Assembly (NCBI GenBank): GCA_030625775.1
Contig: DAOUQC010000026.1
Span: 1-54,424 of the forward strand
Direction: 5' to 3'
Source: Verrucomicrobiota bacterium
GTDB taxonomy: Bacteria; Verrucomicrobiota; Verrucomicrobiia; Verrucomicrobiales; DEV007
DNA: 54,424 nucleotides
Below, piece by piece: positions 1-54,424 of this stretch. The notes beneath the pieces are model-generated. The model was not told the DNA's origin. It did no database searches and saw only the letters and a list, made by a program, of their open reading frames with translations. Each line of letters starts with the position of its first letter. Position 1 is the stretch's first letter. A program made the translations under genes and the position numbers.

Positions 1-1088
1 AGGTCCCCCACTGCTTTTTTCACCGCCATCGGCTCTCCGGTCATCATCGATTCATCCACCGTGCTCTGCCCTTCCAACACTTCACCATCGACCGGCATTT
101 TTTCACCGGGCCGAACCCGCAAATGATCACCTACTCCAATCTGGTCGAGCGGCACTTCGCTCTCCATGCCATCTGCCTGAACCCGCCGTGCCATTTTTGG
201 AACCAAATCGAGTAATGCCCGGATAGCAGCTCCCGTCTGGCTGCGGGCTTTGAGTTCCAATACCTGCCCCAAAAGCACCAAAGTCACAATCATTGCCGCC
301 GCTTCAAAATACACCGCCACTTGCCCGTTCCCAGCGAGGAAGGTCGACGGAAAAATGCCCGGCAGCACGGTTGCGATCAAACTGTAAAACCAAGCCACAC
401 CTACTCCCAATGCGATCAAAGTGAACATATTCAAACTGCGCTGACGAAGCGAATTCACCCCACGCACGATCAGGGGCCAGCCACAGCCCCACACGGTCAC
501 CGCACTTAAAATCAACATCACCCAGTTCCACACATGCGGTGAGGCCAAAGCGGACAGGGGTCGGCCGGGCAACATATCCCCCATGGCTATCAGGAAAACC
601 GGCAGGCTGAATACCAATGACAACCTGAAGCGCCGCTGCATATCCTTCAGCTCGGTATTGTCTTCCTCGATCGCAATACTCCTGGCTTCCAGGGCCATGC
701 CACAAATCGGGCAGTCACCCGCCTCATCCTGCTCGACCTCGGGATGCATCGGACAAGTGTATATCGTGCGACTATTTGATAATGGCGAACCGGCCGCCTC
801 CAGCGCCATGCCACATTTTAAACAAATCCTCGGCTGATCACTTTCCTGCCCCGGACACATCGGGCAAAAATACGCCGCCCCTGCCGAAGGCTTCACCTTG
901 TCATGATGAGCGTGCCCTTCCCCTCCACAGCAAGTCTTCGCCTCCACTGGCGGCGCGGCAGTTCCCCCTGAGCAACAATCCTTTTCCGCCGGCGCTACTG
1001 ACTCCCTTGGTTTTTCTCCCGAGCAGCAAGTCTTCACCTGCTCTTTTTTTTCCTCGTGACCACAACAGCTTTTGTCTTCTTCTTCCAT
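1..1088 (-). CDS. copA: Copper/heavy-metal translocating P-type ATPase, N-terminal part (cut by window edge)
   Basis: P1B-type ATPase that would pump Cu (or a related soft metal) across the inner membrane. The reading frame is open from an ATG at 1088 to the window edge, about 362 residues. Residues 1 to about 70 are a low-complexity leader with four Cys-Cys pairs (CCGHE, CCSGEK, CCSGG, CCGGEG) and a His patch (HAHH). Then come two heavy-metal-binding zinc-ribbon-like modules: a degenerate one (CPMCPG...CLKCGM) and a canonical one (CPMHPEV...CPICGM). Hydrophobic helices follow, then the start of the actuator domain with its TGEP motif at the very edge. The phosphorylation and ATP-binding domains lie outside the window. 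It is the last visible gene of a minus-strand run, 44 bp after the hydrolase. No clear ribosome site precedes the ATG. The substrate metal is inferred from the family. Confidence 0.9.
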
Positions 1089-1132
1089 GGCAGAAACAGA
1101 TTTACCAATAACAGGCAGCACCGATTATTCTG

Positions 1133-2590
1133 TTACCTGCCTGTTGTTTTTGTAATCCATTCCGCTATTTGCATCAATGCTGAAGTAGAAAAAGTCTGTT
1201 CGATCATGGCATACTCTCCGGGCAGCCCCTTATCGGCTTTCTGGAAAAGATGGTTCAGCCCTGATAATTTTTTGCTTTCCACCCGCTCATTACCACCAGC
1301 CACCAGGTGACGTTTAATCGTCGGCAGGTTAATGCCCGCCAAAACTTGAAGATCTTTTTCTCCATTCAGAAGCAACACCGGACATTTCACCTGCTGCAAA
1401 ACCGGTCCCGGATCGTAAGATACTATCCACGAAAACCAGGGAGATTGTGTCTTCACCAACTCAAACTGCCCCTCCAGCATTCCACCAAATTTCATTAGTT
1501 TTTCCCCTTCCTCAGGAGGAAGCTCCTTGATCCTGTCTTCAAACTCCACCCCCAGTTTTTCCGCTTTCGCCAGGTCAGGTGTAGGCTGGATCAGCAATTG
1601 GAAGACGGAACTCATCAATCGCCTGATCAGATCAAGCATCTCATCACTCAATCCTGCCGCTCGCCCGACGGCTTCATTCTGGGTCAGCAGCAACTGGTCC
1701 CCTCTCACTCCGGGTGCCGCCAACAATACCAGAAAGGCCATTCCCTCCCGCTTGCTCGTTACGATGGGACCTATCAGGCCGCCCTCACCATGCCCGATGA
1801 TACCAACGTTTGCCGCATCAATCTCCTGCTGCTTTTTCAAAAATTCAAAAGCTGCGGCTGCGTCGGTTGCCAAATCCATCGTCGTAGCAAATTCATAAGT
1901 CCCGGTGGATTTCCCCACCCCGCGGTCATCGTAACGCAAAGTGGCAATGCCCTTCTTCGCCAGATATTCTGCCATCACCGCCAGCGGCTTGTGATCATGA
2001 ATCGTTCCATCACGATCCTGTGCCCCAAAATCCGATACCAGGACCGCAGCTGGAAACGGTCCTCTGCCCTTGGGCAAAGACAAAGTTCCCGACAAACTGT
2101 TTTTTCCCAGCTTGTTGGCAATCTCGACCTCGCGAACTTCATGGACAAAAGGAGCCTTGGGCGTCTGCGGCCGTTTGTAAGACCACTTCTCCTTCGAGCG
2201 CCTCAGATCGAGAGCTAGCTCATTGCCGTCCTCCCCCATCCAATCACCGGACATGCGCCCGGATTTCAGTGATACCTTTCCCCGATACGATCCCACCTCT
2301 TTGATTTGGATGAAAATATCGCGACCCTTCAGCCGGACATCTGTCATTGGCAGTGGCGCAGGTTCCTGATCGAGGCTTTTAAAAATTCCGCTGATCCTCC
2401 CGCCCGGACTTTGCTGCAATTGAAACAAAATACGAAATTCCTTGCCTCCAAATACCAACTTCCCCACCCAATCACCATTGATCGTCTCCTTGTTTTTCTC
2501 CTTTTGCTCAACTGCCCCGACATCCGGCAACATCAAACCACAAAAAGCCAAAACTAAAATCCCCCAAAAAAGCAGCGTTTTATTCTTCAC
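1133..2590 (-). CDS. Secreted alpha/beta hydrolase with the nucleophile serine replaced by glycine
   Basis: About 485 residues from a GTG start at 2590. I chose this start because it opens directly onto a signal peptide (KNKTLLFWGILVLAFCGLML). The frame stays open further upstream but only as a shadow of the preceding gene. Residues about 35-150 form a beta-rich N-terminal domain seen in secreted peptidase-like hydrolases. The hydrolase fold follows. Its nucleophile elbow should read GHSEGG but reads GHGEGG: codon GGT at 1787-1789 gives Gly at about residue 268. The acid (GEKDLQV) and the His (GLNHLF) are present. The protein is therefore predicted to be inactive as a serine hydrolase, unless the base is a sequencing error. 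It is 52 bp downstream of the HupE-like gene and 44 bp upstream of the ATPase, so probably co-transcribed. Confidence 0.8.
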   Translation of the reverse strand: MKNKTLLFWGILVLAFCGLMLPDVGAVEQKEKNKETINGDWVGKLVFGGKEFRILFQLQQSPGGRISGIFKSLDQEPAPLPMTDVRLKGRDIFIQIKEVGSYRGKVSLKSGRMSGDWMGEDGNELALDLRRSKEKWSYKRPQTPKAPFVHEVREVEIANKLGKNSLSGTLSLPKGRGPFPAAVLVSDFGAQDRDGTIHDHKPLAVMAEYLAKKGIATLRYDDRGVGKSTGTYEFATTMDLATDAAAAFEFLKKQQEIDAANVGIIGHGEGGLIGPIVTSKREGMAFLVLLAAPGVRGDQLLLTQNEAVGRAAGLSDEMLDLIRRLMSSVFQLLIQPTPDLAKAEKLGVEFEDRIKELPPEEGEKLMKFGGMLEGQFELVKTQSPWFSWIVSYDPGPVLQQVKCPVLLLNGEKDLQVLAGINLPTIKRHLVAGGNERVESKKLSGLNHLFQKADKGLPGEYAMIEQTFSTSALMQIAEWITKTTGR

Positions 2591-2642
2591 ACCCCGATAG
2601 TCGTTGCCTGGGCCTTGCCGGTTACATAAAACTTGCCCCTTG

Positions 2643-3923
2643 TTATCCGCCAAAAAAAGTTTGCTCAATGATCCAGTACAAAGCCACCCCGGCCACCAAT
2701 ACGGAGGCGGGCAGCGCAACCGACTTCCGGTACCAATCGCGCTGCCTGAACGGCACCACCAACAGAGCGGCGGCAGCAAGCGTCGATAGCTGCGCCACTT
2801 GAAACCCCAAATTGAAACCGGCAAACGCTTCGCCAACCGAACTCGCGGAAATACCTGCCAGCCCAAGCGTCATGGAATAGACCGCCCCCATAGTCAGGGC
2901 AAGCAGGGCGACGATCGCCAATCGCCACCAGCGCAATTTTTCAGCAAACAAATTCTCCAATGCCAGAACCACAATCCCAAGAGGAATTACCCAGCTCAGC
3001 AACACCTCGGATGCCCAGGTCATCCCCGAAATGCTTACCACCCCGAATACCGCTATTCCCAAAGCCAGCGTAAATACCACCACAAACATCGCCCACTGGA
3101 AAAATAAATCCCTGCCTGCCCTGCTAAAAAAGAAAAAACACAAGGCCAGCAAAGCCGCCTCATAACGGGGTTTGGAAAAAAAACTGCGAAACCCGATCTC
3201 GATAAAATCCCTCATTGAAGACTGGCCCGGTTCCGAACTCCCGGCGAGTGATTCTGAATCAGGAGTCTTCGGCTTTGGCACTTCCTCATCAGCTTTTTCC
3301 ACACCGGGGGTTTTTCCCTCATCCACGACCGTCGCCCGCTCCGCCAACTTGGACTCCGCTTCATCCCCGGCAGCTTTTTCAAAAGGATCCGCCTCAATAC
3401 CCGCGGCAACGTTCACCGGCGAGCTGAATTCTCCGGGGTACAACACCTCCGCCCTGCGTCCGGGTTTCCCATCCTTGAAAGTCACCATAACCACTGCCGC
3501 TGTCGTATCCGGCGAAACCCGCAAGGTGAAATGCCCGGCATCCTCCGGAATCTTGCCAGACAGAGTCACCAGAACCTTCACCCTTTCCTCCTCGATCTCC
3601 GGATCGGCATCAGGATCCTTGAACAGCTCGCTTTTTGCCTGCGGCTTCACCTGGGTATCACCAAAAAACAAAACCAGGGCTTCATTCGAGAAAAAATCTG
3701 CCGCTTGCTGGGGCGATACCTTGTCATTCATCGCCGGATCCTCCGACGGATAAATATCCATCGCCAACTCGACACTATAGGTGCGGCCTTTTGTATCAAA
3801 CTTTGAAACCACTGACACCGCTGTCACTTTATGGGCAAAAATACTCTCTGCAAAAATAGTAAAAACTAATAATAATAGACTGACAGTAAGTAAGTTTGAT
3901 ATTTTTTCTATTCGCATCATCAT
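2643..3923 (-). CDS. HupE/UreJ-family-like membrane protein lacking the conserved histidines
   Basis: 426 residues. A signal peptide or first helix (about 8-30) is followed by a periplasmic beta-rich domain (to about 160), an acidic low-complexity linker (about 165-235), and six or seven membrane helices. The membrane half matches HupE/UreJ type 2 in order and spacing, including ALENLF, a GFNLGFQVAQL segment and a final WYRK...YWIIE helix. The family's metal-site motifs are gone: the usual HxxxGxDH stretch is replaced by SFFSKPRYE, the FTLAH helix reads FTLALG, and the third His-bearing helix has none. Family members are linked to nickel or cobalt handling. Without the ligands this one probably does not transport metal in the usual way. 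It sits 16 bp after the GltB-like gene in an operon-like run that ends with a copper ATPase. Confidence 0.72.
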   Translation of the reverse strand: MMMRIEKISNLLTVSLLLLVFTIFAESIFAHKVTAVSVVSKFDTKGRTYSVELAMDIYPSEDPAMNDKVSPQQAADFFSNEALVLFFGDTQVKPQAKSELFKDPDADPEIEEERVKVLVTLSGKIPEDAGHFTLRVSPDTTAAVVMVTFKDGKPGRRAEVLYPGEFSSPVNVAAGIEADPFEKAAGDEAESKLAERATVVDEGKTPGVEKADEEVPKPKTPDSESLAGSSEPGQSSMRDFIEIGFRSFFSKPRYEAALLALCFFFFSRAGRDLFFQWAMFVVVFTLALGIAVFGVVSISGMTWASEVLLSWVIPLGIVVLALENLFAEKLRWWRLAIVALLALTMGAVYSMTLGLAGISASSVGEAFAGFNLGFQVAQLSTLAAAALLVVPFRQRDWYRKSVALPASVLVAGVALYWIIEQTFFGG

Positions 3924-3939
3924 AGTTGTTAATTTAAAA

Positions 3940-5517
3940 TCAGTCAGGGATGATTTTCATCCCTGTTTTATTTACAGCAAGTGGGATGTTTTTCATCAAT
4001 TGAGTCAGGGCACGATCTTCCTCCCCACTTGGCCGGGGCAATATCCCCCCTTCTGGAAACAAGGTCTCCGAAGAAATGCCCGTCAGGTTCCCATCCAGTA
4101 TCTCAAAATGATCCGGTGTAATCAAGGATGGATGATGCACTCCACAGGTATGTGAAAGTTTGAGAACTTCCTGCCTCAAGGTCGCCACATAGTTGCCCAG
4201 ACGCACCGATTTCAAGCTCGGATCCAGACCCCGCATCAGCCAGCGATTGTGAGTAGCCACTCCTGCCGGACAATGCCCCGAATGGCAACGTTGCGCTTGA
4301 ATACAACCAATCGACAACATCGCCTCCCGGGCCACGTTGACCATGTCGCATCCCATCCCAAAAGCCAGCAGGGCAGGCACTGAAAATCCCAGTTTGGCCG
4401 AACCCACAAAAATCACCTGATCCTGAATCCCCCTGCGAACAAATTCCCCGTAAACCCTGGGAAACCCTAATTTGAAAGGCAGGGCCACATGATCGGTATA
4501 AGCAAGGGGCCCCGCCCCGGTTCCCCCTTCGCCACCGTCAATGCAGATAAAATCCACCCCGCGCTGCGTTTCCGCCATCAAGCGAGCCAGCTCCTGCCAG
4601 AATTCCAACTCGCCGACTGCAGACTTGATCCCCACTGGCAACCCTGTGACATCAGCTATTTTTTCCACAAAATCCAACAAACCGTCTACATCGCTGAACT
4701 CTGAGTGAGAAGCCGGGCTGATGCAATCCTCCCCCATCGGCACTCCACGTGCCTCGGCAATTTCAGCGGTGACTTTTTCCTTTGGCAGCAATCCGCCAAT
4801 CCCCGGTTTGGCCCCCTGACTTAATTTAATCTCCAGCGCCTTGATCTGCGGATACTTCTCCACCGTCTCAATCAAACGCTCCAGACTGAAGTTCCCGTTT
4901 TCATCCCGACAGGCAAAGTAGGCCGTGCCAATTTGCAAAATCAGATCCGCCCCATGCAGATGATGGCGGGACACTCCCCCCTCACCGGTATTGTGCAAAC
5001 ATCCCGCCAAATCACAACCACGATTCATCGCCTCGACCGCCGTGCGTCCCAGAGATCCAAAACTCATGCCGGATACGTTTACTACTGACGCGGGACGAAA
5101 AGCCTTTGCCCGCTTGCGGGCCGCTCCCATGACCTTCGCACAGGGAATTTGAAAATCCGGATCATAACCAGCTTGTCCGGCATGCAGCGTATCCAGAGGA
5201 AAGGCACTGTGCTTGACGATAAGATAATTCGGGGCCGCTTCCGGATCATTATCCGTTCCAAAACCAAAGTAGTTATTCTCCTTTTTTGAAGAAGCATACA
5301 CCCAGCGACGCTGATCACGGCTGAACGGCCTCTCCGAATCGTTGCCAGTGACGATGTACTGCCGCAACTCCGGCCCGACGGCTTCCAGAAAATAACGCAG
5401 ATGCCCGACCAGCGGAAAATTGCGTAGAATGGCATGTTTGCGCTGAACCAGATCGTAAATTACGACCACTGCCAACAAACCAACCAGAAAACCAATTACA
5501 ATCCAGAATATGCTCAT
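3940..5517 (-). CDS. FMN-binding glutamate-synthase-family protein (GltB-like domain, membrane anchored)
   Basis: 525 residues. One N-terminal membrane helix (about 3-22) is followed by a single domain related to the FMN/Fe-S synthase domain of the glutamate synthase large subunit. Visible signatures are the FMN-binding stretch GGEGGTGAGP and the cluster motif CIQAQRCHSGHCP, whose cysteines have the C-x5-C-x4-C spacing of the [3Fe-4S] cluster. The glutaminase and GXGXG domains of true glutamate synthase are absent, so it is not a complete GOGAT. Family members of this length are common stand-alone proteins whose substrate is mostly unknown. It lies 24 bp after the Gfo/Idh gene and 16 bp before the HupE-like gene. 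The domain call is firm; the reaction is not. Confidence 0.85.
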   Translation of the reverse strand: MSIFWIVIGFLVGLLAVVVIYDLVQRKHAILRNFPLVGHLRYFLEAVGPELRQYIVTGNDSERPFSRDQRRWVYASSKKENNYFGFGTDNDPEAAPNYLIVKHSAFPLDTLHAGQAGYDPDFQIPCAKVMGAARKRAKAFRPASVVNVSGMSFGSLGRTAVEAMNRGCDLAGCLHNTGEGGVSRHHLHGADLILQIGTAYFACRDENGNFSLERLIETVEKYPQIKALEIKLSQGAKPGIGGLLPKEKVTAEIAEARGVPMGEDCISPASHSEFSDVDGLLDFVEKIADVTGLPVGIKSAVGELEFWQELARLMAETQRGVDFICIDGGEGGTGAGPLAYTDHVALPFKLGFPRVYGEFVRRGIQDQVIFVGSAKLGFSVPALLAFGMGCDMVNVAREAMLSIGCIQAQRCHSGHCPAGVATHNRWLMRGLDPSLKSVRLGNYVATLRQEVLKLSHTCGVHHPSLITPDHFEILDGNLTGISSETLFPEGGILPRPSGEEDRALTQLMKNIPLAVNKTGMKIIPD

Positions 5518-5541
5518 GTAGTTTCGTTTAACAAAAGTCGA

Positions 5542-6996
5542 TCAAACCACTTCAGGCACCACATAAGGTTCTCTGTAATCCCGCGAGAGCAATTGGTTTG
5601 CCGTTTCACTATCTCTAAAGCGTTCCGCTGCCGAATCAAAATCAAGAATTGGACTGATGTCATAATTTGTCTCCGAAAGATTCATCCCCACCGCTTCCAG
5701 ATTGGATTCTATTTTCTCAAACGATGCCGCCAAACGAGGATCGTCACCGAGGCGTTTTGGTTTTTCACCGCCGAATGATTGCTGCTTACCAACTCGATAA
5801 GTGATGTTCCCGAGATGACACAGAGCACTCGAATAATGTCCGTGCTCAGGACCTGCATTGCACACTTCCGGATTTCCACTGCGAACCGCCGCAATGAAAC
5901 TGCCAAAGGGGCCTCCGGGGGTGATCTTGTCTGGCGTGCCACCACTGACCGGCTCTCCCTTATCGGAACCTTTTGGATAAAATTTCCCGTTCCGAATCAC
6001 TCCATCAGTGGTGTAATACTCATTCAAGACCTGACGGTCGAAACCTTTGTCTTTGTATTTATCGTGTACCAGGCCACGAGTCTCGAAGATCAACAATACG
6101 TCGTCATATTCAAGAACACTCATGTGCATGTTGGGCGTCTGCCCCTGGTCTTTGTAGCCCAAACGTCCACCGAGACTCCAGGCCTTGTTTGGCAAAGTCG
6201 CCCCATCAATTGCCCAACGCGCCACATCAATTTCGTGTACCCCCTGATTGCCCGTATCCCCACTGCCAAAATCCCAGAACCAGTGCCAGTTGTAGTGAAC
6301 CAGGTTTTCGTGATAGGGCTGCAAGGGGGCCGGCCCCAGCCAGAGATCAAAGTTTAAATTCGGTGGGGGATCCTTGGCTTCTTTCATGCCAATGCTCCAT
6401 CGTGGTTTGCAGCAGTAACCTTTGGAAACCACCAGCTTGCCGTACTTGCCGGATTTTACCGCGGCAATTTCCTTCGCCCGGCTTTCACTCGATCGTTGCT
6501 GGGTACCATGCTGGACAATGCGCTTGTACTTTTTCGCCGCCTCCACGACCTTGCGCCCTTCGAAAATATTGTGGCTCATCGGTTTTTCCACATAGACATT
6601 TTTACCCGCCTGACAAGCCCACACAGCATAAAGGGAATGGGTGTGATTGCAGGTAGCGATAGACACCGCATCGATATCTTTATCCTCCAGAGCCTGCCGG
6701 ATGTCGGCAACCGTATTGGGTGCCTCTTTCTCGGTTTTATCGCGAATCTGACGCTGACGAGGGGCAAACTGCGTGCTGTCCACGTCGATCAAAGTCGCCA
6801 CCTCTACATTGTCCTGCTCCATGTAGCCAGCGATGTGCGAACCTCCCCGCCCTTTGATTCCACAAACACCAATACGTATGCGCTCATTGGCTCCAATGAT
6901 CTGGCCGGAGGCTTTGGTGCCCGATATATTAAAAAGTGGCAGCGTACTGGAAGCAGCGGCCAGGGTTCCTTTGAGAAAGGTGCGGCGGGTTTTCAT
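5542..6996 (-). CDS. Gfo/Idh/MocA family oxidoreductase, Tat-exported
   Basis: 484 residues. The N-terminus carries a twin-arginine signal (KTRRTFLKG), pointing to folded export with its nicotinamide cofactor bound. The Rossmann motif (GVCGIKGRGGSH) follows at about residues 44-55. The family VEKP motif (VEKPMSHN) lies near residue 137 and a catalytic-region segment containing HEID near 230. The C-terminal half is the GFO_IDH_MocA-type alpha/beta domain usual in Planctomycetota and Verrucomicrobiota homologues. Such enzymes oxidise or rearrange sugars, inositols or glycosidic substrates. The substrate here cannot be read from sequence. It lies between the double-MBL gene (74 bp upstream) and the GltB-like gene. 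Confidence 0.92.
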   Translation of the reverse strand: MKTRRTFLKGTLAAASSTLPLFNISGTKASGQIIGANERIRIGVCGIKGRGGSHIAGYMEQDNVEVATLIDVDSTQFAPRQRQIRDKTEKEAPNTVADIRQALEDKDIDAVSIATCNHTHSLYAVWACQAGKNVYVEKPMSHNIFEGRKVVEAAKKYKRIVQHGTQQRSSESRAKEIAAVKSGKYGKLVVSKGYCCKPRWSIGMKEAKDPPPNLNFDLWLGPAPLQPYHENLVHYNWHWFWDFGSGDTGNQGVHEIDVARWAIDGATLPNKAWSLGGRLGYKDQGQTPNMHMSVLEYDDVLLIFETRGLVHDKYKDKGFDRQVLNEYYTTDGVIRNGKFYPKGSDKGEPVSGGTPDKITPGGPFGSFIAAVRSGNPEVCNAGPEHGHYSSALCHLGNITYRVGKQQSFGGEKPKRLGDDPRLAASFEKIESNLEAVGMNLSETNYDISPILDFDSAAERFRDSETANQLLSRDYREPYVVPEVV

Positions 6997-7070
6997 AGGG
7001 GAAAAGATGGTGCAGACAAGGGCATGGTGTCAACGACTTCCCGCACTTCGCCTACAGCCTTCTTCCAGCC

Positions 7071-8960
7071 TTATTCAACCTTCACCATCGCCTCACACCA
7101 TTGGCGCAAATCCATCCCCTCACTTTTGATATCCATCGTCACCACATGCACACCCGCTTTGATCCCGGCTGCCAGCTTCCCTCTCACCTTCACCACGCCG
7201 TTTGTCCGGCCTTTCAAAGTGATCGCTTTCAACGGAGCTACATCCTCCAGAATCCCGTCTGCATTCAAAGCAAGTTCGAAAGTCCGTTCCTGTTTCGAAT
7301 GATTCCAAAAGCGCAATTCCAGCTCAATACTTTCGCCCGCTTTTGCCTCACTGCCGTAGGGATAAAACCAGGCCCACTGTTCATCGATCCCGTAATTCAC
7401 ATCATCCCAGGCGATCAATTCACCGAGCATTTTCATTCTCTCCTTATATCTCCCTTCCAGATAATCCATCTCCACATCAGAGAAACGGAACAAATGGGGA
7501 ATGTGCTGATTGACCAGCCACGCCCCTTCTGGCAATTCCCTCACCTTTTTAAAACAATACAAATAGCCCGTATCTTCACGCATCAGATTGCGATTCATCA
7601 GACAGTAATCGTCAATCCCCGAAGGTGAAAAAGAGTCCCCGATAAAAAACACCGGAGCGTGACCCGCTTTTTCGACCAGCAAAGCCGCATGATTGTACAT
7701 CTGCCCCGGATAGAAGTTGAAAGTCAGGTCAAAACCCCTCCATTTCATTTTTTCCCCGTCCTTTTTCACCACCACTTCCTTCACCGCATTGGGGCTCACT
7801 CCCGGCAAAAACCAGGAACCCGGATTTGTCAGCACATCGGCAACTTCTGCTACCGTATAAACCGGACAATTAAACTCCTTGGCGGCTGCCGCCACGGCGG
7901 CGGTATGATCATTGTGGCCGTGGGTAGCAAAAATCCCCTCGATCGATTTGATCAGGCCATCCGCCAGCGCCTGCTTCAAGGTTTCCAACATCTTTGGAGA
8001 ACCCACATCCAGGGCAAAGCCATGTCCATCATCAGATACCAGTAGTTTGGTCGTTCCTATATGTTTGCACCAGCTGGGAAGATCGATGTGTTCGCAGTAG
8101 GGCATCAGCTCATAAGTCGCCCCTTCCCCAAGCACTTTTTCCAGACAGATTTTCAGCTTCGCCTCCTTGAAATACCAGTTCAGGGCATTGGTCGATTGAT
8201 AGTTCCGGTAAACCGCCTGCACCCGGTCAATCGCCGTCTTGATGTCAGCCTGTGGATCCAGAATCACCCCACCGCGTGACGGCACCATCACATCCGGTTT
8301 CAAGGCCGCCACTTTACGCAAACTCTCGACCCACAATCCAAAACGTCCCCCATGGCCATGATAACCACCAATTTTTGCATCCGGTATCGCATCCTGAAAA
8401 CTGTAAATGTCCGCCACTTGCCCACCTGCCCGAATCAGCTCACCAGAAAACAATACCCGCTTGCCCTCGATCTCAACCAAATAGCTCACTCCATCCCTGG
8501 TATAGCCCGGGGTGTCAATCACCTGGAATTTCAAATCTCCCCACTCCACCACATCACCACCCTTCACGGCCTTCGCCACCGGCAATCCTTGAACCGGAAC
8601 CTTTGTCACCTGTTGTTTGTAATAATCAAATCGGTCCTTCCAGAAAGCATCCCAAAATTTTTCCGGTTCCTGAATCAAATCCTGCACCCCTAGCGGAGCC
8701 ACCACTTTTGCACCACCACCGGCTACCTTTCTTGCAAATTCGACCAGTTGCCGTCGTCCCTGCGTCAACAGGACCCAGTCCGCGTTGTTATTTTTTTCAT
8801 CCGAGCCATAGACCACTAACGCCCTGCCACCCCGATCAATCGTCACGGCGTTGATCCGTCCTGACCTGACCTTCACCCCCTTGGGCAATTCACTTTCAGC
8901 GGCTACACCTTGCCAGACAATTGCTGACAAGGCACACAAGGTGATGAGTGCGGTCTTCAT
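7071..8960 (-). CDS. Secreted tandem metallo-beta-lactamase-fold protein, N-terminal domain degenerate
   Basis: 629 residues from the ATG at 8960, which opens a signal peptide (MKTALITLCALSAIVWQG). A TTG 18 bases upstream is in frame but less likely. The protein contains two MBL-like halves. In the C-terminal half (about 285-510) the zinc motif THGHNDH is intact near residue 347, followed by NHAALL and GDSFSPSG. In the N-terminal half the equivalent loop, expected as a HxHxDH motif after VLLT, reads VLLTQGRRQ (residues 63-71), so zinc binding there is lost, although later strands (VIDTPGYTRDG, VLFSGE) are retained. A C-terminal beta-sandwich domain completes it. Hydrolase on an unknown substrate in the periplasm. 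Gene order suggests co-expression with the oxidoreductase downstream. Confidence 0.82.
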   Translation of the reverse strand: MKTALITLCALSAIVWQGVAAESELPKGVKVRSGRINAVTIDRGGRALVVYGSDEKNNNADWVLLTQGRRQLVEFARKVAGGGAKVVAPLGVQDLIQEPEKFWDAFWKDRFDYYKQQVTKVPVQGLPVAKAVKGGDVVEWGDLKFQVIDTPGYTRDGVSYLVEIEGKRVLFSGELIRAGGQVADIYSFQDAIPDAKIGGYHGHGGRFGLWVESLRKVAALKPDVMVPSRGGVILDPQADIKTAIDRVQAVYRNYQSTNALNWYFKEAKLKICLEKVLGEGATYELMPYCEHIDLPSWCKHIGTTKLLVSDDGHGFALDVGSPKMLETLKQALADGLIKSIEGIFATHGHNDHTAAVAAAAKEFNCPVYTVAEVADVLTNPGSWFLPGVSPNAVKEVVVKKDGEKMKWRGFDLTFNFYPGQMYNHAALLVEKAGHAPVFFIGDSFSPSGIDDYCLMNRNLMREDTGYLYCFKKVRELPEGAWLVNQHIPHLFRFSDVEMDYLEGRYKERMKMLGELIAWDDVNYGIDEQWAWFYPYGSEAKAGESIELELRFWNHSKQERTFELALNADGILEDVAPLKAITLKGRTNGVVKVRGKLAAGIKAGVHVVTMDIKSEGMDLRQWCEAMVKVE

Positions 8961-8997
8961 CCTGCAAACATGGCGCAAGTAGTCACTGAATCAAACC

Positions 8998-9025
8998 GTA
9001 TAACAAAGTCCCAACTTCGTTATAC
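8998..9025 (-). promoter_or_regulatory. 12-bp-stem hairpin between esterase and MBL genes
   Basis: Arms 8998-9009 and 9014-9025 with a 4-base loop. Eleven of twelve positions are Watson-Crick complementary, and the twelfth becomes a G-U pair in minus-strand RNA, so the transcript can form a continuous 12-bp stem. It sits in the 86-bp gap after the SGNH esterase and 37 bp before the MBL start. No U-tract follows, so a classical intrinsic terminator is unlikely. An operator or an mRNA processing or stability element fits better. Confidence 0.45.
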
Positions 9026-9046
9026 ATATCCCGGAATGATTTCCTC

Positions 9047-9889
9047 TCACTGCTTGGCCACTCCCTTCAAGACTTGTTGAGTAATCACAACCATCCGCTG
9101 TGTGACCGTCTTCAAGCCCTCATAACTCCAGTGATTTTTATCAACCAGGGCAGCTCCGGTGGAATCCACTGCATAAACATCCTCTTCATCAGCCGCGATC
9201 CTGGCAATGGCAGCATCAGTCTCCGGATAAATACCTTTAGCTTCGCCCTGACCCATCGATTGAAACTGAGTCATAATAATAACAGCATCTGGCAATTGTT
9301 TTTTGATCTTCTTCAGATGCGCACGGGTTTCTATTTCCCACTGGTCAATCGGTGTCTTTGCGATGGCGTCATTGATCCCCAAACTGAACCACACCACCCA
9401 CCGCGGATGATCGGGCAACTGTCGTTTTCCTACCTCGGTACGCTCAAGAAACTTTTTCCAAAACCCCGCCGGGGAATCTTCAGTCCACTCTGCTATCAAG
9501 GATCCCCCATGACCGGTCTTGATCAGATACACTTGTTTGTGATCGGGAAACCCATTGGCATCCACCACATTGGCCAGTTCATTCTCAAAGCCATGCCAAG
9601 TAGTGTAATGCGTTTCATTCATCCTGAAATGATCACGCAAATTATTGACCCCAAGTTGCATGGTTTCAAAACCGAACTTACCACTGGTCAAATTCATGAT
9701 CTGAACCGACGGCCGTGGTTCTTTTTCTTTAGGCGATGCATCGGCATTCCTGCCACTACCTCCAGAGTTGCTCTCTCCTGTAATCACAAAAACCAGTGGA
9801 CGCTTTTCAGCTTGATCACCGTCAGCGGCCCGCACAGCCATGACGCAGACAAAAACCAAAAAAACTATCACTGCCTTCATATTTATCAT
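9047..9889 (-). CDS. Secreted SGNH-type carbohydrate esterase (sialate O-acetylesterase-like, SASA family)
   Basis: 280 residues with a signal peptide (hydrophobic about 4-21, cleavage probably after VRAA). An alternative Met is at residue 4. The nucleophile block is GESNSGG near residue 38, a variant of the GQSN block of the family. The third block is present as SLGINDA near residue 168, and the terminal catalytic pair as VDKNHWSYEG, giving D-x-x-H. These place it in the SASA/SGNH group that removes acetyl groups from sugars. It is 20 bp downstream of the sulfatase gene, consistent with joint removal of sulfate and acyl decorations from glycans. The true substrate is not determined. Confidence 0.8.
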   Translation of the reverse strand: MINMKAVIVFLVFVCVMAVRAADGDQAEKRPLVFVITGESNSGGSGRNADASPKEKEPRPSVQIMNLTSGKFGFETMQLGVNNLRDHFRMNETHYTTWHGFENELANVVDANGFPDHKQVYLIKTGHGGSLIAEWTEDSPAGFWKKFLERTEVGKRQLPDHPRWVVWFSLGINDAIAKTPIDQWEIETRAHLKKIKKQLPDAVIIMTQFQSMGQGEAKGIYPETDAAIARIAADEEDVYAVDSTGAALVDKNHWSYEGLKTVTQRMVVITQQVLKGVAKQ

Positions 9890-9909
9890 TTGAAACTATC
9901 CAAGCACGC

Positions 9910-11394
9910 TCACCGCGGACGTGGCATATTAGCATTCACATCTTTTCTCCACTGGTGAAGTTGACGACGAAGCTCGTTCACTTTTTCAGGATGAGCATCA
10001 GCGAGATTGTTTTGTTCTTCGATATCCGCTTTGAGATCAAACAAATCCACCGACTCGTCTTCAAGCCATTCGATCAAGGTCCAGTCACCCTGCCGAATGG
10101 CACTATAAGGCCCACAACCGTAGCTGGCATAGTGCGGGTAATGCCAGAACAGCGCGTCATGCACCGATCCACTCTCTCCTTTTAACAAGGGCACGATACT
10201 GACACCGTCGAGATGCAAATCCGGTCGCAGCGGCAAACCCACCATGTCCAGAACCGTAGGGAAAATATCGGTGAAAATCACCGGCACATCGCAAACACTT
10301 CCAGCCTGGGTCACACCCGGCCACTTGACCAACCACGGCTCGCGAACGCCCCCTTCATAGGCCCATCCCTTGCCTCCACGGAAAGGTAGATTACTGGCAA
10401 CCGGAGGATAACCCCCATTGTCAGAAGTGAAAATCACGATAGTATTGTTCTCAAGTCCCATTCGTTTCAGGCCGTCCAATAGTCGCCCGACATTAGTATC
10501 CAAGGTCTCAACCATGGCTGCATACGCTGGGTTATTCTGTTCCTGTCGGGCTTTGTTCTGTTTGAGCCCGGGCTTCGTGCCCCGGGCTATGGTGCCATCC
10601 TGCTTGAAGCTTGTCTCCCCTTCTGCTGGCAAGCCCATGCGTTTTGCCTTTCCACGATACTTTTCAACCAGTGCTTCCTTGGCCTGAATCGGCGTATGAA
10701 CATCATAAAACGGGAGATAGAGGAAAAATGGTTTGTCCTTGTTGGTCTCAATCAGTTTGAGCGCTTCACTGGTCAATCGATCACCAAGATGTTCGCCTTT
10801 TTTACCACCCTCGGCGAGTCCCGGCACCTCAGTGCCATGGTAACCCTTATGCTCTTTACTGCGCCGGTAGGGCCAGAAATAGCTGCCCGGCGCTCCCGAG
10901 CGATTGCCTCCAATGTTCACATCGAAACCCTGTTTTTCCGGAAGATAGGGAGCATCTCCCAGATGCCATTTGCCGACAAACAGAGTCGAGTATCCGGCTT
11001 CCTTTAATACTTCCGCCAAGGTGACTTCTTCAAAAGGCAATTGCATCCGCATTTTCGCCGGCAGGAATTTTCCACTCAGGGTCGGTCCGGGGATATAAGC
11101 GGTAATCTTCAAGCGGGCAGGATAGCGCCCGGTCAGCAGCGCCGCACGCGATGGAGAACAACTCATGTGTGCCGCATAACCATTGGTGAACCTCATTCCT
11201 TCGCCAGCAAGCCGGTCAAGGCTCGGTGTTTCATGAAACCTGGCTCCATAACACGCCACGTCGGCCCAGGCGAGATCGTCGGCAAGAATGATGACGACGT
11301 TGGGCCTATCCGTCGCCGCAAGCCCAAACTGACACAATCCTATCAGCGATGCGAAAATGAAAAGGGGAGTGAGCTTGCTTGGGATTCGATTCAT
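9910..11394 (-). CDS. Type I sulfatase (arylsulfatase family), secreted
   Basis: 494 residues with a signal peptide (to about residue 26). The metal-binding start (NVVIILADDLAWAD) is followed by the sulfatase signature CSPSRAALLTGR with Cys79, the residue converted to formylglycine. The second conserved block (GKWHLG) and the later metal site (TSDNGG) are present. It hydrolyses sulfate esters, probably on polysaccharide fragments, in the periplasm or on the surface. Maturation needs a formylglycine-generating enzyme, which is not in this window. It follows the PVC cytochrome by 19 bp and precedes the SGNH esterase by 20 bp, so these three are probably one transcript. Sulfate position specificity cannot be assigned. 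Confidence 0.94.
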   Translation of the reverse strand: MNRIPSKLTPLFIFASLIGLCQFGLAATDRPNVVIILADDLAWADVACYGARFHETPSLDRLAGEGMRFTNGYAAHMSCSPSRAALLTGRYPARLKITAYIPGPTLSGKFLPAKMRMQLPFEEVTLAEVLKEAGYSTLFVGKWHLGDAPYLPEKQGFDVNIGGNRSGAPGSYFWPYRRSKEHKGYHGTEVPGLAEGGKKGEHLGDRLTSEALKLIETNKDKPFFLYLPFYDVHTPIQAKEALVEKYRGKAKRMGLPAEGETSFKQDGTIARGTKPGLKQNKARQEQNNPAYAAMVETLDTNVGRLLDGLKRMGLENNTIVIFTSDNGGYPPVASNLPFRGGKGWAYEGGVREPWLVKWPGVTQAGSVCDVPVIFTDIFPTVLDMVGLPLRPDLHLDGVSIVPLLKGESGSVHDALFWHYPHYASYGCGPYSAIRQGDWTLIEWLEDESVDLFDLKADIEEQNNLADAHPEKVNELRRQLHQWRKDVNANMPRPR

Positions 11395-11413
11395 TTCTAT
11401 TTGGCCTTGGCCA

Positions 11414-14400
11414 TTATTTACCCGCCATCCTGAGCGATTTTAGATAGGCAACCAGATCGGCAATCTCTTGAACAGAAAAAATCGCTCCAACCGGCGGCAT
11501 GGTCGAAACGGGAGACAGCACCCGCTCCTTGATTTCAGCTACCGGCACACTGACTTCTCCGCCTGCCATCTGAGCAAGCACCACCTCTTTGCCATCATCC
11601 GATACCAGGGTTCCTGCCTGAAACTTCCCATCGCGGGTGGTGATCACCATGGTCTGATAACCGTCGACGATTTTTGCGTTCGGCAAAATCAGCGATTCCA
11701 ATAGATATTCATCACTGCCGACCCGGCCACCCACATCGCTCAGATCGGGACCAATAAAACCTCCACCTGATTTCCCCACCTTATGACAGGCATTGCAACG
11801 CAGTGAGAGATTGGTGTGAAAAATTTCCTTCCCCCGGTCAGCATCCCCGCTTGCCAAGACCCCTCGGTATTTCGCCAGCGGATCTGCTGGCGCTGTTCCT
11901 TGCGATTTGGCTCTGAGCTCTGGATCCAACAATTCCTCCACCAACCAGGGAATCGTCCGCCCGGCCGACTCTTTTCGCACTGAGGCAACCAGTGCCGGCT
12001 CCACCGCATCTCCGTAATTCCCCCAGGCCCGCCGAATGTAGGTCAACACCGCTGCCATTCGTTCATCATTCAAAATCGGGCTGCTGCCCAGGCCCGGCAT
12101 GGTATGATTCCAAACAGTCCCATTCACTTTGATCGGCCCCTGAACCCCGTTCAGAGCAATGCGCACAATCCGATCCGCCGGACCGTTCACCCAATCCGAA
12201 TCCGCCAGCGGTGGCGCCTGCCCGATCAAGCCCTGACCATTGCCTTTGTGACAAGCAAAACAAGTCGCGTTATAAACCGCTTCCCCCGCGATGCGAAGCT
12301 TCTTCTGGTTTTCTGTTAATGGTTTTGCTACCGGCCGTTGGGGATGCGGATGCGAATCACCCGGCCAAGTCACGATCCGTTGCAGAGCGGGTCGCATTTT
12401 TTTCCACTGATCCCCGGATGATTTTTCGAGTAGATCAAGAATACGCGGCGCAGCCGTCAACTCGAAAGGACTTGGCCACCTCCCCTTGCTCCGGTTTGAA
12501 TCAAGGATTCCACTTAGAATAGGCTGCCTTCTCCAGGCTTGTTTATCCGCTTGGCTTGCTGCCAAATCCAGCAAAGCCTCCACACGTTCACCCTTGCCTT
12601 CATTGATCACAGCACTTGCCAGCATGTGCAATACCAGACTGCCGTTTTCTTTTTTACTCGACCAATTTTCGCCCTCCAGCAAACGACCAATAAATTCCAA
12701 TTCACGTCCCCCAACTCCACTGACTGCGGCGGTGGCAAAAATCCGGCTGGGATTCCTGTTCAAAATCCGAATCATCTGCGCGTCAGCTAGCTCCGTTTTC
12801 AAATCGCCCAAAGTCAATTGAAGCTGCAGCTGTATCATCGGCTTCTCGACCGCAAAAGAATCACTCAAGCGCTCGAACACCTTTTCCCCTGCCCTCGCAA
12901 TAAAAGCTTCACTCAAGCGGATCGCCGTCGCTCTGACCATCTCATTTTCATCCCCCATGCCCTCGTTCACCGTTTCCCAATCCAATTTCCCCATCCCTTT
13001 CAGGGTCCATAAAGCATGCAAACGGCCAAGCCCGCTCGCACCACCCCTTGCCAACTCTCTGAGCTGATCTCCCACCTCCACCGCCTTGCGCTCGACCAAC
13101 AATCGCTGGGCCGTGTCCCGCCACCAGCCATTCGCATGTGAAAGATGGGCAACCAATTCCGCCGAACTCTTCCCGGACATGTGCGGAACTTTTCCCAAGG
13201 GTCTGCCTTCATAAGTGATCCGGTAAATCCGCCCCAAACCAACCGGCTTGTCGAGGCCGCGGGACTGAATCTGATTCTTCAGATAAGGCATCATGAAAAT
13301 CACATGCTCGATGATGCCACGATACAAATCGCCAATATACAGCGCCCCATCCGGTCCGGTCCGGCTGCAAACCGGACGAAAACGCTCATCGGTCGAAGCC
13401 AGCAATTCACGTTGATCAAAAGCATTTTGTGTTTCCACTTCCACGCCGTCACCAAATACCCGGTCGAGACGTACCAAGTTCCCCCCCGCTTCGGGAATCA
13501 CAGCATAACCATTAAATTGGGCTGGAAACTGTGTGCCACGATAAATGGACGGTCCACAGGCAATGGTGAAAGTGCGCAAGGTTCCATCCTTGCGCAGTTC
13601 GGTTCCTCCCAGAGTGATGCCCGGCGTCACCCGAACAGGATACACCTCCTGCGCTTTGGCCGCGACCTTGGTATTCAATCCGTAAGAAGAGCGCCCACCT
13701 GTGTGTGGATTACGCAACACGTATTCAGCAGGCAACAAATCGGCGTGCAGTGACGAGTTTTCGTAATTGTAAAACAAGCGCCCGTAGTCATCCTGCGTCG
13801 TTCCCCACTGACCACGGAAGATGGTTTTCTCAGCAATCAGCTTCCCGTCGATAAATTGATGCCGCGCAGTCGACTTGGCATTGTACATCCAGTTGTCGAT
13901 GGCGTGCATCAAGCCATTCTCCGTATGCTCGGGATTTCCCGCCCGGCCCCAGTCAGCAACTTTTGTTTTGCGATCACATTTCAAATCACCATCCGTATCC
14001 TCGCAAAACCACAAAAAAGGCGGCTCGGCAATCAGCACCCCACCCTGCACAAAAGCTACCGTCCGCGGCATCACCAGCTGGTCGAGAAAGACGGTCGACT
14101 TGTCCATGATCGTATCTCCATCAGTGTCTTCAAGCACCACCACCTTGCCAATCGGATCCCCCTCGCCCGAGCCCTCAAGGTCACGCATCCAGCCACGCAT
14201 CTCCACTACCCAGATCCGGCCGTCGGCATCGAACTCGAACATCACCGGGTCAACCACCAGCGGCTCGGAGGCCACGCACTCAACCTTGAAGCCCGGAGCC
14301 ATTTTAAATGACGCCAGCGCTTGTTCGGGTGTCAACGGAGGTGCCGGTGGAATTTTAATCCGCTTCCACATCTCATCCGCAGTGAACGGATTGTAGGATT

Positions 14401-14527
14401 TGAGTGATTGCTCACGATGAGTGATGCGCCGCTCCTTGGGAGTTGACTGGGCCCCGCCCTGCCTTGTGACAAAAAAGCCCAGCGTGGCCACTAACAGGAT
14501 TTTAAAAAATACGGGGGATTTTTTCAT
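11414..14527 (-). CDS. PVC-type heme-binding CxxCH protein (sugar-dehydrogenase-like propeller plus cytochrome c)
   Basis: 1037 residues with a signal peptide (to about residue 26). The first half is the PVC-type membrane-bound dehydrogenase beta-propeller (from about 45, APGFKVECVASEPLV onward). A HEAT-like helical region follows. Two heme c sites then lie in the C-terminal part: CFACHKG near residue 754 in a cytochrome c domain, and CNACHKV near residue 908 in the second heme-binding domain typical of this family. Expected to oxidise a carbohydrate or alcohol in the periplasm and pass electrons to its hemes. This architecture is essentially confined to Planctomycetota, Verrucomicrobiota and relatives, and is the best lineage indicator here. 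Its upstream gap is shared with the divergent BNR gene. Confidence 0.9.
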   Translation of the reverse strand: MKKSPVFFKILLVATLGFFVTRQGGAQSTPKERRITHREQSLKSYNPFTADEMWKRIKIPPAPPLTPEQALASFKMAPGFKVECVASEPLVVDPVMFEFDADGRIWVVEMRGWMRDLEGSGEGDPIGKVVVLEDTDGDTIMDKSTVFLDQLVMPRTVAFVQGGVLIAEPPFLWFCEDTDGDLKCDRKTKVADWGRAGNPEHTENGLMHAIDNWMYNAKSTARHQFIDGKLIAEKTIFRGQWGTTQDDYGRLFYNYENSSLHADLLPAEYVLRNPHTGGRSSYGLNTKVAAKAQEVYPVRVTPGITLGGTELRKDGTLRTFTIACGPSIYRGTQFPAQFNGYAVIPEAGGNLVRLDRVFGDGVEVETQNAFDQRELLASTDERFRPVCSRTGPDGALYIGDLYRGIIEHVIFMMPYLKNQIQSRGLDKPVGLGRIYRITYEGRPLGKVPHMSGKSSAELVAHLSHANGWWRDTAQRLLVERKAVEVGDQLRELARGGASGLGRLHALWTLKGMGKLDWETVNEGMGDENEMVRATAIRLSEAFIARAGEKVFERLSDSFAVEKPMIQLQLQLTLGDLKTELADAQMIRILNRNPSRIFATAAVSGVGGRELEFIGRLLEGENWSSKKENGSLVLHMLASAVINEGKGERVEALLDLAASQADKQAWRRQPILSGILDSNRSKGRWPSPFELTAAPRILDLLEKSSGDQWKKMRPALQRIVTWPGDSHPHPQRPVAKPLTENQKKLRIAGEAVYNATCFACHKGNGQGLIGQAPPLADSDWVNGPADRIVRIALNGVQGPIKVNGTVWNHTMPGLGSSPILNDERMAAVLTYIRRAWGNYGDAVEPALVASVRKESAGRTIPWLVEELLDPELRAKSQGTAPADPLAKYRGVLASGDADRGKEIFHTNLSLRCNACHKVGKSGGGFIGPDLSDVGGRVGSDEYLLESLILPNAKIVDGYQTMVITTRDGKFQAGTLVSDDGKEVVLAQMAGGEVSVPVAEIKERVLSPVSTMPPVGAIFSVQEIADLVAYLKSLRMAGK

Positions 14528-14818
14528 TAGAGTGTTTCTCAGAACTTAGGTGGAATAAAATCGAGGGCAAAACGAATGCAGTGAGCAAGGTTTTCCAACT
14601 TTAATATCATTTTTTATTTCGGATAACTTCTGAGAGGCGCCCTAGCGCAATACCAACATATCGACGGTGAATTACAATATCTCATAATTATTTTATGAAA
14701 TACAATAATCAAAAGACCATCTCACCTGATCACAGCTTCCTGGTATCTTTATGATACCAGAGATAGAAACCTTGCATATCAGCCTACTCAATGCTGATAT
14801 TACCCGCTCAAGATTGTG
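14528..14818. promoter_or_regulatory. Divergent promoter region with two perfect 8-bp inverted repeats
   Basis: 291 bp between the minus-strand cytochrome and the plus-strand BNR gene, AT-rich and without a coding frame I trust. It holds two perfect inverted repeats on the BNR side. The first is CTGGTATC / GATACCAG at 14740-14747 and 14753-14760 with a 5-base spacer. The second is ATATCAGC / GCTGATAT at 14776-14783 and 14793-14800 with a 9-base spacer. A weak sigma-70-like pair (TTGCAT at 14772, TGATAT at 14795, 17-base spacer) overlaps the second repeat, which would suit a repressor site. Assignment as operators is inference. Confidence 0.45.
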
Positions 14819-16780
14819 ATGACTAAAAAACTCCCCTCCACTTCCCGCTTCGCTCTTGGCGCTGCGCTCGCCCTGGTGATGTCCATCCCTCAGATCCAGG
14901 CGGCCGATTCGACGCCACCCGAACCAGGCACCATTCATCTGGATGCCAAAACCAGCGCCAAGGCACTAAAAGTCTTGCGTGATGAAATTCGCGCCAAGGG
15001 AGATGCCGACAATCAGTTCTGGCCCAGCATCCATGCCTGTGAAGCCCTGACTCTGGCGGGTCACGGTGATGAAGTCACCAAGTTGCTCACCCCCAAACTG
15101 AAAACTGAAAAAAATGATCAACACCTTGTTGGCCTGGCCCGCGAACTCGTCCGGGCGGGTGACCGCACCAAGGCCGCCATCATGTTCGACATTCTAGCAG
15201 GAAAGGACCCCCACGGCCATGTTCATGCCTGTGAAAGCCTCTACAAGGTCAACGAAATCGGTGATGGCAAACTCATGCTAGCCTCGTTGAAAAGCGACAA
15301 TATCAAACAAGCCCTGATGGCTGCCGCCGCTCTCGGTCGACAGGGCAATCCAATAGCCATGAAATTGCTACGCAGCAAACTCTCCGACGAAGACCCGGAC
15401 GTTGTCCGCATCGTCGCATGGGTTCTGGGACGTATAGGAGATCCCCGCACCGACCTGCCGGGTCTGCGCGAGGGCCTCACTAAACAAAAAGATCCTCTCA
15501 TCCGGGCCTATTTCGAAAACTCCCTCGCCCTGCTCGGTGATCCACGCGGCATAACCGCCGTGCTGCGCAATCTTCGCTCTGACGATCCCGCCATCCGCAC
15601 CTACTCCGCGACCTTCGCAGGTGAAGCACGGATCACCGCAGCCAAAGACCGCCTGATCCCCTTGCTCGATGATGAAAACATCGATGTGCGAGTCCGTGCG
15701 GCGCAAGCCTTGCTCGTCCTTTCCCAGCCAGTGCCACCTGACCCCAAGGAAGACATTTCCCGCGAAGTCTATCCCGCCACCAAGGAGAACCCACGCTACA
15801 GTGAAGGCTCGATCCTGCCAATGCCCGATGGCAGCCTGCTCTACGCCACCACCGAATTCATCGGCAGTGGCTCGGATCACGCAGAGGCCCGCATCGTTGC
15901 CCGCTCTTCCGAAGACGGGGGGCGCACCTGGGGCGATAAGATTATTCTCCAGCAACCCGAAAAGGGGAAAAACATCATGTCGGTCTCCCTGCGCTACCTG
16001 AGTTCTCCACTGCGTGATAACACCCAAATCGGATTCTTTTATCTCAGAAAAAATTCCCTTACTGATCTTCACCTTTACCTTAGAACCTCAAGCGCAAAAG
16101 CACCTTTGAAATTTGGTGCGGAACACATCGTCAATGATGAAGCCGGTTACCAGGGCGTGAACAACGACCGCATCATTCAACTGGCCGACGGCCGGCTACT
16201 GGCCCCGGTCTGGTTCAGTCCCGATATCAAAAAAGTCAGCCATATCAAATCCTACTGCATGTTTTCCGATGACCAGGGTAAAACCTGGAAAAAGGGGAAA
16301 GACATCGTCGACTACAGCAAACGCGGCGCAATGGAACCGGAATTTATCGAGTTCAAGGACGGCCGGATCGGTATGCTGATCCGCACCCAGTCCGGACACA
16401 TCGCCATCAGCTACTCCAAAGACCGCGGTGACAGCTGGTCAAAACCCAAGTCATGGAATGTTCGTGCCCCGGAAGCCCCGGCCACCATTCGACGCATCCC
16501 CTCCACTGGCGACCTGCTGCTCATCTGGAATGACAATTATGAGGAGGGAGCTGGCCACAGCGGTAAACGCAGCCCTCTCACAGCAGCGATCTCTCACGAT
16601 GAAGGTGAGTCCTGGCAGCACAAAAAAAATCTAGAGACCAGCAAGCAGCATACCTACTCCTATATCAGTCTGACCTTCATGCACGGACGGGCGATCATGA
16701 GCTACTACGTGCGAGACGAAAAAAGCAAACAAATCTCCTCGCGATTCCGCTCCATTCCAATCGCCTCGTTTTACCAATAA
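14819..16780 (+). CDS. HEAT-repeat plus BNR/Asp-box sialidase-like secreted protein
   Basis: 653 residues from the ATG at 14819, with a signal peptide ending near residue 28 (QIQAAD). Residues about 40-300 are HEAT-like helical repeats (recurrent DP.VR / D.R.RAAQAL patterns). Residues about 310-650 form a six-bladed sialidase-type propeller with four clear Asp boxes: SSEDGGRTW (about 361), SDDQGKTW (about 481), SKDRGDSW (about 533), SHDEGESW (about 590). The (F/Y)RIP arginine motif of true sialidases is not obvious at the propeller start, so the sugar released may not be sialic acid. The symporter follows after 10 bp, so a release-and-import pair is likely. Confidence 0.85.
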   Translation: MTKKLPSTSRFALGAALALVMSIPQIQAADSTPPEPGTIHLDAKTSAKALKVLRDEIRAKGDADNQFWPSIHACEALTLAGHGDEVTKLLTPKLKTEKNDQHLVGLARELVRAGDRTKAAIMFDILAGKDPHGHVHACESLYKVNEIGDGKLMLASLKSDNIKQALMAAAALGRQGNPIAMKLLRSKLSDEDPDVVRIVAWVLGRIGDPRTDLPGLREGLTKQKDPLIRAYFENSLALLGDPRGITAVLRNLRSDDPAIRTYSATFAGEARITAAKDRLIPLLDDENIDVRVRAAQALLVLSQPVPPDPKEDISREVYPATKENPRYSEGSILPMPDGSLLYATTEFIGSGSDHAEARIVARSSEDGGRTWGDKIILQQPEKGKNIMSVSLRYLSSPLRDNTQIGFFYLRKNSLTDLHLYLRTSSAKAPLKFGAEHIVNDEAGYQGVNNDRIIQLADGRLLAPVWFSPDIKKVSHIKSYCMFSDDQGKTWKKGKDIVDYSKRGAMEPEFIEFKDGRIGMLIRTQSGHIAISYSKDRGDSWSKPKSWNVRAPEAPATIRRIPSTGDLLLIWNDNYEEGAGHSGKRSPLTAAISHDEGESWQHKKNLETSKQHTYSYISLTFMHGRAIMSYYVRDEKSKQISSRFRSIPIASFYQ

Positions 16781-16790
16781 TTCATAGCGA

Positions 16791-18335
16791 ATGTCTATTC
16801 TAGCCAATACTCCCTCCCCTTCCGGTCTCGCTGTCATTGACTGGATCATTGTCGCTGCTTACGCGACCTCCACCATCGTGCTCGGCTGGTGGTTCGGACG
16901 GAAACAGGAAAGCACCAAGGAGTATTTTACCGGCAGCGGCAACATGAACTGGATGCTGATAGGCGTATCCCTTTTTGCCACCTTGCTCAGTACCATCAGC
17001 TACCTTTCCATGCCAGGGGAAATACTCGGCAAGGGCCCCATTTACCTAACCAACCTGATAGCCTACCCCTTTATTTTTGCCGTTGTTGCTTTTGTCCTGC
17101 TGCCCGTTTACATGAAACACCGGGTCACCAGCGCCTACGAGCTGCTGGAAAACAAACTTGGGCTCAGTGTGCGGCTGCTCGGAGTCGTCATGTTCCTGGC
17201 CCTGCGTCTGACCTGGATGTCGCTGCTCGTTTATCTGGCGGCCAAAGCAATGATCGTGATGATGGGCGTCGATGAGAGCTGGATTCCCTATATAGTGCTC
17301 ACCACCGGCCTCGTTTCCGTCATCTACACCACTCTGGGGGGACTGCGAGCTGTGGTCGTCACCGATCTTATCCAAACCATCCTGCTGTTTGGTGGAGCCT
17401 TGACCGTGATTGCCATGATCACCATTGACTTCGGTGGATTCGGCTGGTTCCCCACCGAATGGCAGGACAGCTGGGACAAGCAACCTGTTTTCAGTCTGGA
17501 TCCTTCCACACGAATAACAGTGATCGGAACGATTCTCAGTGTATTTGTCTGGTATGTGTGCACCTCCGGTGGAGACCAGGTTTCAATCCAGCGTTTTATG
17601 GCTACGACCGACCTCAAAGCCGCCCGACGGGCTTTTGCCACCCAGTTGGTAGTCGGTGCCCTTGTGGGGGTTACCCTCGGTTTTGTCGGCATCTCTCTGC
17701 TTGGCTTTTTCCAGGCTCATCCAGATGCCCTGCCTGCCTCAATAGATCTCAAAGACGATGCAGACAAAATTTTCCCCCGCTTTATTGCCTTCCATCTGCC
17801 TCCCGGGGTCACCGGCATCGTCATCGCTGCCATGTTCGCGGCAGCGATGTCCAGTATTGACTCAGGGGTCAATTCGATCACCGCAGTGGTCACCACTGAT
17901 TTGGTTGATCGATTTGGTTACAGTCCCAAAACTGAAAAAGGCCATATCCGGCTGGCGCGCATTCTCGCTTTCAGCATTGGAACTTTCATCGTCTTGTTCA
18001 GCCCAATCATGGGAAAAATCTCCGGCAACATCACCACTATGGCTGGAAAAACAGTCAATCTATTTGTCCCGCTCATCTTCTGCCTGTTTTTCTTCGCTTT
18101 GTTCGTTAAATTTTCCAAACCCGCCGGGGTGTGGGCGGGTTGGATCTGTGGACTGATCACGGCCATCCTGATCGCCTTTTCAGGCCCTATTTTCGGAGTG
18201 AACCCCAAAACCGGCTACGACCCCATCAGCTTCCAGTGGACGGGCCCCGTCGCCCTGCTGGTTAATATCATTGTTGGAACGGTCGTAAGTTTCATCTTAT
18301 CTCGATCAGACAGCACGCCGAAGCCTCAAGCTTGA
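16791..18335 (+). CDS. Sodium:solute symporter (SSS family)
   Basis: 514 residues, about 13 predicted membrane helices, the usual size for the family. Typical SSS stretches are visible: WWFGRKQ...YFTGSGNMNW after helix 1, LFATLLSTISYLSMPGE in helix 2, YTTLGGLRAVVVTDLIQ in the core, and AAMFAAAMSSIDSGVNS near residue 350, which carries the sodium-site Ser residues of helix 8. It imports an organic solute with Na+. The 10-bp gap after the BNR glycosidase points to a sugar or sugar derivative released by that enzyme. Sequence alone does not fix the substrate. Confidence 0.93.
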   Translation: MSILANTPSPSGLAVIDWIIVAAYATSTIVLGWWFGRKQESTKEYFTGSGNMNWMLIGVSLFATLLSTISYLSMPGEILGKGPIYLTNLIAYPFIFAVVAFVLLPVYMKHRVTSAYELLENKLGLSVRLLGVVMFLALRLTWMSLLVYLAAKAMIVMMGVDESWIPYIVLTTGLVSVIYTTLGGLRAVVVTDLIQTILLFGGALTVIAMITIDFGGFGWFPTEWQDSWDKQPVFSLDPSTRITVIGTILSVFVWYVCTSGGDQVSIQRFMATTDLKAARRAFATQLVVGALVGVTLGFVGISLLGFFQAHPDALPASIDLKDDADKIFPRFIAFHLPPGVTGIVIAAMFAAAMSSIDSGVNSITAVVTTDLVDRFGYSPKTEKGHIRLARILAFSIGTFIVLFSPIMGKISGNITTMAGKTVNLFVPLIFCLFFFALFVKFSKPAGVWAGWICGLITAILIAFSGPIFGVNPKTGYDPISFQWTGPVALLVNIIVGTVVSFILSRSDSTPKPQA

Positions 18336-18365
18336 ATTGCCCTTCAAAACTGTTACCTTACTCAC

Positions 18366-18596
18366 ATGTCAGTAATTGCAGATCAAGCATTAGACCTCCC
18401 GCCTGCACAACGCCTGAGATTGATTGATAAAATTTGGCGATCCCTTTCGGTCGATCCTGACCAAATCCCTGTTCAGGAAACAGTGCTCGACGAACTCGAT
18501 TCCCGGCGGAAAAAATACAAAGAAAAACCATCCTCCCTTCAGGATTGGGCAGACTTGAAGAAAACAATTTCTCAAAACCGTGGCGAGACGAATTAG
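18366..18596 (+). CDS. Addiction-module antitoxin (RelB/TIGR02574-like)
   Basis: 76 residues, fitting the short, charged putative addiction module components: an N-terminal helical segment (PPAQRLRLIDKIWRSL) and a C-terminal toxin-binding tail (LDELDSRRKKY...WADLKK). It would bind and neutralise the RelE/ParE-like protein encoded next to it and repress its own promoter, as is known for the family. The toxin frame starts 17 bases before this gene ends, the usual overlapping arrangement. It begins 30 bp after the symporter stop, so the pair may be read from the symporter transcript. Confidence 0.85.
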   Translation: MSVIADQALDLPPAQRLRLIDKIWRSLSVDPDQIPVQETVLDELDSRRKKYKEKPSSLQDWADLKKTISQNRGETN

Positions 18597-18885
18597 GCTT
18601 ACTTCAGAAGCTTCGATCAAACTCCAAGACGCCCTCCTTTGGTATGATGATCAGGAAATAGGCTTGGGGAATGCATTTTTCCAAGCCAGCGGTAATTCAT
18701 TCGAAAAAATAGCAGAAGATCCAGAAAGACATCCAGAGGTAGGACGCGGTTTCCGTCGATTAGTGATGCAACAGTTCCCTTACGCAGTATTTTACGAATT
18801 TGATAATGACGAAATCATTGTCGTCTCCATATTTAATTGCTCTCGTGACCCACAAATAGGGAAAGAAAGAATTAAACAATTATGA
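18580..18885 (+). CDS. RelE/ParE-superfamily toxin
   Basis: 101 residues from a GTG at 18580 that overlaps the antitoxin by 17 bases. The pattern is that of RelE/ParE toxins: an N-terminal helix with a WYDDQ segment (residues about 21-25), a GFRRLVMQQFPYAVFYEF strand pair (about 60-77), and IIVVSIFNCSRDP near the end. RelE members cleave mRNA on ribosomes and ParE members poison gyrase; which applies here is not decidable by eye. The stop codon (TGA 18883-18885) overlaps the ATG of the next gene as ATGA, so translation of the dehydrogenase may be coupled to the toxin. Confidence 0.85.
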   Translation: MARRIRLTSEASIKLQDALLWYDDQEIGLGNAFFQASGNSFEKIAEDPERHPEVGRGFRRLVMQQFPYAVFYEFDNDEIIVVSIFNCSRDPQIGKERIKQL

Positions 18886-19874
18886 AAGTTGTTATCACAG
18901 GAGGAGGAGGTTTCCTCGGCAATCAACTCGCCCGTCAACTCACCAAGCATGGGCAATTAACTGCGCCATCAGGCCAGATTGAAAATATCGATGAAATCCT
19001 GTTGTTCGATACCCACTTGTCCGACGTCGCCAAAGCCGGTCTCGAAGAGCATGCGGAAATCCGCTGGGTCACCGGCGACATTTCCAACCGTGACCAGGTT
19101 TTTTCTCTGATTGACCGCGATGACATTTCCGTCTTCCACCTTGCCTCCATGGTCAGCGGCGAATGTGAAGAACGCTTTGACGACGCACTCAGCATCAACC
19201 TCGACGGCCAGCGCCATCTGCTGGAAGCCTGCCGTTCCCGCCAGTCCACCCCTCGGCTGGTTTTCACCAGCAGCATCGCCGCTTTTGGAGGTGAGGTCAT
19301 GCCGGACACGGTATCAGACGATACCAAACGCACCCCTCTCACCACCTACGGCATGACCAAGGTCATCGGTGAACTGTTGATCAACGACTACACCCGCAAA
19401 GGATTCATCGACGGTCGCTCCGCCCGTCTGCCAACCATCATCATTCGCCCCGGAAAACCCAATACCGCAGCCTCTAGCTTTGCCAGCGGAGTTTTACGTG
19501 AACCCCTCGCCGGGCAAACCTGTGAGCTACCGGTCGACCGCTCACAATTAATGCCCGTCCTGGGTTACCGTGACGTCATTGACTCCTTCATTGCTCTCCA
19601 TGAAGCCTCCCCCGACCTGCTTGGAGAAGACCGCGCCTATGGCTTGCCCAGCATCCAACTCAGTGTTGCCGAAATGATCGAGAACCTCGAAGAAGCCGCT
19701 GCCAGCCGCGATATCACCCTCGGCCCCATCGTGGATACTCCCGACCCCGTCATCCGTCACATCGTCGCTACCTGGCCCACGGCTACCGATGGGGAACGGG
19801 CTCTCAAAATCGGTGTTCCCAGACCTTCTACCCTGATGCAGATCATCGATACCTACATCGATGACTTCATGTAA
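18882..19874 (+). CDS. denD: NAD-dependent epimerase/dehydrogenase, DenD-like (D-erythronate dehydrogenase)
   Basis: 330 residues, extended short-chain dehydrogenase. The NAD motif GGGGFLG is at residues 7-13. The catalytic Ser is in FTSSIAAFGG and the Tyr-Lys pair in YGMTK (near residue 160). The insert between the first strand and the second (KHGQLTAPSGQIENIDEI), together with the C-terminal layout, resembles DenD, which oxidises D-erythronate to its 2-keto form in four-carbon sugar acid breakdown. The other pathway genes (the DenK-type kinase and OtnC/OtnI) are not nearby, so the assignment rests on sequence resemblance. Its start overlaps the toxin stop (ATGA). It could still act on another sugar nucleotide or sugar acid. 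Confidence 0.72.
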   Translation: MKVVITGGGGFLGNQLARQLTKHGQLTAPSGQIENIDEILLFDTHLSDVAKAGLEEHAEIRWVTGDISNRDQVFSLIDRDDISVFHLASMVSGECEERFDDALSINLDGQRHLLEACRSRQSTPRLVFTSSIAAFGGEVMPDTVSDDTKRTPLTTYGMTKVIGELLINDYTRKGFIDGRSARLPTIIIRPGKPNTAASSFASGVLREPLAGQTCELPVDRSQLMPVLGYRDVIDSFIALHEASPDLLGEDRAYGLPSIQLSVAEMIENLEEAAASRDITLGPIVDTPDPVIRHIVATWPTATDGERALKIGVPRPSTLMQIIDTYIDDFM

Positions 19875-19882
19875 TTCGCCTT

Positions 19883-19902
19883 CCCTCCAAGCTCCTTGGT
19901 GG
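19883..19902 (+). terminator. Weak hairpin after the DenD-like gene
   Basis: Stem CCAAG (87-91) / CTTGG (95-99) extended by CC/GG at 84-85 and 101-102 across one T-T mismatch, with a 3-base loop. It lies within the 84-bp gap before der. There is no T-run behind it, so it is at most a weak or partial terminator or a 5' leader structure of der. Confidence 0.25.
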
Positions 19903-19958
19903 AATATTCGAAAATAAGTGTTACAGGTCAGTCAGCCCCCGCTGGAGATCCTGTTATT

Positions 19959-21350
19959 ATGGAAAATTCGCAGAAAGCACGTGTGGCTATCGTCGGCAGA
20001 CCCAATGTCGGTAAATCAGCCTTGTTCAACCGTCTCGCCGGACGGAGAATCTCTATTGTACACGATGAACCAGGCGTCACCCGTGACCGCATTGCTACTG
20101 ATTGCAAACAAGGCAAAATCACCTTTGAGGTCACCGATACAGGCGGTATCGGGGCCGCTTTGGACGATGCTTTTTCCAATCAAATACGCACTGAAGCTGA
20201 TATCGCGATTGAATCTTCGGATCTCATTCTCTTTGTCGTGGATGGACGCGAGGATCTCACCCCCATCGATCACGATCTGGCCCAGCATCTTCACCGCGCC
20301 AGTACTCCGGTGATATTGGTTGTCAACAAAATCGACGACAGCAAAGTGGACAATGATGCGGCCGTATTTTCTGCTTTGGGTTTTGATAATTCCCTTTCAG
20401 TCAGTGCTGCCCACGGACGTAATTTCAGCCTGCTGACTGAATCCATCGATGAACAACTGGATACGCTGGGTTTTACGCCCATCAAAGCCGATCCCGATAC
20501 CAAGGCAAAAATAGAACCCGTCAAAGTCGCCATTGTCGGACGCCCCAATGTCGGCAAGTCATCACTGATCAACGCCATCCTCAAGGATGAGCGCACCATC
20601 GTCAGTGACATTGCCGGCACCACCCGTGATGCGATTGACGTACCCTACACCCGTGGAGATGATCCCTATCTGCTGATCGATACCGCTGGGATGCGCAGAC
20701 GCACACGACGCGACAGCTCGGTCGAAGTCTTCAGTGCCATGCGTGCTGAACGCAGTATCCGCCGCGCTGACATCTGCCTGCTCACCATCGATTGTGCCAA
20801 GGGGGTAGTCGCGCAGGATCGTCGTATCGCCCGCATGATCATGGAGGCCGAAAAGCCCTGCATCATCGTACTCAACAAATTTGATCTCTACCACCCGGAT
20901 GGCAAATTCCGTGACCGCCTGGAGAATCTCGAAGAAGAAATCCGGCAGGATCTTTTCTTTCTCGACTACGCTCCCCTGCTCGCCGTATCCGCCTTGCAGG
21001 GAGAGTTCCTCAACCAGATTTTCAAATCGATCCGTCGCATTAAAAAAACTGCTGATAAACCCATCGGCACCGGCAACTTGAACCGGCTATTGCGCGAAGC
21101 GATCGGTGCCAGTCCCCCTCCGCGCAAGGGAGGCAAACGACTCAAGTTGCTCTATTGCACCCAGCGACGTCACGACCATCCGACCCTCATCCCGAGTCCG
21201 GAGTACTTGCTCTTCGTCAACTACGCCAACCTCCTGACCCGCACCTACGAACGTTATCTGGAGAAAAAAATCCGCGCTGAAGTACCCATGATCGGGCTGC
21301 CACTGATTTTTAAAATGAAATCCCGAACAGTGAAAACAAAGAAAAAATAA
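19959..21350 (+). CDS. der: Ribosome biogenesis GTPase Der (EngA)
   Basis: 463 residues from the ATG at 19959, chosen because a GGAG (19943-19946) lies 12 bases upstream and the first GTPase motif follows at once. An in-frame upstream TTG at 19896 would add 21 residues unlike the family. It is a double G-domain protein. G1 GRPNVGKS occurs twice (about residues 11 and 192), with DTGG and DTAGM as the two G3 motifs and NKID and NKFD as the two G4 motifs. A C-terminal KH-like domain is present. Der is an essential cytoplasmic factor in 50S subunit assembly. It is the only core housekeeping gene here and is conserved in length. Confidence 0.97.
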   Translation: MENSQKARVAIVGRPNVGKSALFNRLAGRRISIVHDEPGVTRDRIATDCKQGKITFEVTDTGGIGAALDDAFSNQIRTEADIAIESSDLILFVVDGREDLTPIDHDLAQHLHRASTPVILVVNKIDDSKVDNDAAVFSALGFDNSLSVSAAHGRNFSLLTESIDEQLDTLGFTPIKADPDTKAKIEPVKVAIVGRPNVGKSSLINAILKDERTIVSDIAGTTRDAIDVPYTRGDDPYLLIDTAGMRRRTRRDSSVEVFSAMRAERSIRRADICLLTIDCAKGVVAQDRRIARMIMEAEKPCIIVLNKFDLYHPDGKFRDRLENLEEEIRQDLFFLDYAPLLAVSALQGEFLNQIFKSIRRIKKTADKPIGTGNLNRLLREAIGASPPPRKGGKRLKLLYCTQRRHDHPTLIPSPEYLLFVNYANLLTRTYERYLEKKIRAEVPMIGLPLIFKMKSRTVKTKKK

Positions 21351-21404
21351 GAATCTTTCTCTTCGTCGCCATCTCCGGCTAATTCTCCTCTCTTTCTTAT
21401 TTTT
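21343..21404. terminator. AT-rich inverted repeat between convergent der and araC-type genes
   Basis: AAAAATAAGAA (21343-21353) and TTCTTATTTTT (21394-21404) are perfectly complementary over 11 bp, 40 bases apart, between two converging genes. The left arm includes the der stop codon. The stem is A/T-dominated and the loop long, so termination strength would be low. The position suits a bidirectional transcript end. Confidence 0.3.
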
Positions 21405-21418
21405 ACTCTTATTAGCGT

Positions 21419-22246
21419 TTATTGACTTTGTCTGTCTTCCGCTTCGCTCCGGCGCGCATCCATTCGCGGTTCTCCCCCTCCCACCGATCCCTTCTGCCCA
21501 TACTGCTTGCGATACGCGCTCGGACTCATTCCAATCACCCGCTTGAAACGCTTGGTGAAGTGGCTCTGATCATAAAACCCACATTCGATGGCAATCTCGC
21601 CAATACTATCCCCTGATTTTTCCAATAGACTCCGCGCCGCATTCACCCGCACTCGGTGGATGTAGTCGGACGGAGTCATCTGAAACAGTTGCTTGAATCT
21701 GCGATCAAACTGACTCAACGACAGACCCGTCATCTCTGCCAGACCACGGATCGATATGCGCTCGTCATAGTGATTCATGACATAGGCTACTGATGGTGTC
21801 ATCTCACGATAAGGTTCGACCACCGAACCCACTTGATCCATCCTCACCATGGCCCCGGCAATACCGATCGCCTTTCCCTGCCGGTCAAAAACCGGCACCT
21901 TGCTTGAAAGATACCAAAATAACATGCCCGTTGCATTGGGAACCAGCCACACCTGATTAGGCAGTGACTCGCCACTTTCCATCACCCGACGATCCTCGTC
22001 TATGTATTGGGCCGCCAACAAGGGCAGATGGAAATCAAAATCATTTTTACCAAGCATCTCCGATTCATGACTCATCCCGTGGGTTCGTAGCATCGAATCA
22101 TTTACTTTGATAAAACGACTCTCTTCATCTTTCAGATAAAAATAAACATCAGGCACATAATCAAATAAACCCGCCAAACTCCGGGCCTCTCCCATACGAT
22201 CAAAAAAATCCTGCTGAAACTCTCGATAATTCGAACTGTGCGCCAT
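21419..22246 (-). CDS. PAS-domain AraC-family transcriptional regulator
   Basis: 275 residues from the ATG at 22246. The frame continues upstream for 21 codons, but that part covers the divergent gene's leader. Residues about 18-130 form a PAS/PAC sensor domain (YVPDVYFYLKDEESRFIKVN). Residues about 165-265 contain the two helix-turn-helix units of AraC/XylS proteins (SIRGLAEMTGLSLSQFDRRF and GEIAIECGFYDQSHFTKRFK). It is transcribed away from the nitrilase-family gene over a 76-bp gap that contains a 7-bp direct repeat. It is therefore a candidate regulator of the nitrilase/PHP genes and of itself. The ligand is unknown. Confidence 0.9.
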   Translation of the reverse strand: MAHSSNYREFQQDFFDRMGEARSLAGLFDYVPDVYFYLKDEESRFIKVNDSMLRTHGMSHESEMLGKNDFDFHLPLLAAQYIDEDRRVMESGESLPNQVWLVPNATGMLFWYLSSKVPVFDRQGKAIGIAGAMVRMDQVGSVVEPYREMTPSVAYVMNHYDERISIRGLAEMTGLSLSQFDRRFKQLFQMTPSDYIHRVRVNAARSLLEKSGDSIGEIAIECGFYDQSHFTKRFKRVIGMSPSAYRKQYGQKGSVGGGEPRMDARRSEAEDRQSQ

Positions 22247-22282
22247 GCGTAAATCATACAAAAAGCTCAAAAGCAAACAAGT

Positions 22283-22314
22283 AACGATTGCCAAAGCTCG
22301 TTTAGCCAACGATT
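22283..22314. promoter_or_regulatory. AACGATT direct repeat in the araC/nitrilase divergent gap
   Basis: AACGATT occurs at 22283-22289 and 22308-22314, 25 bases start to start. AraC-type proteins commonly bind direct repeats of this kind, and the adjacent gene encodes one. Seven-base matches are short, so this is only a candidate. Confidence 0.25.
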
Positions 22315-22322
22315 ATTCCAGC

Positions 22323-23693
22323 ATGAAATCCCTAATCGCTTTTTTGGCCCTTTCACTGGTCACCCTGCAGGCAGCCCACCAAAAGAACAGCTTTTTTGAT
22401 CCCCCGACTGATACCCCCGATGGCTGGCTTACCGGAGCCCCCCTGCCCGATCTCGCTCCACAATTTTCCTACGACCAGGACAAAAAGCAATTCATCACCA
22501 CAGGCAGCAAGAGCAAAGGTGTTCACGGCTTCTGGAGAAAAACCTTTCCAATCAAAGGCGGTAACTATTACCGCTTCAATGCTGACCGTCACACCCGGAA
22601 TGTCCCCCATCCACGACGCAGCACAGTGGTGGAAATCGAGTGGCAAAATGACAAAGGCAATTCCGTTACCTCTCCACATCCCGTGAACCCTGAATTTTTC
22701 GGGAAAACCACCGCACCTGCACGTGCCGATTATCCAAGGGACAAGGAAAGCTCGGATGACGGATGGACCAGCGTCAATGACACCTACCTCGCGCCGGACA
22801 AAGCCACTCAGGCGGTCGTCACTCTCAGATTCCGTTGGGCTCCTGAAGGCACCCTTACCTGGCGCGATGTCTCATTTGCGCCAAGCGGTCCGCCCACTCC
22901 GCGCAAAGTCCGCCTCGCTGCGGTACACTACTATCCAAAAGGGGCGCCCACAGCCCTGGAAGTCTGCCAACAGTTCGCACCCTTTGTCGAAGAAGCCGCC
23001 CGGAAAAAGGCTGATCTTGTTGTGTTGGGCGAAACCATAACGGTCGCCGGCATCAAACCGCGACGCCCCTATCCCGAAGTCGCCGAATCCATCCCCGGTC
23101 CCTCGACTGACTATTTTGGAAGGTTGGCAAAAAAACACGACCTCTACATCGTCGTCGGCCTGATGGAAAAAGAAGCAGAGACTGATCTTATTTATAACGT
23201 CGCTGTGCTGATTGATCCCGATGGTAAAGTAGCCGGCAAATACCGCAAGACTTCCCTGCCCCGTGGTGAAAATATCAGCGGTATGGTGCCCGGCGATTCC
23301 TATCCCGTCTTTGATACCAAATTCGGCAAGCTCGGCATGATGGTTTGTTACGACGCTTTTTTTCCCGAAGTCGCCCGGCGCCTCGCCCTCAACGGAGCCG
23401 AAATCATCGCTCTGCCCGTCTGGGGCTGCAATCCCGAACTAGTGACCGCCCGTTGCGCGGAAAACGGAGTTTACATTGTCTCCTCAACCTACACCGACCC
23501 CAAACATAAATGGATCAAAACCGCCATCTGGGATCGCGAAGGCCGTCGCCTCGAAACGGCTGACCACCAGGGACAAGTCATCGTCAGTGAAGTCGACCTC
23601 ACCACCCCTCACATCTGGGCAGGACTAGGCGACTTCCCCTCCCGCATTCCCCGCGATGCCCCAATTTGGAAAGCGGAAAAAACCGCCCCTTAA
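22323..23693 (+). CDS. Secreted carbon-nitrogen hydrolase (nitrilase superfamily)
   Basis: 456 residues from the ATG at 22323, which opens a signal peptide (MKSLIAFLALSLVTLQAA). An N-terminal beta-sandwich domain (about 25-195) resembles carbohydrate-binding modules. A C-N hydrolase domain follows with the full catalytic set: Glu in VLGETI (about 237), Lys in YRKTSLP (about 307), Cys in MVCYDAFFPE (about 341). It would hydrolyse an amide or nitrile outside the cytoplasm. Secreted nitrilase-family proteins with such an N-terminal domain recur in PVC bacteria next to glycan genes, so a decorated sugar is a reasonable but unproven substrate. Confidence 0.88.
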   Translation: MKSLIAFLALSLVTLQAAHQKNSFFDPPTDTPDGWLTGAPLPDLAPQFSYDQDKKQFITTGSKSKGVHGFWRKTFPIKGGNYYRFNADRHTRNVPHPRRSTVVEIEWQNDKGNSVTSPHPVNPEFFGKTTAPARADYPRDKESSDDGWTSVNDTYLAPDKATQAVVTLRFRWAPEGTLTWRDVSFAPSGPPTPRKVRLAAVHYYPKGAPTALEVCQQFAPFVEEAARKKADLVVLGETITVAGIKPRRPYPEVAESIPGPSTDYFGRLAKKHDLYIVVGLMEKEAETDLIYNVAVLIDPDGKVAGKYRKTSLPRGENISGMVPGDSYPVFDTKFGKLGMMVCYDAFFPEVARRLALNGAEIIALPVWGCNPELVTARCAENGVYIVSSTYTDPKHKWIKTAIWDREGRRLETADHQGQVIVSEVDLTTPHIWAGLGDFPSRIPRDAPIWKAEKTAP

Positions 23694-23779
23694 TCTCATT
23701 CATATCCTCACGCCCGCTTTGCTCAAGTCGCAAAGCTCTCCAAGTAAATATTTTTGCATTCCTTTTTCCCATTTTAATT

Positions 23780-25000
23780 ATGAAACGCCTTATCCTCTCC
23801 GTTCTCCTTCTTCCTCTTTTTCTAAGCACCGCCTCTGCCCAAAACTGGTATCGTGGCAATACCCACACTCATTCCCTCTGGAGCGATGGCAATGATTTCC
23901 CGGAAATGATCACCGAATGGTATTTGCAAAATGACTACGACTTCATGGCTTTGAGTGATCACAACATTCTGGCCGACAGTGAAAAATGGGTCGCCCTCGA
24001 CTACATCCTCAATCGCCAGAAAGGCGAGGAAACTCCGGCGATGGAAAAATACCTCGCCCGCTATGCCGGCACCGACTGGATCGAAACCCATGACAACAAA
24101 GGCAAAAAAGAAGTTCGTCTGAAAAAACTGGAAGAATACCGCTCCCTGTTCGAAAAACGTGGGGAGTTTTTGATCATCGAAGCCGAGGAAATTTCAGCAG
24201 GCTTTGAAAAAATGGCTATCCATATCAATGCCTTGAACATTCAAGAGGTCATCCAACCTCTCAAAGGCAAATCTGTTCGCGAAGTGATGAGCCTCAACTT
24301 GCAAGCCATTGCCAAACAGGAAAAAACGACCGGCGAACCCATCCTCGCCCACCTCAACCACCCCAATTTCCGCTGGTCTATCACTGCCGAAGACCTGGCT
24401 CATGTCATCGAGGAAAAATTCTTTGAAGTTTATAATGGTCACCCCGGCATCAATCACCACGGTGACAAAACCCGCCCCGGAGACGAAAAAATCTGGGATA
24501 TCGCCAATACCATCCGTATCGCCGAATTGAAACAACCACCCCTGTATGGTGTCGCCACCGATGACTCCCACAACTACCACGGCGGGCCGAACACCCCGGG
24601 ACGCGGTTGGGTTATGGTCCGGGCAAAACGGCTCGATCCCAAATCCTTGATCGCAGCTATGCGTAAAGGAGATTTTTATGCCAGTTCTGGCGTTTACCTG
24701 GATGAAATTTCATGGAACAAAAAGACCCGTGAAATCACCTTTGAAATCCAAGCCGACGGCGACAGTAATTTCACCTCGGAACTGATCGGCACCCGCAAAA
24801 ACTACCAGGCCAACGCCGACAAGGGCCAAACCGGTGTCGGTGAAGTTCTTGCCACTAAAAAAGGCCACTCGATCACCTTCCCCATTCCGGAAGACCTGCT
24901 CTACGCCCGCATCACCATCACTTCCAGCAAAGGCGCCACCAATCCGTCTTTTGACGGCCAGAAAAAACAAGCCTGGACCCAGCCGATAGGGTGGAGGTAA
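23780..25000 (+). CDS. Secreted PHP-domain metallohydrolase
   Basis: 406 residues from the ATG at 23780, with a clean signal peptide (to about residue 20). The upstream in-frame extension has no signal character. PHP motifs are NTHTHSLWSDG (residues 27-37), ALSDHN (about 60-65), HLNHPNF (about 190) and a late TDDSH (about 265): the His/Asp set that binds two or three metals. A C-terminal beta domain ends in AWTQPIGWR, a typical end for the group. It is a phosphoesterase-type fold with unknown substrate, 86 bp after the nitrilase gene and probably co-transcribed. Confidence 0.88.
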   Translation: MKRLILSVLLLPLFLSTASAQNWYRGNTHTHSLWSDGNDFPEMITEWYLQNDYDFMALSDHNILADSEKWVALDYILNRQKGEETPAMEKYLARYAGTDWIETHDNKGKKEVRLKKLEEYRSLFEKRGEFLIIEAEEISAGFEKMAIHINALNIQEVIQPLKGKSVREVMSLNLQAIAKQEKTTGEPILAHLNHPNFRWSITAEDLAHVIEEKFFEVYNGHPGINHHGDKTRPGDEKIWDIANTIRIAELKQPPLYGVATDDSHNYHGGPNTPGRGWVMVRAKRLDPKSLIAAMRKGDFYASSGVYLDEISWNKKTREITFEIQADGDSNFTSELIGTRKNYQANADKGQTGVGEVLATKKGHSITFPIPEDLLYARITITSSKGATNPSFDGQKKQAWTQPIGWR

Positions 25001-25264
25001 AAACCTCTCTTATTCAAATCCCATAGCAGGGGCTTTGAGCCCAATGACCTACAGCCCCTTAAACCCTCGATACTGCATTACCAAACCACCCTGCCGGATG
25101 CAAGCAAACAAGCCGGTGACGGGAAACTCTCCAGCTTAAAATCCCATCAAATTTTTGAAAAAACCACCCAGGCTGGCGTCTATCGAATCGATCTCACGCT
25201 CTGCAATGCCCAAGGCAACCAGAAAAAACTCAGCCGAAAATTCCAACGCCCAGCTACCAGATGA
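25001..25264 (+). pseudogene. Remnant: 3' end of a lost gene, in frame behind the PHP stop
   Basis: Immediately after the PHP stop the same frame stays open for 87 codons to a TGA at 25262. It has no start codon of its own that fits. From about 25070 the translation looks protein-like (LHYQTTLPDASKQAGDGKL, then GVYRIDLTLCNAQGNQKKL), with the alternating pattern of a beta-sandwich C-terminus, unlike random readthrough. I read it as the tail of a deleted gene. The other possibility is that the PHP gene once read through, but its own C-terminus is complete. Confidence 0.45.
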
Positions 25265-25458
25265 TTTGGCAATACTCTGGGTTTGGAAGAGTAGTTGCCT
25301 GCACCATGGACCTTACTAAGCATCGATGGAAAAAATATTATCAAAATGTGGGCTGTAAATTTCACATCAGCAATGGCTACTGAATTGATCTCTACTTGGA
25401 TAAAACCCAGTGAAAAAAACAAGCAACAGAAATACAAAGGCAGGTATTTTCTCATCAT
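25180..25458 (-). pseudogene. Remnant: 5' end of a secreted-protein gene coupled to the DUF6259-like gene
   Basis: A 92-codon frame begins with an ATG overlapping the upstream stop (TGATG at 25460-25456). Its first residues are a good signal peptide (MMRKYLPLYFCCLFFSLGFI, then VEINSVAIAD). After about residue 55 the translation is antisense to the plus-strand remnant and no longer protein-like. The start of a co-transcribed third gene therefore seems to survive while its body is lost at about 25265-25300. If it is translated today, the product would be a short exported peptide. Confidence 0.4.
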
Positions 25459-28400
25459 CAAGGAGCGGTCAATTCAAAAGCTTTGGCTTCACGAGCATTC
25501 AAATAAAGCTTTTTATTGAGCCCGGCAGCTTTGCCCTTTTCCGTATTATAATCTACAGAAAAACCTACTGCTTCATCGAGGATATTGGCAAACAACAATA
25601 CAATCCGTCCGTCTTTTGCTTGCCAAGCACCCGTCTGCACCCCCTTCAAAGTGACTTTTCCATCACCGCTATACCAGGGCCAGGTTGTTGTGACATCGGG
25701 AATTTCTCCAATCAATGCTGGAGGGCGCAGCATCTCCCCATCGGCGAGATAATCAGTGAGCTCATAACGCAACTTGGCGAGCTGTTTCAGATACGGCCCC
25801 GCCACCGGATCGTCAACTACCGCCGGTGGAATCCAACCCAACTGCTCCCCGAATACCAGCGCCTGAGCCGTGTGCGCCCGCATCGCAAGGCCTTTCCAAG
25901 ATTTTTCGCGGTAGGCACGCCCAAAAATCTGCACTTTGCCTCCGTACACCGCTGCGAACAAGGGCACCTGGCCGTCCTGTTGAAAATGCCAACTTAACAA
26001 CCCGTCTGCGTGTTTGACATAAGTCTCCGCATTCGCCTCGGTGGTCAGCACCACGTCTGGACGATTTTTTTTCGCTATGGCACGCACTTTTTCTAACAGC
26101 GGCCAGTAACCTTCTTCATGCCACCAATGCCCACCGCCCAAAGGGTGCCCATGACTGGCGTCGTAACATTGGACTGGAGTAGTTGCGGCAATTTGATCGA
26201 GATAAACTCCATCAAACCCAAATTCCTTACCAGTGAGCCGCCCCACCACTTCAGACATTTTATCCCTCCAGATATCTGTAGTCGGACACATCAAAGCAAA
26301 CTCAACTTCGGAGGCAAAAGCCGAAGTGTAAATCTCTCCATCCAGCTTTTTGGTAGCGGCGGTAAAAGCATGGCTCTTAAAATCATCTCGTGATTCATCC
26401 CAAATCAATCCATTGATGTATGGCGTCACCCGAATGCCTGCCGCTTGCATTTCTTTTACTCCCTCTGTCGTGCCCGGCTTGGCAGGAAAATAATCCGGGT
26501 AGTTGTCATCGAAGGGATGTTGGTGCCAGTTGTACCAGTGCAACGCCGTAGGCACCTCCAGATACTTCGCAAACTTTTTCATCCGGGGCACTACGTAATC
26601 CGCATTGCCTGAAGTGAGCCCCCAAGCAGAAATTTCACGAAACCATTTGGGCGTTTTTTTATCTTCACGCGGCCACCACCTTGCTTCGGCTTTGACCCAT
26701 TTTTTATAGATTTGAGCCGCATCGAACCAATCCCCCTCATACACCTGTAATACTGCAGGCGCAGGTGATTGCCAGTCATTGCCAGGAACGGAATTCCCCA
26801 CCACGGGAACTCGAGTCCGCAGCGTAACCGAGTTGCTTTCGGGGTGCGAATTGGCTTCAGTTATTTTTAAAGTGCCACGCGCATCGTGGCTCGCCAGATA
26901 TAAGGCCGCACGATCCGAATAATAAGCAAAACACTGCATCGAAGCCACGTTGGAGGGGTAAGCCAGGCGAATCCCTATGCCTGCTTCTACCGGGTCTTTG
27001 ACCAGCACTCCCGAAGCTTGAGGCATCATCAGATAAGAGTATTTACCCTTTTCCGTTGCCAAATCAGCCAACTCCCATTGCGGGAAAACAACTTCGTGGA
27101 GTATAAACTCACTGCCGTTCTCCACCTTCAGATCCCATTCACTGCGTCCATTCTTCAGGCTTAGCGTTCCAAGCACACGAATCTTTTTTCCCGGCCAGTC
27201 CTTGATTCCCTCCCAAACTAAGCTCAGTCCCTTTTCCGTAGCCTCCACTTTCACCGAATCCCAGGCCCTGAGACTATCAAAATTACGCTTTTTGATATTT
27301 TTTACATCTCCTGGAAAGCGAAACTCCAGAGTCCAGATCGGAGAAACATCCGGCATGAGAAATCCGACTCCCGCCTTAGTCGCAAGCACATTGACAATGC
27401 CGATCCCCTCGGCTGTTTGCTGAATTGCTATGGACTGCTTGTCATCACTAATCACTGTCAGCCCCGGAACGTCAAAAGTTTTACTAGAGCTTATGATGCC
27501 AGGAGAATGTTTGAGAATTTTATTCACCGTCTCCCGCCTCGCTGCCAGCGATGAAAACAAATCCGGACGGTGATCCAGCAACCATGAAAAATGTGCTTGA
27601 TCAGATGGAAGGTTTTTTATTTCCTGAAAGCTTTTGATTTCGGCAGTAGTCAACCAGGCCTTCACCTGTATTTTGGGCTGCTCCATCACACCGATAATCT
27701 CTTTGGATAAATCAGCGACTGGTTTCACCTTCTCCGAAGGGATCAACGCCAAAGTCAAATCCACTGAATCACTCAAGCCCGTCCACGCTCTCCACGGGCC
27801 ATGCAGGTAATGATCAATTGTGCCCTCCCCATCAAAAAGCAAAACCCTCTGAGGTGATTGAAGAGCAATCACCCCCCCATTCTTCGACAAAAATGCCGCC
27901 CACTTGGACTGGGGTTTACCTGCTTTCGCTTGATGCAGTAGTGGAGCAAAATCACTTTCCCGACTGGTGAGCCATTGAGCAAATTCCCGATTAGAAAAAC
28001 CGAGCTCGACCACGTGTTGCTCATTCCAGAAAACTGCTGAGTCCTGCTGGATCTCTGCGTGGATTTTTACCAGCGATGAACGATTGTAAGTGAACAAATA
28101 GCTTGCCCTTGGTTTGCTGGCAGGAGCGATGCCTTGAGCATCCAAATAACGGGCGTCCACTCGAATCACCACCTGATACGGGCCACGTTTCAATATTTTA
28201 ATTCGGGGTGACTTGTCATGCATCAGAAAACAAACCAGTGGTTTCGGATCCTTTTGGAAAAGTCGATCCCCCATTCGAAATTGATCCCAGACCTGCCCAC
28301 CATGCAGCTGAATACTGGAGGGCAGCCCACCCATTTTTTTGGCATCGTGACACACTTCAAATTTTCCATTGCGAACTATGATGACCCCGTCTTTTTCTGA

Positions 28401-28745
28401 AACGGTGACCGCGTCTTTTGCAATGAAGGCTGCTTCGTTTTCCTTGACTAAGGGCCATACGAGAATTTCATCTGCCAGCCCTGCCACCTGAGGAGAAATT
28501 GATACCGTTAGGGAATTTGAATCGGGATCATATTGTGAGGGCAAGTCCTGCTCCCCCACCTTCACCTTGACTCCCAAAATATTCTCACTTCCACCAAAAT
28601 CAGACAAGTTCAAGGGCACTGACACCGTGACTGAGGCTTTCTGTTCACCGGACACCCACGTTTCCAAAATCAACGGCTCGGCAGCTTGCGTCCCCGCAAT
28701 GAGCCAAAACAAAACAACCGCACTAAGCAAAAGTTTTTTATTCAT
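25458..28745 (-). CDS. Large secreted DUF6259-like protein (TIM-barrel glycosidase fold)
   Basis: 1095 residues from the ATG at 28745, opening a signal peptide (MNKKLLLSAVVLFWLIAGTQ). The first 650 or so residues are beta-rich domains. A TIM-barrel-like region follows, with a sequence style shared with DUF6259 and other glycoside hydrolase relatives: ITPYINGLIWDES-like strand end, FGFDGVYLDQIAA near residue 860, and VVLTTEANAETY near 915, which offer Asp and Glu residues as candidate catalysts. A C-terminal beta domain ends the protein. A candidate promoter lies 35-63 bp upstream (28780-28808). The family is uncharacterised, so glycan hydrolysis is inference from the fold. Confidence 0.68.
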   Translation of the reverse strand: MNKKLLLSAVVLFWLIAGTQAAEPLILETWVSGEQKASVTVSVPLNLSDFGGSENILGVKVKVGEQDLPSQYDPDSNSLTVSISPQVAGLADEILVWPLVKENEAAFIAKDAVTVSEKDGVIIVRNGKFEVCHDAKKMGGLPSSIQLHGGQVWDQFRMGDRLFQKDPKPLVCFLMHDKSPRIKILKRGPYQVVIRVDARYLDAQGIAPASKPRASYLFTYNRSSLVKIHAEIQQDSAVFWNEQHVVELGFSNREFAQWLTSRESDFAPLLHQAKAGKPQSKWAAFLSKNGGVIALQSPQRVLLFDGEGTIDHYLHGPWRAWTGLSDSVDLTLALIPSEKVKPVADLSKEIIGVMEQPKIQVKAWLTTAEIKSFQEIKNLPSDQAHFSWLLDHRPDLFSSLAARRETVNKILKHSPGIISSSKTFDVPGLTVISDDKQSIAIQQTAEGIGIVNVLATKAGVGFLMPDVSPIWTLEFRFPGDVKNIKKRNFDSLRAWDSVKVEATEKGLSLVWEGIKDWPGKKIRVLGTLSLKNGRSEWDLKVENGSEFILHEVVFPQWELADLATEKGKYSYLMMPQASGVLVKDPVEAGIGIRLAYPSNVASMQCFAYYSDRAALYLASHDARGTLKITEANSHPESNSVTLRTRVPVVGNSVPGNDWQSPAPAVLQVYEGDWFDAAQIYKKWVKAEARWWPREDKKTPKWFREISAWGLTSGNADYVVPRMKKFAKYLEVPTALHWYNWHQHPFDDNYPDYFPAKPGTTEGVKEMQAAGIRVTPYINGLIWDESRDDFKSHAFTAATKKLDGEIYTSAFASEVEFALMCPTTDIWRDKMSEVVGRLTGKEFGFDGVYLDQIAATTPVQCYDASHGHPLGGGHWWHEEGYWPLLEKVRAIAKKNRPDVVLTTEANAETYVKHADGLLSWHFQQDGQVPLFAAVYGGKVQIFGRAYREKSWKGLAMRAHTAQALVFGEQLGWIPPAVVDDPVAGPYLKQLAKLRYELTDYLADGEMLRPPALIGEIPDVTTTWPWYSGDGKVTLKGVQTGAWQAKDGRIVLLFANILDEAVGFSVDYNTEKGKAAGLNKKLYLNAREAKAFELTAP

Positions 28746-29115
28746 TATTTGTTTACCAATACGATGGTGAATTATTTTCATAGTATGTCGATAGTGAACC
28801 CTCAGCAATAGTCATAAATTGGGACAAATCTATGGCTAAACATCTAGCGGTGGTGACATATAACAAAAAACAGGCAAAACCCCACTGCCTTATCATGGGG
28901 AAATTCAGCAAACAAATTTTTATCAATATCGCTTCCCTTGGCAGCCTCAAACCAGTTACAACTGTGAATCAGTGTGAAATCCACCTGTAGCTTGTTACGG
29001 GAATATGCAGGGATCAAAATATTCTACCAGGTGAATTTTTATCAATCCTACTTGCCGCTTGATTCCTGCCCGTTCAGGTCTGTTAAATTTTTCATCTACT
29101 TCTCAACCGCCAGAT
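28746..29115. promoter_or_regulatory. 370-bp AT-rich gap upstream of the DUF6259-like gene
   Basis: No coding frame here is convincing. It contains a sigma-70-like pair for the minus-strand gene (TTGCTG at 28808-28803 and TACTAT at 28785-28780, 17-base spacer, about 35 bp before the ATG). It contains an exact 13-base direct repeat, AATTTTTATCAAT, at 28915-28927 and 29034-29046. It also contains, at its far end (29085-29115), a copy of the 3' end of the M14 peptidase gene. Confidence 0.4.
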
Positions 29116-29121
29116 CTATTT
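29085..29121 (-). repeat. Copy A of a duplicated gene tail (second copy at 32923-32959)
   Basis: 31 of 37 bases match 32923-32959 at a constant offset of 3838, including 17 identical bases (29097-29113 versus 32935-32951). Copy B is the coding end of the M14 gene (LAVEKYVK). Copy A follows directly on the stop of the fusion gene, where the same codons run into a TAG. Confidence 0.6.
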
Positions 29122-32100
29122 TTTCAGGATCAGGGACTTGAAAAGTTGCTTCTCTGGAAACTCAATCTCACCTCGCCATTTTTTGAGGTGAAGATCCCAG
29201 GTTCCTACATGATCCGATGATTTCGGGGGGCGGGCGCGATCAAGCAGCCCCCAAAAACAATTTTTAGATTTGGACTTTGCTTCGCCGTAAGTCATGCCCA
29301 GTCGATCTGAAAAAATGTCAGATGAACCCTTAACGCTCAGGGTTGGCGGGTGAATCCGGAACATCTGGGTAGCCCAGTTGGTAACGATATAAAGCTTTTC
29401 CGGAGCATACGGTTCCAATCCTAGAGTGAGTAATTCGGGGAACTTTTCAGGGTCGGCAGCAGCGTCAAAAGCTTGAATCTGTGCGCGAGCAACTTCGCCA
29501 ACCCCGTGGGCGTAGTAGTTCTCTTGAAGCACAGGTTGTTCGGCAATGAGAACCGGCGGACGCAGTGCTCGAATCATGGCAACCAAACGGCGCTCAACCC
29601 CGCTGATACCTCCATAGTTCTGGTAACGCTGGGCGATATCATGTGGATGGTCACGAAGACGCCAGGAGAATTCGACGAAGCTGTGAACAGTAGAGATACC
29701 GGTGACCATCGCCGAGGCCGCCACCATGTTACGGTTATAATCGCCATCTAATTCGAAGGCGCGCACCCCTCGGGAAAGGCAGGCATAAGCACCGTCGAAT
29801 TCCTCACTTGCAAAGCTCATCGGCCCGTTGTTGAGGTGATGATCGTGGGCCGTTGCATAAAAAAATCCCATGGGGCGCGGCGATTCGTGTTGGCTCTTCC
29901 AAGTTTCACCGCGATCGGAGCTTCGTAGCACCAGAGCACGCTCCCCCACCAACCAACCATTGCTCTCGCCGGAAAAACATACTGCTCGGAACATACCAGG
30001 CTGGCTAATTTTAGCCGCTGCCCATGCCTTTGCAGCCACCCTCTTCCGAGCCACGACAAAAGGGCTCACCGCCCAAGCGGTGCCGTCCGGCGCAATGTGA
30101 AGACTCTCAAACGAGGCTAGATCGACAGCAGCATCCGGCAAATTGAGGTTGTCGATTACCCAGGATTCCCCGCCATCTTCCGTCGCCAGAATACTACCAC
30201 CGTCACCAACAATCCAGCCGTGTTTGGCATCCGCAAAAGCAACCGCTCGATATGCTGAGGGCCATGCGTTGGCACGCCGTGGAACCGGGCTCGGTCGAGG
30301 CTTCCAGCTTTCACCTCCGTCGTTGGTACTCAGGATGGTCTCATCGTGCCCCACTGCGACGCCGTGTCTGGCATCGTAGAAGGTGATTCCGTAGAGAAAT
30401 GACCGAGTTCCGGTTTTCAAAACCTGCCGCCAACGGACTCCCCCGTCAGTGGTCTGCAGAATGACGCCGAACTCACCGACCGCCCAACCAGTGCGTTTGT
30501 TGAGAAAAAATACATCCTTCAACCAAGTCGCCTCGCCATCAAGTTGGCGAGTCCAGCTATTGCCTCCATCCCTGGTCGCCAGAATCACGCCCATACCACC
30601 ATAGAGTGCTACGGCCGGATCACGCGGCCAACCACCGACAATCCAACCGTGCTGCCGATCGAGAAAAAATACTTTTTCCAAAATAAAATCTGTACCAGAA
30701 TCCTGTTCCCGCCAGGTAACTCCACCGTCATCCGTATGTTGAATGGTCCCCATACCGCCGACAGCCCAGCCATGATCCGAATCAACAAAAGAAACACTGG
30801 TAAATGGGTCGCTGCTGTGATCACGCATAGAGGGTGGTTTGGCTTCAATGTCTTGTGGACGCGTCACCGCAGTTTCAGGGCGATTCTTGCCAAGCCCCAG
30901 AGTAATCGTTTTGGGGTCGACCCGCAAAATACCGAGCCGGCTTTGCTCACGCAAGGATCGAAGCGATGGCGCCCAACCAGGCAGCTCTATTGCTTCAGGC
31001 AGTTGGGACCATAGGAAATGTTTTTCCCCTGCACCGGAAGCAGATGCCGACTGACAACGATGCAGATTCAAGCCCCATTTCGTAGATATTCCTCCCATCG
31101 TCGCCAAATCATCAAATGGGATCGCCAGTTCGACTGTCCAAGTGTTTCCAGATCGAGTGACACGGGTTTGGACACCCGATTTCCATTGTGGATGCGGAGC
31201 CACATTGTTCATGCCGTAAGAATCGTAGAATCGTTCCAACAAATCGCCGCGTGAATTCACCAGAAAGGTGAACAGCCCTCCATGGTATTGGTCGGCAAAG
31301 TCAAAATTTGGGGCGAGAATCACCTCGACGTAGTCACCCCAATCGAGCCCAAACTGCTCACGACGGTCAAGATAGCTTAGCTTGCGGCTGGCGTCACCAT
31401 ACTCTGTCCTCTCATCCTCGGAAGTGACTACTTTTAGTTTACTGATATCCTGTTCTCGACAGTCGAAGCGAATAAAAAGGTTCTTCTCATCGTGGCTTAT
31501 ACGAGCCTCGATGGCATCGTTTCTACGCCCTTTCCTCAGCTCTGAAAAATTTGTGAGACGAGCTTGCCTGCCCCACACCTCCTGATCTGGGAATAAATTA
31601 TCCACACTTGTTTTCACCAGTGTGGTAAGCTCGATTTCCGGAATTGGATCCGGGGTTTTTAGCGCCATAGAAGGAATAGGCAAATCGTAGCGAAGTAGAA
31701 CCGATTCAGGGGAGCGTGTCATCACCGCACTTTTTCCACCTGCACGCCGCAAGCGAGCGAGATCAACGCCCCAGACAGCGTCCCGGTTAATTCTTGGTTT
31801 TAAAGCGTCCCAGGGAATATTCACTTCAACTTCCCATGAATCAGAGTTCACTTTGGCACTGACCTTGGAGTGCGCTGACCAGGCAGGACAAACCGTTCCG
31901 CTGTCCCAGGGATCAAAAAAAAGATCCAATACTGCACCATTGGGATTGATGGCTACAGCATAGCTGGCACCCTCAAGATAGACACGGCTCTTGTCCCCTG
32001 CCGGCTTGGTTTCCGAAAGCCACTTCGGCAGGTCAGGCACGAAAGCTGCTGGATACAGATTCGAATGATCCCGACCAATGGCGACCGGGGAGAGAAAAAG

Positions 32101-32778
32101 AATCACACAGTCATCCAGCAACACCGAGGACGCGGGATTCCCTGTCATTTCTGTCGCCTCGGGCCCAATCCTCCTAAAGGCTTGGCTATTCTTAAGCGCC
32201 ACAATATCTCCATCGCGCAACCAGCGCTTCTCCCCGGACAGTAGACCCTTTTTGGGAATTGAGGCAAGCAGGCGATCAGTATTCGCTTCCTTACAAACAA
32301 AAGATACAGTGATTCCATCCTTGTTGCACTTCACCTCAGCGCTGGTTGCAGCAGGGATAGACTCGCCATTTTGAGACACAAAGTTATCCACCCGTGCCTC
32401 CACTTCAGATGAGGCCAGAGTAAACACCTTTCCTGACAATTTTTTATTCGTAAGACCAGAGGCCGGAGCATGCATCAGGTCCCAACGGTGCCCAGCAAGA
32501 TAACGCTCCAATTCGGACTGCGGAACACCCAAGTCATCGGCAAATCGTTCTACTGTCCCATAGCGACTCCAGAGTTGGGAACGCACCGCATCGAGAGCGG
32601 GGAGTTTGGTCCCTTTGACAAGAGCCTGCTCAATGAGCATATCAGTTCTGTTTGTCTGTTGGGCCTCTGCGAACACAGGCAAAGCTACAAGCGTAATCAC
32701 AAACAGTATCCTCTTCCAAGGCAGTGAATCAATCAGATGACAAGGCGTGGAGAATAGGTCGGTGAAATTCATTTCCAT
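29116..32778 (-). CDS. Giant secreted fusion: two CBM9-like domains, Ycf48-type propeller, PIG-L-like domain
   Basis: 1220 residues from the Met at 32778 (a second Met lies two codons in), with a signal peptide around residues 20-40 (ILFVITLVALPVFAEA). Order: helical leader (to about 90); first CBM9-like beta-sandwich (about 95-375); second CBM9-like domain (about 385-620); a Ycf48/Hcf136-type propeller (about 650-970) with recurring GWAVGG, GWIVGG, GWAVGE, GVAVGH, GWIVGD and GWLVGE motifs; and a C-terminal domain resembling PIG-L/LmbE deacetylases (about 980-1190). Where PIG-L has AHPDDE this has AHDHHLN, and the later His motif is also altered, so zinc binding is doubtful. It may bind and de-N-acetylate surface glycans, or only bind them. 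Confidence 0.7.
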   Translation of the reverse strand: MEMNFTDLFSTPCHLIDSLPWKRILFVITLVALPVFAEAQQTNRTDMLIEQALVKGTKLPALDAVRSQLWSRYGTVERFADDLGVPQSELERYLAGHRWDLMHAPASGLTNKKLSGKVFTLASSEVEARVDNFVSQNGESIPAATSAEVKCNKDGITVSFVCKEANTDRLLASIPKKGLLSGEKRWLRDGDIVALKNSQAFRRIGPEATEMTGNPASSVLLDDCVILFLSPVAIGRDHSNLYPAAFVPDLPKWLSETKPAGDKSRVYLEGASYAVAINPNGAVLDLFFDPWDSGTVCPAWSAHSKVSAKVNSDSWEVEVNIPWDALKPRINRDAVWGVDLARLRRAGGKSAVMTRSPESVLLRYDLPIPSMALKTPDPIPEIELTTLVKTSVDNLFPDQEVWGRQARLTNFSELRKGRRNDAIEARISHDEKNLFIRFDCREQDISKLKVVTSEDERTEYGDASRKLSYLDRREQFGLDWGDYVEVILAPNFDFADQYHGGLFTFLVNSRGDLLERFYDSYGMNNVAPHPQWKSGVQTRVTRSGNTWTVELAIPFDDLATMGGISTKWGLNLHRCQSASASGAGEKHFLWSQLPEAIELPGWAPSLRSLREQSRLGILRVDPKTITLGLGKNRPETAVTRPQDIEAKPPSMRDHSSDPFTSVSFVDSDHGWAVGGMGTIQHTDDGGVTWREQDSGTDFILEKVFFLDRQHGWIVGGWPRDPAVALYGGMGVILATRDGGNSWTRQLDGEATWLKDVFFLNKRTGWAVGEFGVILQTTDGGVRWRQVLKTGTRSFLYGITFYDARHGVAVGHDETILSTNDGGESWKPRPSPVPRRANAWPSAYRAVAFADAKHGWIVGDGGSILATEDGGESWVIDNLNLPDAAVDLASFESLHIAPDGTAWAVSPFVVARKRVAAKAWAAAKISQPGMFRAVCFSGESNGWLVGERALVLRSSDRGETWKSQHESPRPMGFFYATAHDHHLNNGPMSFASEEFDGAYACLSRGVRAFELDGDYNRNMVAASAMVTGISTVHSFVEFSWRLRDHPHDIAQRYQNYGGISGVERRLVAMIRALRPPVLIAEQPVLQENYYAHGVGEVARAQIQAFDAAADPEKFPELLTLGLEPYAPEKLYIVTNWATQMFRIHPPTLSVKGSSDIFSDRLGMTYGEAKSKSKNCFWGLLDRARPPKSSDHVGTWDLHLKKWRGEIEFPEKQLFKSLILKK

Positions 32779-32894
32779 CAGGGCTCTCAGTAAAAAAAAA
32801 ATGTGTGAGGCTAGCATAGGCAACATGATTGAGCAGAACAAAATTAATAAGGAACTACTTCCCGAAACGGTTCTATATCATTTTGATCATGCTT

Positions 32895-34112
32895 TCATTG
32901 CACCTGTTTTTTTGCATCGGTCAAAATTTTCACATACTTCTCAACCGCCAGGCCAATTTGCCGGCCAACCATGCGGTAACCATCGGACTCACTACCGAGA
33001 GTGTTCCACGGTGTTTCTATGGTAACGGCCACGGCTCCGGTGTCATGGGTCAAATTTGACACCCAGTTCTTGGAGATATATTTCCAATTTGCAGGATCAT
33101 ATCTGGGCCCGGATTCGCTCAACCTTCCACGAAAGGGAATTGGGCCGGTGACAAATTCCTGAACATTCGCTGAGAAAGCAGTCAGATTTTCACCTCCCTT
33201 GGCTGACAAGATATCACGTGGAGTGATATAAAAGTAGGTATCTTTATCATTTGCGCCTGGATTGTGAAGATCAATAAAAAGATGAAAACGCCCATCTTTA
33301 TGCATTACTGCAATCTCTTTCTGAGCTGCAGCAACTTCAGGCCAATGAGGTTTCTCCCGCCAGTCACGGTTGTGATCCCAGGGCTTCTGGTTCTTGCCAC
33401 CAGCACCGAGTTCGACATTATCGATATCCATGATTGGAGTGACTACTATCTCAGCTTGTTTCCGTAAGGCTGCGCCCTCTGGAGAAACCAACCATTCCAA
33501 AAATCCCCGACACACCCAGCTCGACCCGGATTCCCAGGCATGCTGCCGGGCATGAACCCAGATGCCGATGGGTGGATTTTTTCCCTCACGAATACGAATA
33601 GAAGGCACCCCGTGCCCCTTACGGGATTTGGTCAAAATGAATGGCGTCGCCCAGTCCCCGCCTTTCTTGGAAGCTTCCTGAACCAAACGATTTGCATCAC
33701 TCAAAACAAAGGGCGGGCCCCAGGCAAACCAATGCGGCCCATCTCCCTTCACCGTGTATTGATAGGAGATTCGTTTTCCCTCACGCTTTCCCTTTTTTGT
33801 ATGATGCCAGGTTTTCTGACCATCGATAGAGACTGTAGCCTGATCCGGTGTCGCCCATGGTGCATCCCCAACATCAAGAGTAAGAGTTTCACCCGCATCC
33901 AATCCTTCGAGCCGAAAATACCACCAACAGCGAAAACCAAGCTCGGGGTAATCCGATGGCATCAGTCGAATGATGTGTTTTTCCTGATCTATTGATTCAA
34001 CCAGAGCTGAGCCTCCCGAAAAATCGATATGAACAGACAGATCATCACTTTTGCCAACACATGGGGCCAGTAAAAATGCAATAGCGAATAAAAAGAAAAC
34101 GGAGTATTTCAT
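32895..34112 (-). CDS. Secreted M14-family zinc carboxypeptidase-like protein
   Basis: 405 residues with a signal peptide (to about 22). An N-terminal beta domain (about 25-140) precedes the M14 catalytic domain. The zinc motif HARQHAWESG (about 187-196) supplies H-x-x-E. A substrate-binding region DIDNVELGAGGKNQKPWDHNRDW and the third zinc His in FIDLHNPG (about 280) follow. Peptidases of this subgroup trim C-terminal residues or act on cell-wall peptides. A promoter-like TTGATA (34163-34158) lies about 50 bp upstream. Its 3' end is duplicated downstream of the next gene. Confidence 0.88.
   Translation of the reverse strand: MKYSVFFLFAIAFLLAPCVGKSDDLSVHIDFSGGSALVESIDQEKHIIRLMPSDYPELGFRCWWYFRLEGLDAGETLTLDVGDAPWATPDQATVSIDGQKTWHHTKKGKREGKRISYQYTVKGDGPHWFAWGPPFVLSDANRLVQEASKKGGDWATPFILTKSRKGHGVPSIRIREGKNPPIGIWVHARQHAWESGSSWVCRGFLEWLVSPEGAALRKQAEIVVTPIMDIDNVELGAGGKNQKPWDHNRDWREKPHWPEVAAAQKEIAVMHKDGRFHLFIDLHNPGANDKDTYFYITPRDILSAKGGENLTAFSANVQEFVTGPIPFRGRLSESGPRYDPANWKYISKNWVSNLTHDTGAVAVTIETPWNTLGSESDGYRMVGRQIGLAVEKYVKILTDAKKQVQ
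32923..32959 (-). repeat. Copy B of the duplicated gene tail (within the M14 gene end)
   Basis: Coding end of the M14 gene, matching 29085-29121 at 31 of 37 bases with a 17-base identical core (32935-32951). This is the presumed original, because here the sequence is in frame within an intact domain end. Confidence 0.6.
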
Positions 34113-34173
34113 TAAGGAATGCTTTTAAGTTAAATCATTTTTGGATGATCATATTTTTATCAAAAAATATTTG

Positions 34174-34740
34174 CTATGAGCCCGCTACCTTCTTCGGTGA
34201 GTTATTGTGCTTGATGTCCCACTCTGACAATGCCGCTTCGACATCTCCTTCCGCCCCAATATGATCCCAGAAAAAACAAAAATCCTCCTTTGCATTTTCG
34301 AGGGCAAACACCATTTTTTTCTTATCTCTCAGGAAATACTCAATATTACTGTTCACGGTACGACAATAGTCCAAAAACAAGTCTATCGGTTCACCCTCGA
34401 TTTTCCTGAATTCTCCCATCAATACACCCTCTTCATAAGCTCGTTGTATGCCGCTCTCTCTACGCTTCAGCATACTGCTTGCCACACCGACGGCCTCCCT
34501 CCTTAAATGAACATAGGAGGCTCTCGCTCCAAAGTTGGCCTCCAGCCTTCCTAACATCCAGGACAACCTATTATCAATTTCAATGTGATTCTCAGGATAA
34601 TCAAAACGATTTTGGTATAAAAGATGGGCTCGCGATTCATGGGCCGATGTATAGTTTGTAATATGCGAACACGCTTTTGCAAAAGTATAGGACCCACATC
34701 TACCTGTACTAAGAACAAATATATTCCCCCTCTTTGGCAT
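34174..34740 (-). CDS. Sulfotransferase-like P-loop protein
   Basis: 188 residues from the Met at 34740 (MPKRGNIFVLSTGRCGS). An upstream in-frame Met at 34776 would overlap the RidA gene. The start matches the PAPS-binding 5' loop of sulfotransferases (FVLSTGRCGSYTFAKA), and YVHLRREAVGVASSMLKR resembles the 3'-phosphate site (R...S). It is short for the family and appears somewhat more AT-rich than its neighbours, so it may be a compact or acquired member. It would transfer sulfate to a sugar or other acceptor in the cytoplasm. It is last in the DUF3500 operon, 17 bp after RidA. Confidence 0.65.
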   Translation of the reverse strand: MPKRGNIFVLSTGRCGSYTFAKACSHITNYTSAHESRAHLLYQNRFDYPENHIEIDNRLSWMLGRLEANFGARASYVHLRREAVGVASSMLKRRESGIQRAYEEGVLMGEFRKIEGEPIDLFLDYCRTVNSNIEYFLRDKKKMVFALENAKEDFCFFWDHIGAEGDVEAALSEWDIKHNNSPKKVAGS

Positions 34741-34757
34741 AAATAATAGACAGCAAT

Positions 34758-35216
34758 TTATTTCACCGCAGCCCATACGGCCAGCTGAACCGGTGAATTC
34801 AATGGCATTTCATGAATTCCCAAGGCCATCCGTGCATGCTCACCCGCATCTCCAAACACCTCGTATAATAAGTCTGAAGCACCATCAAGCACATCCGGAT
34901 GACCTCGAAAACCGGAACCACAATGAATATAACCCTCCACCCGAACCATCTCCCCTATCTGATCAAGATCCCCCTCCATTGCAAATTTCAACTGAGCGAT
35001 CGCATTGATCGCGCATTGCCGTGCCGCTTGGTAACCCTGCTCAACACTAACGTCCTCACCAAGGCGTCCCACACATAATAGTTTTCCTCCTACCCACGGC
35101 AACTGCCCCGATGTGACCACCAACGATCCACTGCGCTTGACCGACACATAATTCCCCACCGGTCCCGGCGCTTGTGGCAGTTCAATTCCTAGTTCTTTCA
35201 AACGTTGCTCAATCAT
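34758..35216 (-). CDS. RidA-family protein (Rid/YjgF superfamily)
   Basis: 152 residues from the Met at 35216. The frame runs 18 codons further up into the molybdoenzyme gene. It is the longer Rid subgroup of about 150 residues: a GNYVSVKRSGSLVVTSGQLP start, YQAARQCAINAIAQL mid-helix and GEHARMALGIHEMPL at the active-site arginine region. RidA proteins deaminate reactive enamine/imine intermediates in the cytoplasm; members with altered sites have other or unknown roles. It is 22 bp after the molybdoenzyme, an unusual partner for exported redox proteins. Confidence 0.9.
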   Translation of the reverse strand: MIEQRLKELGIELPQAPGPVGNYVSVKRSGSLVVTSGQLPWVGGKLLCVGRLGEDVSVEQGYQAARQCAINAIAQLKFAMEGDLDQIGEMVRVEGYIHCGSGFRGHPDVLDGASDLLYEVFGDAGEHARMALGIHEMPLNSPVQLAVWAAVK

Positions 35217-35238
35217 CTTATTCAATCGATTACTTTTA

Positions 35239-36438
35239 TCAAATTTCAACCACCCGCGGATATTGTGCATAGGCTTCTCGGCGGGTTTTTTTCAAGGCAA
35301 TCTCGTCATCGTCCTTACTCGGTTGAATATGGCCACCTTTGGAAATTCCACGGGAAACCATGGTGTGTTTTCCGGAAGTCGCGCCCCTCCATTCATAGGA
35401 GAAAAAGATCCAGCTGTGTTTGGCGCGTGGTTTCTCATCCAGCTTGGCCTTCAGCCATTTGCCCTCATCGATGCGAACCTCCACCGATTGGATATCCTCC
35501 GCATCCGGCCCCCAAACGGCTCCGTAGATCATCACACTGTCTTTGCCGTCAGCGCTTTTCTTACGTGTGGCACGTGCAATGATCGATTTCAAATTCATGT
35601 GACCGACAGAAGTTTCCTTGTAAACAATCTCGCCATCTTTTTTTCGTTCACCACGCAAAGTAACGTACTCACGCGCCATGTATTTGCCCATGTAAGGACG
35701 ATCCCAAACTTCAATGCTCTTGAGCCATTTTACATTGGCAATGCCGTAATAGCCGGGGCGGATCAGGCGCAAAGGGAATCCGTTTTTTGGACTCAGGGCT
35801 TTGCCATTCGCCTCATAAGCAAGAATTGCATCCGAAGCCAGAGCTTCGTCGATCGGAATACTACGGGCAAAATTGAAAGGGATCTCCTCCTCCTTTTTCC
35901 CCACCTTCATTTTCTCCATTTTTTTGTCATGACCATATAGAACCACCTCTCTGGCGCCCTTTTTAATTCCCGCCGCCTTGAGAAAATCTGCTAATGAAGT
36001 TCCGGTGAATTTGGCGTTGTAAATCGCCGCCATAAAACCATCCGAGGCTCCGTTGCCCGAACATTCCAGAGTCATCAAATGCTCTTTTTTAGGCAGCGCT
36101 CGAATGTCTGCCATGGATAACGATTTCGGATTCTCAATTTCACCGGAAAGCTCCAGCCGATAATCTTTTTCCTTCGGCATTTTTGGATAACCGTAGTGCG
36201 CCACAGAAAATACCTGCTCCTGAGGAGTAATCCACGTATCCAATCCCTCCCAGTCCAGCATCCCGGGTTTGGCACGAGGTGCTCCAACAAACGGAATCCA
36301 CTCTTCATTTCCTCCAGCTCCAAAAGCCGATTCAGAAAGACCTGCCATCATCATGCCTCCGGCCACCGCTGCTCCGCCTTTCAGCAGATCCCTCCTCTCC
36401 ATCGACTCACTTTTTTTTACACTGTTTTTCATAATCAT
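35239..36438 (-). CDS. Sulfite-oxidase-type molybdopterin oxidoreductase, Tat-exported
   Basis: 399 residues. A twin-arginine signal (ERRDLLKGGA, about 14-23) is followed by an oxidoreductase molybdopterin-binding domain with the Mo-ligating Cys126 in TLECSGNG, and a C-terminal Mo-cofactor dimerisation domain (about 285-390; AVWGPDAEDIQSVEVRIDEGKW). This is the layout of SoxC/SorA-type sulfite dehydrogenases and their relatives. There is no heme domain, so electrons must leave through a partner. The cupredoxin encoded 27 bp upstream is the obvious candidate. Sulfite is the likely but untested substrate. Confidence 0.9.
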   Translation of the reverse strand: MIMKNSVKKSESMERRDLLKGGAAVAGGMMMAGLSESAFGAGGNEEWIPFVGAPRAKPGMLDWEGLDTWITPQEQVFSVAHYGYPKMPKEKDYRLELSGEIENPKSLSMADIRALPKKEHLMTLECSGNGASDGFMAAIYNAKFTGTSLADFLKAAGIKKGAREVVLYGHDKKMEKMKVGKKEEEIPFNFARSIPIDEALASDAILAYEANGKALSPKNGFPLRLIRPGYYGIANVKWLKSIEVWDRPYMGKYMAREYVTLRGERKKDGEIVYKETSVGHMNLKSIIARATRKKSADGKDSVMIYGAVWGPDAEDIQSVEVRIDEGKWLKAKLDEKPRAKHSWIFFSYEWRGATSGKHTMVSRGISKGGHIQPSKDDDEIALKKTRREAYAQYPRVVEI

Positions 36439-36465
36439 TTATTTGAGGGTGTCAGGTAAGCGATG

Positions 36466-37179
36466 CTATTTGGATTCTCCAATAAGGTCATCAGGCGAGA
36501 CCACCAATTCAACTACCTTCTTATCCCCCTTCTTCACCACGACTTTCTGCTTCTTTTTCAATTTACCTGAAGGGTGAATCACAATCAGATCATATTCACC
36601 CGGCGGAACATTACGCAATTCAAATTTTCCATCAGCAGCAGTGACCACAGCAAAAGGGTGATCAAAAACATAAATCCACGCGTGCATCTGGCTGTGCAGG
36701 CCACAGCTGATATCGACCGGCGACACCTCATTTCCTGCCGAAGAAAATGTTCGAGTCAGCGATTTCCCAATTGGCGTCATGATGTTAAACGGATCCTTCC
36801 CCCCGAGTGCTGCCACATTGTGCAAGGCCTGGTCACTGTTGACAAACTCCACCTGATCACCCGCCATGATGGCGAGCACCTCGGGAAGATACTCAAAATT
36901 TTTCTGATCCATCCGCCATTTTTTTGGCTTCTGCGCCTTTGCATTTCCCAGCCCCTTGCCAGACAAACACACCAAGGCCCCGGCAAGCTCACCGCTTTTC
37001 CCATTTTTCAAATAATACCTACCGTATCGCCACTGGCGATTGGTATCCGGCTGGTATTTCAAGAAGCCTGCTATCGCTCCAGTGCCTTCCTTATCTGCCT
37101 CAGCCCCGTAAGAAACCGAATTCGACAAGAGTAAAATTGCAGCAAAGCCACCGACAAAAAATACAGCAAATGATTGCAT
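36466..37179 (-). CDS. Secreted cupredoxin-like (type 1 copper) protein
   Basis: 237 residues with a signal peptide (to about 25). The copper ligand pattern is visible: His120 in NSDQALHNVAA, then Cys159, His162 and Met165 in CGLHSQMH, the C-x2-H-x2-M order of plastocyanin-like proteins. After it comes a carboxypeptidase-regulatory-like beta segment (GKFELRNVPPGEYDLIVIHP, about 185-205) and a Lys-rich tail. Similar proteins are annotated as methylamine utilisation or plastocyanin-like in PVC genomes. Placed between DUF3500 and the molybdoenzyme with gaps of 8 and 27 bp, it probably carries electrons from the latter. Confidence 0.82.
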   Translation of the reverse strand: MQSFAVFFVGGFAAILLLSNSVSYGAEADKEGTGAIAGFLKYQPDTNRQWRYGRYYLKNGKSGELAGALVCLSGKGLGNAKAQKPKKWRMDQKNFEYLPEVLAIMAGDQVEFVNSDQALHNVAALGGKDPFNIMTPIGKSLTRTFSSAGNEVSPVDISCGLHSQMHAWIYVFDHPFAVVTAADGKFELRNVPPGEYDLIVIHPSGKLKKKQKVVVKKGDKKVVELVVSPDDLIGESK

Positions 37180-37187
37180 AACTCTGA

Positions 37188-38186
37188 TTACACCTTAGCG
37201 ATATTCACCCAACCATGCGGATGTGGGTTACCCCGGTAATGCCAGGCAAAACCCGGTCCTTCCAAGCGCCACAGATCCCAGACCCCATCATCGCCGATGT
37301 CCCCCGGCTTTCCTTTCTGGGTCAAATTATAAAACGAAAGACTCAATTCCTGAATTCCCCCGTTCGCTTCGATGATTTTCAAAGCTTCATCCACATCCTG
37401 CTTTCTATACAAACGCAACATGGACATAATCACTGCTCGAACGAGTTCCTGCTGATCGGAACTCATATCACCAACCTTCAAGCCCGGATAAGGTCCCTTG
37501 CGGTGCTCGACTTCTCTTTCGTGCGGCACCTTGCCAAGCAGGGCCTGCTTGCGTTGTGCGGGATCAAGTGCATGAAACACCTTGTTCGCGTGTTCAGCCT
37601 GATACCAGAAAACATTCCCTTTGTGAGTTTCATCCTCGTGAAAACCACCGGCTGCTTCTGACACATGTCCGTAAAACATCGTGCCGCCAAAGGCCATCTT
37701 GTCCTCAAAATTCCCGTCGGCACGCAGCGTCACGTGTCGACCGGACAGAACACATTCGAAAGCGTTGTCACCCGGCTCACCGAAAAACGAAACGCTGTAA
37801 CCACCCAGCCCATCCGCATCTTCCTTCATCTGCCGCGACAGTCTTTGATAGCCTTCTTCGCTCGTGAGACCCCGAATGACCTCATCGATCAAAGCCTGCT
37901 GCTTTTGCGGAAAGGATTCGATCTTTACTTCGGTGATCAACTTATTGAGCGTCATGTGCCCGCGAAGCTCGTGATCCACTGGAAAACAAATGCCCCGTCT
38001 CTGATCATTCGACAACAGTTGATAAAGTTCGGTCACCTTGTTCTCCGCAACAGGCGACTTACCAACCGCTGTCCAGCCTCGAGTCGCCAGAGCGGCACTT
38101 AGAGCCATGCTCCCCGTGACTTGAATGAAATTTCTACGGCTCGCCGAAAGGCATTCTGTGCATTTTTGGAAGGGAGGGGTATTCAT
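37188..38186 (-). CDS. DUF3500 protein, Tat-exported
   Basis: 332 residues from the Met at 38186, which has a GAGAA 6 bases upstream. The long upstream frame extension is discarded. A twin-arginine motif (SRRNFIQVTG) heads the protein. The rest matches DUF3500: an SLTSEEGYQRL-like region, GGYSVSFFGEPG, and a His-rich central part (GTMFYGHVSEA, GGFHEDETHKG, then WYQAEHANKVF) that could bind metal, ending with WHYRGNPHPHGWVNIA. The function of the family is unknown. Tat export suggests a bound cofactor. It is the first gene of the five-gene operon, opposite the malectin gene across a 154-bp gap. Confidence 0.82.
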   Translation of the reverse strand: MNTPPFQKCTECLSASRRNFIQVTGSMALSAALATRGWTAVGKSPVAENKVTELYQLLSNDQRRGICFPVDHELRGHMTLNKLITEVKIESFPQKQQALIDEVIRGLTSEEGYQRLSRQMKEDADGLGGYSVSFFGEPGDNAFECVLSGRHVTLRADGNFEDKMAFGGTMFYGHVSEAAGGFHEDETHKGNVFWYQAEHANKVFHALDPAQRKQALLGKVPHEREVEHRKGPYPGLKVGDMSSDQQELVRAVIMSMLRLYRKQDVDEALKIIEANGGIQELSLSFYNLTQKGKPGDIGDDGVWDLWRLEGPGFAWHYRGNPHPHGWVNIAKV

Positions 38187-38340
38187 CGTATTCTCTTTAT
38201 GACTTAAAGGTAAGTTTCCAGATTGCGCCAGATGTTCAAGAAAAGGTGCACAGATTTGCAATCTCCCCATTCGAATACCGTAAGCCATTCACTTTCTTAA
38301 TTTGAACTTTCCCAAGAGAATGTAAACTGCTGTATAGACC
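38187..38340. promoter_or_regulatory. Divergent gap between DUF3500 operon and malectin gene
   Basis: 154 bp that must hold the promoters of both the five-gene operon and the malectin-propeller gene. I do not see a strong sigma-70 pair or a long inverted repeat in it. A 66-codon minus-strand frame beginning at 38489 crosses it but is a shadow of the malectin gene start. Confidence 0.5.
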
Positions 38341-40983
38341 ATGGCAGTCAGGATCACGAACCTCAAATCCACTTGGCAGATCAGCTTCATCGCACTCACG
38401 ATGTCTTTGATTTCATCTCTCACCTTGCCCGCTTTCGACCTACCTCTACGGATCAATACCGGCGGACCTGCCATCGGAAAACCTGGCACCCGTAATCATT
38501 GGCTTGCAAATCACGATTTTGTGAAAGGGGGAAAACCTTACTCTTTCGGCCCCGGTCACGACCTGTCCCAGGTCACCTCGCCGGGTCCAGCCAAAATTTA
38601 TGAAACAGTCCATCATCAGGACCATGTCTACAGAATCACAGATTTACCAGCGGGCGAATATCTGATTCGCTTTCATTTCACCGAAGGACACAACACCCGC
38701 AAACGGGCGATGGATTACCACATCAACGGAAAACTGCTCATCAATGATCTGAATATTCTGGCAATCACCGGCAAGCTTAAACAAGCTCACATCGTCGAGG
38801 TAAAAACCCAGCTGAATGGCGGTCAAACTCTACTGATCGAATGCCGGCAGGATTCCGGAGACGATGTGTTCGAAGCGGGGATCGAAATAATACCAATAAC
38901 TCTGGCCGAAAAAAATCCAAACTCACCCGGAATCCCCCCTCCAAAGCCGAAGACAAGGTCTATTTCACTGACAGGAACAGCAGCGAAAATACGAAAAATC
39001 ACCGGATCCCAGACTCGATTCGTATGGCTTCAAGGCTCAAAGGGGCATCATTATACCGGACCAGGAAACCTGACTCGCTTGATGGCCTTCGACACTGATG
39101 ACGACCTTGGTGAACGACAAGTCATCCCGTCAAAAAAATCTTTTTCAAAGCCGATACTCACTCCGGACGGACAAGGGATCGTTTTCAGCGACCGAAACAA
39201 AAACAATCGACATTGCTACCTTGTAAACTGGGATGGATCCAGTTTACTTGATCTTGGCAAGGGCTTCGCTTCGGATGTCTGGCAGGATCCGGATACCCAG
39301 CAGAACTGGGTTTATATACGCCGGGGGGCGGGCGGAACACAGGACCGGATTGTTCGTCGGCGACTTGATCAACCTGAAGTGGAAGAGAAAATATGGAACC
39401 GCACCAAGAACGGCCATCAGGGGGTTCCGTGGTTCCAGCTTTCAGCCGACGGCCGGAGATTCTCCAACGCCTTTCCCTGGAGCCACTGCGGTTTGGGGAA
39501 CCTAGTCAAAGGGAACTGGAAAAAGTACACCAACGGATGCTGGCCGTCCATCGCTCCAGACAACAGCTATCGCATGTTTGTTTTCTCCGGAACTCACAAA
39601 GAACTCCACCTTTACGAAGAAGGGAAAAAAAATCATCGCGCAGTGAGTTTGCTGAATATTCCTGGCCAACATAACAGTAAGGTTTATTTCCCTCGCTGGA
39701 GTAATAATGTAAGGTTTCTTACCATTTCTTCACCGGAAAATAATCCGAACTCAAAATTATTTCTTGGGAAATTTGATAGTAAATTCAAATCGATCGAACG
39801 TTGGGTCCAGGTGACCCATAACAATTACGCCGATATCTTCGGTGATGCGTGGATCAACCCTCTGGCTGGTGTGCCCAAAGAAGCCATCATGATTCGGGCA
39901 TCCCCTGAAGTGATCAAAACAGCTGATGAAAAAAAGCCTGAGATGCAAACCGAATGGCCAGGCACCTCCAAGGGCTTGATTTGGATCTGGGACAATGCGA
40001 ATGCGCAAAACGAAGCACCCGCACGGGATGGCGAAACAAAACCCTTTTCCTGTCGTGGGGAATTAAGTGGGCACGCCAGACTCGGCCGCCATTATAATCT
40101 GCTTCTCGATGGTGGTTCCTTCGAAGCAATTAACGATGCGGGAACACGAATCAGCAATGCCTGCAAGGAAACGAATACGATCACGGTGGAAGCACTCATT
40201 AAAACTTTCGACGCCAATCAGAAAGGACCGGCCCGTATCATTTCGCTGTCAAAGAACTCGAGCGAACGCAACTTCACTCTCGGGCAGAATGGAGAATGGT
40301 TGAATTTACGCCTGCGCAGCGGAAGTGACGATGCAAATGGCACCTTGCACGAAACCCGGCTTTGCAAACTGCTTCCAAATACGCCCCTTCACATCCTGTT
40401 GTCTCATCGTCCGGATGAAACCGTCTGTTATCTCAATGGTAAAGAAGTCTTCCGCAGTAATCAGCTTGACGATCTGGGCAGTTGGCAACCGATGCCGCTG
40501 AATCTTGGCGATGAAAACGGTGGCGGACGGGATTGGAAAGGAAGCCTCCAGGCGATTGCTATTTCCAACCGCTTTATAGGTCCGCAGGAAGCCGCCGAGC
40601 ACTTCAATCTGGCTTTGGCGATCTTGAAAAAACGCAAACCGGCAGTGCGCAGTGTGGTCACCACCCGACTGGTGGAAAGCTCCCCAATACCCACATTGGA
40701 GATGATGGGAACTTACCGACGCGCTTTGGTCGAAAACGTCTATGAAGTAATCAAAGTGACCAGCGGCTCCCTTCCCAAGGACACTTCACGAATTATCGTG
40801 AGTCAGTGGGTTGTGATGGACAGGAAAACCCTTCCATCGGCGGCCAGGTTAAAAGCAGGACTGACGACAACTCTCACTCTTGAATCAATGGTGGATCACC
40901 CCGAGCTTTCATCTGAATTTCGCAGCAGTGACCACAGCGAATTCAAAGCTCCTCTTTTTCACGACGTAAACTCGCACCGCTAA
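38341..40983 (+). CDS. Malectin, TolB-like propeller and LamG domains in one secreted protein
   Basis: 880 residues with a signal peptide (about 12-33). Malectin-type beta-sandwich at about 35-185 (LRINTGGPAIGK...YRITDLPAGEYLIRFHF). A TolB/WD40-like propeller at about 225-530 (ILTPDGQGIVFSDRN, FQLSADGRRFSNAFPW, YRMFVFSGTHKELHLYE). A concanavalin/LamG domain at about 590-760 (LLLDGGSFEAINDAG, ITVEALIKTFD, PLNLGDENGGGRDWKG). All three are sugar- or protein-binding folds and no catalytic signature is evident. Probably a surface or periplasmic glycan-binding protein. It faces the beta-helix gene, only 19 bp between stops. Confidence 0.82.
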   Translation: MAVRITNLKSTWQISFIALTMSLISSLTLPAFDLPLRINTGGPAIGKPGTRNHWLANHDFVKGGKPYSFGPGHDLSQVTSPGPAKIYETVHHQDHVYRITDLPAGEYLIRFHFTEGHNTRKRAMDYHINGKLLINDLNILAITGKLKQAHIVEVKTQLNGGQTLLIECRQDSGDDVFEAGIEIIPITLAEKNPNSPGIPPPKPKTRSISLTGTAAKIRKITGSQTRFVWLQGSKGHHYTGPGNLTRLMAFDTDDDLGERQVIPSKKSFSKPILTPDGQGIVFSDRNKNNRHCYLVNWDGSSLLDLGKGFASDVWQDPDTQQNWVYIRRGAGGTQDRIVRRRLDQPEVEEKIWNRTKNGHQGVPWFQLSADGRRFSNAFPWSHCGLGNLVKGNWKKYTNGCWPSIAPDNSYRMFVFSGTHKELHLYEEGKKNHRAVSLLNIPGQHNSKVYFPRWSNNVRFLTISSPENNPNSKLFLGKFDSKFKSIERWVQVTHNNYADIFGDAWINPLAGVPKEAIMIRASPEVIKTADEKKPEMQTEWPGTSKGLIWIWDNANAQNEAPARDGETKPFSCRGELSGHARLGRHYNLLLDGGSFEAINDAGTRISNACKETNTITVEALIKTFDANQKGPARIISLSKNSSERNFTLGQNGEWLNLRLRSGSDDANGTLHETRLCKLLPNTPLHILLSHRPDETVCYLNGKEVFRSNQLDDLGSWQPMPLNLGDENGGGRDWKGSLQAIAISNRFIGPQEAAEHFNLALAILKKRKPAVRSVVTTRLVESSPIPTLEMMGTYRRALVENVYEVIKVTSGSLPKDTSRIIVSQWVVMDRKTLPSAARLKAGLTTTLTLESMVDHPELSSEFRSSDHSEFKAPLFHDVNSHR

Positions 40984-41002
40984 TACCAGTCGGAACCGCG
41001 TT

Positions 41003-42220
41003 TTAACGATCCTCTTTAATCACATGATTCCCTTCCACTTTGGAATCCTGTAGATTTTCATGTCCGCCTTCAGTATTGATCATCAGATTGCCACTGAACA
41101 CGATTTGTCGAGCCGGCTTTCCTTCAGTCGTCAGGGCTTTGCTCGAAAGATTAGAAAAGGTATTGCCTGAAATATTCAAAGCGGACGCACTCTCCAGCAC
41201 AATCCCACTGGCCACATTGTCTTCGGGCCGACCTTTGAATTTCCCTGCCCCAATTGATCGATTCGCAAATGTGTTGCCACTGATCGTCAACGCCCGGCAT
41301 TTGCTGTCCACCGAAACCGCACGCTTCGCCATAATGGTGAACGTATTGCCGGTGATCGAGCTGCCATGCACGTCACTCATCACCACACCGCCCTTGCGAT
41401 TAGCGGTAAAGATATTCGCACCCACGGTGGTTGCATAAGTGTCATTTTTCAATACCACCCCGATCCCCTCGCACTGCTCGATCATATTTGCCGAAATGGT
41501 GTTGCCCATGGAATTATCCACCACCACTCCATCACGCAGATGATCATCAATAATGTTACCGGTAAAGGTCAGGTTGAATCCATCCACAAATTGCATCGCG
41601 TCCCTATTCTCCTCAAACTGGGTCCCACTGATAATGGAATCGTGATTGCCAAGGATATAAACTCCCGTCCCTTTGTTATAAGTGATCAAAGCATCCGTTA
41701 AGCGCGCATCCTCCAGACAATGATCCATGTGAATGCCGTCTCCTCCATGATAACTCACTGTGACACCTTCAAGATAAATCTCATTCACCCACAAGGCATC
41801 AATGCCGTGACCTGACTTCTCATTGCCGGTGATCCGCATGTCCGACAAATGTATACGCCAGCGGTAATTGCGCTTTTTCCCTTTGGCTGATCGATCAAAA
41901 GGCTGCGGAGGAAAAAAGGCAATTGCCGCTTTGCCTTCCGTATTGGCATTGTGAATATGAGTCGCCGCGCCCGCTCCCCGGAGACGAATATCTTCACCTG
42001 TGACAAACAAAGGCTGACTGATTTCAAATTTTCCAGCCGGCAATACAACTTCTCCCCCCTCCGCTGGCAAGGCATCGATCGCTGCCTGAATGCTTGGATA
42101 TTCAATCGCCAGAACACTCACCCTGGCACCTGGCAAATTCACCTTGCCCTGTCCTGTCACCATCGACGGAGACAGCCCCATCATTCCAATCAGTAATGTA
42201 ATAAACACTGCTTTTTTCAT
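41003..42220 (-). CDS. Secreted right-handed parallel beta-helix protein
   Basis: 405 residues from the Met at 42220, with a signal peptide (MKKAVFITLLIGMMGLSPSM). The start of the helix is the pectate-lyase-3-like cap (YPSIQAAIDALPAEGGEVVLPAGKFEI). Then come about ten coils with recurring G-N-x-I/F turns (ISGTQFEEN, FTGNIIDDH, ISANMIEQC, VGANIFTAN, ITGNTFTIM, ISGNTFANR, ISGNTFSNL). This fold serves polysaccharide lyases, hydrolases and epimerases; I cannot assign catalytic residues. It lies 10 bp downstream of a decayed gene of the same fold. Confidence 0.88.
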   Translation of the reverse strand: MKKAVFITLLIGMMGLSPSMVTGQGKVNLPGARVSVLAIEYPSIQAAIDALPAEGGEVVLPAGKFEISQPLFVTGEDIRLRGAGAATHIHNANTEGKAAIAFFPPQPFDRSAKGKKRNYRWRIHLSDMRITGNEKSGHGIDALWVNEIYLEGVTVSYHGGDGIHMDHCLEDARLTDALITYNKGTGVYILGNHDSIISGTQFEENRDAMQFVDGFNLTFTGNIIDDHLRDGVVVDNSMGNTISANMIEQCEGIGVVLKNDTYATTVGANIFTANRKGGVVMSDVHGSSITGNTFTIMAKRAVSVDSKCRALTISGNTFANRSIGAGKFKGRPEDNVASGIVLESASALNISGNTFSNLSSKALTTEGKPARQIVFSGNLMINTEGGHENLQDSKVEGNHVIKEDR

Positions 42221-42230
42221 AACAATAAAT

Positions 42231-42492
42231 TCACTTGTTCTTGCTACCCACATTACCAAAGTCGAGAATATTACAGCCCGTCGTATTGAACTGGCAACTG
42301 TTGCGAATAACAAAAGCCACAGGAATATCTCCCAAGCCCGAATCAACCACCGCCTGAATCGCTGCCGCTGCGTCCTTCTTTCCTGCTTTAAAAGCAGACA
42401 AATCCTGCGCATGAACAGAATATAAAAAACAGAAACCACAGCGCATACTGCTAGCCAACACAACTGAACGGAGAAACAGAGATTTTTTTCAT
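42231..42492 (-). pseudogene. Broken beta-helix gene: frameshift in A7 run and internal loss
   Basis: The ATG at 42492-42490 begins MKK and runs into an A7 tract (42489-42483). The true frame stops after 13 codons. Dropping one A gives a signal peptide (MKKSLFLRSVVLASSM..., ...YSVHAQ) and then the start of a pectate-lyase-like beta-helix cap (DLSAFKAGKKDAAAAIQAVV, then DSGLGDI). The remaining codons (to the TGA at 42231) do not continue the expected coil pattern, so most of the gene is deleted. Its position and orientation suggest it was a paralogue of the adjacent intact gene. Confidence 0.6.
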
Positions 42493-42558
42493 CCCGACAA
42501 TCAAACCCGATACAGAACAAGATCAAACCTTTCCTGCCTGCAAAAAAGACAGGAAAGC

Positions 42559-43896
42559 CTACAAAACTCTTTTCTTGACCGCCGCAGTTGCTTTGCTGTA
42601 ATCGGTTTGCAGACGCTTCACCTCCCCCTCCTTAATGTGAAAAATATCACAGTGCCTCCCCTGTAACTCCAGCGTAACATTATGCTCACCACAAGTGATC
42701 TCGATCTCACTCTTCGCCTGTTCGCTTTGCCAGGGATTCATCGCCAGCACGAGCCATTCATCCTTTTCTCCGCTCACTTTCAAACGTTTCACAAGGGGGC
42801 GTTTTTCTTTCCACAAAACATGGGATTTCACATCATCGGCAGCAGGTTCTGCACCAGCTATTTTGTCAGCCAAATCGGCAATCCTGCCTAAACTGTCGGT
42901 ATAGACCACAAGATTACCATACAGTTTCTTGCCTTTCGCTTGGGGCTCCCAACCCCACAATACATTACCGTGAGCTCCATAAAAATATGGCACTACCGCA
43001 GTTGCATCCGCCAACCATGGTGCCAGTTCCTGTCCTCCAATATCCTTGTTACTGTTGTGATAGCGCAACCACGAATAGGCATATACAGGTTTGTTACCAT
43101 ACTGCCGGGTGCGTTGGAAGTTTTCTTCAATATTGGAAGCGATATAAAAAACTGACCCAGGGTGATCATAAAAAACATAAATGCTGGCCACATAAAAATC
43201 AACATGAGGGTCGATATGCTTCCAGAACTCGGCATCGAGCTTATGTGTGCCATCAATCTGTCCTGCATCTTTCCCTGAGAGGCCCCAGTAATCCCGGTGA
43301 AAGGGTTGCGGCCCGTACAACCCTGCTGGCAAATCAGGCAAAACCTCTTTCCCCCATTTGCACGGCAACCAGAACCACTCGGCCCACTTAGCAAGGTAGG
43401 CTTTCTGAAACTCTTCCAGACTCTTCGCTCCGCTGGATTTTTTTGTAGCAGGATCAGCCCATGCTTTAGCTATATCCTGCTCAAATTCAAACTCGATATC
43501 GTGGACAAATATACTCGTCCCATCCGAGGGCAAATCTGGATCCTCGACAATCTTCCCAATATTCCGACGAATGATTTCCTCAAAAAAATCCGGTGTATCC
43601 CAGGGGTTTTTAGCGGGCCGCCGCCGATGAACGTAATGATTAATATTACGCTTTTGTTTGCCGGGGTAATCGCTGTAATCCCCCAGCAAATTAACCGACT
43701 CAAAGCCGTGTTTGAGTGCTTCCGGATGATGAGATTTTGCTCCACCTACGTCCCAGAAGGCTCGCAAGCCTCCAGACATTTTTACCGAGCGAATATCCTC
43801 CCACCCCTGGGCTGAAACAGATTCTTCACTACAAATATTCTGCCTGCCTAAAACAAGCAGCACCAAAAAAAGCATGCATGGATAATAATATTTCAT
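42559..43896 (-). CDS. Secreted TIM-barrel-like protein of unknown function (hyaluronidase-like pattern)
   Basis: 445 residues from the Met at 43896, with a signal peptide (YYYPCMLFLVLLVLG). Segments suggest a beta/alpha barrel: FWDVGGA near the start, IFVHDIEFEFEQ with Asp and Glu at a strand end, HVDFYVASIYVFYD, then NKPVYAYSWLRYHNSN, which recalls the KPVYAY stretch of GH56-type hyaluronidases, and WGWEPQAKG. The C-terminus is a small beta domain. I do not recognise the family with certainty. A glycan substrate is suggested only by the neighbours. It follows the FAD oxidoreductase by 29 bp. Confidence 0.6.
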   Translation of the reverse strand: MKYYYPCMLFLVLLVLGRQNICSEESVSAQGWEDIRSVKMSGGLRAFWDVGGAKSHHPEALKHGFESVNLLGDYSDYPGKQKRNINHYVHRRRPAKNPWDTPDFFEEIIRRNIGKIVEDPDLPSDGTSIFVHDIEFEFEQDIAKAWADPATKKSSGAKSLEEFQKAYLAKWAEWFWLPCKWGKEVLPDLPAGLYGPQPFHRDYWGLSGKDAGQIDGTHKLDAEFWKHIDPHVDFYVASIYVFYDHPGSVFYIASNIEENFQRTRQYGNKPVYAYSWLRYHNSNKDIGGQELAPWLADATAVVPYFYGAHGNVLWGWEPQAKGKKLYGNLVVYTDSLGRIADLADKIAGAEPAADDVKSHVLWKEKRPLVKRLKVSGEKDEWLVLAMNPWQSEQAKSEIEITCGEHNVTLELQGRHCDIFHIKEGEVKRLQTDYSKATAAVKKRVL

Positions 43897-43925
43897 GGCC
43901 AATTCTTGAATAATATAAACCCCAA

Positions 43926-45365
43926 TCAACCACGCTGCCCCATTGCTGCCAACTTCTCAGCCCCCTCCCTCCACTCCACCTCGTGAGGCATACGCTTACT
44001 CGTTGCCGCCAATGCCGCTACCACTCCAGCCGCTTCACCCATGGCAACAGCATTGCCAGTGACCCGGTAACTGGCATGAGCCACAAAATCACCGCTGATG
44101 CAACGCCCAGCCATCATCAACCCGTCAACGTCTTTTGCAATCAGAGCCCGCAAGGGGATGTCATAGGGAGTGAACTTCTTCACTCCACCCCGCGAGATCG
44201 TTTCCTTATCATTGTCTTTCTTGCTCTTGGCATGAATGTCCACTCCAAAAGTGACTCGGGCCACTCCATCCTTATGCTTGGTGCCTTTTTCCAGATCACT
44301 TTTCAGAACCGTATAACGCCCATGAATGCGCTTGCCATCGCGCACTCCAATCTGCTCCGCCGTCGCCACAATCTGCAAGCCATCCCAAACACCTCCCAAT
44401 TTTCTCAGCCCTCGAGTAATATCAAAAATTTCACGCCGCGAGCGTACCGTCGCCGCAGTCAGCGCATCGGCGTCATCGGGTCGTATTCCATATTCATGGT
44501 TAGCCATGATCAACACAACATTGTCACGAACATGAAAAATAGTCGGCATGCCATAAGAAGGATCGATCCCCGCACGGACAATATCCGCCTTAAAGTTTTT
44601 GGTCGCTTCCACGTGCCATTTCAGGTCTCCCTTGTAGAAAGAAATGTATTTCTGCATCTGGCTCACATCCTTCACTGCCGCCAGCGCATTCATCGTCAAG
44701 GGCTGACACAGGCATTCGCGTCTTACATCCTGCCCCATTTGACCCAAATCCCACCCACACCCTGCAAGCGAACCCAGCACGCCGTCTCCGGTCGTATCGA
44801 TAAAAACCGGCGCACGCCAGGCTTCACGGCCCGACGCTGATTCGGTGATTACAGTCGTTAACCGCCCCCCATCGACGTAGGCATCGACAAGCCGGGTATG
44901 AAGCCTAAACTGCACCCCCGCATCAACGCACATATCCTCCAGCAACAGCTTCATCTCCTCGGGTTCATAAACAAACTTTCGAGTGCTCGTCCCCCGACGG
45001 GCCCCTCGCTTCCCGAGTTCCTCACTGATCTCCCGCGTCATGCCTGGTTTATCAAAATCAAAAATCCAGGTCAGTAAACCTGCGGTCCACACCCCCCCCA
45101 GACAACCATGCACCTCCATCAAGCGCACCTTGGCACCGGCGCGTGCCGCAGTGATCGCGGCGGCAATCCCCGCAGGTCCTGCTCCACATACAATGACATC
45201 CACATCCTCCACCAATGAAACCTCGCGTGCTGGCTCGGCAAACTTACCTTGTTTTGAAATTGGCGCAGCCGAAGCAGCAGCCGCATGCTGCCCGAGCTGC
45301 GTCATTCCTGCTGTTCCTGATATAGCTGAAGCAAGAAAAATTCGCCGATTGAATTTTGAAGTCAT
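43926..45365 (-). CDS. FAD-dependent oxidoreductase, Tat-exported
   Basis: 479 residues from the Met at 45365, which gives a twin-arginine-type signal (NRRIFLASAI). The FAD dinucleotide motif GAGPAGIAAAITAARAGAKV with its acidic strand end (LMEVHG) follows at about residues 60-85. Next come LGGVWTAGLL, typical of the FAD_oxidored family (PF12831), and the late FAD contact LMMAGRCISGDFVAH. The family oxidises diverse substrates in PVC bacteria and is usually of unknown specificity. It is the first gene of the minus-strand cluster that continues with the barrel and beta-helix proteins, divergent from a sulfatase. Confidence 0.9.
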   Translation of the reverse strand: MTSKFNRRIFLASAISGTAGMTQLGQHAAAASAAPISKQGKFAEPAREVSLVEDVDVIVCGAGPAGIAAAITAARAGAKVRLMEVHGCLGGVWTAGLLTWIFDFDKPGMTREISEELGKRGARRGTSTRKFVYEPEEMKLLLEDMCVDAGVQFRLHTRLVDAYVDGGRLTTVITESASGREAWRAPVFIDTTGDGVLGSLAGCGWDLGQMGQDVRRECLCQPLTMNALAAVKDVSQMQKYISFYKGDLKWHVEATKNFKADIVRAGIDPSYGMPTIFHVRDNVVLIMANHEYGIRPDDADALTAATVRSRREIFDITRGLRKLGGVWDGLQIVATAEQIGVRDGKRIHGRYTVLKSDLEKGTKHKDGVARVTFGVDIHAKSKKDNDKETISRGGVKKFTPYDIPLRALIAKDVDGLMMAGRCISGDFVAHASYRVTGNAVAMGEAAGVVAALAATSKRMPHEVEWREGAEKLAAMGQRG

Positions 45366-45446
45366 CAAGCAGCTTACGTGCTCTATTTCCTCCGGCAAGA
45401 GTTTTCAAATTTCCTCCCTCCCCGCAATCACGTGATCAGCTATGAA

Positions 45447-45475
45447 TTGAGCCTATTGCATTAAAGGTTTAGGAT
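45447..45475 (+). promoter_or_regulatory. Sigma-70-like promoter before the sulfatase/GHL10 cluster
   Basis: TTGAGC (45447-45452) and TAGGAT (45470-45475) are separated by 17 bases, each matching 4 of 6 consensus bases, and end 21 bp before the ATG. An ACAGG at 45486-45490 gives a plausible ribosome site 6 bases from the start. Matches of this quality occur by chance, so the call is tentative. Confidence 0.35.
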
Positions 45476-45496
45476 TTACACAGAAACAGGTTACCC

Positions 45497-46984
45497 ATGA
45501 AAATTCCGCACCCCACCTTCAATCTTCTACTACTCAGCCTTTTTTTGATCACATCCTCTTTTGTTACCGCAAACAAAACGAATGCTGAAACAACAAAACC
45601 TAACATCATTTTCATCCTCGCCGATGACCTCGGCTATGGGGATCTCGGATGTTACGGTCAGCGCATCATCAAAACTCCACGCCTCGACCAAATGGCCGCC
45701 GAGGGCATGAAGTTCAGCCAATTCTATGCTGGTGCCACTGTTTGCGCTCCATCGCGATCAGTGCTGATGACTGGTCGGCATCTTGGGCATACCCGGGTTC
45801 GCGGCAACACCCCCATCCGAGCCGATCAATCCCTTCACGACAAAGATGTCACCATCGCCGAAGTTTTAAAGAAGGCAGGATACGCCACCGCCGCCATCGG
45901 CAAATGGGGCATCGGCGAAGAAGGCACTGATGGTCAACCCTGGTTACAGGGATTTGATCTGTTTTACGGTTACCTCAATCAACTCGCCGCACACAATTAT
46001 TATCCGCCCTATCTCTGGCGCAACGGCAAAAAAGAAGAACTGAAGAACGAAGTCGATCTCATCCATGTCGGCAAAAAACCCCGCTTCTGGGGAACCGGCG
46101 GCATCGCGACAAAGAAGGTCGAATACTCACACGACCTCTTCATGAAAGAGGCGCTGAATTTTATCGATCAGAATAAGGACCGACCGTTTTTCCTCTACAT
46201 GCCCATCACTATTCCTCACGCCAATAACGAGGCCGGGCGCAAGCTCAGTGACGGTCAGGAAGTGCCTGACTATGGCATCTATGCCGACAAAGACTGGCCG
46301 AACCCGGACAAAGGACAGGCGGCAATGATCACCCGAATGGATACTGGTATTGGACAAATCCTCGATCGAATTAAAAAGCTCGATATCGATAAAAACACCG
46401 TCGTCATGTTCAGCTCTGACAACGGCCCCCATGATGAAGGCGGACACGATACCGACCGCTTCAACCCCAGCGGCCCCTTGCGCGGCATGAAGCGTGATCT
46501 TTACGAAGGCGGCATTCGCGTTCCCTTGATCGTTCGCTGGTCCGGCGTCACACCCGCCGGAACCACCTCCAATCACATCGGCTACTTCGGAGACTTGATG
46601 GCCACCGCTTCTGAACTGGCCGGCACCAAACCCTCCACCCCGAACGACAGCATCAGTTTTGTTCCCACGATCAAAGGCGATAAAAAAAATCAAAAGGAAC
46701 ATCCCTACCTCTACTGGGAATTTTATGAACGTGGTAGCAAACAAGCAATTCGAATGGATAAATGGAAAGGCGTGCGCTTGCCTGGGTTCACTGGAAAAAT
46801 CGAACTCTACGATCTGGAAAGTGATCTCGGTGAAGCCCATAATATTGCTGCCGACCATCCTGATATCGTCACCAAAATCGAAGCTGCTATGAAAGAAGAG
46901 CACACCCCTGCGGCGATCTGGAAACCCGGCGGGAAACCTGCTGACCAAAAACCGAAACCCGGCCACGGAAAAAAAACCTTCTGA
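45497..46984 (+). CDS. Type I sulfatase (arylsulfatase family), secreted
   Basis: 495 residues with a signal peptide (about 5-25). Metal-binding start [18 protein letters not shown], then the signature [12 protein letters not shown] with Cys83 as the formylglycine precursor, then [10 protein letters not shown] at the second block and [11 protein letters not shown] for the late metal site. The C-terminus is Lys/Pro-rich. It resembles the arylsulfatase A-type proteins common in Verrucomicrobiota and probably acts on polysaccharide sulfate. It heads a plus-strand cluster with the GHL10 glycosidase 46 bp downstream and a metallopeptidase. Confidence 0.94.
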
Positions 46985-47030
46985 ACGAGCATTCTTTGTG
47001 ATTCAGTATTTTGCCATCTAAGCATCCAAT

Positions 47031-49484
47031 ATGATCCGATCTATCAAGCAATCTGTTTTAACTGTAAGCGTGCTCCTTACTTTTGCGTTTGGCATAACTC
47101 AGGCCTGGGCCATTGAACCGGTGGGCTCGAAAACTCTCGACAGTTTTGACTACTCCGACTCCGCATCACTCAGGAAAAATTGGCAAGCCATGCACAACGG
47201 AGGTCCCATGGCTGAGGTGGTATCAGCAAATGAACAAAGCGTCGTCCGCTTGACCGCCCCTTTTGCTTCGCAGGAGAAAATCCTGCGCGTCACCATCGAT
47301 CGAAAACTTTCCCTCAATCTTGCCGCCGCGACCTCCTTCACCATCCAGGTGATGGCGAACAGTGATCAAATTGATACCCGTGTGAGTTTGTATTTTCACA
47401 GTGACAAAGGCTGGTACAGCGGAGGCACAACCCTCACCAAATCCGGCTGGCGAACTCTCACCTTCGCCAAGGATGCATTCTCCAGTGAAGAAAATCCGGC
47501 GGAATGGAACAAGATCGACCAAATTCGCATCTCGATTTGGCGACCAAAAAACGAGGCCCGTGACACCTCATTTGATATCAAACAGCTCGAAGCGCACTGG
47601 AATAATACCGCCATCATCATCCCTCCCGCAGATAGCCCTGAATTCAAAGCAACAGAGGCAGTCGCCAAACGTATCGCCCAAATGTTGCTCGACACCGGTA
47701 TAGGAAGCGATTTAATCAAGACTGATTCCCTGCGCTATGGATCGCTGGGCAATCGCCCCATTGCCATCCTGCCCCACAATCCAAGACTGGATCCAGCAAC
47801 GCTGGCATCCCTCGATCAATTCGTCACCCAGGGAGGAAAAATATTGACCTGCTACAGTATGTCTCCAGAACTCGGGAAAACTCTGGGATTCAAAAATGCC
47901 GATTATTTTTACGAAAAGAAAAGCGGTGATTTTGCTTCGGTCCAGTTCGACAACAAAAAGATCCCCGGCATGCCCGGAAAAATGCGTCAAGCCTCCTGGA
48001 ACATCAAGACCGCCGAACCCGGCGGACACAATGCTCGTGTGATCGGGCACTGGCTGGATGCTGACGGTAATTCTACTGGGAAATCCGCCATGCTGATCAG
48101 TGATCGCGGTGCGTATTTCAGTCATATCATCCTCGGCGATGACCAAGGGCATAAAAAAGCTATGCTGATTGCTCTGCTCGGTCAATTAAGCCCGCAAATC
48201 TGGAAAGAAGCCGCCGACAACATCTTGTCACTGACAGAAAAAATTGGACACTGCCAGTCTATCGCTGAACTGGAAAAATTTGTCGCAAACAAACCCGGCT
48301 CTGCTCCTTTCTCCAAAGCAAAAATTCTCATCTCTGATGCAAAAAATAGGCAGAAAAAAGGCAATGGATATGGAGCCTTCGTCCTTGCCGGATTAGCCCG
48401 CATTTTATTTACTTCTGCCTACCTCGACTCCCAAGCCAGCCCTACTGTAGAAGCGCGGGCTTTCTGGAATCACTCTGGCACTGGCGCCTATCCCGGCGAC
48501 TGGGATCGCACGGCCCGTGAAATGTCCGCCGGAGGTTTAAACATGATCCTGCCCAACATGCTTTGGGGAGGCGTGGCTCACTATCCTTCCGATATCCTGC
48601 CGCACTCGAAAACTTTTGAAGACTACGGTGATCAAATCCAACAGTGCATCAAAGCCTCTCACCAGAACGGAATCGAAGTCCACGTGTGGAAGGTCAATTA
48701 CAACCTCGGCCACAGCGTTCCCAAAGAATTTGTCCAGAAGCTTCGTGATGCTGGACGCCTGCAGGTCGATGTCAACGGAGAACCCGGCGACTGGCTCAAT
48801 CCCGCCCACCCGGAAAATTTCAAATTGGAACTCGAATCCATCCTCGAGGTGGTGCGCAATTACGACATCGATGGATTTCACTTCGACTACATCCGCTATC
48901 CCAATTCCAGAAATGACTTCAGTGATTACAGTCGCAAAAAATTCGAAGCTGATACCGGTAACAAGGTGAAAAACTGGCCCGCCGATTGTTACGATGGCCC
49001 ACTGCTGGAAGCTTATACCGACTGGCGTTGTGCCCAGATCACCAAACTCGTCAAAGCAGTAAGCGAACAGGCCAGAGTCATCCGTCCCGGCATCAAGATC
49101 TCCGCCGCCGTATTCCGTGACTACCCGAAGTGCCGCCAGTGGGTCGCCCAGGACTGGCCCTTATGGGCGAAGGAGGGCTACGTCGATTTCCTCTGCCCGA
49201 TGGATTACACTGACAACGACGAAAAATACCTCGACTGGATCACAACGCAGAAATCTTTGCTTCCGAAAAACTTCCCCCTCTATCCCGGCATCGGTGCTTC
49301 CTTACGTAACAAGACCCAAAGCGCTGATCGCGTCGTCGGGCAAATTTACCTCAACCGCAAAGTCGGCACGGGCGGTTTCACCATATTCAATCTCAATGAA
49401 GACACCTTGCAAAGCATCGCCAAGGGAATGTCTATCGGCGCAGGGAAAAACAAAGCCACTCCTCCACATGCGGTGAAAAAATGA
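47031..49484 (+). CDS. Secreted family-10-like glycosyl hydrolase (GHL10, DUF187)
   Basis: 817 residues with a signal peptide (to about 27). Residues about 35-190 form a galactose-binding-like CBM. A Rossmann-like glutamine-amidotransferase-type domain follows (about 195-390: IIIPPADSPEF, GNRPIAILPHNPRL, VTQGGKILTCYS). The GHL10 barrel lies at about 475-790, marked by GLNMILPNMLWGG, EVHVWKVNYNLG and the hallmark DGFHFDYIRYP near residue 620, whose acidic residues are the likely catalysts. GHL10 proteins are predicted to cut glycan backbones. Its stop overlaps the next start as ATGA, showing translational coupling. Confidence 0.85.
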   Translation: MIRSIKQSVLTVSVLLTFAFGITQAWAIEPVGSKTLDSFDYSDSASLRKNWQAMHNGGPMAEVVSANEQSVVRLTAPFASQEKILRVTIDRKLSLNLAAATSFTIQVMANSDQIDTRVSLYFHSDKGWYSGGTTLTKSGWRTLTFAKDAFSSEENPAEWNKIDQIRISIWRPKNEARDTSFDIKQLEAHWNNTAIIIPPADSPEFKATEAVAKRIAQMLLDTGIGSDLIKTDSLRYGSLGNRPIAILPHNPRLDPATLASLDQFVTQGGKILTCYSMSPELGKTLGFKNADYFYEKKSGDFASVQFDNKKIPGMPGKMRQASWNIKTAEPGGHNARVIGHWLDADGNSTGKSAMLISDRGAYFSHIILGDDQGHKKAMLIALLGQLSPQIWKEAADNILSLTEKIGHCQSIAELEKFVANKPGSAPFSKAKILISDAKNRQKKGNGYGAFVLAGLARILFTSAYLDSQASPTVEARAFWNHSGTGAYPGDWDRTAREMSAGGLNMILPNMLWGGVAHYPSDILPHSKTFEDYGDQIQQCIKASHQNGIEVHVWKVNYNLGHSVPKEFVQKLRDAGRLQVDVNGEPGDWLNPAHPENFKLELESILEVVRNYDIDGFHFDYIRYPNSRNDFSDYSRKKFEADTGNKVKNWPADCYDGPLLEAYTDWRCAQITKLVKAVSEQARVIRPGIKISAAVFRDYPKCRQWVAQDWPLWAKEGYVDFLCPMDYTDNDEKYLDWITTQKSLLPKNFPLYPGIGASLRNKTQSADRVVGQIYLNRKVGTGGFTIFNLNEDTLQSIAKGMSIGAGKNKATPPHAVKK

Positions 49485-50554
49485 CCTTCTATATGAATGA
49501 GATTCCCCCACTATTTCCAAGTATGAAGTCCGCTCTTCTCGCTCTCCTTGCCATTTGTTTTTTTGCACCCATCGAGACTTCTCTGGCAGAACGCCCGACA
49601 CTTCCTCAATGGAAAAAACGACGATCCGGCTTGGATAAAATTCACATCGTCGATGAATTCCGAATTTATTACACGCTCCAAGGCGACGATGCACTTCCGA
49701 AAACTCAAGACCTTAACAAAAATTCCATCCCTGATCAGATCGAGAACCTTGCCCTGCAACTGACCACGGCTAGAGACCTTTACACTGACGTTTTCAAACT
49801 ACGCCACCCGCTTGAAAGCCCTCGTTACAAAGATGAGGCCGAGTTCATCGATGTGCACGTCGGCGCACTGCCTTTATCCACCCCTTTCAACCCGGATAAA
49901 ATAAAGGGAAATGGTTCAGCTGGAGATGCCGCCATCAACTACTATCGCCCCAGCGACCCGGAGGCCGGCATCACTGCGCTCACGATCGATATTTCCAGAA
50001 AGCTCGATACCAGCAATCTGTCGCCCGCTCACGAATTGTTCCACCTTTTCCAATATGGCTACACGATGTTCAAAGGCAGCTGGTTCACCGAGGGAACGGC
50101 CCGCTGGACGGAATCCGCGTTTCGCAAAGGCAGCGGACACCCGACAGAACTGCCGCTCACAAAATCAGATCAGGAAAAATTATTTGCGCTGTCATACGAT
50201 GCGGAAGGGTTCTGGAGCAAGCTCGCCCAGACCGCTTATCCCAGAGACCGCCTTGATGTGCCCGCTGATTTACTCCGCCATACTTACATCGGCAGCAAAG
50301 AACGCATCATCCGTGATGAAAAGTTCCTCGGTGCCTCTTTGCTTAAACCTTTACTGGAAGCTCTCGATGCTGCTGACGACCGGGTGACCGCCGAGTTAAA
50401 ACTCAAAACTTTCGGCTGGCCGGAAGCCCTACAAAGATCAGCTGACAACAACCCCTACATCTGGTCGGCCATTGTAGAAGTCGCCAGCGAGCACTCCGCA
50501 AATTCTAAAGCGATCCAATCGATGATCCAGAGTTTGCCTGTTAAAAAAAATTGA
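49481..50554 (+). CDS. Secreted HExxH zinc metallopeptidase-like protein
   Basis: 357 residues if begun at the ATG (49481) that overlaps the previous stop and has GGTGA a few bases upstream. An internal Met at 49523 would give a tighter signal peptide (MKSALLALLAICFFAPIETS). The catalytic motif is HELFH near residue 187, followed by FTEGTARWTE about 20 residues later, whose Glu is the expected third zinc ligand of gluzincin-type peptidases. The family is close to peptidase-MA or M6-like proteins with undefined substrate. Co-translation with GHL10 hints at processing of glycoproteins or cell-surface proteins. Confidence 0.75.
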   Translation: MTFYMNEIPPLFPSMKSALLALLAICFFAPIETSLAERPTLPQWKKRRSGLDKIHIVDEFRIYYTLQGDDALPKTQDLNKNSIPDQIENLALQLTTARDLYTDVFKLRHPLESPRYKDEAEFIDVHVGALPLSTPFNPDKIKGNGSAGDAAINYYRPSDPEAGITALTIDISRKLDTSNLSPAHELFHLFQYGYTMFKGSWFTEGTARWTESAFRKGSGHPTELPLTKSDQEKLFALSYDAEGFWSKLAQTAYPRDRLDVPADLLRHTYIGSKERIIRDEKFLGASLLKPLLEALDAADDRVTAELKLKTFGWPEALQRSADNNPYIWSAIVEVASEHSANSKAIQSMIQSLPVKKN

Positions 50555-50635
50555 ACAGACCACTTTGAATCTTACCTGAAATTCACCTCCATAAGAAATG
50601 TAAGTTCGCCCACCACTCACACTTCTCGCGACATC

Positions 50636-52918
50636 CTATTCCAAATGCTTGCGAAAAAATTTGGCTGCTGGCTTCAATGCAAAAGCATGCCCACCAGGTG
50701 GCACGGTAAAGAACGGTTTTTCACCACCTGCCTGTTTATAAATCGGCTCAATGAGCTTCAAACATCGTTCGGCTTCATGTGGAGAAAAACCATCTTTCTC
50801 ACCGTTGGATATATGCAAGGGGCGGGGAGCAACGAGCAAGGCGAGCTCAGGCAGATCAAATTCCGGCAACAATCCCGGAATAGCACCACAACCGCAATGC
50901 CTGTCGCGATCACGAATGAAACTTACCCGCATGCTGCCGAATATCCCCTGCACGCTCGCGGCGGCAATTCGTGGCTCCATCACCGCAGCGCTCAAGGCCA
51001 GCAAGCCGCCAGTAGAAACACCAGCCACTCCGACTCGCTCTGGATCGACCCCTGAATCCGCAAAAACGCGGTCGAGCAAAATGCGTTGATGCGCGAACAG
51101 AAGACTATACCAGCCACGCCCTTCAAGACGCAACGAACGATCAAGGTCATGGTGGGTATCTGCTCCCGGCCCCATGCCCACGCTTTCCATCGCAAAGACA
51201 ACGTATCCTGCTCGAGCAAAGTAGGCCGCACAGGCATGTTGATAACTGCTCTCCTCCTCGAGAATCTGCTTCACCTTCCCATGCCCCATGAAACAGACAA
51301 TTGCCGGTCGTCGCTTCCCTGTTTCCTTCCCTTGCAAGGGAGTCAGCCTGAAATATCGAAAAAGGCGCTCACCGCCCGTCGCAACGTGAAATTCCTCCTG
51401 CCGAAATCCTTTCATCTCTCTGGACTCACCTGCAGAAACCGTAATTTTTCCGCTATACGGATAAATCATGTTTTCAACAAATCGCTTTCTCTGTTGCTGC
51501 TGCCAGCGCCGGATGGAATCCACCGACTCGAATGCGGGAATCTTCAGAGGCCGGATCTTCGCCGCATCTTCCACATGGGAATATCGACGAATCACCGGAG
51601 CGGTTTTCGTCACCAGCCCCTCGCGAAAACCGTCAATTTTGCGTGCAGTGTCGAGATCGACAATCCCCATGCACAACCACCAACTTGGCATTCCGGCGAG
51701 GGCCTGCCCGGATTTAAATTCTCGAAACCAGACGTCAGCACGATTCGGTTCCCCGTCACGATCCGGATTACTCGATCCGCAATAGACATCCTCACGCCAT
51801 TGATGCCAACCATGATCCTTCGCAGAACGCCCGTCCCCAAAGGACCAGGATCCACCGTCATTATAATCGAAAACCGCAAAAACCACCGTAGGCTGCCTGA
51901 ATTCCAATACCACCCGGGCACCACTACCACCGTCGAAGGCCAGGCGCGCCAAGCCCACGAGTTCGTCCGGCACTTCCATCATCCGGTAATCACGATTCAA
52001 AAAAGATAGATCACCGGGGCCCGTTTCGCCCGACTCCACTCTGCCCCCTTTTGTCATATCCAACAGCTGATCGATCTTTTTCTCTGGCAGATTACCCGTG
52101 GCAATTTTTTCCAGTGTCGCGACAAGGCGACGCGGATCATCAGACAAAAGTGATTCAGGCTGGTGAACCAGAAGGCTGAGGGTTTCTTCGATACTGCCAG
52201 TTTTGCCATTCAAGTGCAAATGCTTACCCGCAGCGCGAACGCGTTGTACAGCTTGGTCGTTTTCCTTCAACCACCGCGGCCACAGGCGGATGAATTCCAC
52301 TCCCGCTTCGGCAAAAGCCTCAATGTCATCGACGCCGGGGATTAAGGCCAGTTGCCTGGCCTCTGGCAGCAATTTTCTGAAATGCCGGGCCTGCGCCACA
52401 GTCCGCACCCCGACAATGGTTCGCATCGGATCACCGTGGCCCTGAATGACTCCGGCAACCTTGCTGTCATAATTTTCTCCCTGCTCCTTGAGATCAAGCA
52501 GTAGATCGACCTTTCCCTTGCAAGCCCGGGCGGCTTCAATCAGTGAAGGGATTCTTTCGCCACGGTATCGCTCGTCAAAAAACGAACCCGCATCAAGTTG
52601 CTGCAACTCGGCCAAAGTTAAATTAGCGGGATCTCCTTTGCCATTCGTTGTGCGATCCAGGGTCTTATCGTGCAACAGAAAAAGATGGCCATCCTTACTG
52701 GTGCGAACATCAACCTCGACTGCGCTTGCACCCACTTCGATCGCCCGGAGAATCGCAGACAGTGTGCATTCCGGACGCTCCAGGCTGGCACCCCGATGGG
52801 CGACAATTTGAGTCACCCCGCGTGACGCATTTTTCAAACCGGACTCTGCAGATCTGACATTTACCGTCGGTGCACAGACCACCAGAAGCAAAGCAAGCAA
52901 GCCAAGACACCGTCTCAT
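50636..52918 (-). CDS. Fusion of glycerophosphodiester phosphodiesterase and alpha/beta hydrolase (esterase)
   Basis: 760 residues from the Met at 52918, which opens a signal peptide (MRRCLGLLALLLVVCAPTV). Mets at 52942 and 52951 are alternatives. Residues about 35-270 are a GDPD barrel with AHRGASLERPECT (the HR pair), EVDVRTSKDG and LHDKTLDRTTN, the metal and catalytic residues. A beta-rich spacer of about 130 residues follows (FDYNDGGSWSFGDGRS). Residues about 450-760 form an acetyl-xylan-esterase-like hydrolase with nucleophile GVSTGG, acid GEKDGF and His in GGHAF, so both halves look active. It would act on glycerol-phosphate diesters and an ester, perhaps on one decorated polymer. Confidence 0.85.
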   Translation of the reverse strand: MRRCLGLLALLLVVCAPTVNVRSAESGLKNASRGVTQIVAHRGASLERPECTLSAILRAIEVGASAVEVDVRTSKDGHLFLLHDKTLDRTTNGKGDPANLTLAELQQLDAGSFFDERYRGERIPSLIEAARACKGKVDLLLDLKEQGENYDSKVAGVIQGHGDPMRTIVGVRTVAQARHFRKLLPEARQLALIPGVDDIEAFAEAGVEFIRLWPRWLKENDQAVQRVRAAGKHLHLNGKTGSIEETLSLLVHQPESLLSDDPRRLVATLEKIATGNLPEKKIDQLLDMTKGGRVESGETGPGDLSFLNRDYRMMEVPDELVGLARLAFDGGSGARVVLEFRQPTVVFAVFDYNDGGSWSFGDGRSAKDHGWHQWREDVYCGSSNPDRDGEPNRADVWFREFKSGQALAGMPSWWLCMGIVDLDTARKIDGFREGLVTKTAPVIRRYSHVEDAAKIRPLKIPAFESVDSIRRWQQQQRKRFVENMIYPYSGKITVSAGESREMKGFRQEEFHVATGGERLFRYFRLTPLQGKETGKRRPAIVCFMGHGKVKQILEEESSYQHACAAYFARAGYVVFAMESVGMGPGADTHHDLDRSLRLEGRGWYSLLFAHQRILLDRVFADSGVDPERVGVAGVSTGGLLALSAAVMEPRIAAASVQGIFGSMRVSFIRDRDRHCGCGAIPGLLPEFDLPELALLVAPRPLHISNGEKDGFSPHEAERCLKLIEPIYKQAGGEKPFFTVPPGGHAFALKPAAKFFRKHLE

Positions 52919-53021
52919 TTCAGTCAAACAACATCGATTCATGATCTGCACATTATCCTGTGGCGAGCTGTAAACCTAGAAGAAAAACTTTGGTAACAAA
53001 CAGGATCACGCAAATGCGTAA

Positions 53022-53060
53022 TTTGAGTTACTTGCTCAAAAATCACTCACCCTGTATTCT
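53022..53060 (+). promoter_or_regulatory. Inverted repeat and promoter-like pair before the third sulfatase
   Basis: TTTGAG (53022-53027) and CTCAAA (53035-53040) form a 6-bp inverted repeat with a 7-base spacer. Its right arm overlaps TTGCTC (53032-53037). TATTCT (53055-53060) follows at 17 bases. The ATG at 53068 would then lie nearly at the transcript start, so a leaderless message is possible. The support is weak. Confidence 0.25.
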
Positions 53061-53067
53061 AGTGTCG

Positions 53068-54424
53068 ATGAAACGTTTTCTCTGTCTGTCCCTCTCCTTT
53101 TTTCTTCCACTATTTATGAGCGGCACAGGCTCCGCAGCGCCCGGCTCTTCTCGCCCCAACGTTCTCTTCATTGCCCTCGATGACCTCAACGACTGGGTCG
53201 GCTGTCTTGGCGGAAACCCGCAAACGATCACCCCAAATATTGATCGCCTGGCTGCCAGCGGAGTATTATTCACCAACGCCCATTGCCCCGCTGCTTCCTG
53301 CAACCCATCCCGCAGCGCCATCATGACCGGCCTGTCACCGCACCGCTCAGGCCTTTACGACAACGGTCAAAAAATGCGCGAAGTTTTGCCCAAAGCAGAG
53401 CTGCTTCCTCAACACTTTCGCAATCATGGCTATCGAGCGACCGGTTCCGGGAAAATCCTGCACTACTTTATCGACGCTCGATCATGGGATGAATACTTCC
53501 CCGCCAAGGAAAGCGAGAATCCTTTCCCTCCACACATGCCCTGGGGAAAACGTCCGAAATCCCTCCCTCGTGGCGGAGCCTGGCAATATACCGAAACAGA
53601 CTGGCACGCCTTTGACGTGAGCGACAAGGAATTCGGCGGAGACTGGCTGGTGACAAAATGGGTTGGCGAACAACTTGAACGCAAACACGAAAAATCCTTC
53701 TTCCTTGCCTGCGGAATCTACCGACCTCACGAACCCTGGTATGTACCGAAAAAATACTTCGACCCCTTTCCCTTGGATGACATCCAACTCCCCCCCGGTT
53801 ACAAAGAAGGTGATCTCGATGACCTGCCGCCTGCCGGAAAAAAACGTGGACCGAATCGATACTTTGCTCACATCCGGAAACAAGCCCAATGGAAAAAAGG
53901 GATTCAGGCCTATCTCGCATCCATTCACTACGCCGACGCCATGCTCGGACGCGTTTTGGATGCGCTCGACAAAGGCCCGAACAAGGACAATACCATCGTC
54001 GTTCTGTGGAGTGATCACGGTTGGCACCTCGGTGAAAAACAACACTGGCAGAAATACACCGCTTGGCGCGCCGCTACCCGTGTGCCTCTGATCATAAAAG
54101 TTCCGGAAAAAATCGCCCCCGGCCTGTCTGAAGGCACGACTGCAGGCAGTATTTGCAAACGTCCTGTCAATCTGCTCAGCCTCTACCCCACTTTAAGCGA
54201 GCTCGCCGGCTTGCCTCCCAAAGCTGACAACGACGCACCCAGTCTTATCCCGCTATTAAAAAATCCCGAAACGGAATGGAAACACCCTTCCCTCACTTAT
54301 CTTGGCGACCCGGGTACTTATGGTCTCAGCACAGAAAACTGGCGCTATATCCACTACGCCAACGGCGATGAGGAACTTTACGATACCATCAACGACCCCT
54401 ACGAGTGGAACAACCTGGCCGCAA
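53068..54424 (+). CDS. Type I sulfatase, iduronate-2-sulfatase-like (cut by window edge)
   Basis: 452 residues are visible from the ATG at 53068; the frame is still open at the right edge. Signal peptide to about residue 24. The start NVLFIALDDLNDWVGCLGG is the DDLN variant seen in iduronate-2-sulfatase-like and choline-sulfatase-like proteins. The signature is CNPSRSAIMTG with Cys78. LACGIYRPHEPWYVP and WSDHGWHLGEKQHWQKYT are typical of the iduronate-2-sulfatase-like group. Nearly complete: only the C-terminal tail is missing. Divergent from the GDPD-esterase fusion over about 150 bp. Confidence 0.93.
   Translation, partial: MKRFLCLSLSFFLPLFMSGTGSAAPGSSRPNVLFIALDDLNDWVGCLGGNPQTITPNIDRLAASGVLFTNAHCPAASCNPSRSAIMTGLSPHRSGLYDNGQKMREVLPKAELLPQHFRNHGYRATGSGKILHYFIDARSWDEYFPAKESENPFPPHMPWGKRPKSLPRGGAWQYTETDWHAFDVSDKEFGGDWLVTKWVGEQLERKHEKSFFLACGIYRPHEPWYVPKKYFDPFPLDDIQLPPGYKEGDLDDLPPAGKKRGPNRYFAHIRKQAQWKKGIQAYLASIHYADAMLGRVLDALDKGPNKDNTIVVLWSDHGWHLGEKQHWQKYTAWRAATRVPLIIKVPEKIAPGLSEGTTAGSICKRPVNLLSLYPTLSELAGLPPKADNDAPSLIPLLKNPETEWKHPSLTYLGDPGTYGLSTENWRYIHYANGDEELYDTINDPYEWNNLAA

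Follow-up and report, generated by a model that had tools for sequence, protein, structure and literature searches.

It is proposed, with a probability of roughly 0.6, that the functional unit of the gene run studied here consists of an exported cupredoxin and a Tat-exported molybdoenzyme of the sulfite-oxidase fold, that its conserved companions are the genes for a sulfotransferase-like and a beta-helix protein, that the genes for a DUF3500 protein and a RidA protein are lineage-specific neighbours, and that copper takes the electrons released by the enzyme. After export, the molybdoenzyme would oxidize a small, probably sulfur-containing substrate at its molybdenum in the periplasm. Single electrons would then pass to the type 1 copper site of the cupredoxin encoded with it, and this carrier would hand them on to the respiratory chain. 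What the sequences show are the fold families, the molybdenum-binding cysteine, the copper ligand set, the export signals and the conservation of the genes in two species, whereas the substrate, the path of the electrons and any part played by the sulfotransferase-like protein are inferred.

Five open reading frames follow one another on the minus strand of the window (the whole stretch of 54,424 nucleotides that was analyzed), and the spacing of 8, 27, 22 and 17 bp reported in the preliminary description is reproduced with ATG starts at 38186, 37179, 36438, 35216 and 34740, the last two of which are inner starts taken for the RidA and the sulfotransferase-like gene, respectively. The run comprises a Tat-type DUF3500 protein (37188..38186), an exported cupredoxin with a C-terminal carboxypeptidase-regulatory-like domain (36466..37179), the molybdoenzyme (35239..36438), a Rid/YjgF family protein (34758..35216) and a cytosolic sulfotransferase-like P-loop protein (34174..34740), which starts at the methionine of MPKRG. 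Tat-type motifs can be read in the translations of the molybdoenzyme (ERRDLLK) and of the DUF3500 protein (SRRNF), and the RidA assignment is supported by both PF14588 (119.5 bits) and PF01042 (33.6 bits), above gathering thresholds in each case. Upstream of the run are found a malectin and laminin-G-like protein encoded on the plus strand (38341..40983), which lies between the DUF3500 gene and a right-handed beta-helix protein of the Beta_helix/NosD type encoded on the minus strand (41003..42220). The open reading frame of the latter extends to 42526 as listed, the methionine of MKKAVFITLL being its presumed start. The sequence AAGGTG, which resembles a ribosome-binding site for the cupredoxin gene, lies within the final DUF3500 codons and, together with the gap of only 8 bp, makes co-transcription plausible in this organism, a point that counts against treating DUF3500 as a mere neighbour. 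Promoter and terminator scans of the gene run returned matches at the level expected by chance from shuffled sequence. Elsewhere in the window, the translations reveal sulfatase-like proteins at 9910-11394, 45497-46984 and 52960-54424, which would be fitting for a lifestyle on sulfated polysaccharides.

The gene content of the conserved unit is defined by a sister species, the MAG Dive96_bin10.62 (G061). On its contig JAJRVS010000097.1, the genes for the beta-helix protein (74% identity with the window protein), the cupredoxin (65%), the molybdoenzyme (81%) and the sulfotransferase-like protein (73%) are contiguous and in this order on one strand, the beta-helix gene adjoining the cupredoxin gene, while the block contains no DUF3500, RidA or lectin-domain gene. 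As the sister block is unbroken inside a contig of 23.9 kb, the absence of DUF3500 and RidA does not reflect an assembly gap. The remaining open reading frames of the window gave a single weak match (22% identity) on this contig, and the block thus looks like a self-contained unit. In the window, the beta-helix gene, the fourth member of the conserved block, is still located upstream, but the lectin-domain and DUF3500 genes intervene, and RidA separates the molybdoenzyme gene from the sulfotransferase-like gene. The five-gene run is real, yet what is conserved is the block and not the five genes as such. Its carriers are two genomes of one genus, so that, from their sequences, gain of DUF3500 and RidA here and loss in the sister species are indistinguishable. 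In a third genome of the genus, which is 73% complete, the closest molybdoenzyme relative shares only 29% identity. DUF3500 and RidA are most simply understood as neighbours on the same putative transcript. The view that RidA is a partner of the system is abandoned, as it is missing from the sister block and no RidA relative was found around DUF3500 in the loci clustered below.

Assignment of the sulfotransferase-like protein has been made on motifs (STGRCGS and VHLRR..VA.SM.KR) and on the genomic setting of its relatives. Beyond these features, the label given in the preliminary description gains no HMM support: the protein has neither a Pfam or other HMM match nor a PDB sequence match, its low-confidence structural model (pLDDT 52) gave only weak matches to P-loop proteins of the G-alpha type, and a scan of viral contigs returned nothing. 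Its relatives were identified in genome G089 (56% identity), Pseudanabaena (52%) and Streptomonospora (41%). The first is encoded in a locus that also contains genes for CysD, CysN, a glycosyltransferase and a flippase resembling Wzx (L126 784-8193, G089:C19), and the two others among glycosyltransferase and FkbM methyltransferase genes. Motifs and setting point to a putative glycan sulfotransferase, and glycan sulfation is a more likely role for this protein than handling of the molybdoenzyme product. Since these glycan loci are devoid of molybdoenzymes, they favour a reading in which a single transcript would serve two functions, that of a copper-molybdenum redox pair and, independently of it, that of a gene for sulfation at the cell surface, a reading compatible with the proposed copper-molybdenum unit and refining it. 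However, the sulfotransferase-like gene has been kept downstream of the molybdoenzyme gene in both genomes despite their differing flanks and the RidA gene, and we give this separation of functions slightly less than an even chance.

Regarding the copper protein, the ligand set H120...C159-x2-H162-x2-M165 recognized in the preliminary description proved to be invariant in 11 relatives, with amicyanin-like spacing. A profile of these relatives matches plastocyanin (E 1.6e-9), pseudoazurin (8e-8) and amicyanin (7.5e-7), the E-values over structures of these proteins ranging from 1.6e-9 to 1e-6. Ligands and profile matches together identify the protein as a predicted type 1 copper protein. Its relatives are encoded beside a porin-like protein and a HAMP/cyclase sensor, or inside a cytochrome oxidase operon, and others form one domain within much longer proteins (roughly 900-1,800 residues). 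The family is, judging from these settings, a general copper module and not a marker of molybdoenzymes, and because many relatives lie in unrelated operons, a carrier role is unspecific. At three loci (L113 2015-4318, L129 and L131), a cupredoxin relative shares its operon with a porin-like outer membrane protein and a HAMP/guanylate-cyclase sensor, a combination that may serve to sense copper or redox state.

The molybdoenzyme belongs to the sulfite-oxidase family (PF00174, Oxidored_molyb, 147.4 bits against a gathering threshold of 24). On alignment with plant sulfite oxidase (1ogp, whose numbering is used for plant residues), C126 corresponds to the molybdenum-binding cysteine of the CAGN motif, and H81 and Y258 are retained. 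In sulfite-oxidizing enzymes (SorA, SorT and the plant and animal sulfite oxidases), R51 and the arginine pair that follows the molybdenum-binding cysteine are conserved arginines of the sulfite (anion) pocket. In human sulfite oxidase, R160 is such an arginine (PMC10574614). In the window enzyme, these arginines are missing: V79 occupies the position of R51, and the active-site alignment shows the loop bearing the arginine pair to be deleted. The description of this domain as that of sulfite dehydrogenases is retained for the family and not for the type, as the NCBIfam scores are far under the curated cut-offs, with 166.5 bits against 420 for SoxC, the best match, 145 against 600 for SorA and 106 against 570 for SorT. 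Outside the genus, the nearest enzymes are Rhizobium plasmid proteins annotated as sulfite oxidase (e.g., CP053208.2), which share ~42% identity over almost the full length and lack the same arginines. Sulfite is doubtful as a substrate, given the two missing anion-pocket arginines, the scores far under the SorA, SorT and SoxC cut-offs, and closest relatives that are themselves untested. SoxC of the SoxCD sulfane dehydrogenase (2xts) has the same fold and, like the window enzyme, lacks the arginine pair in a shortened active-site loop, but it retains an arginine where the plant enzyme has R51. Close homologues, sharing >40% identity along the protein, were limited to the two of this genus when 142 genomes of the order and 387 of the phylum were searched, and a non-exhaustive scan of the genome collection with two short peptide patterns retrieved the sister MAG alone. 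Synthesis of the molybdenum cofactor in this organism is plausible, since moaA is present above its curated cut-off in its own genome.

A copper carrier encoded beside such a molybdoenzyme is already known. In Sinorhizobium meliloti, sorT, SMc04048 (a cytochrome c) and azu2 (a pseudoazurin) are transcribed as an operon, and the pseudoazurin, a type 1 copper protein, has been suggested as electron acceptor of SorT (PMC3511301). In the window, as in this SorT/SorU/Azu2 system, the genes for a periplasmic molybdoenzyme of the sulfite-oxidase fold and for a type 1 copper protein lie together, and by this analogy copper is the most likely electron acceptor. The preliminary description had proposed a periplasmic oxidation system using copper instead of heme, and this part is supported, without DUF3500 and RidA, in the form of an exported molybdoenzyme beside its likely copper partner, a second species having kept the two genes adjacent and the sulfotransferase-like gene linked to them. 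Against the copper carrier, the Rhizobium relatives lack, where annotated, a neighbouring cupredoxin and, as described above, cupredoxin relatives often belong to unrelated operons. Where annotated, no cupredoxin, sulfotransferase-like or DUF3500 gene was found beside these Rhizobium enzymes. Adjacency of cupredoxin and molybdoenzyme genes was likewise not found in rhizobial plasmids, the two genes being hundreds of kb apart in the four plasmid records that contain both.

The S. meliloti precedent, the sulfite-oxidase fold with its molybdenum-binding cysteine and the adjoining cupredoxin gene would also fit an ordinary sulfite dehydrogenase of the periplasm that passes its electrons to copper, working like SorT and Azu2. 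We consider this unlikely in view of the substituted and deleted pocket arginines and of the low family scores. Moreover, in contrast to the SorT system, the genes of the window block include no c-type cytochrome equivalent to SorU, the molybdoenzyme lacks two anion-pocket arginines, a carboxypeptidase-regulatory-like domain is added to the cupredoxin, and sulfotransferase-like and beta-helix genes are linked to the pair. The proposed copper-molybdenum unit could instead be extended to a subfamily of the sulfite-oxidase fold, common to Rhizobium and a single marine genus of Verrucomicrobiota, that would have lost the sulfite-pocket arginines and would oxidize a substrate other than sulfite; in this genus, a dedicated cupredoxin would be the sole recipient of the electrons, and the sulfotransferase-like gene would tie the reaction to the metabolism of sulfated surface compounds. 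Such an extension is speculative, and taken as a whole it is unlikely.

The DUF3500 protein belongs to a family (PF12006, 70.9 bits against a gathering threshold of 27.2) that is present in 75 of the 124 good-quality genomes of the order. Among the sampled genomes of the order, comparison of two tables by reading disclosed, beyond the window, no DUF3500 gene less than 10 kb away from a molybdoenzyme of this kind; the co-occurrence on which the preliminary description had staked its proposal is thus conserved neither in the sister species nor across these genomes. Clustering of the neighbours of 18 DUF3500 loci and the window likewise revealed no recurrent neighbour, and a search of plasmids for DUF3500 gave no match. 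Directly ahead of DUF3500, two other genomes of the order carry a gene for a small cytochrome c (L070 7360-8777, 17 bp apart, and L109 7523-9254). The genome of the window also contains a second DUF3500 copy, 37% identical and ended by the contig edge (L076 1-738, G000:C99:19-726).

The preliminary description made DUF3500 the third component of a periplasmic oxidation system with the cupredoxin and the molybdoenzyme, the product being processed by RidA and the sulfotransferase-like protein, and although the tight same-strand spacing, the Tat-type motif, the invariant histidines of DUF3500 (H151, H188, H322 and H324) and the cytochrome c gene adjoining it in two genomes are in favour of such a system, it fails on the sister block, which has neither DUF3500 nor RidA, on the occurrence of DUF3500 beside the molybdoenzyme in the window alone and on the lack of any recurring neighbour, and is to be regarded as very improbable. 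With sister synteny and the neighbours across the order ruling out DUF3500 as a conserved partner of the molybdoenzyme, its gene is probably a mere neighbour of the copper-molybdenum block.

The statement that nothing is known of the role of DUF3500 no longer holds. AN10530 of Aspergillus nidulans, a fungal protein with the same named domain, is proposed to be a dioxygenase of the gallate pathway converting 1,2,3,5-tetrahydroxybenzene (PMC12388069). The DUF3500 profile found nothing significant among PDB sequences. The AlphaFold model of the window protein (pLDDT 75.9, pTM 0.71) matches ApmL (9x86), a dehydratase of amipurimycin biosynthesis, with an E-value of 6.6e-10 and a Z-score of 18.7 over 240 residues, the predicted fold being common to both proteins at just 16% identity. 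Two further structures, 5boi and 4pw1, were set aside as fold relatives, with Z-scores of only 3. The invariant histidines make a metal site possible in the predicted structure, part of it in or beside a region (with H174, E184 and H188) that is largely of low confidence in the model.

Collectively, the cassette looks like a small variant of the known copper-linked systems of the sulfite-oxidase type. For the DUF3500 family, these data remove a redox role that had been argued from gene neighbourhood alone, and ApmL offers a recent structural relative as a starting point for learning what DUF3500 does.
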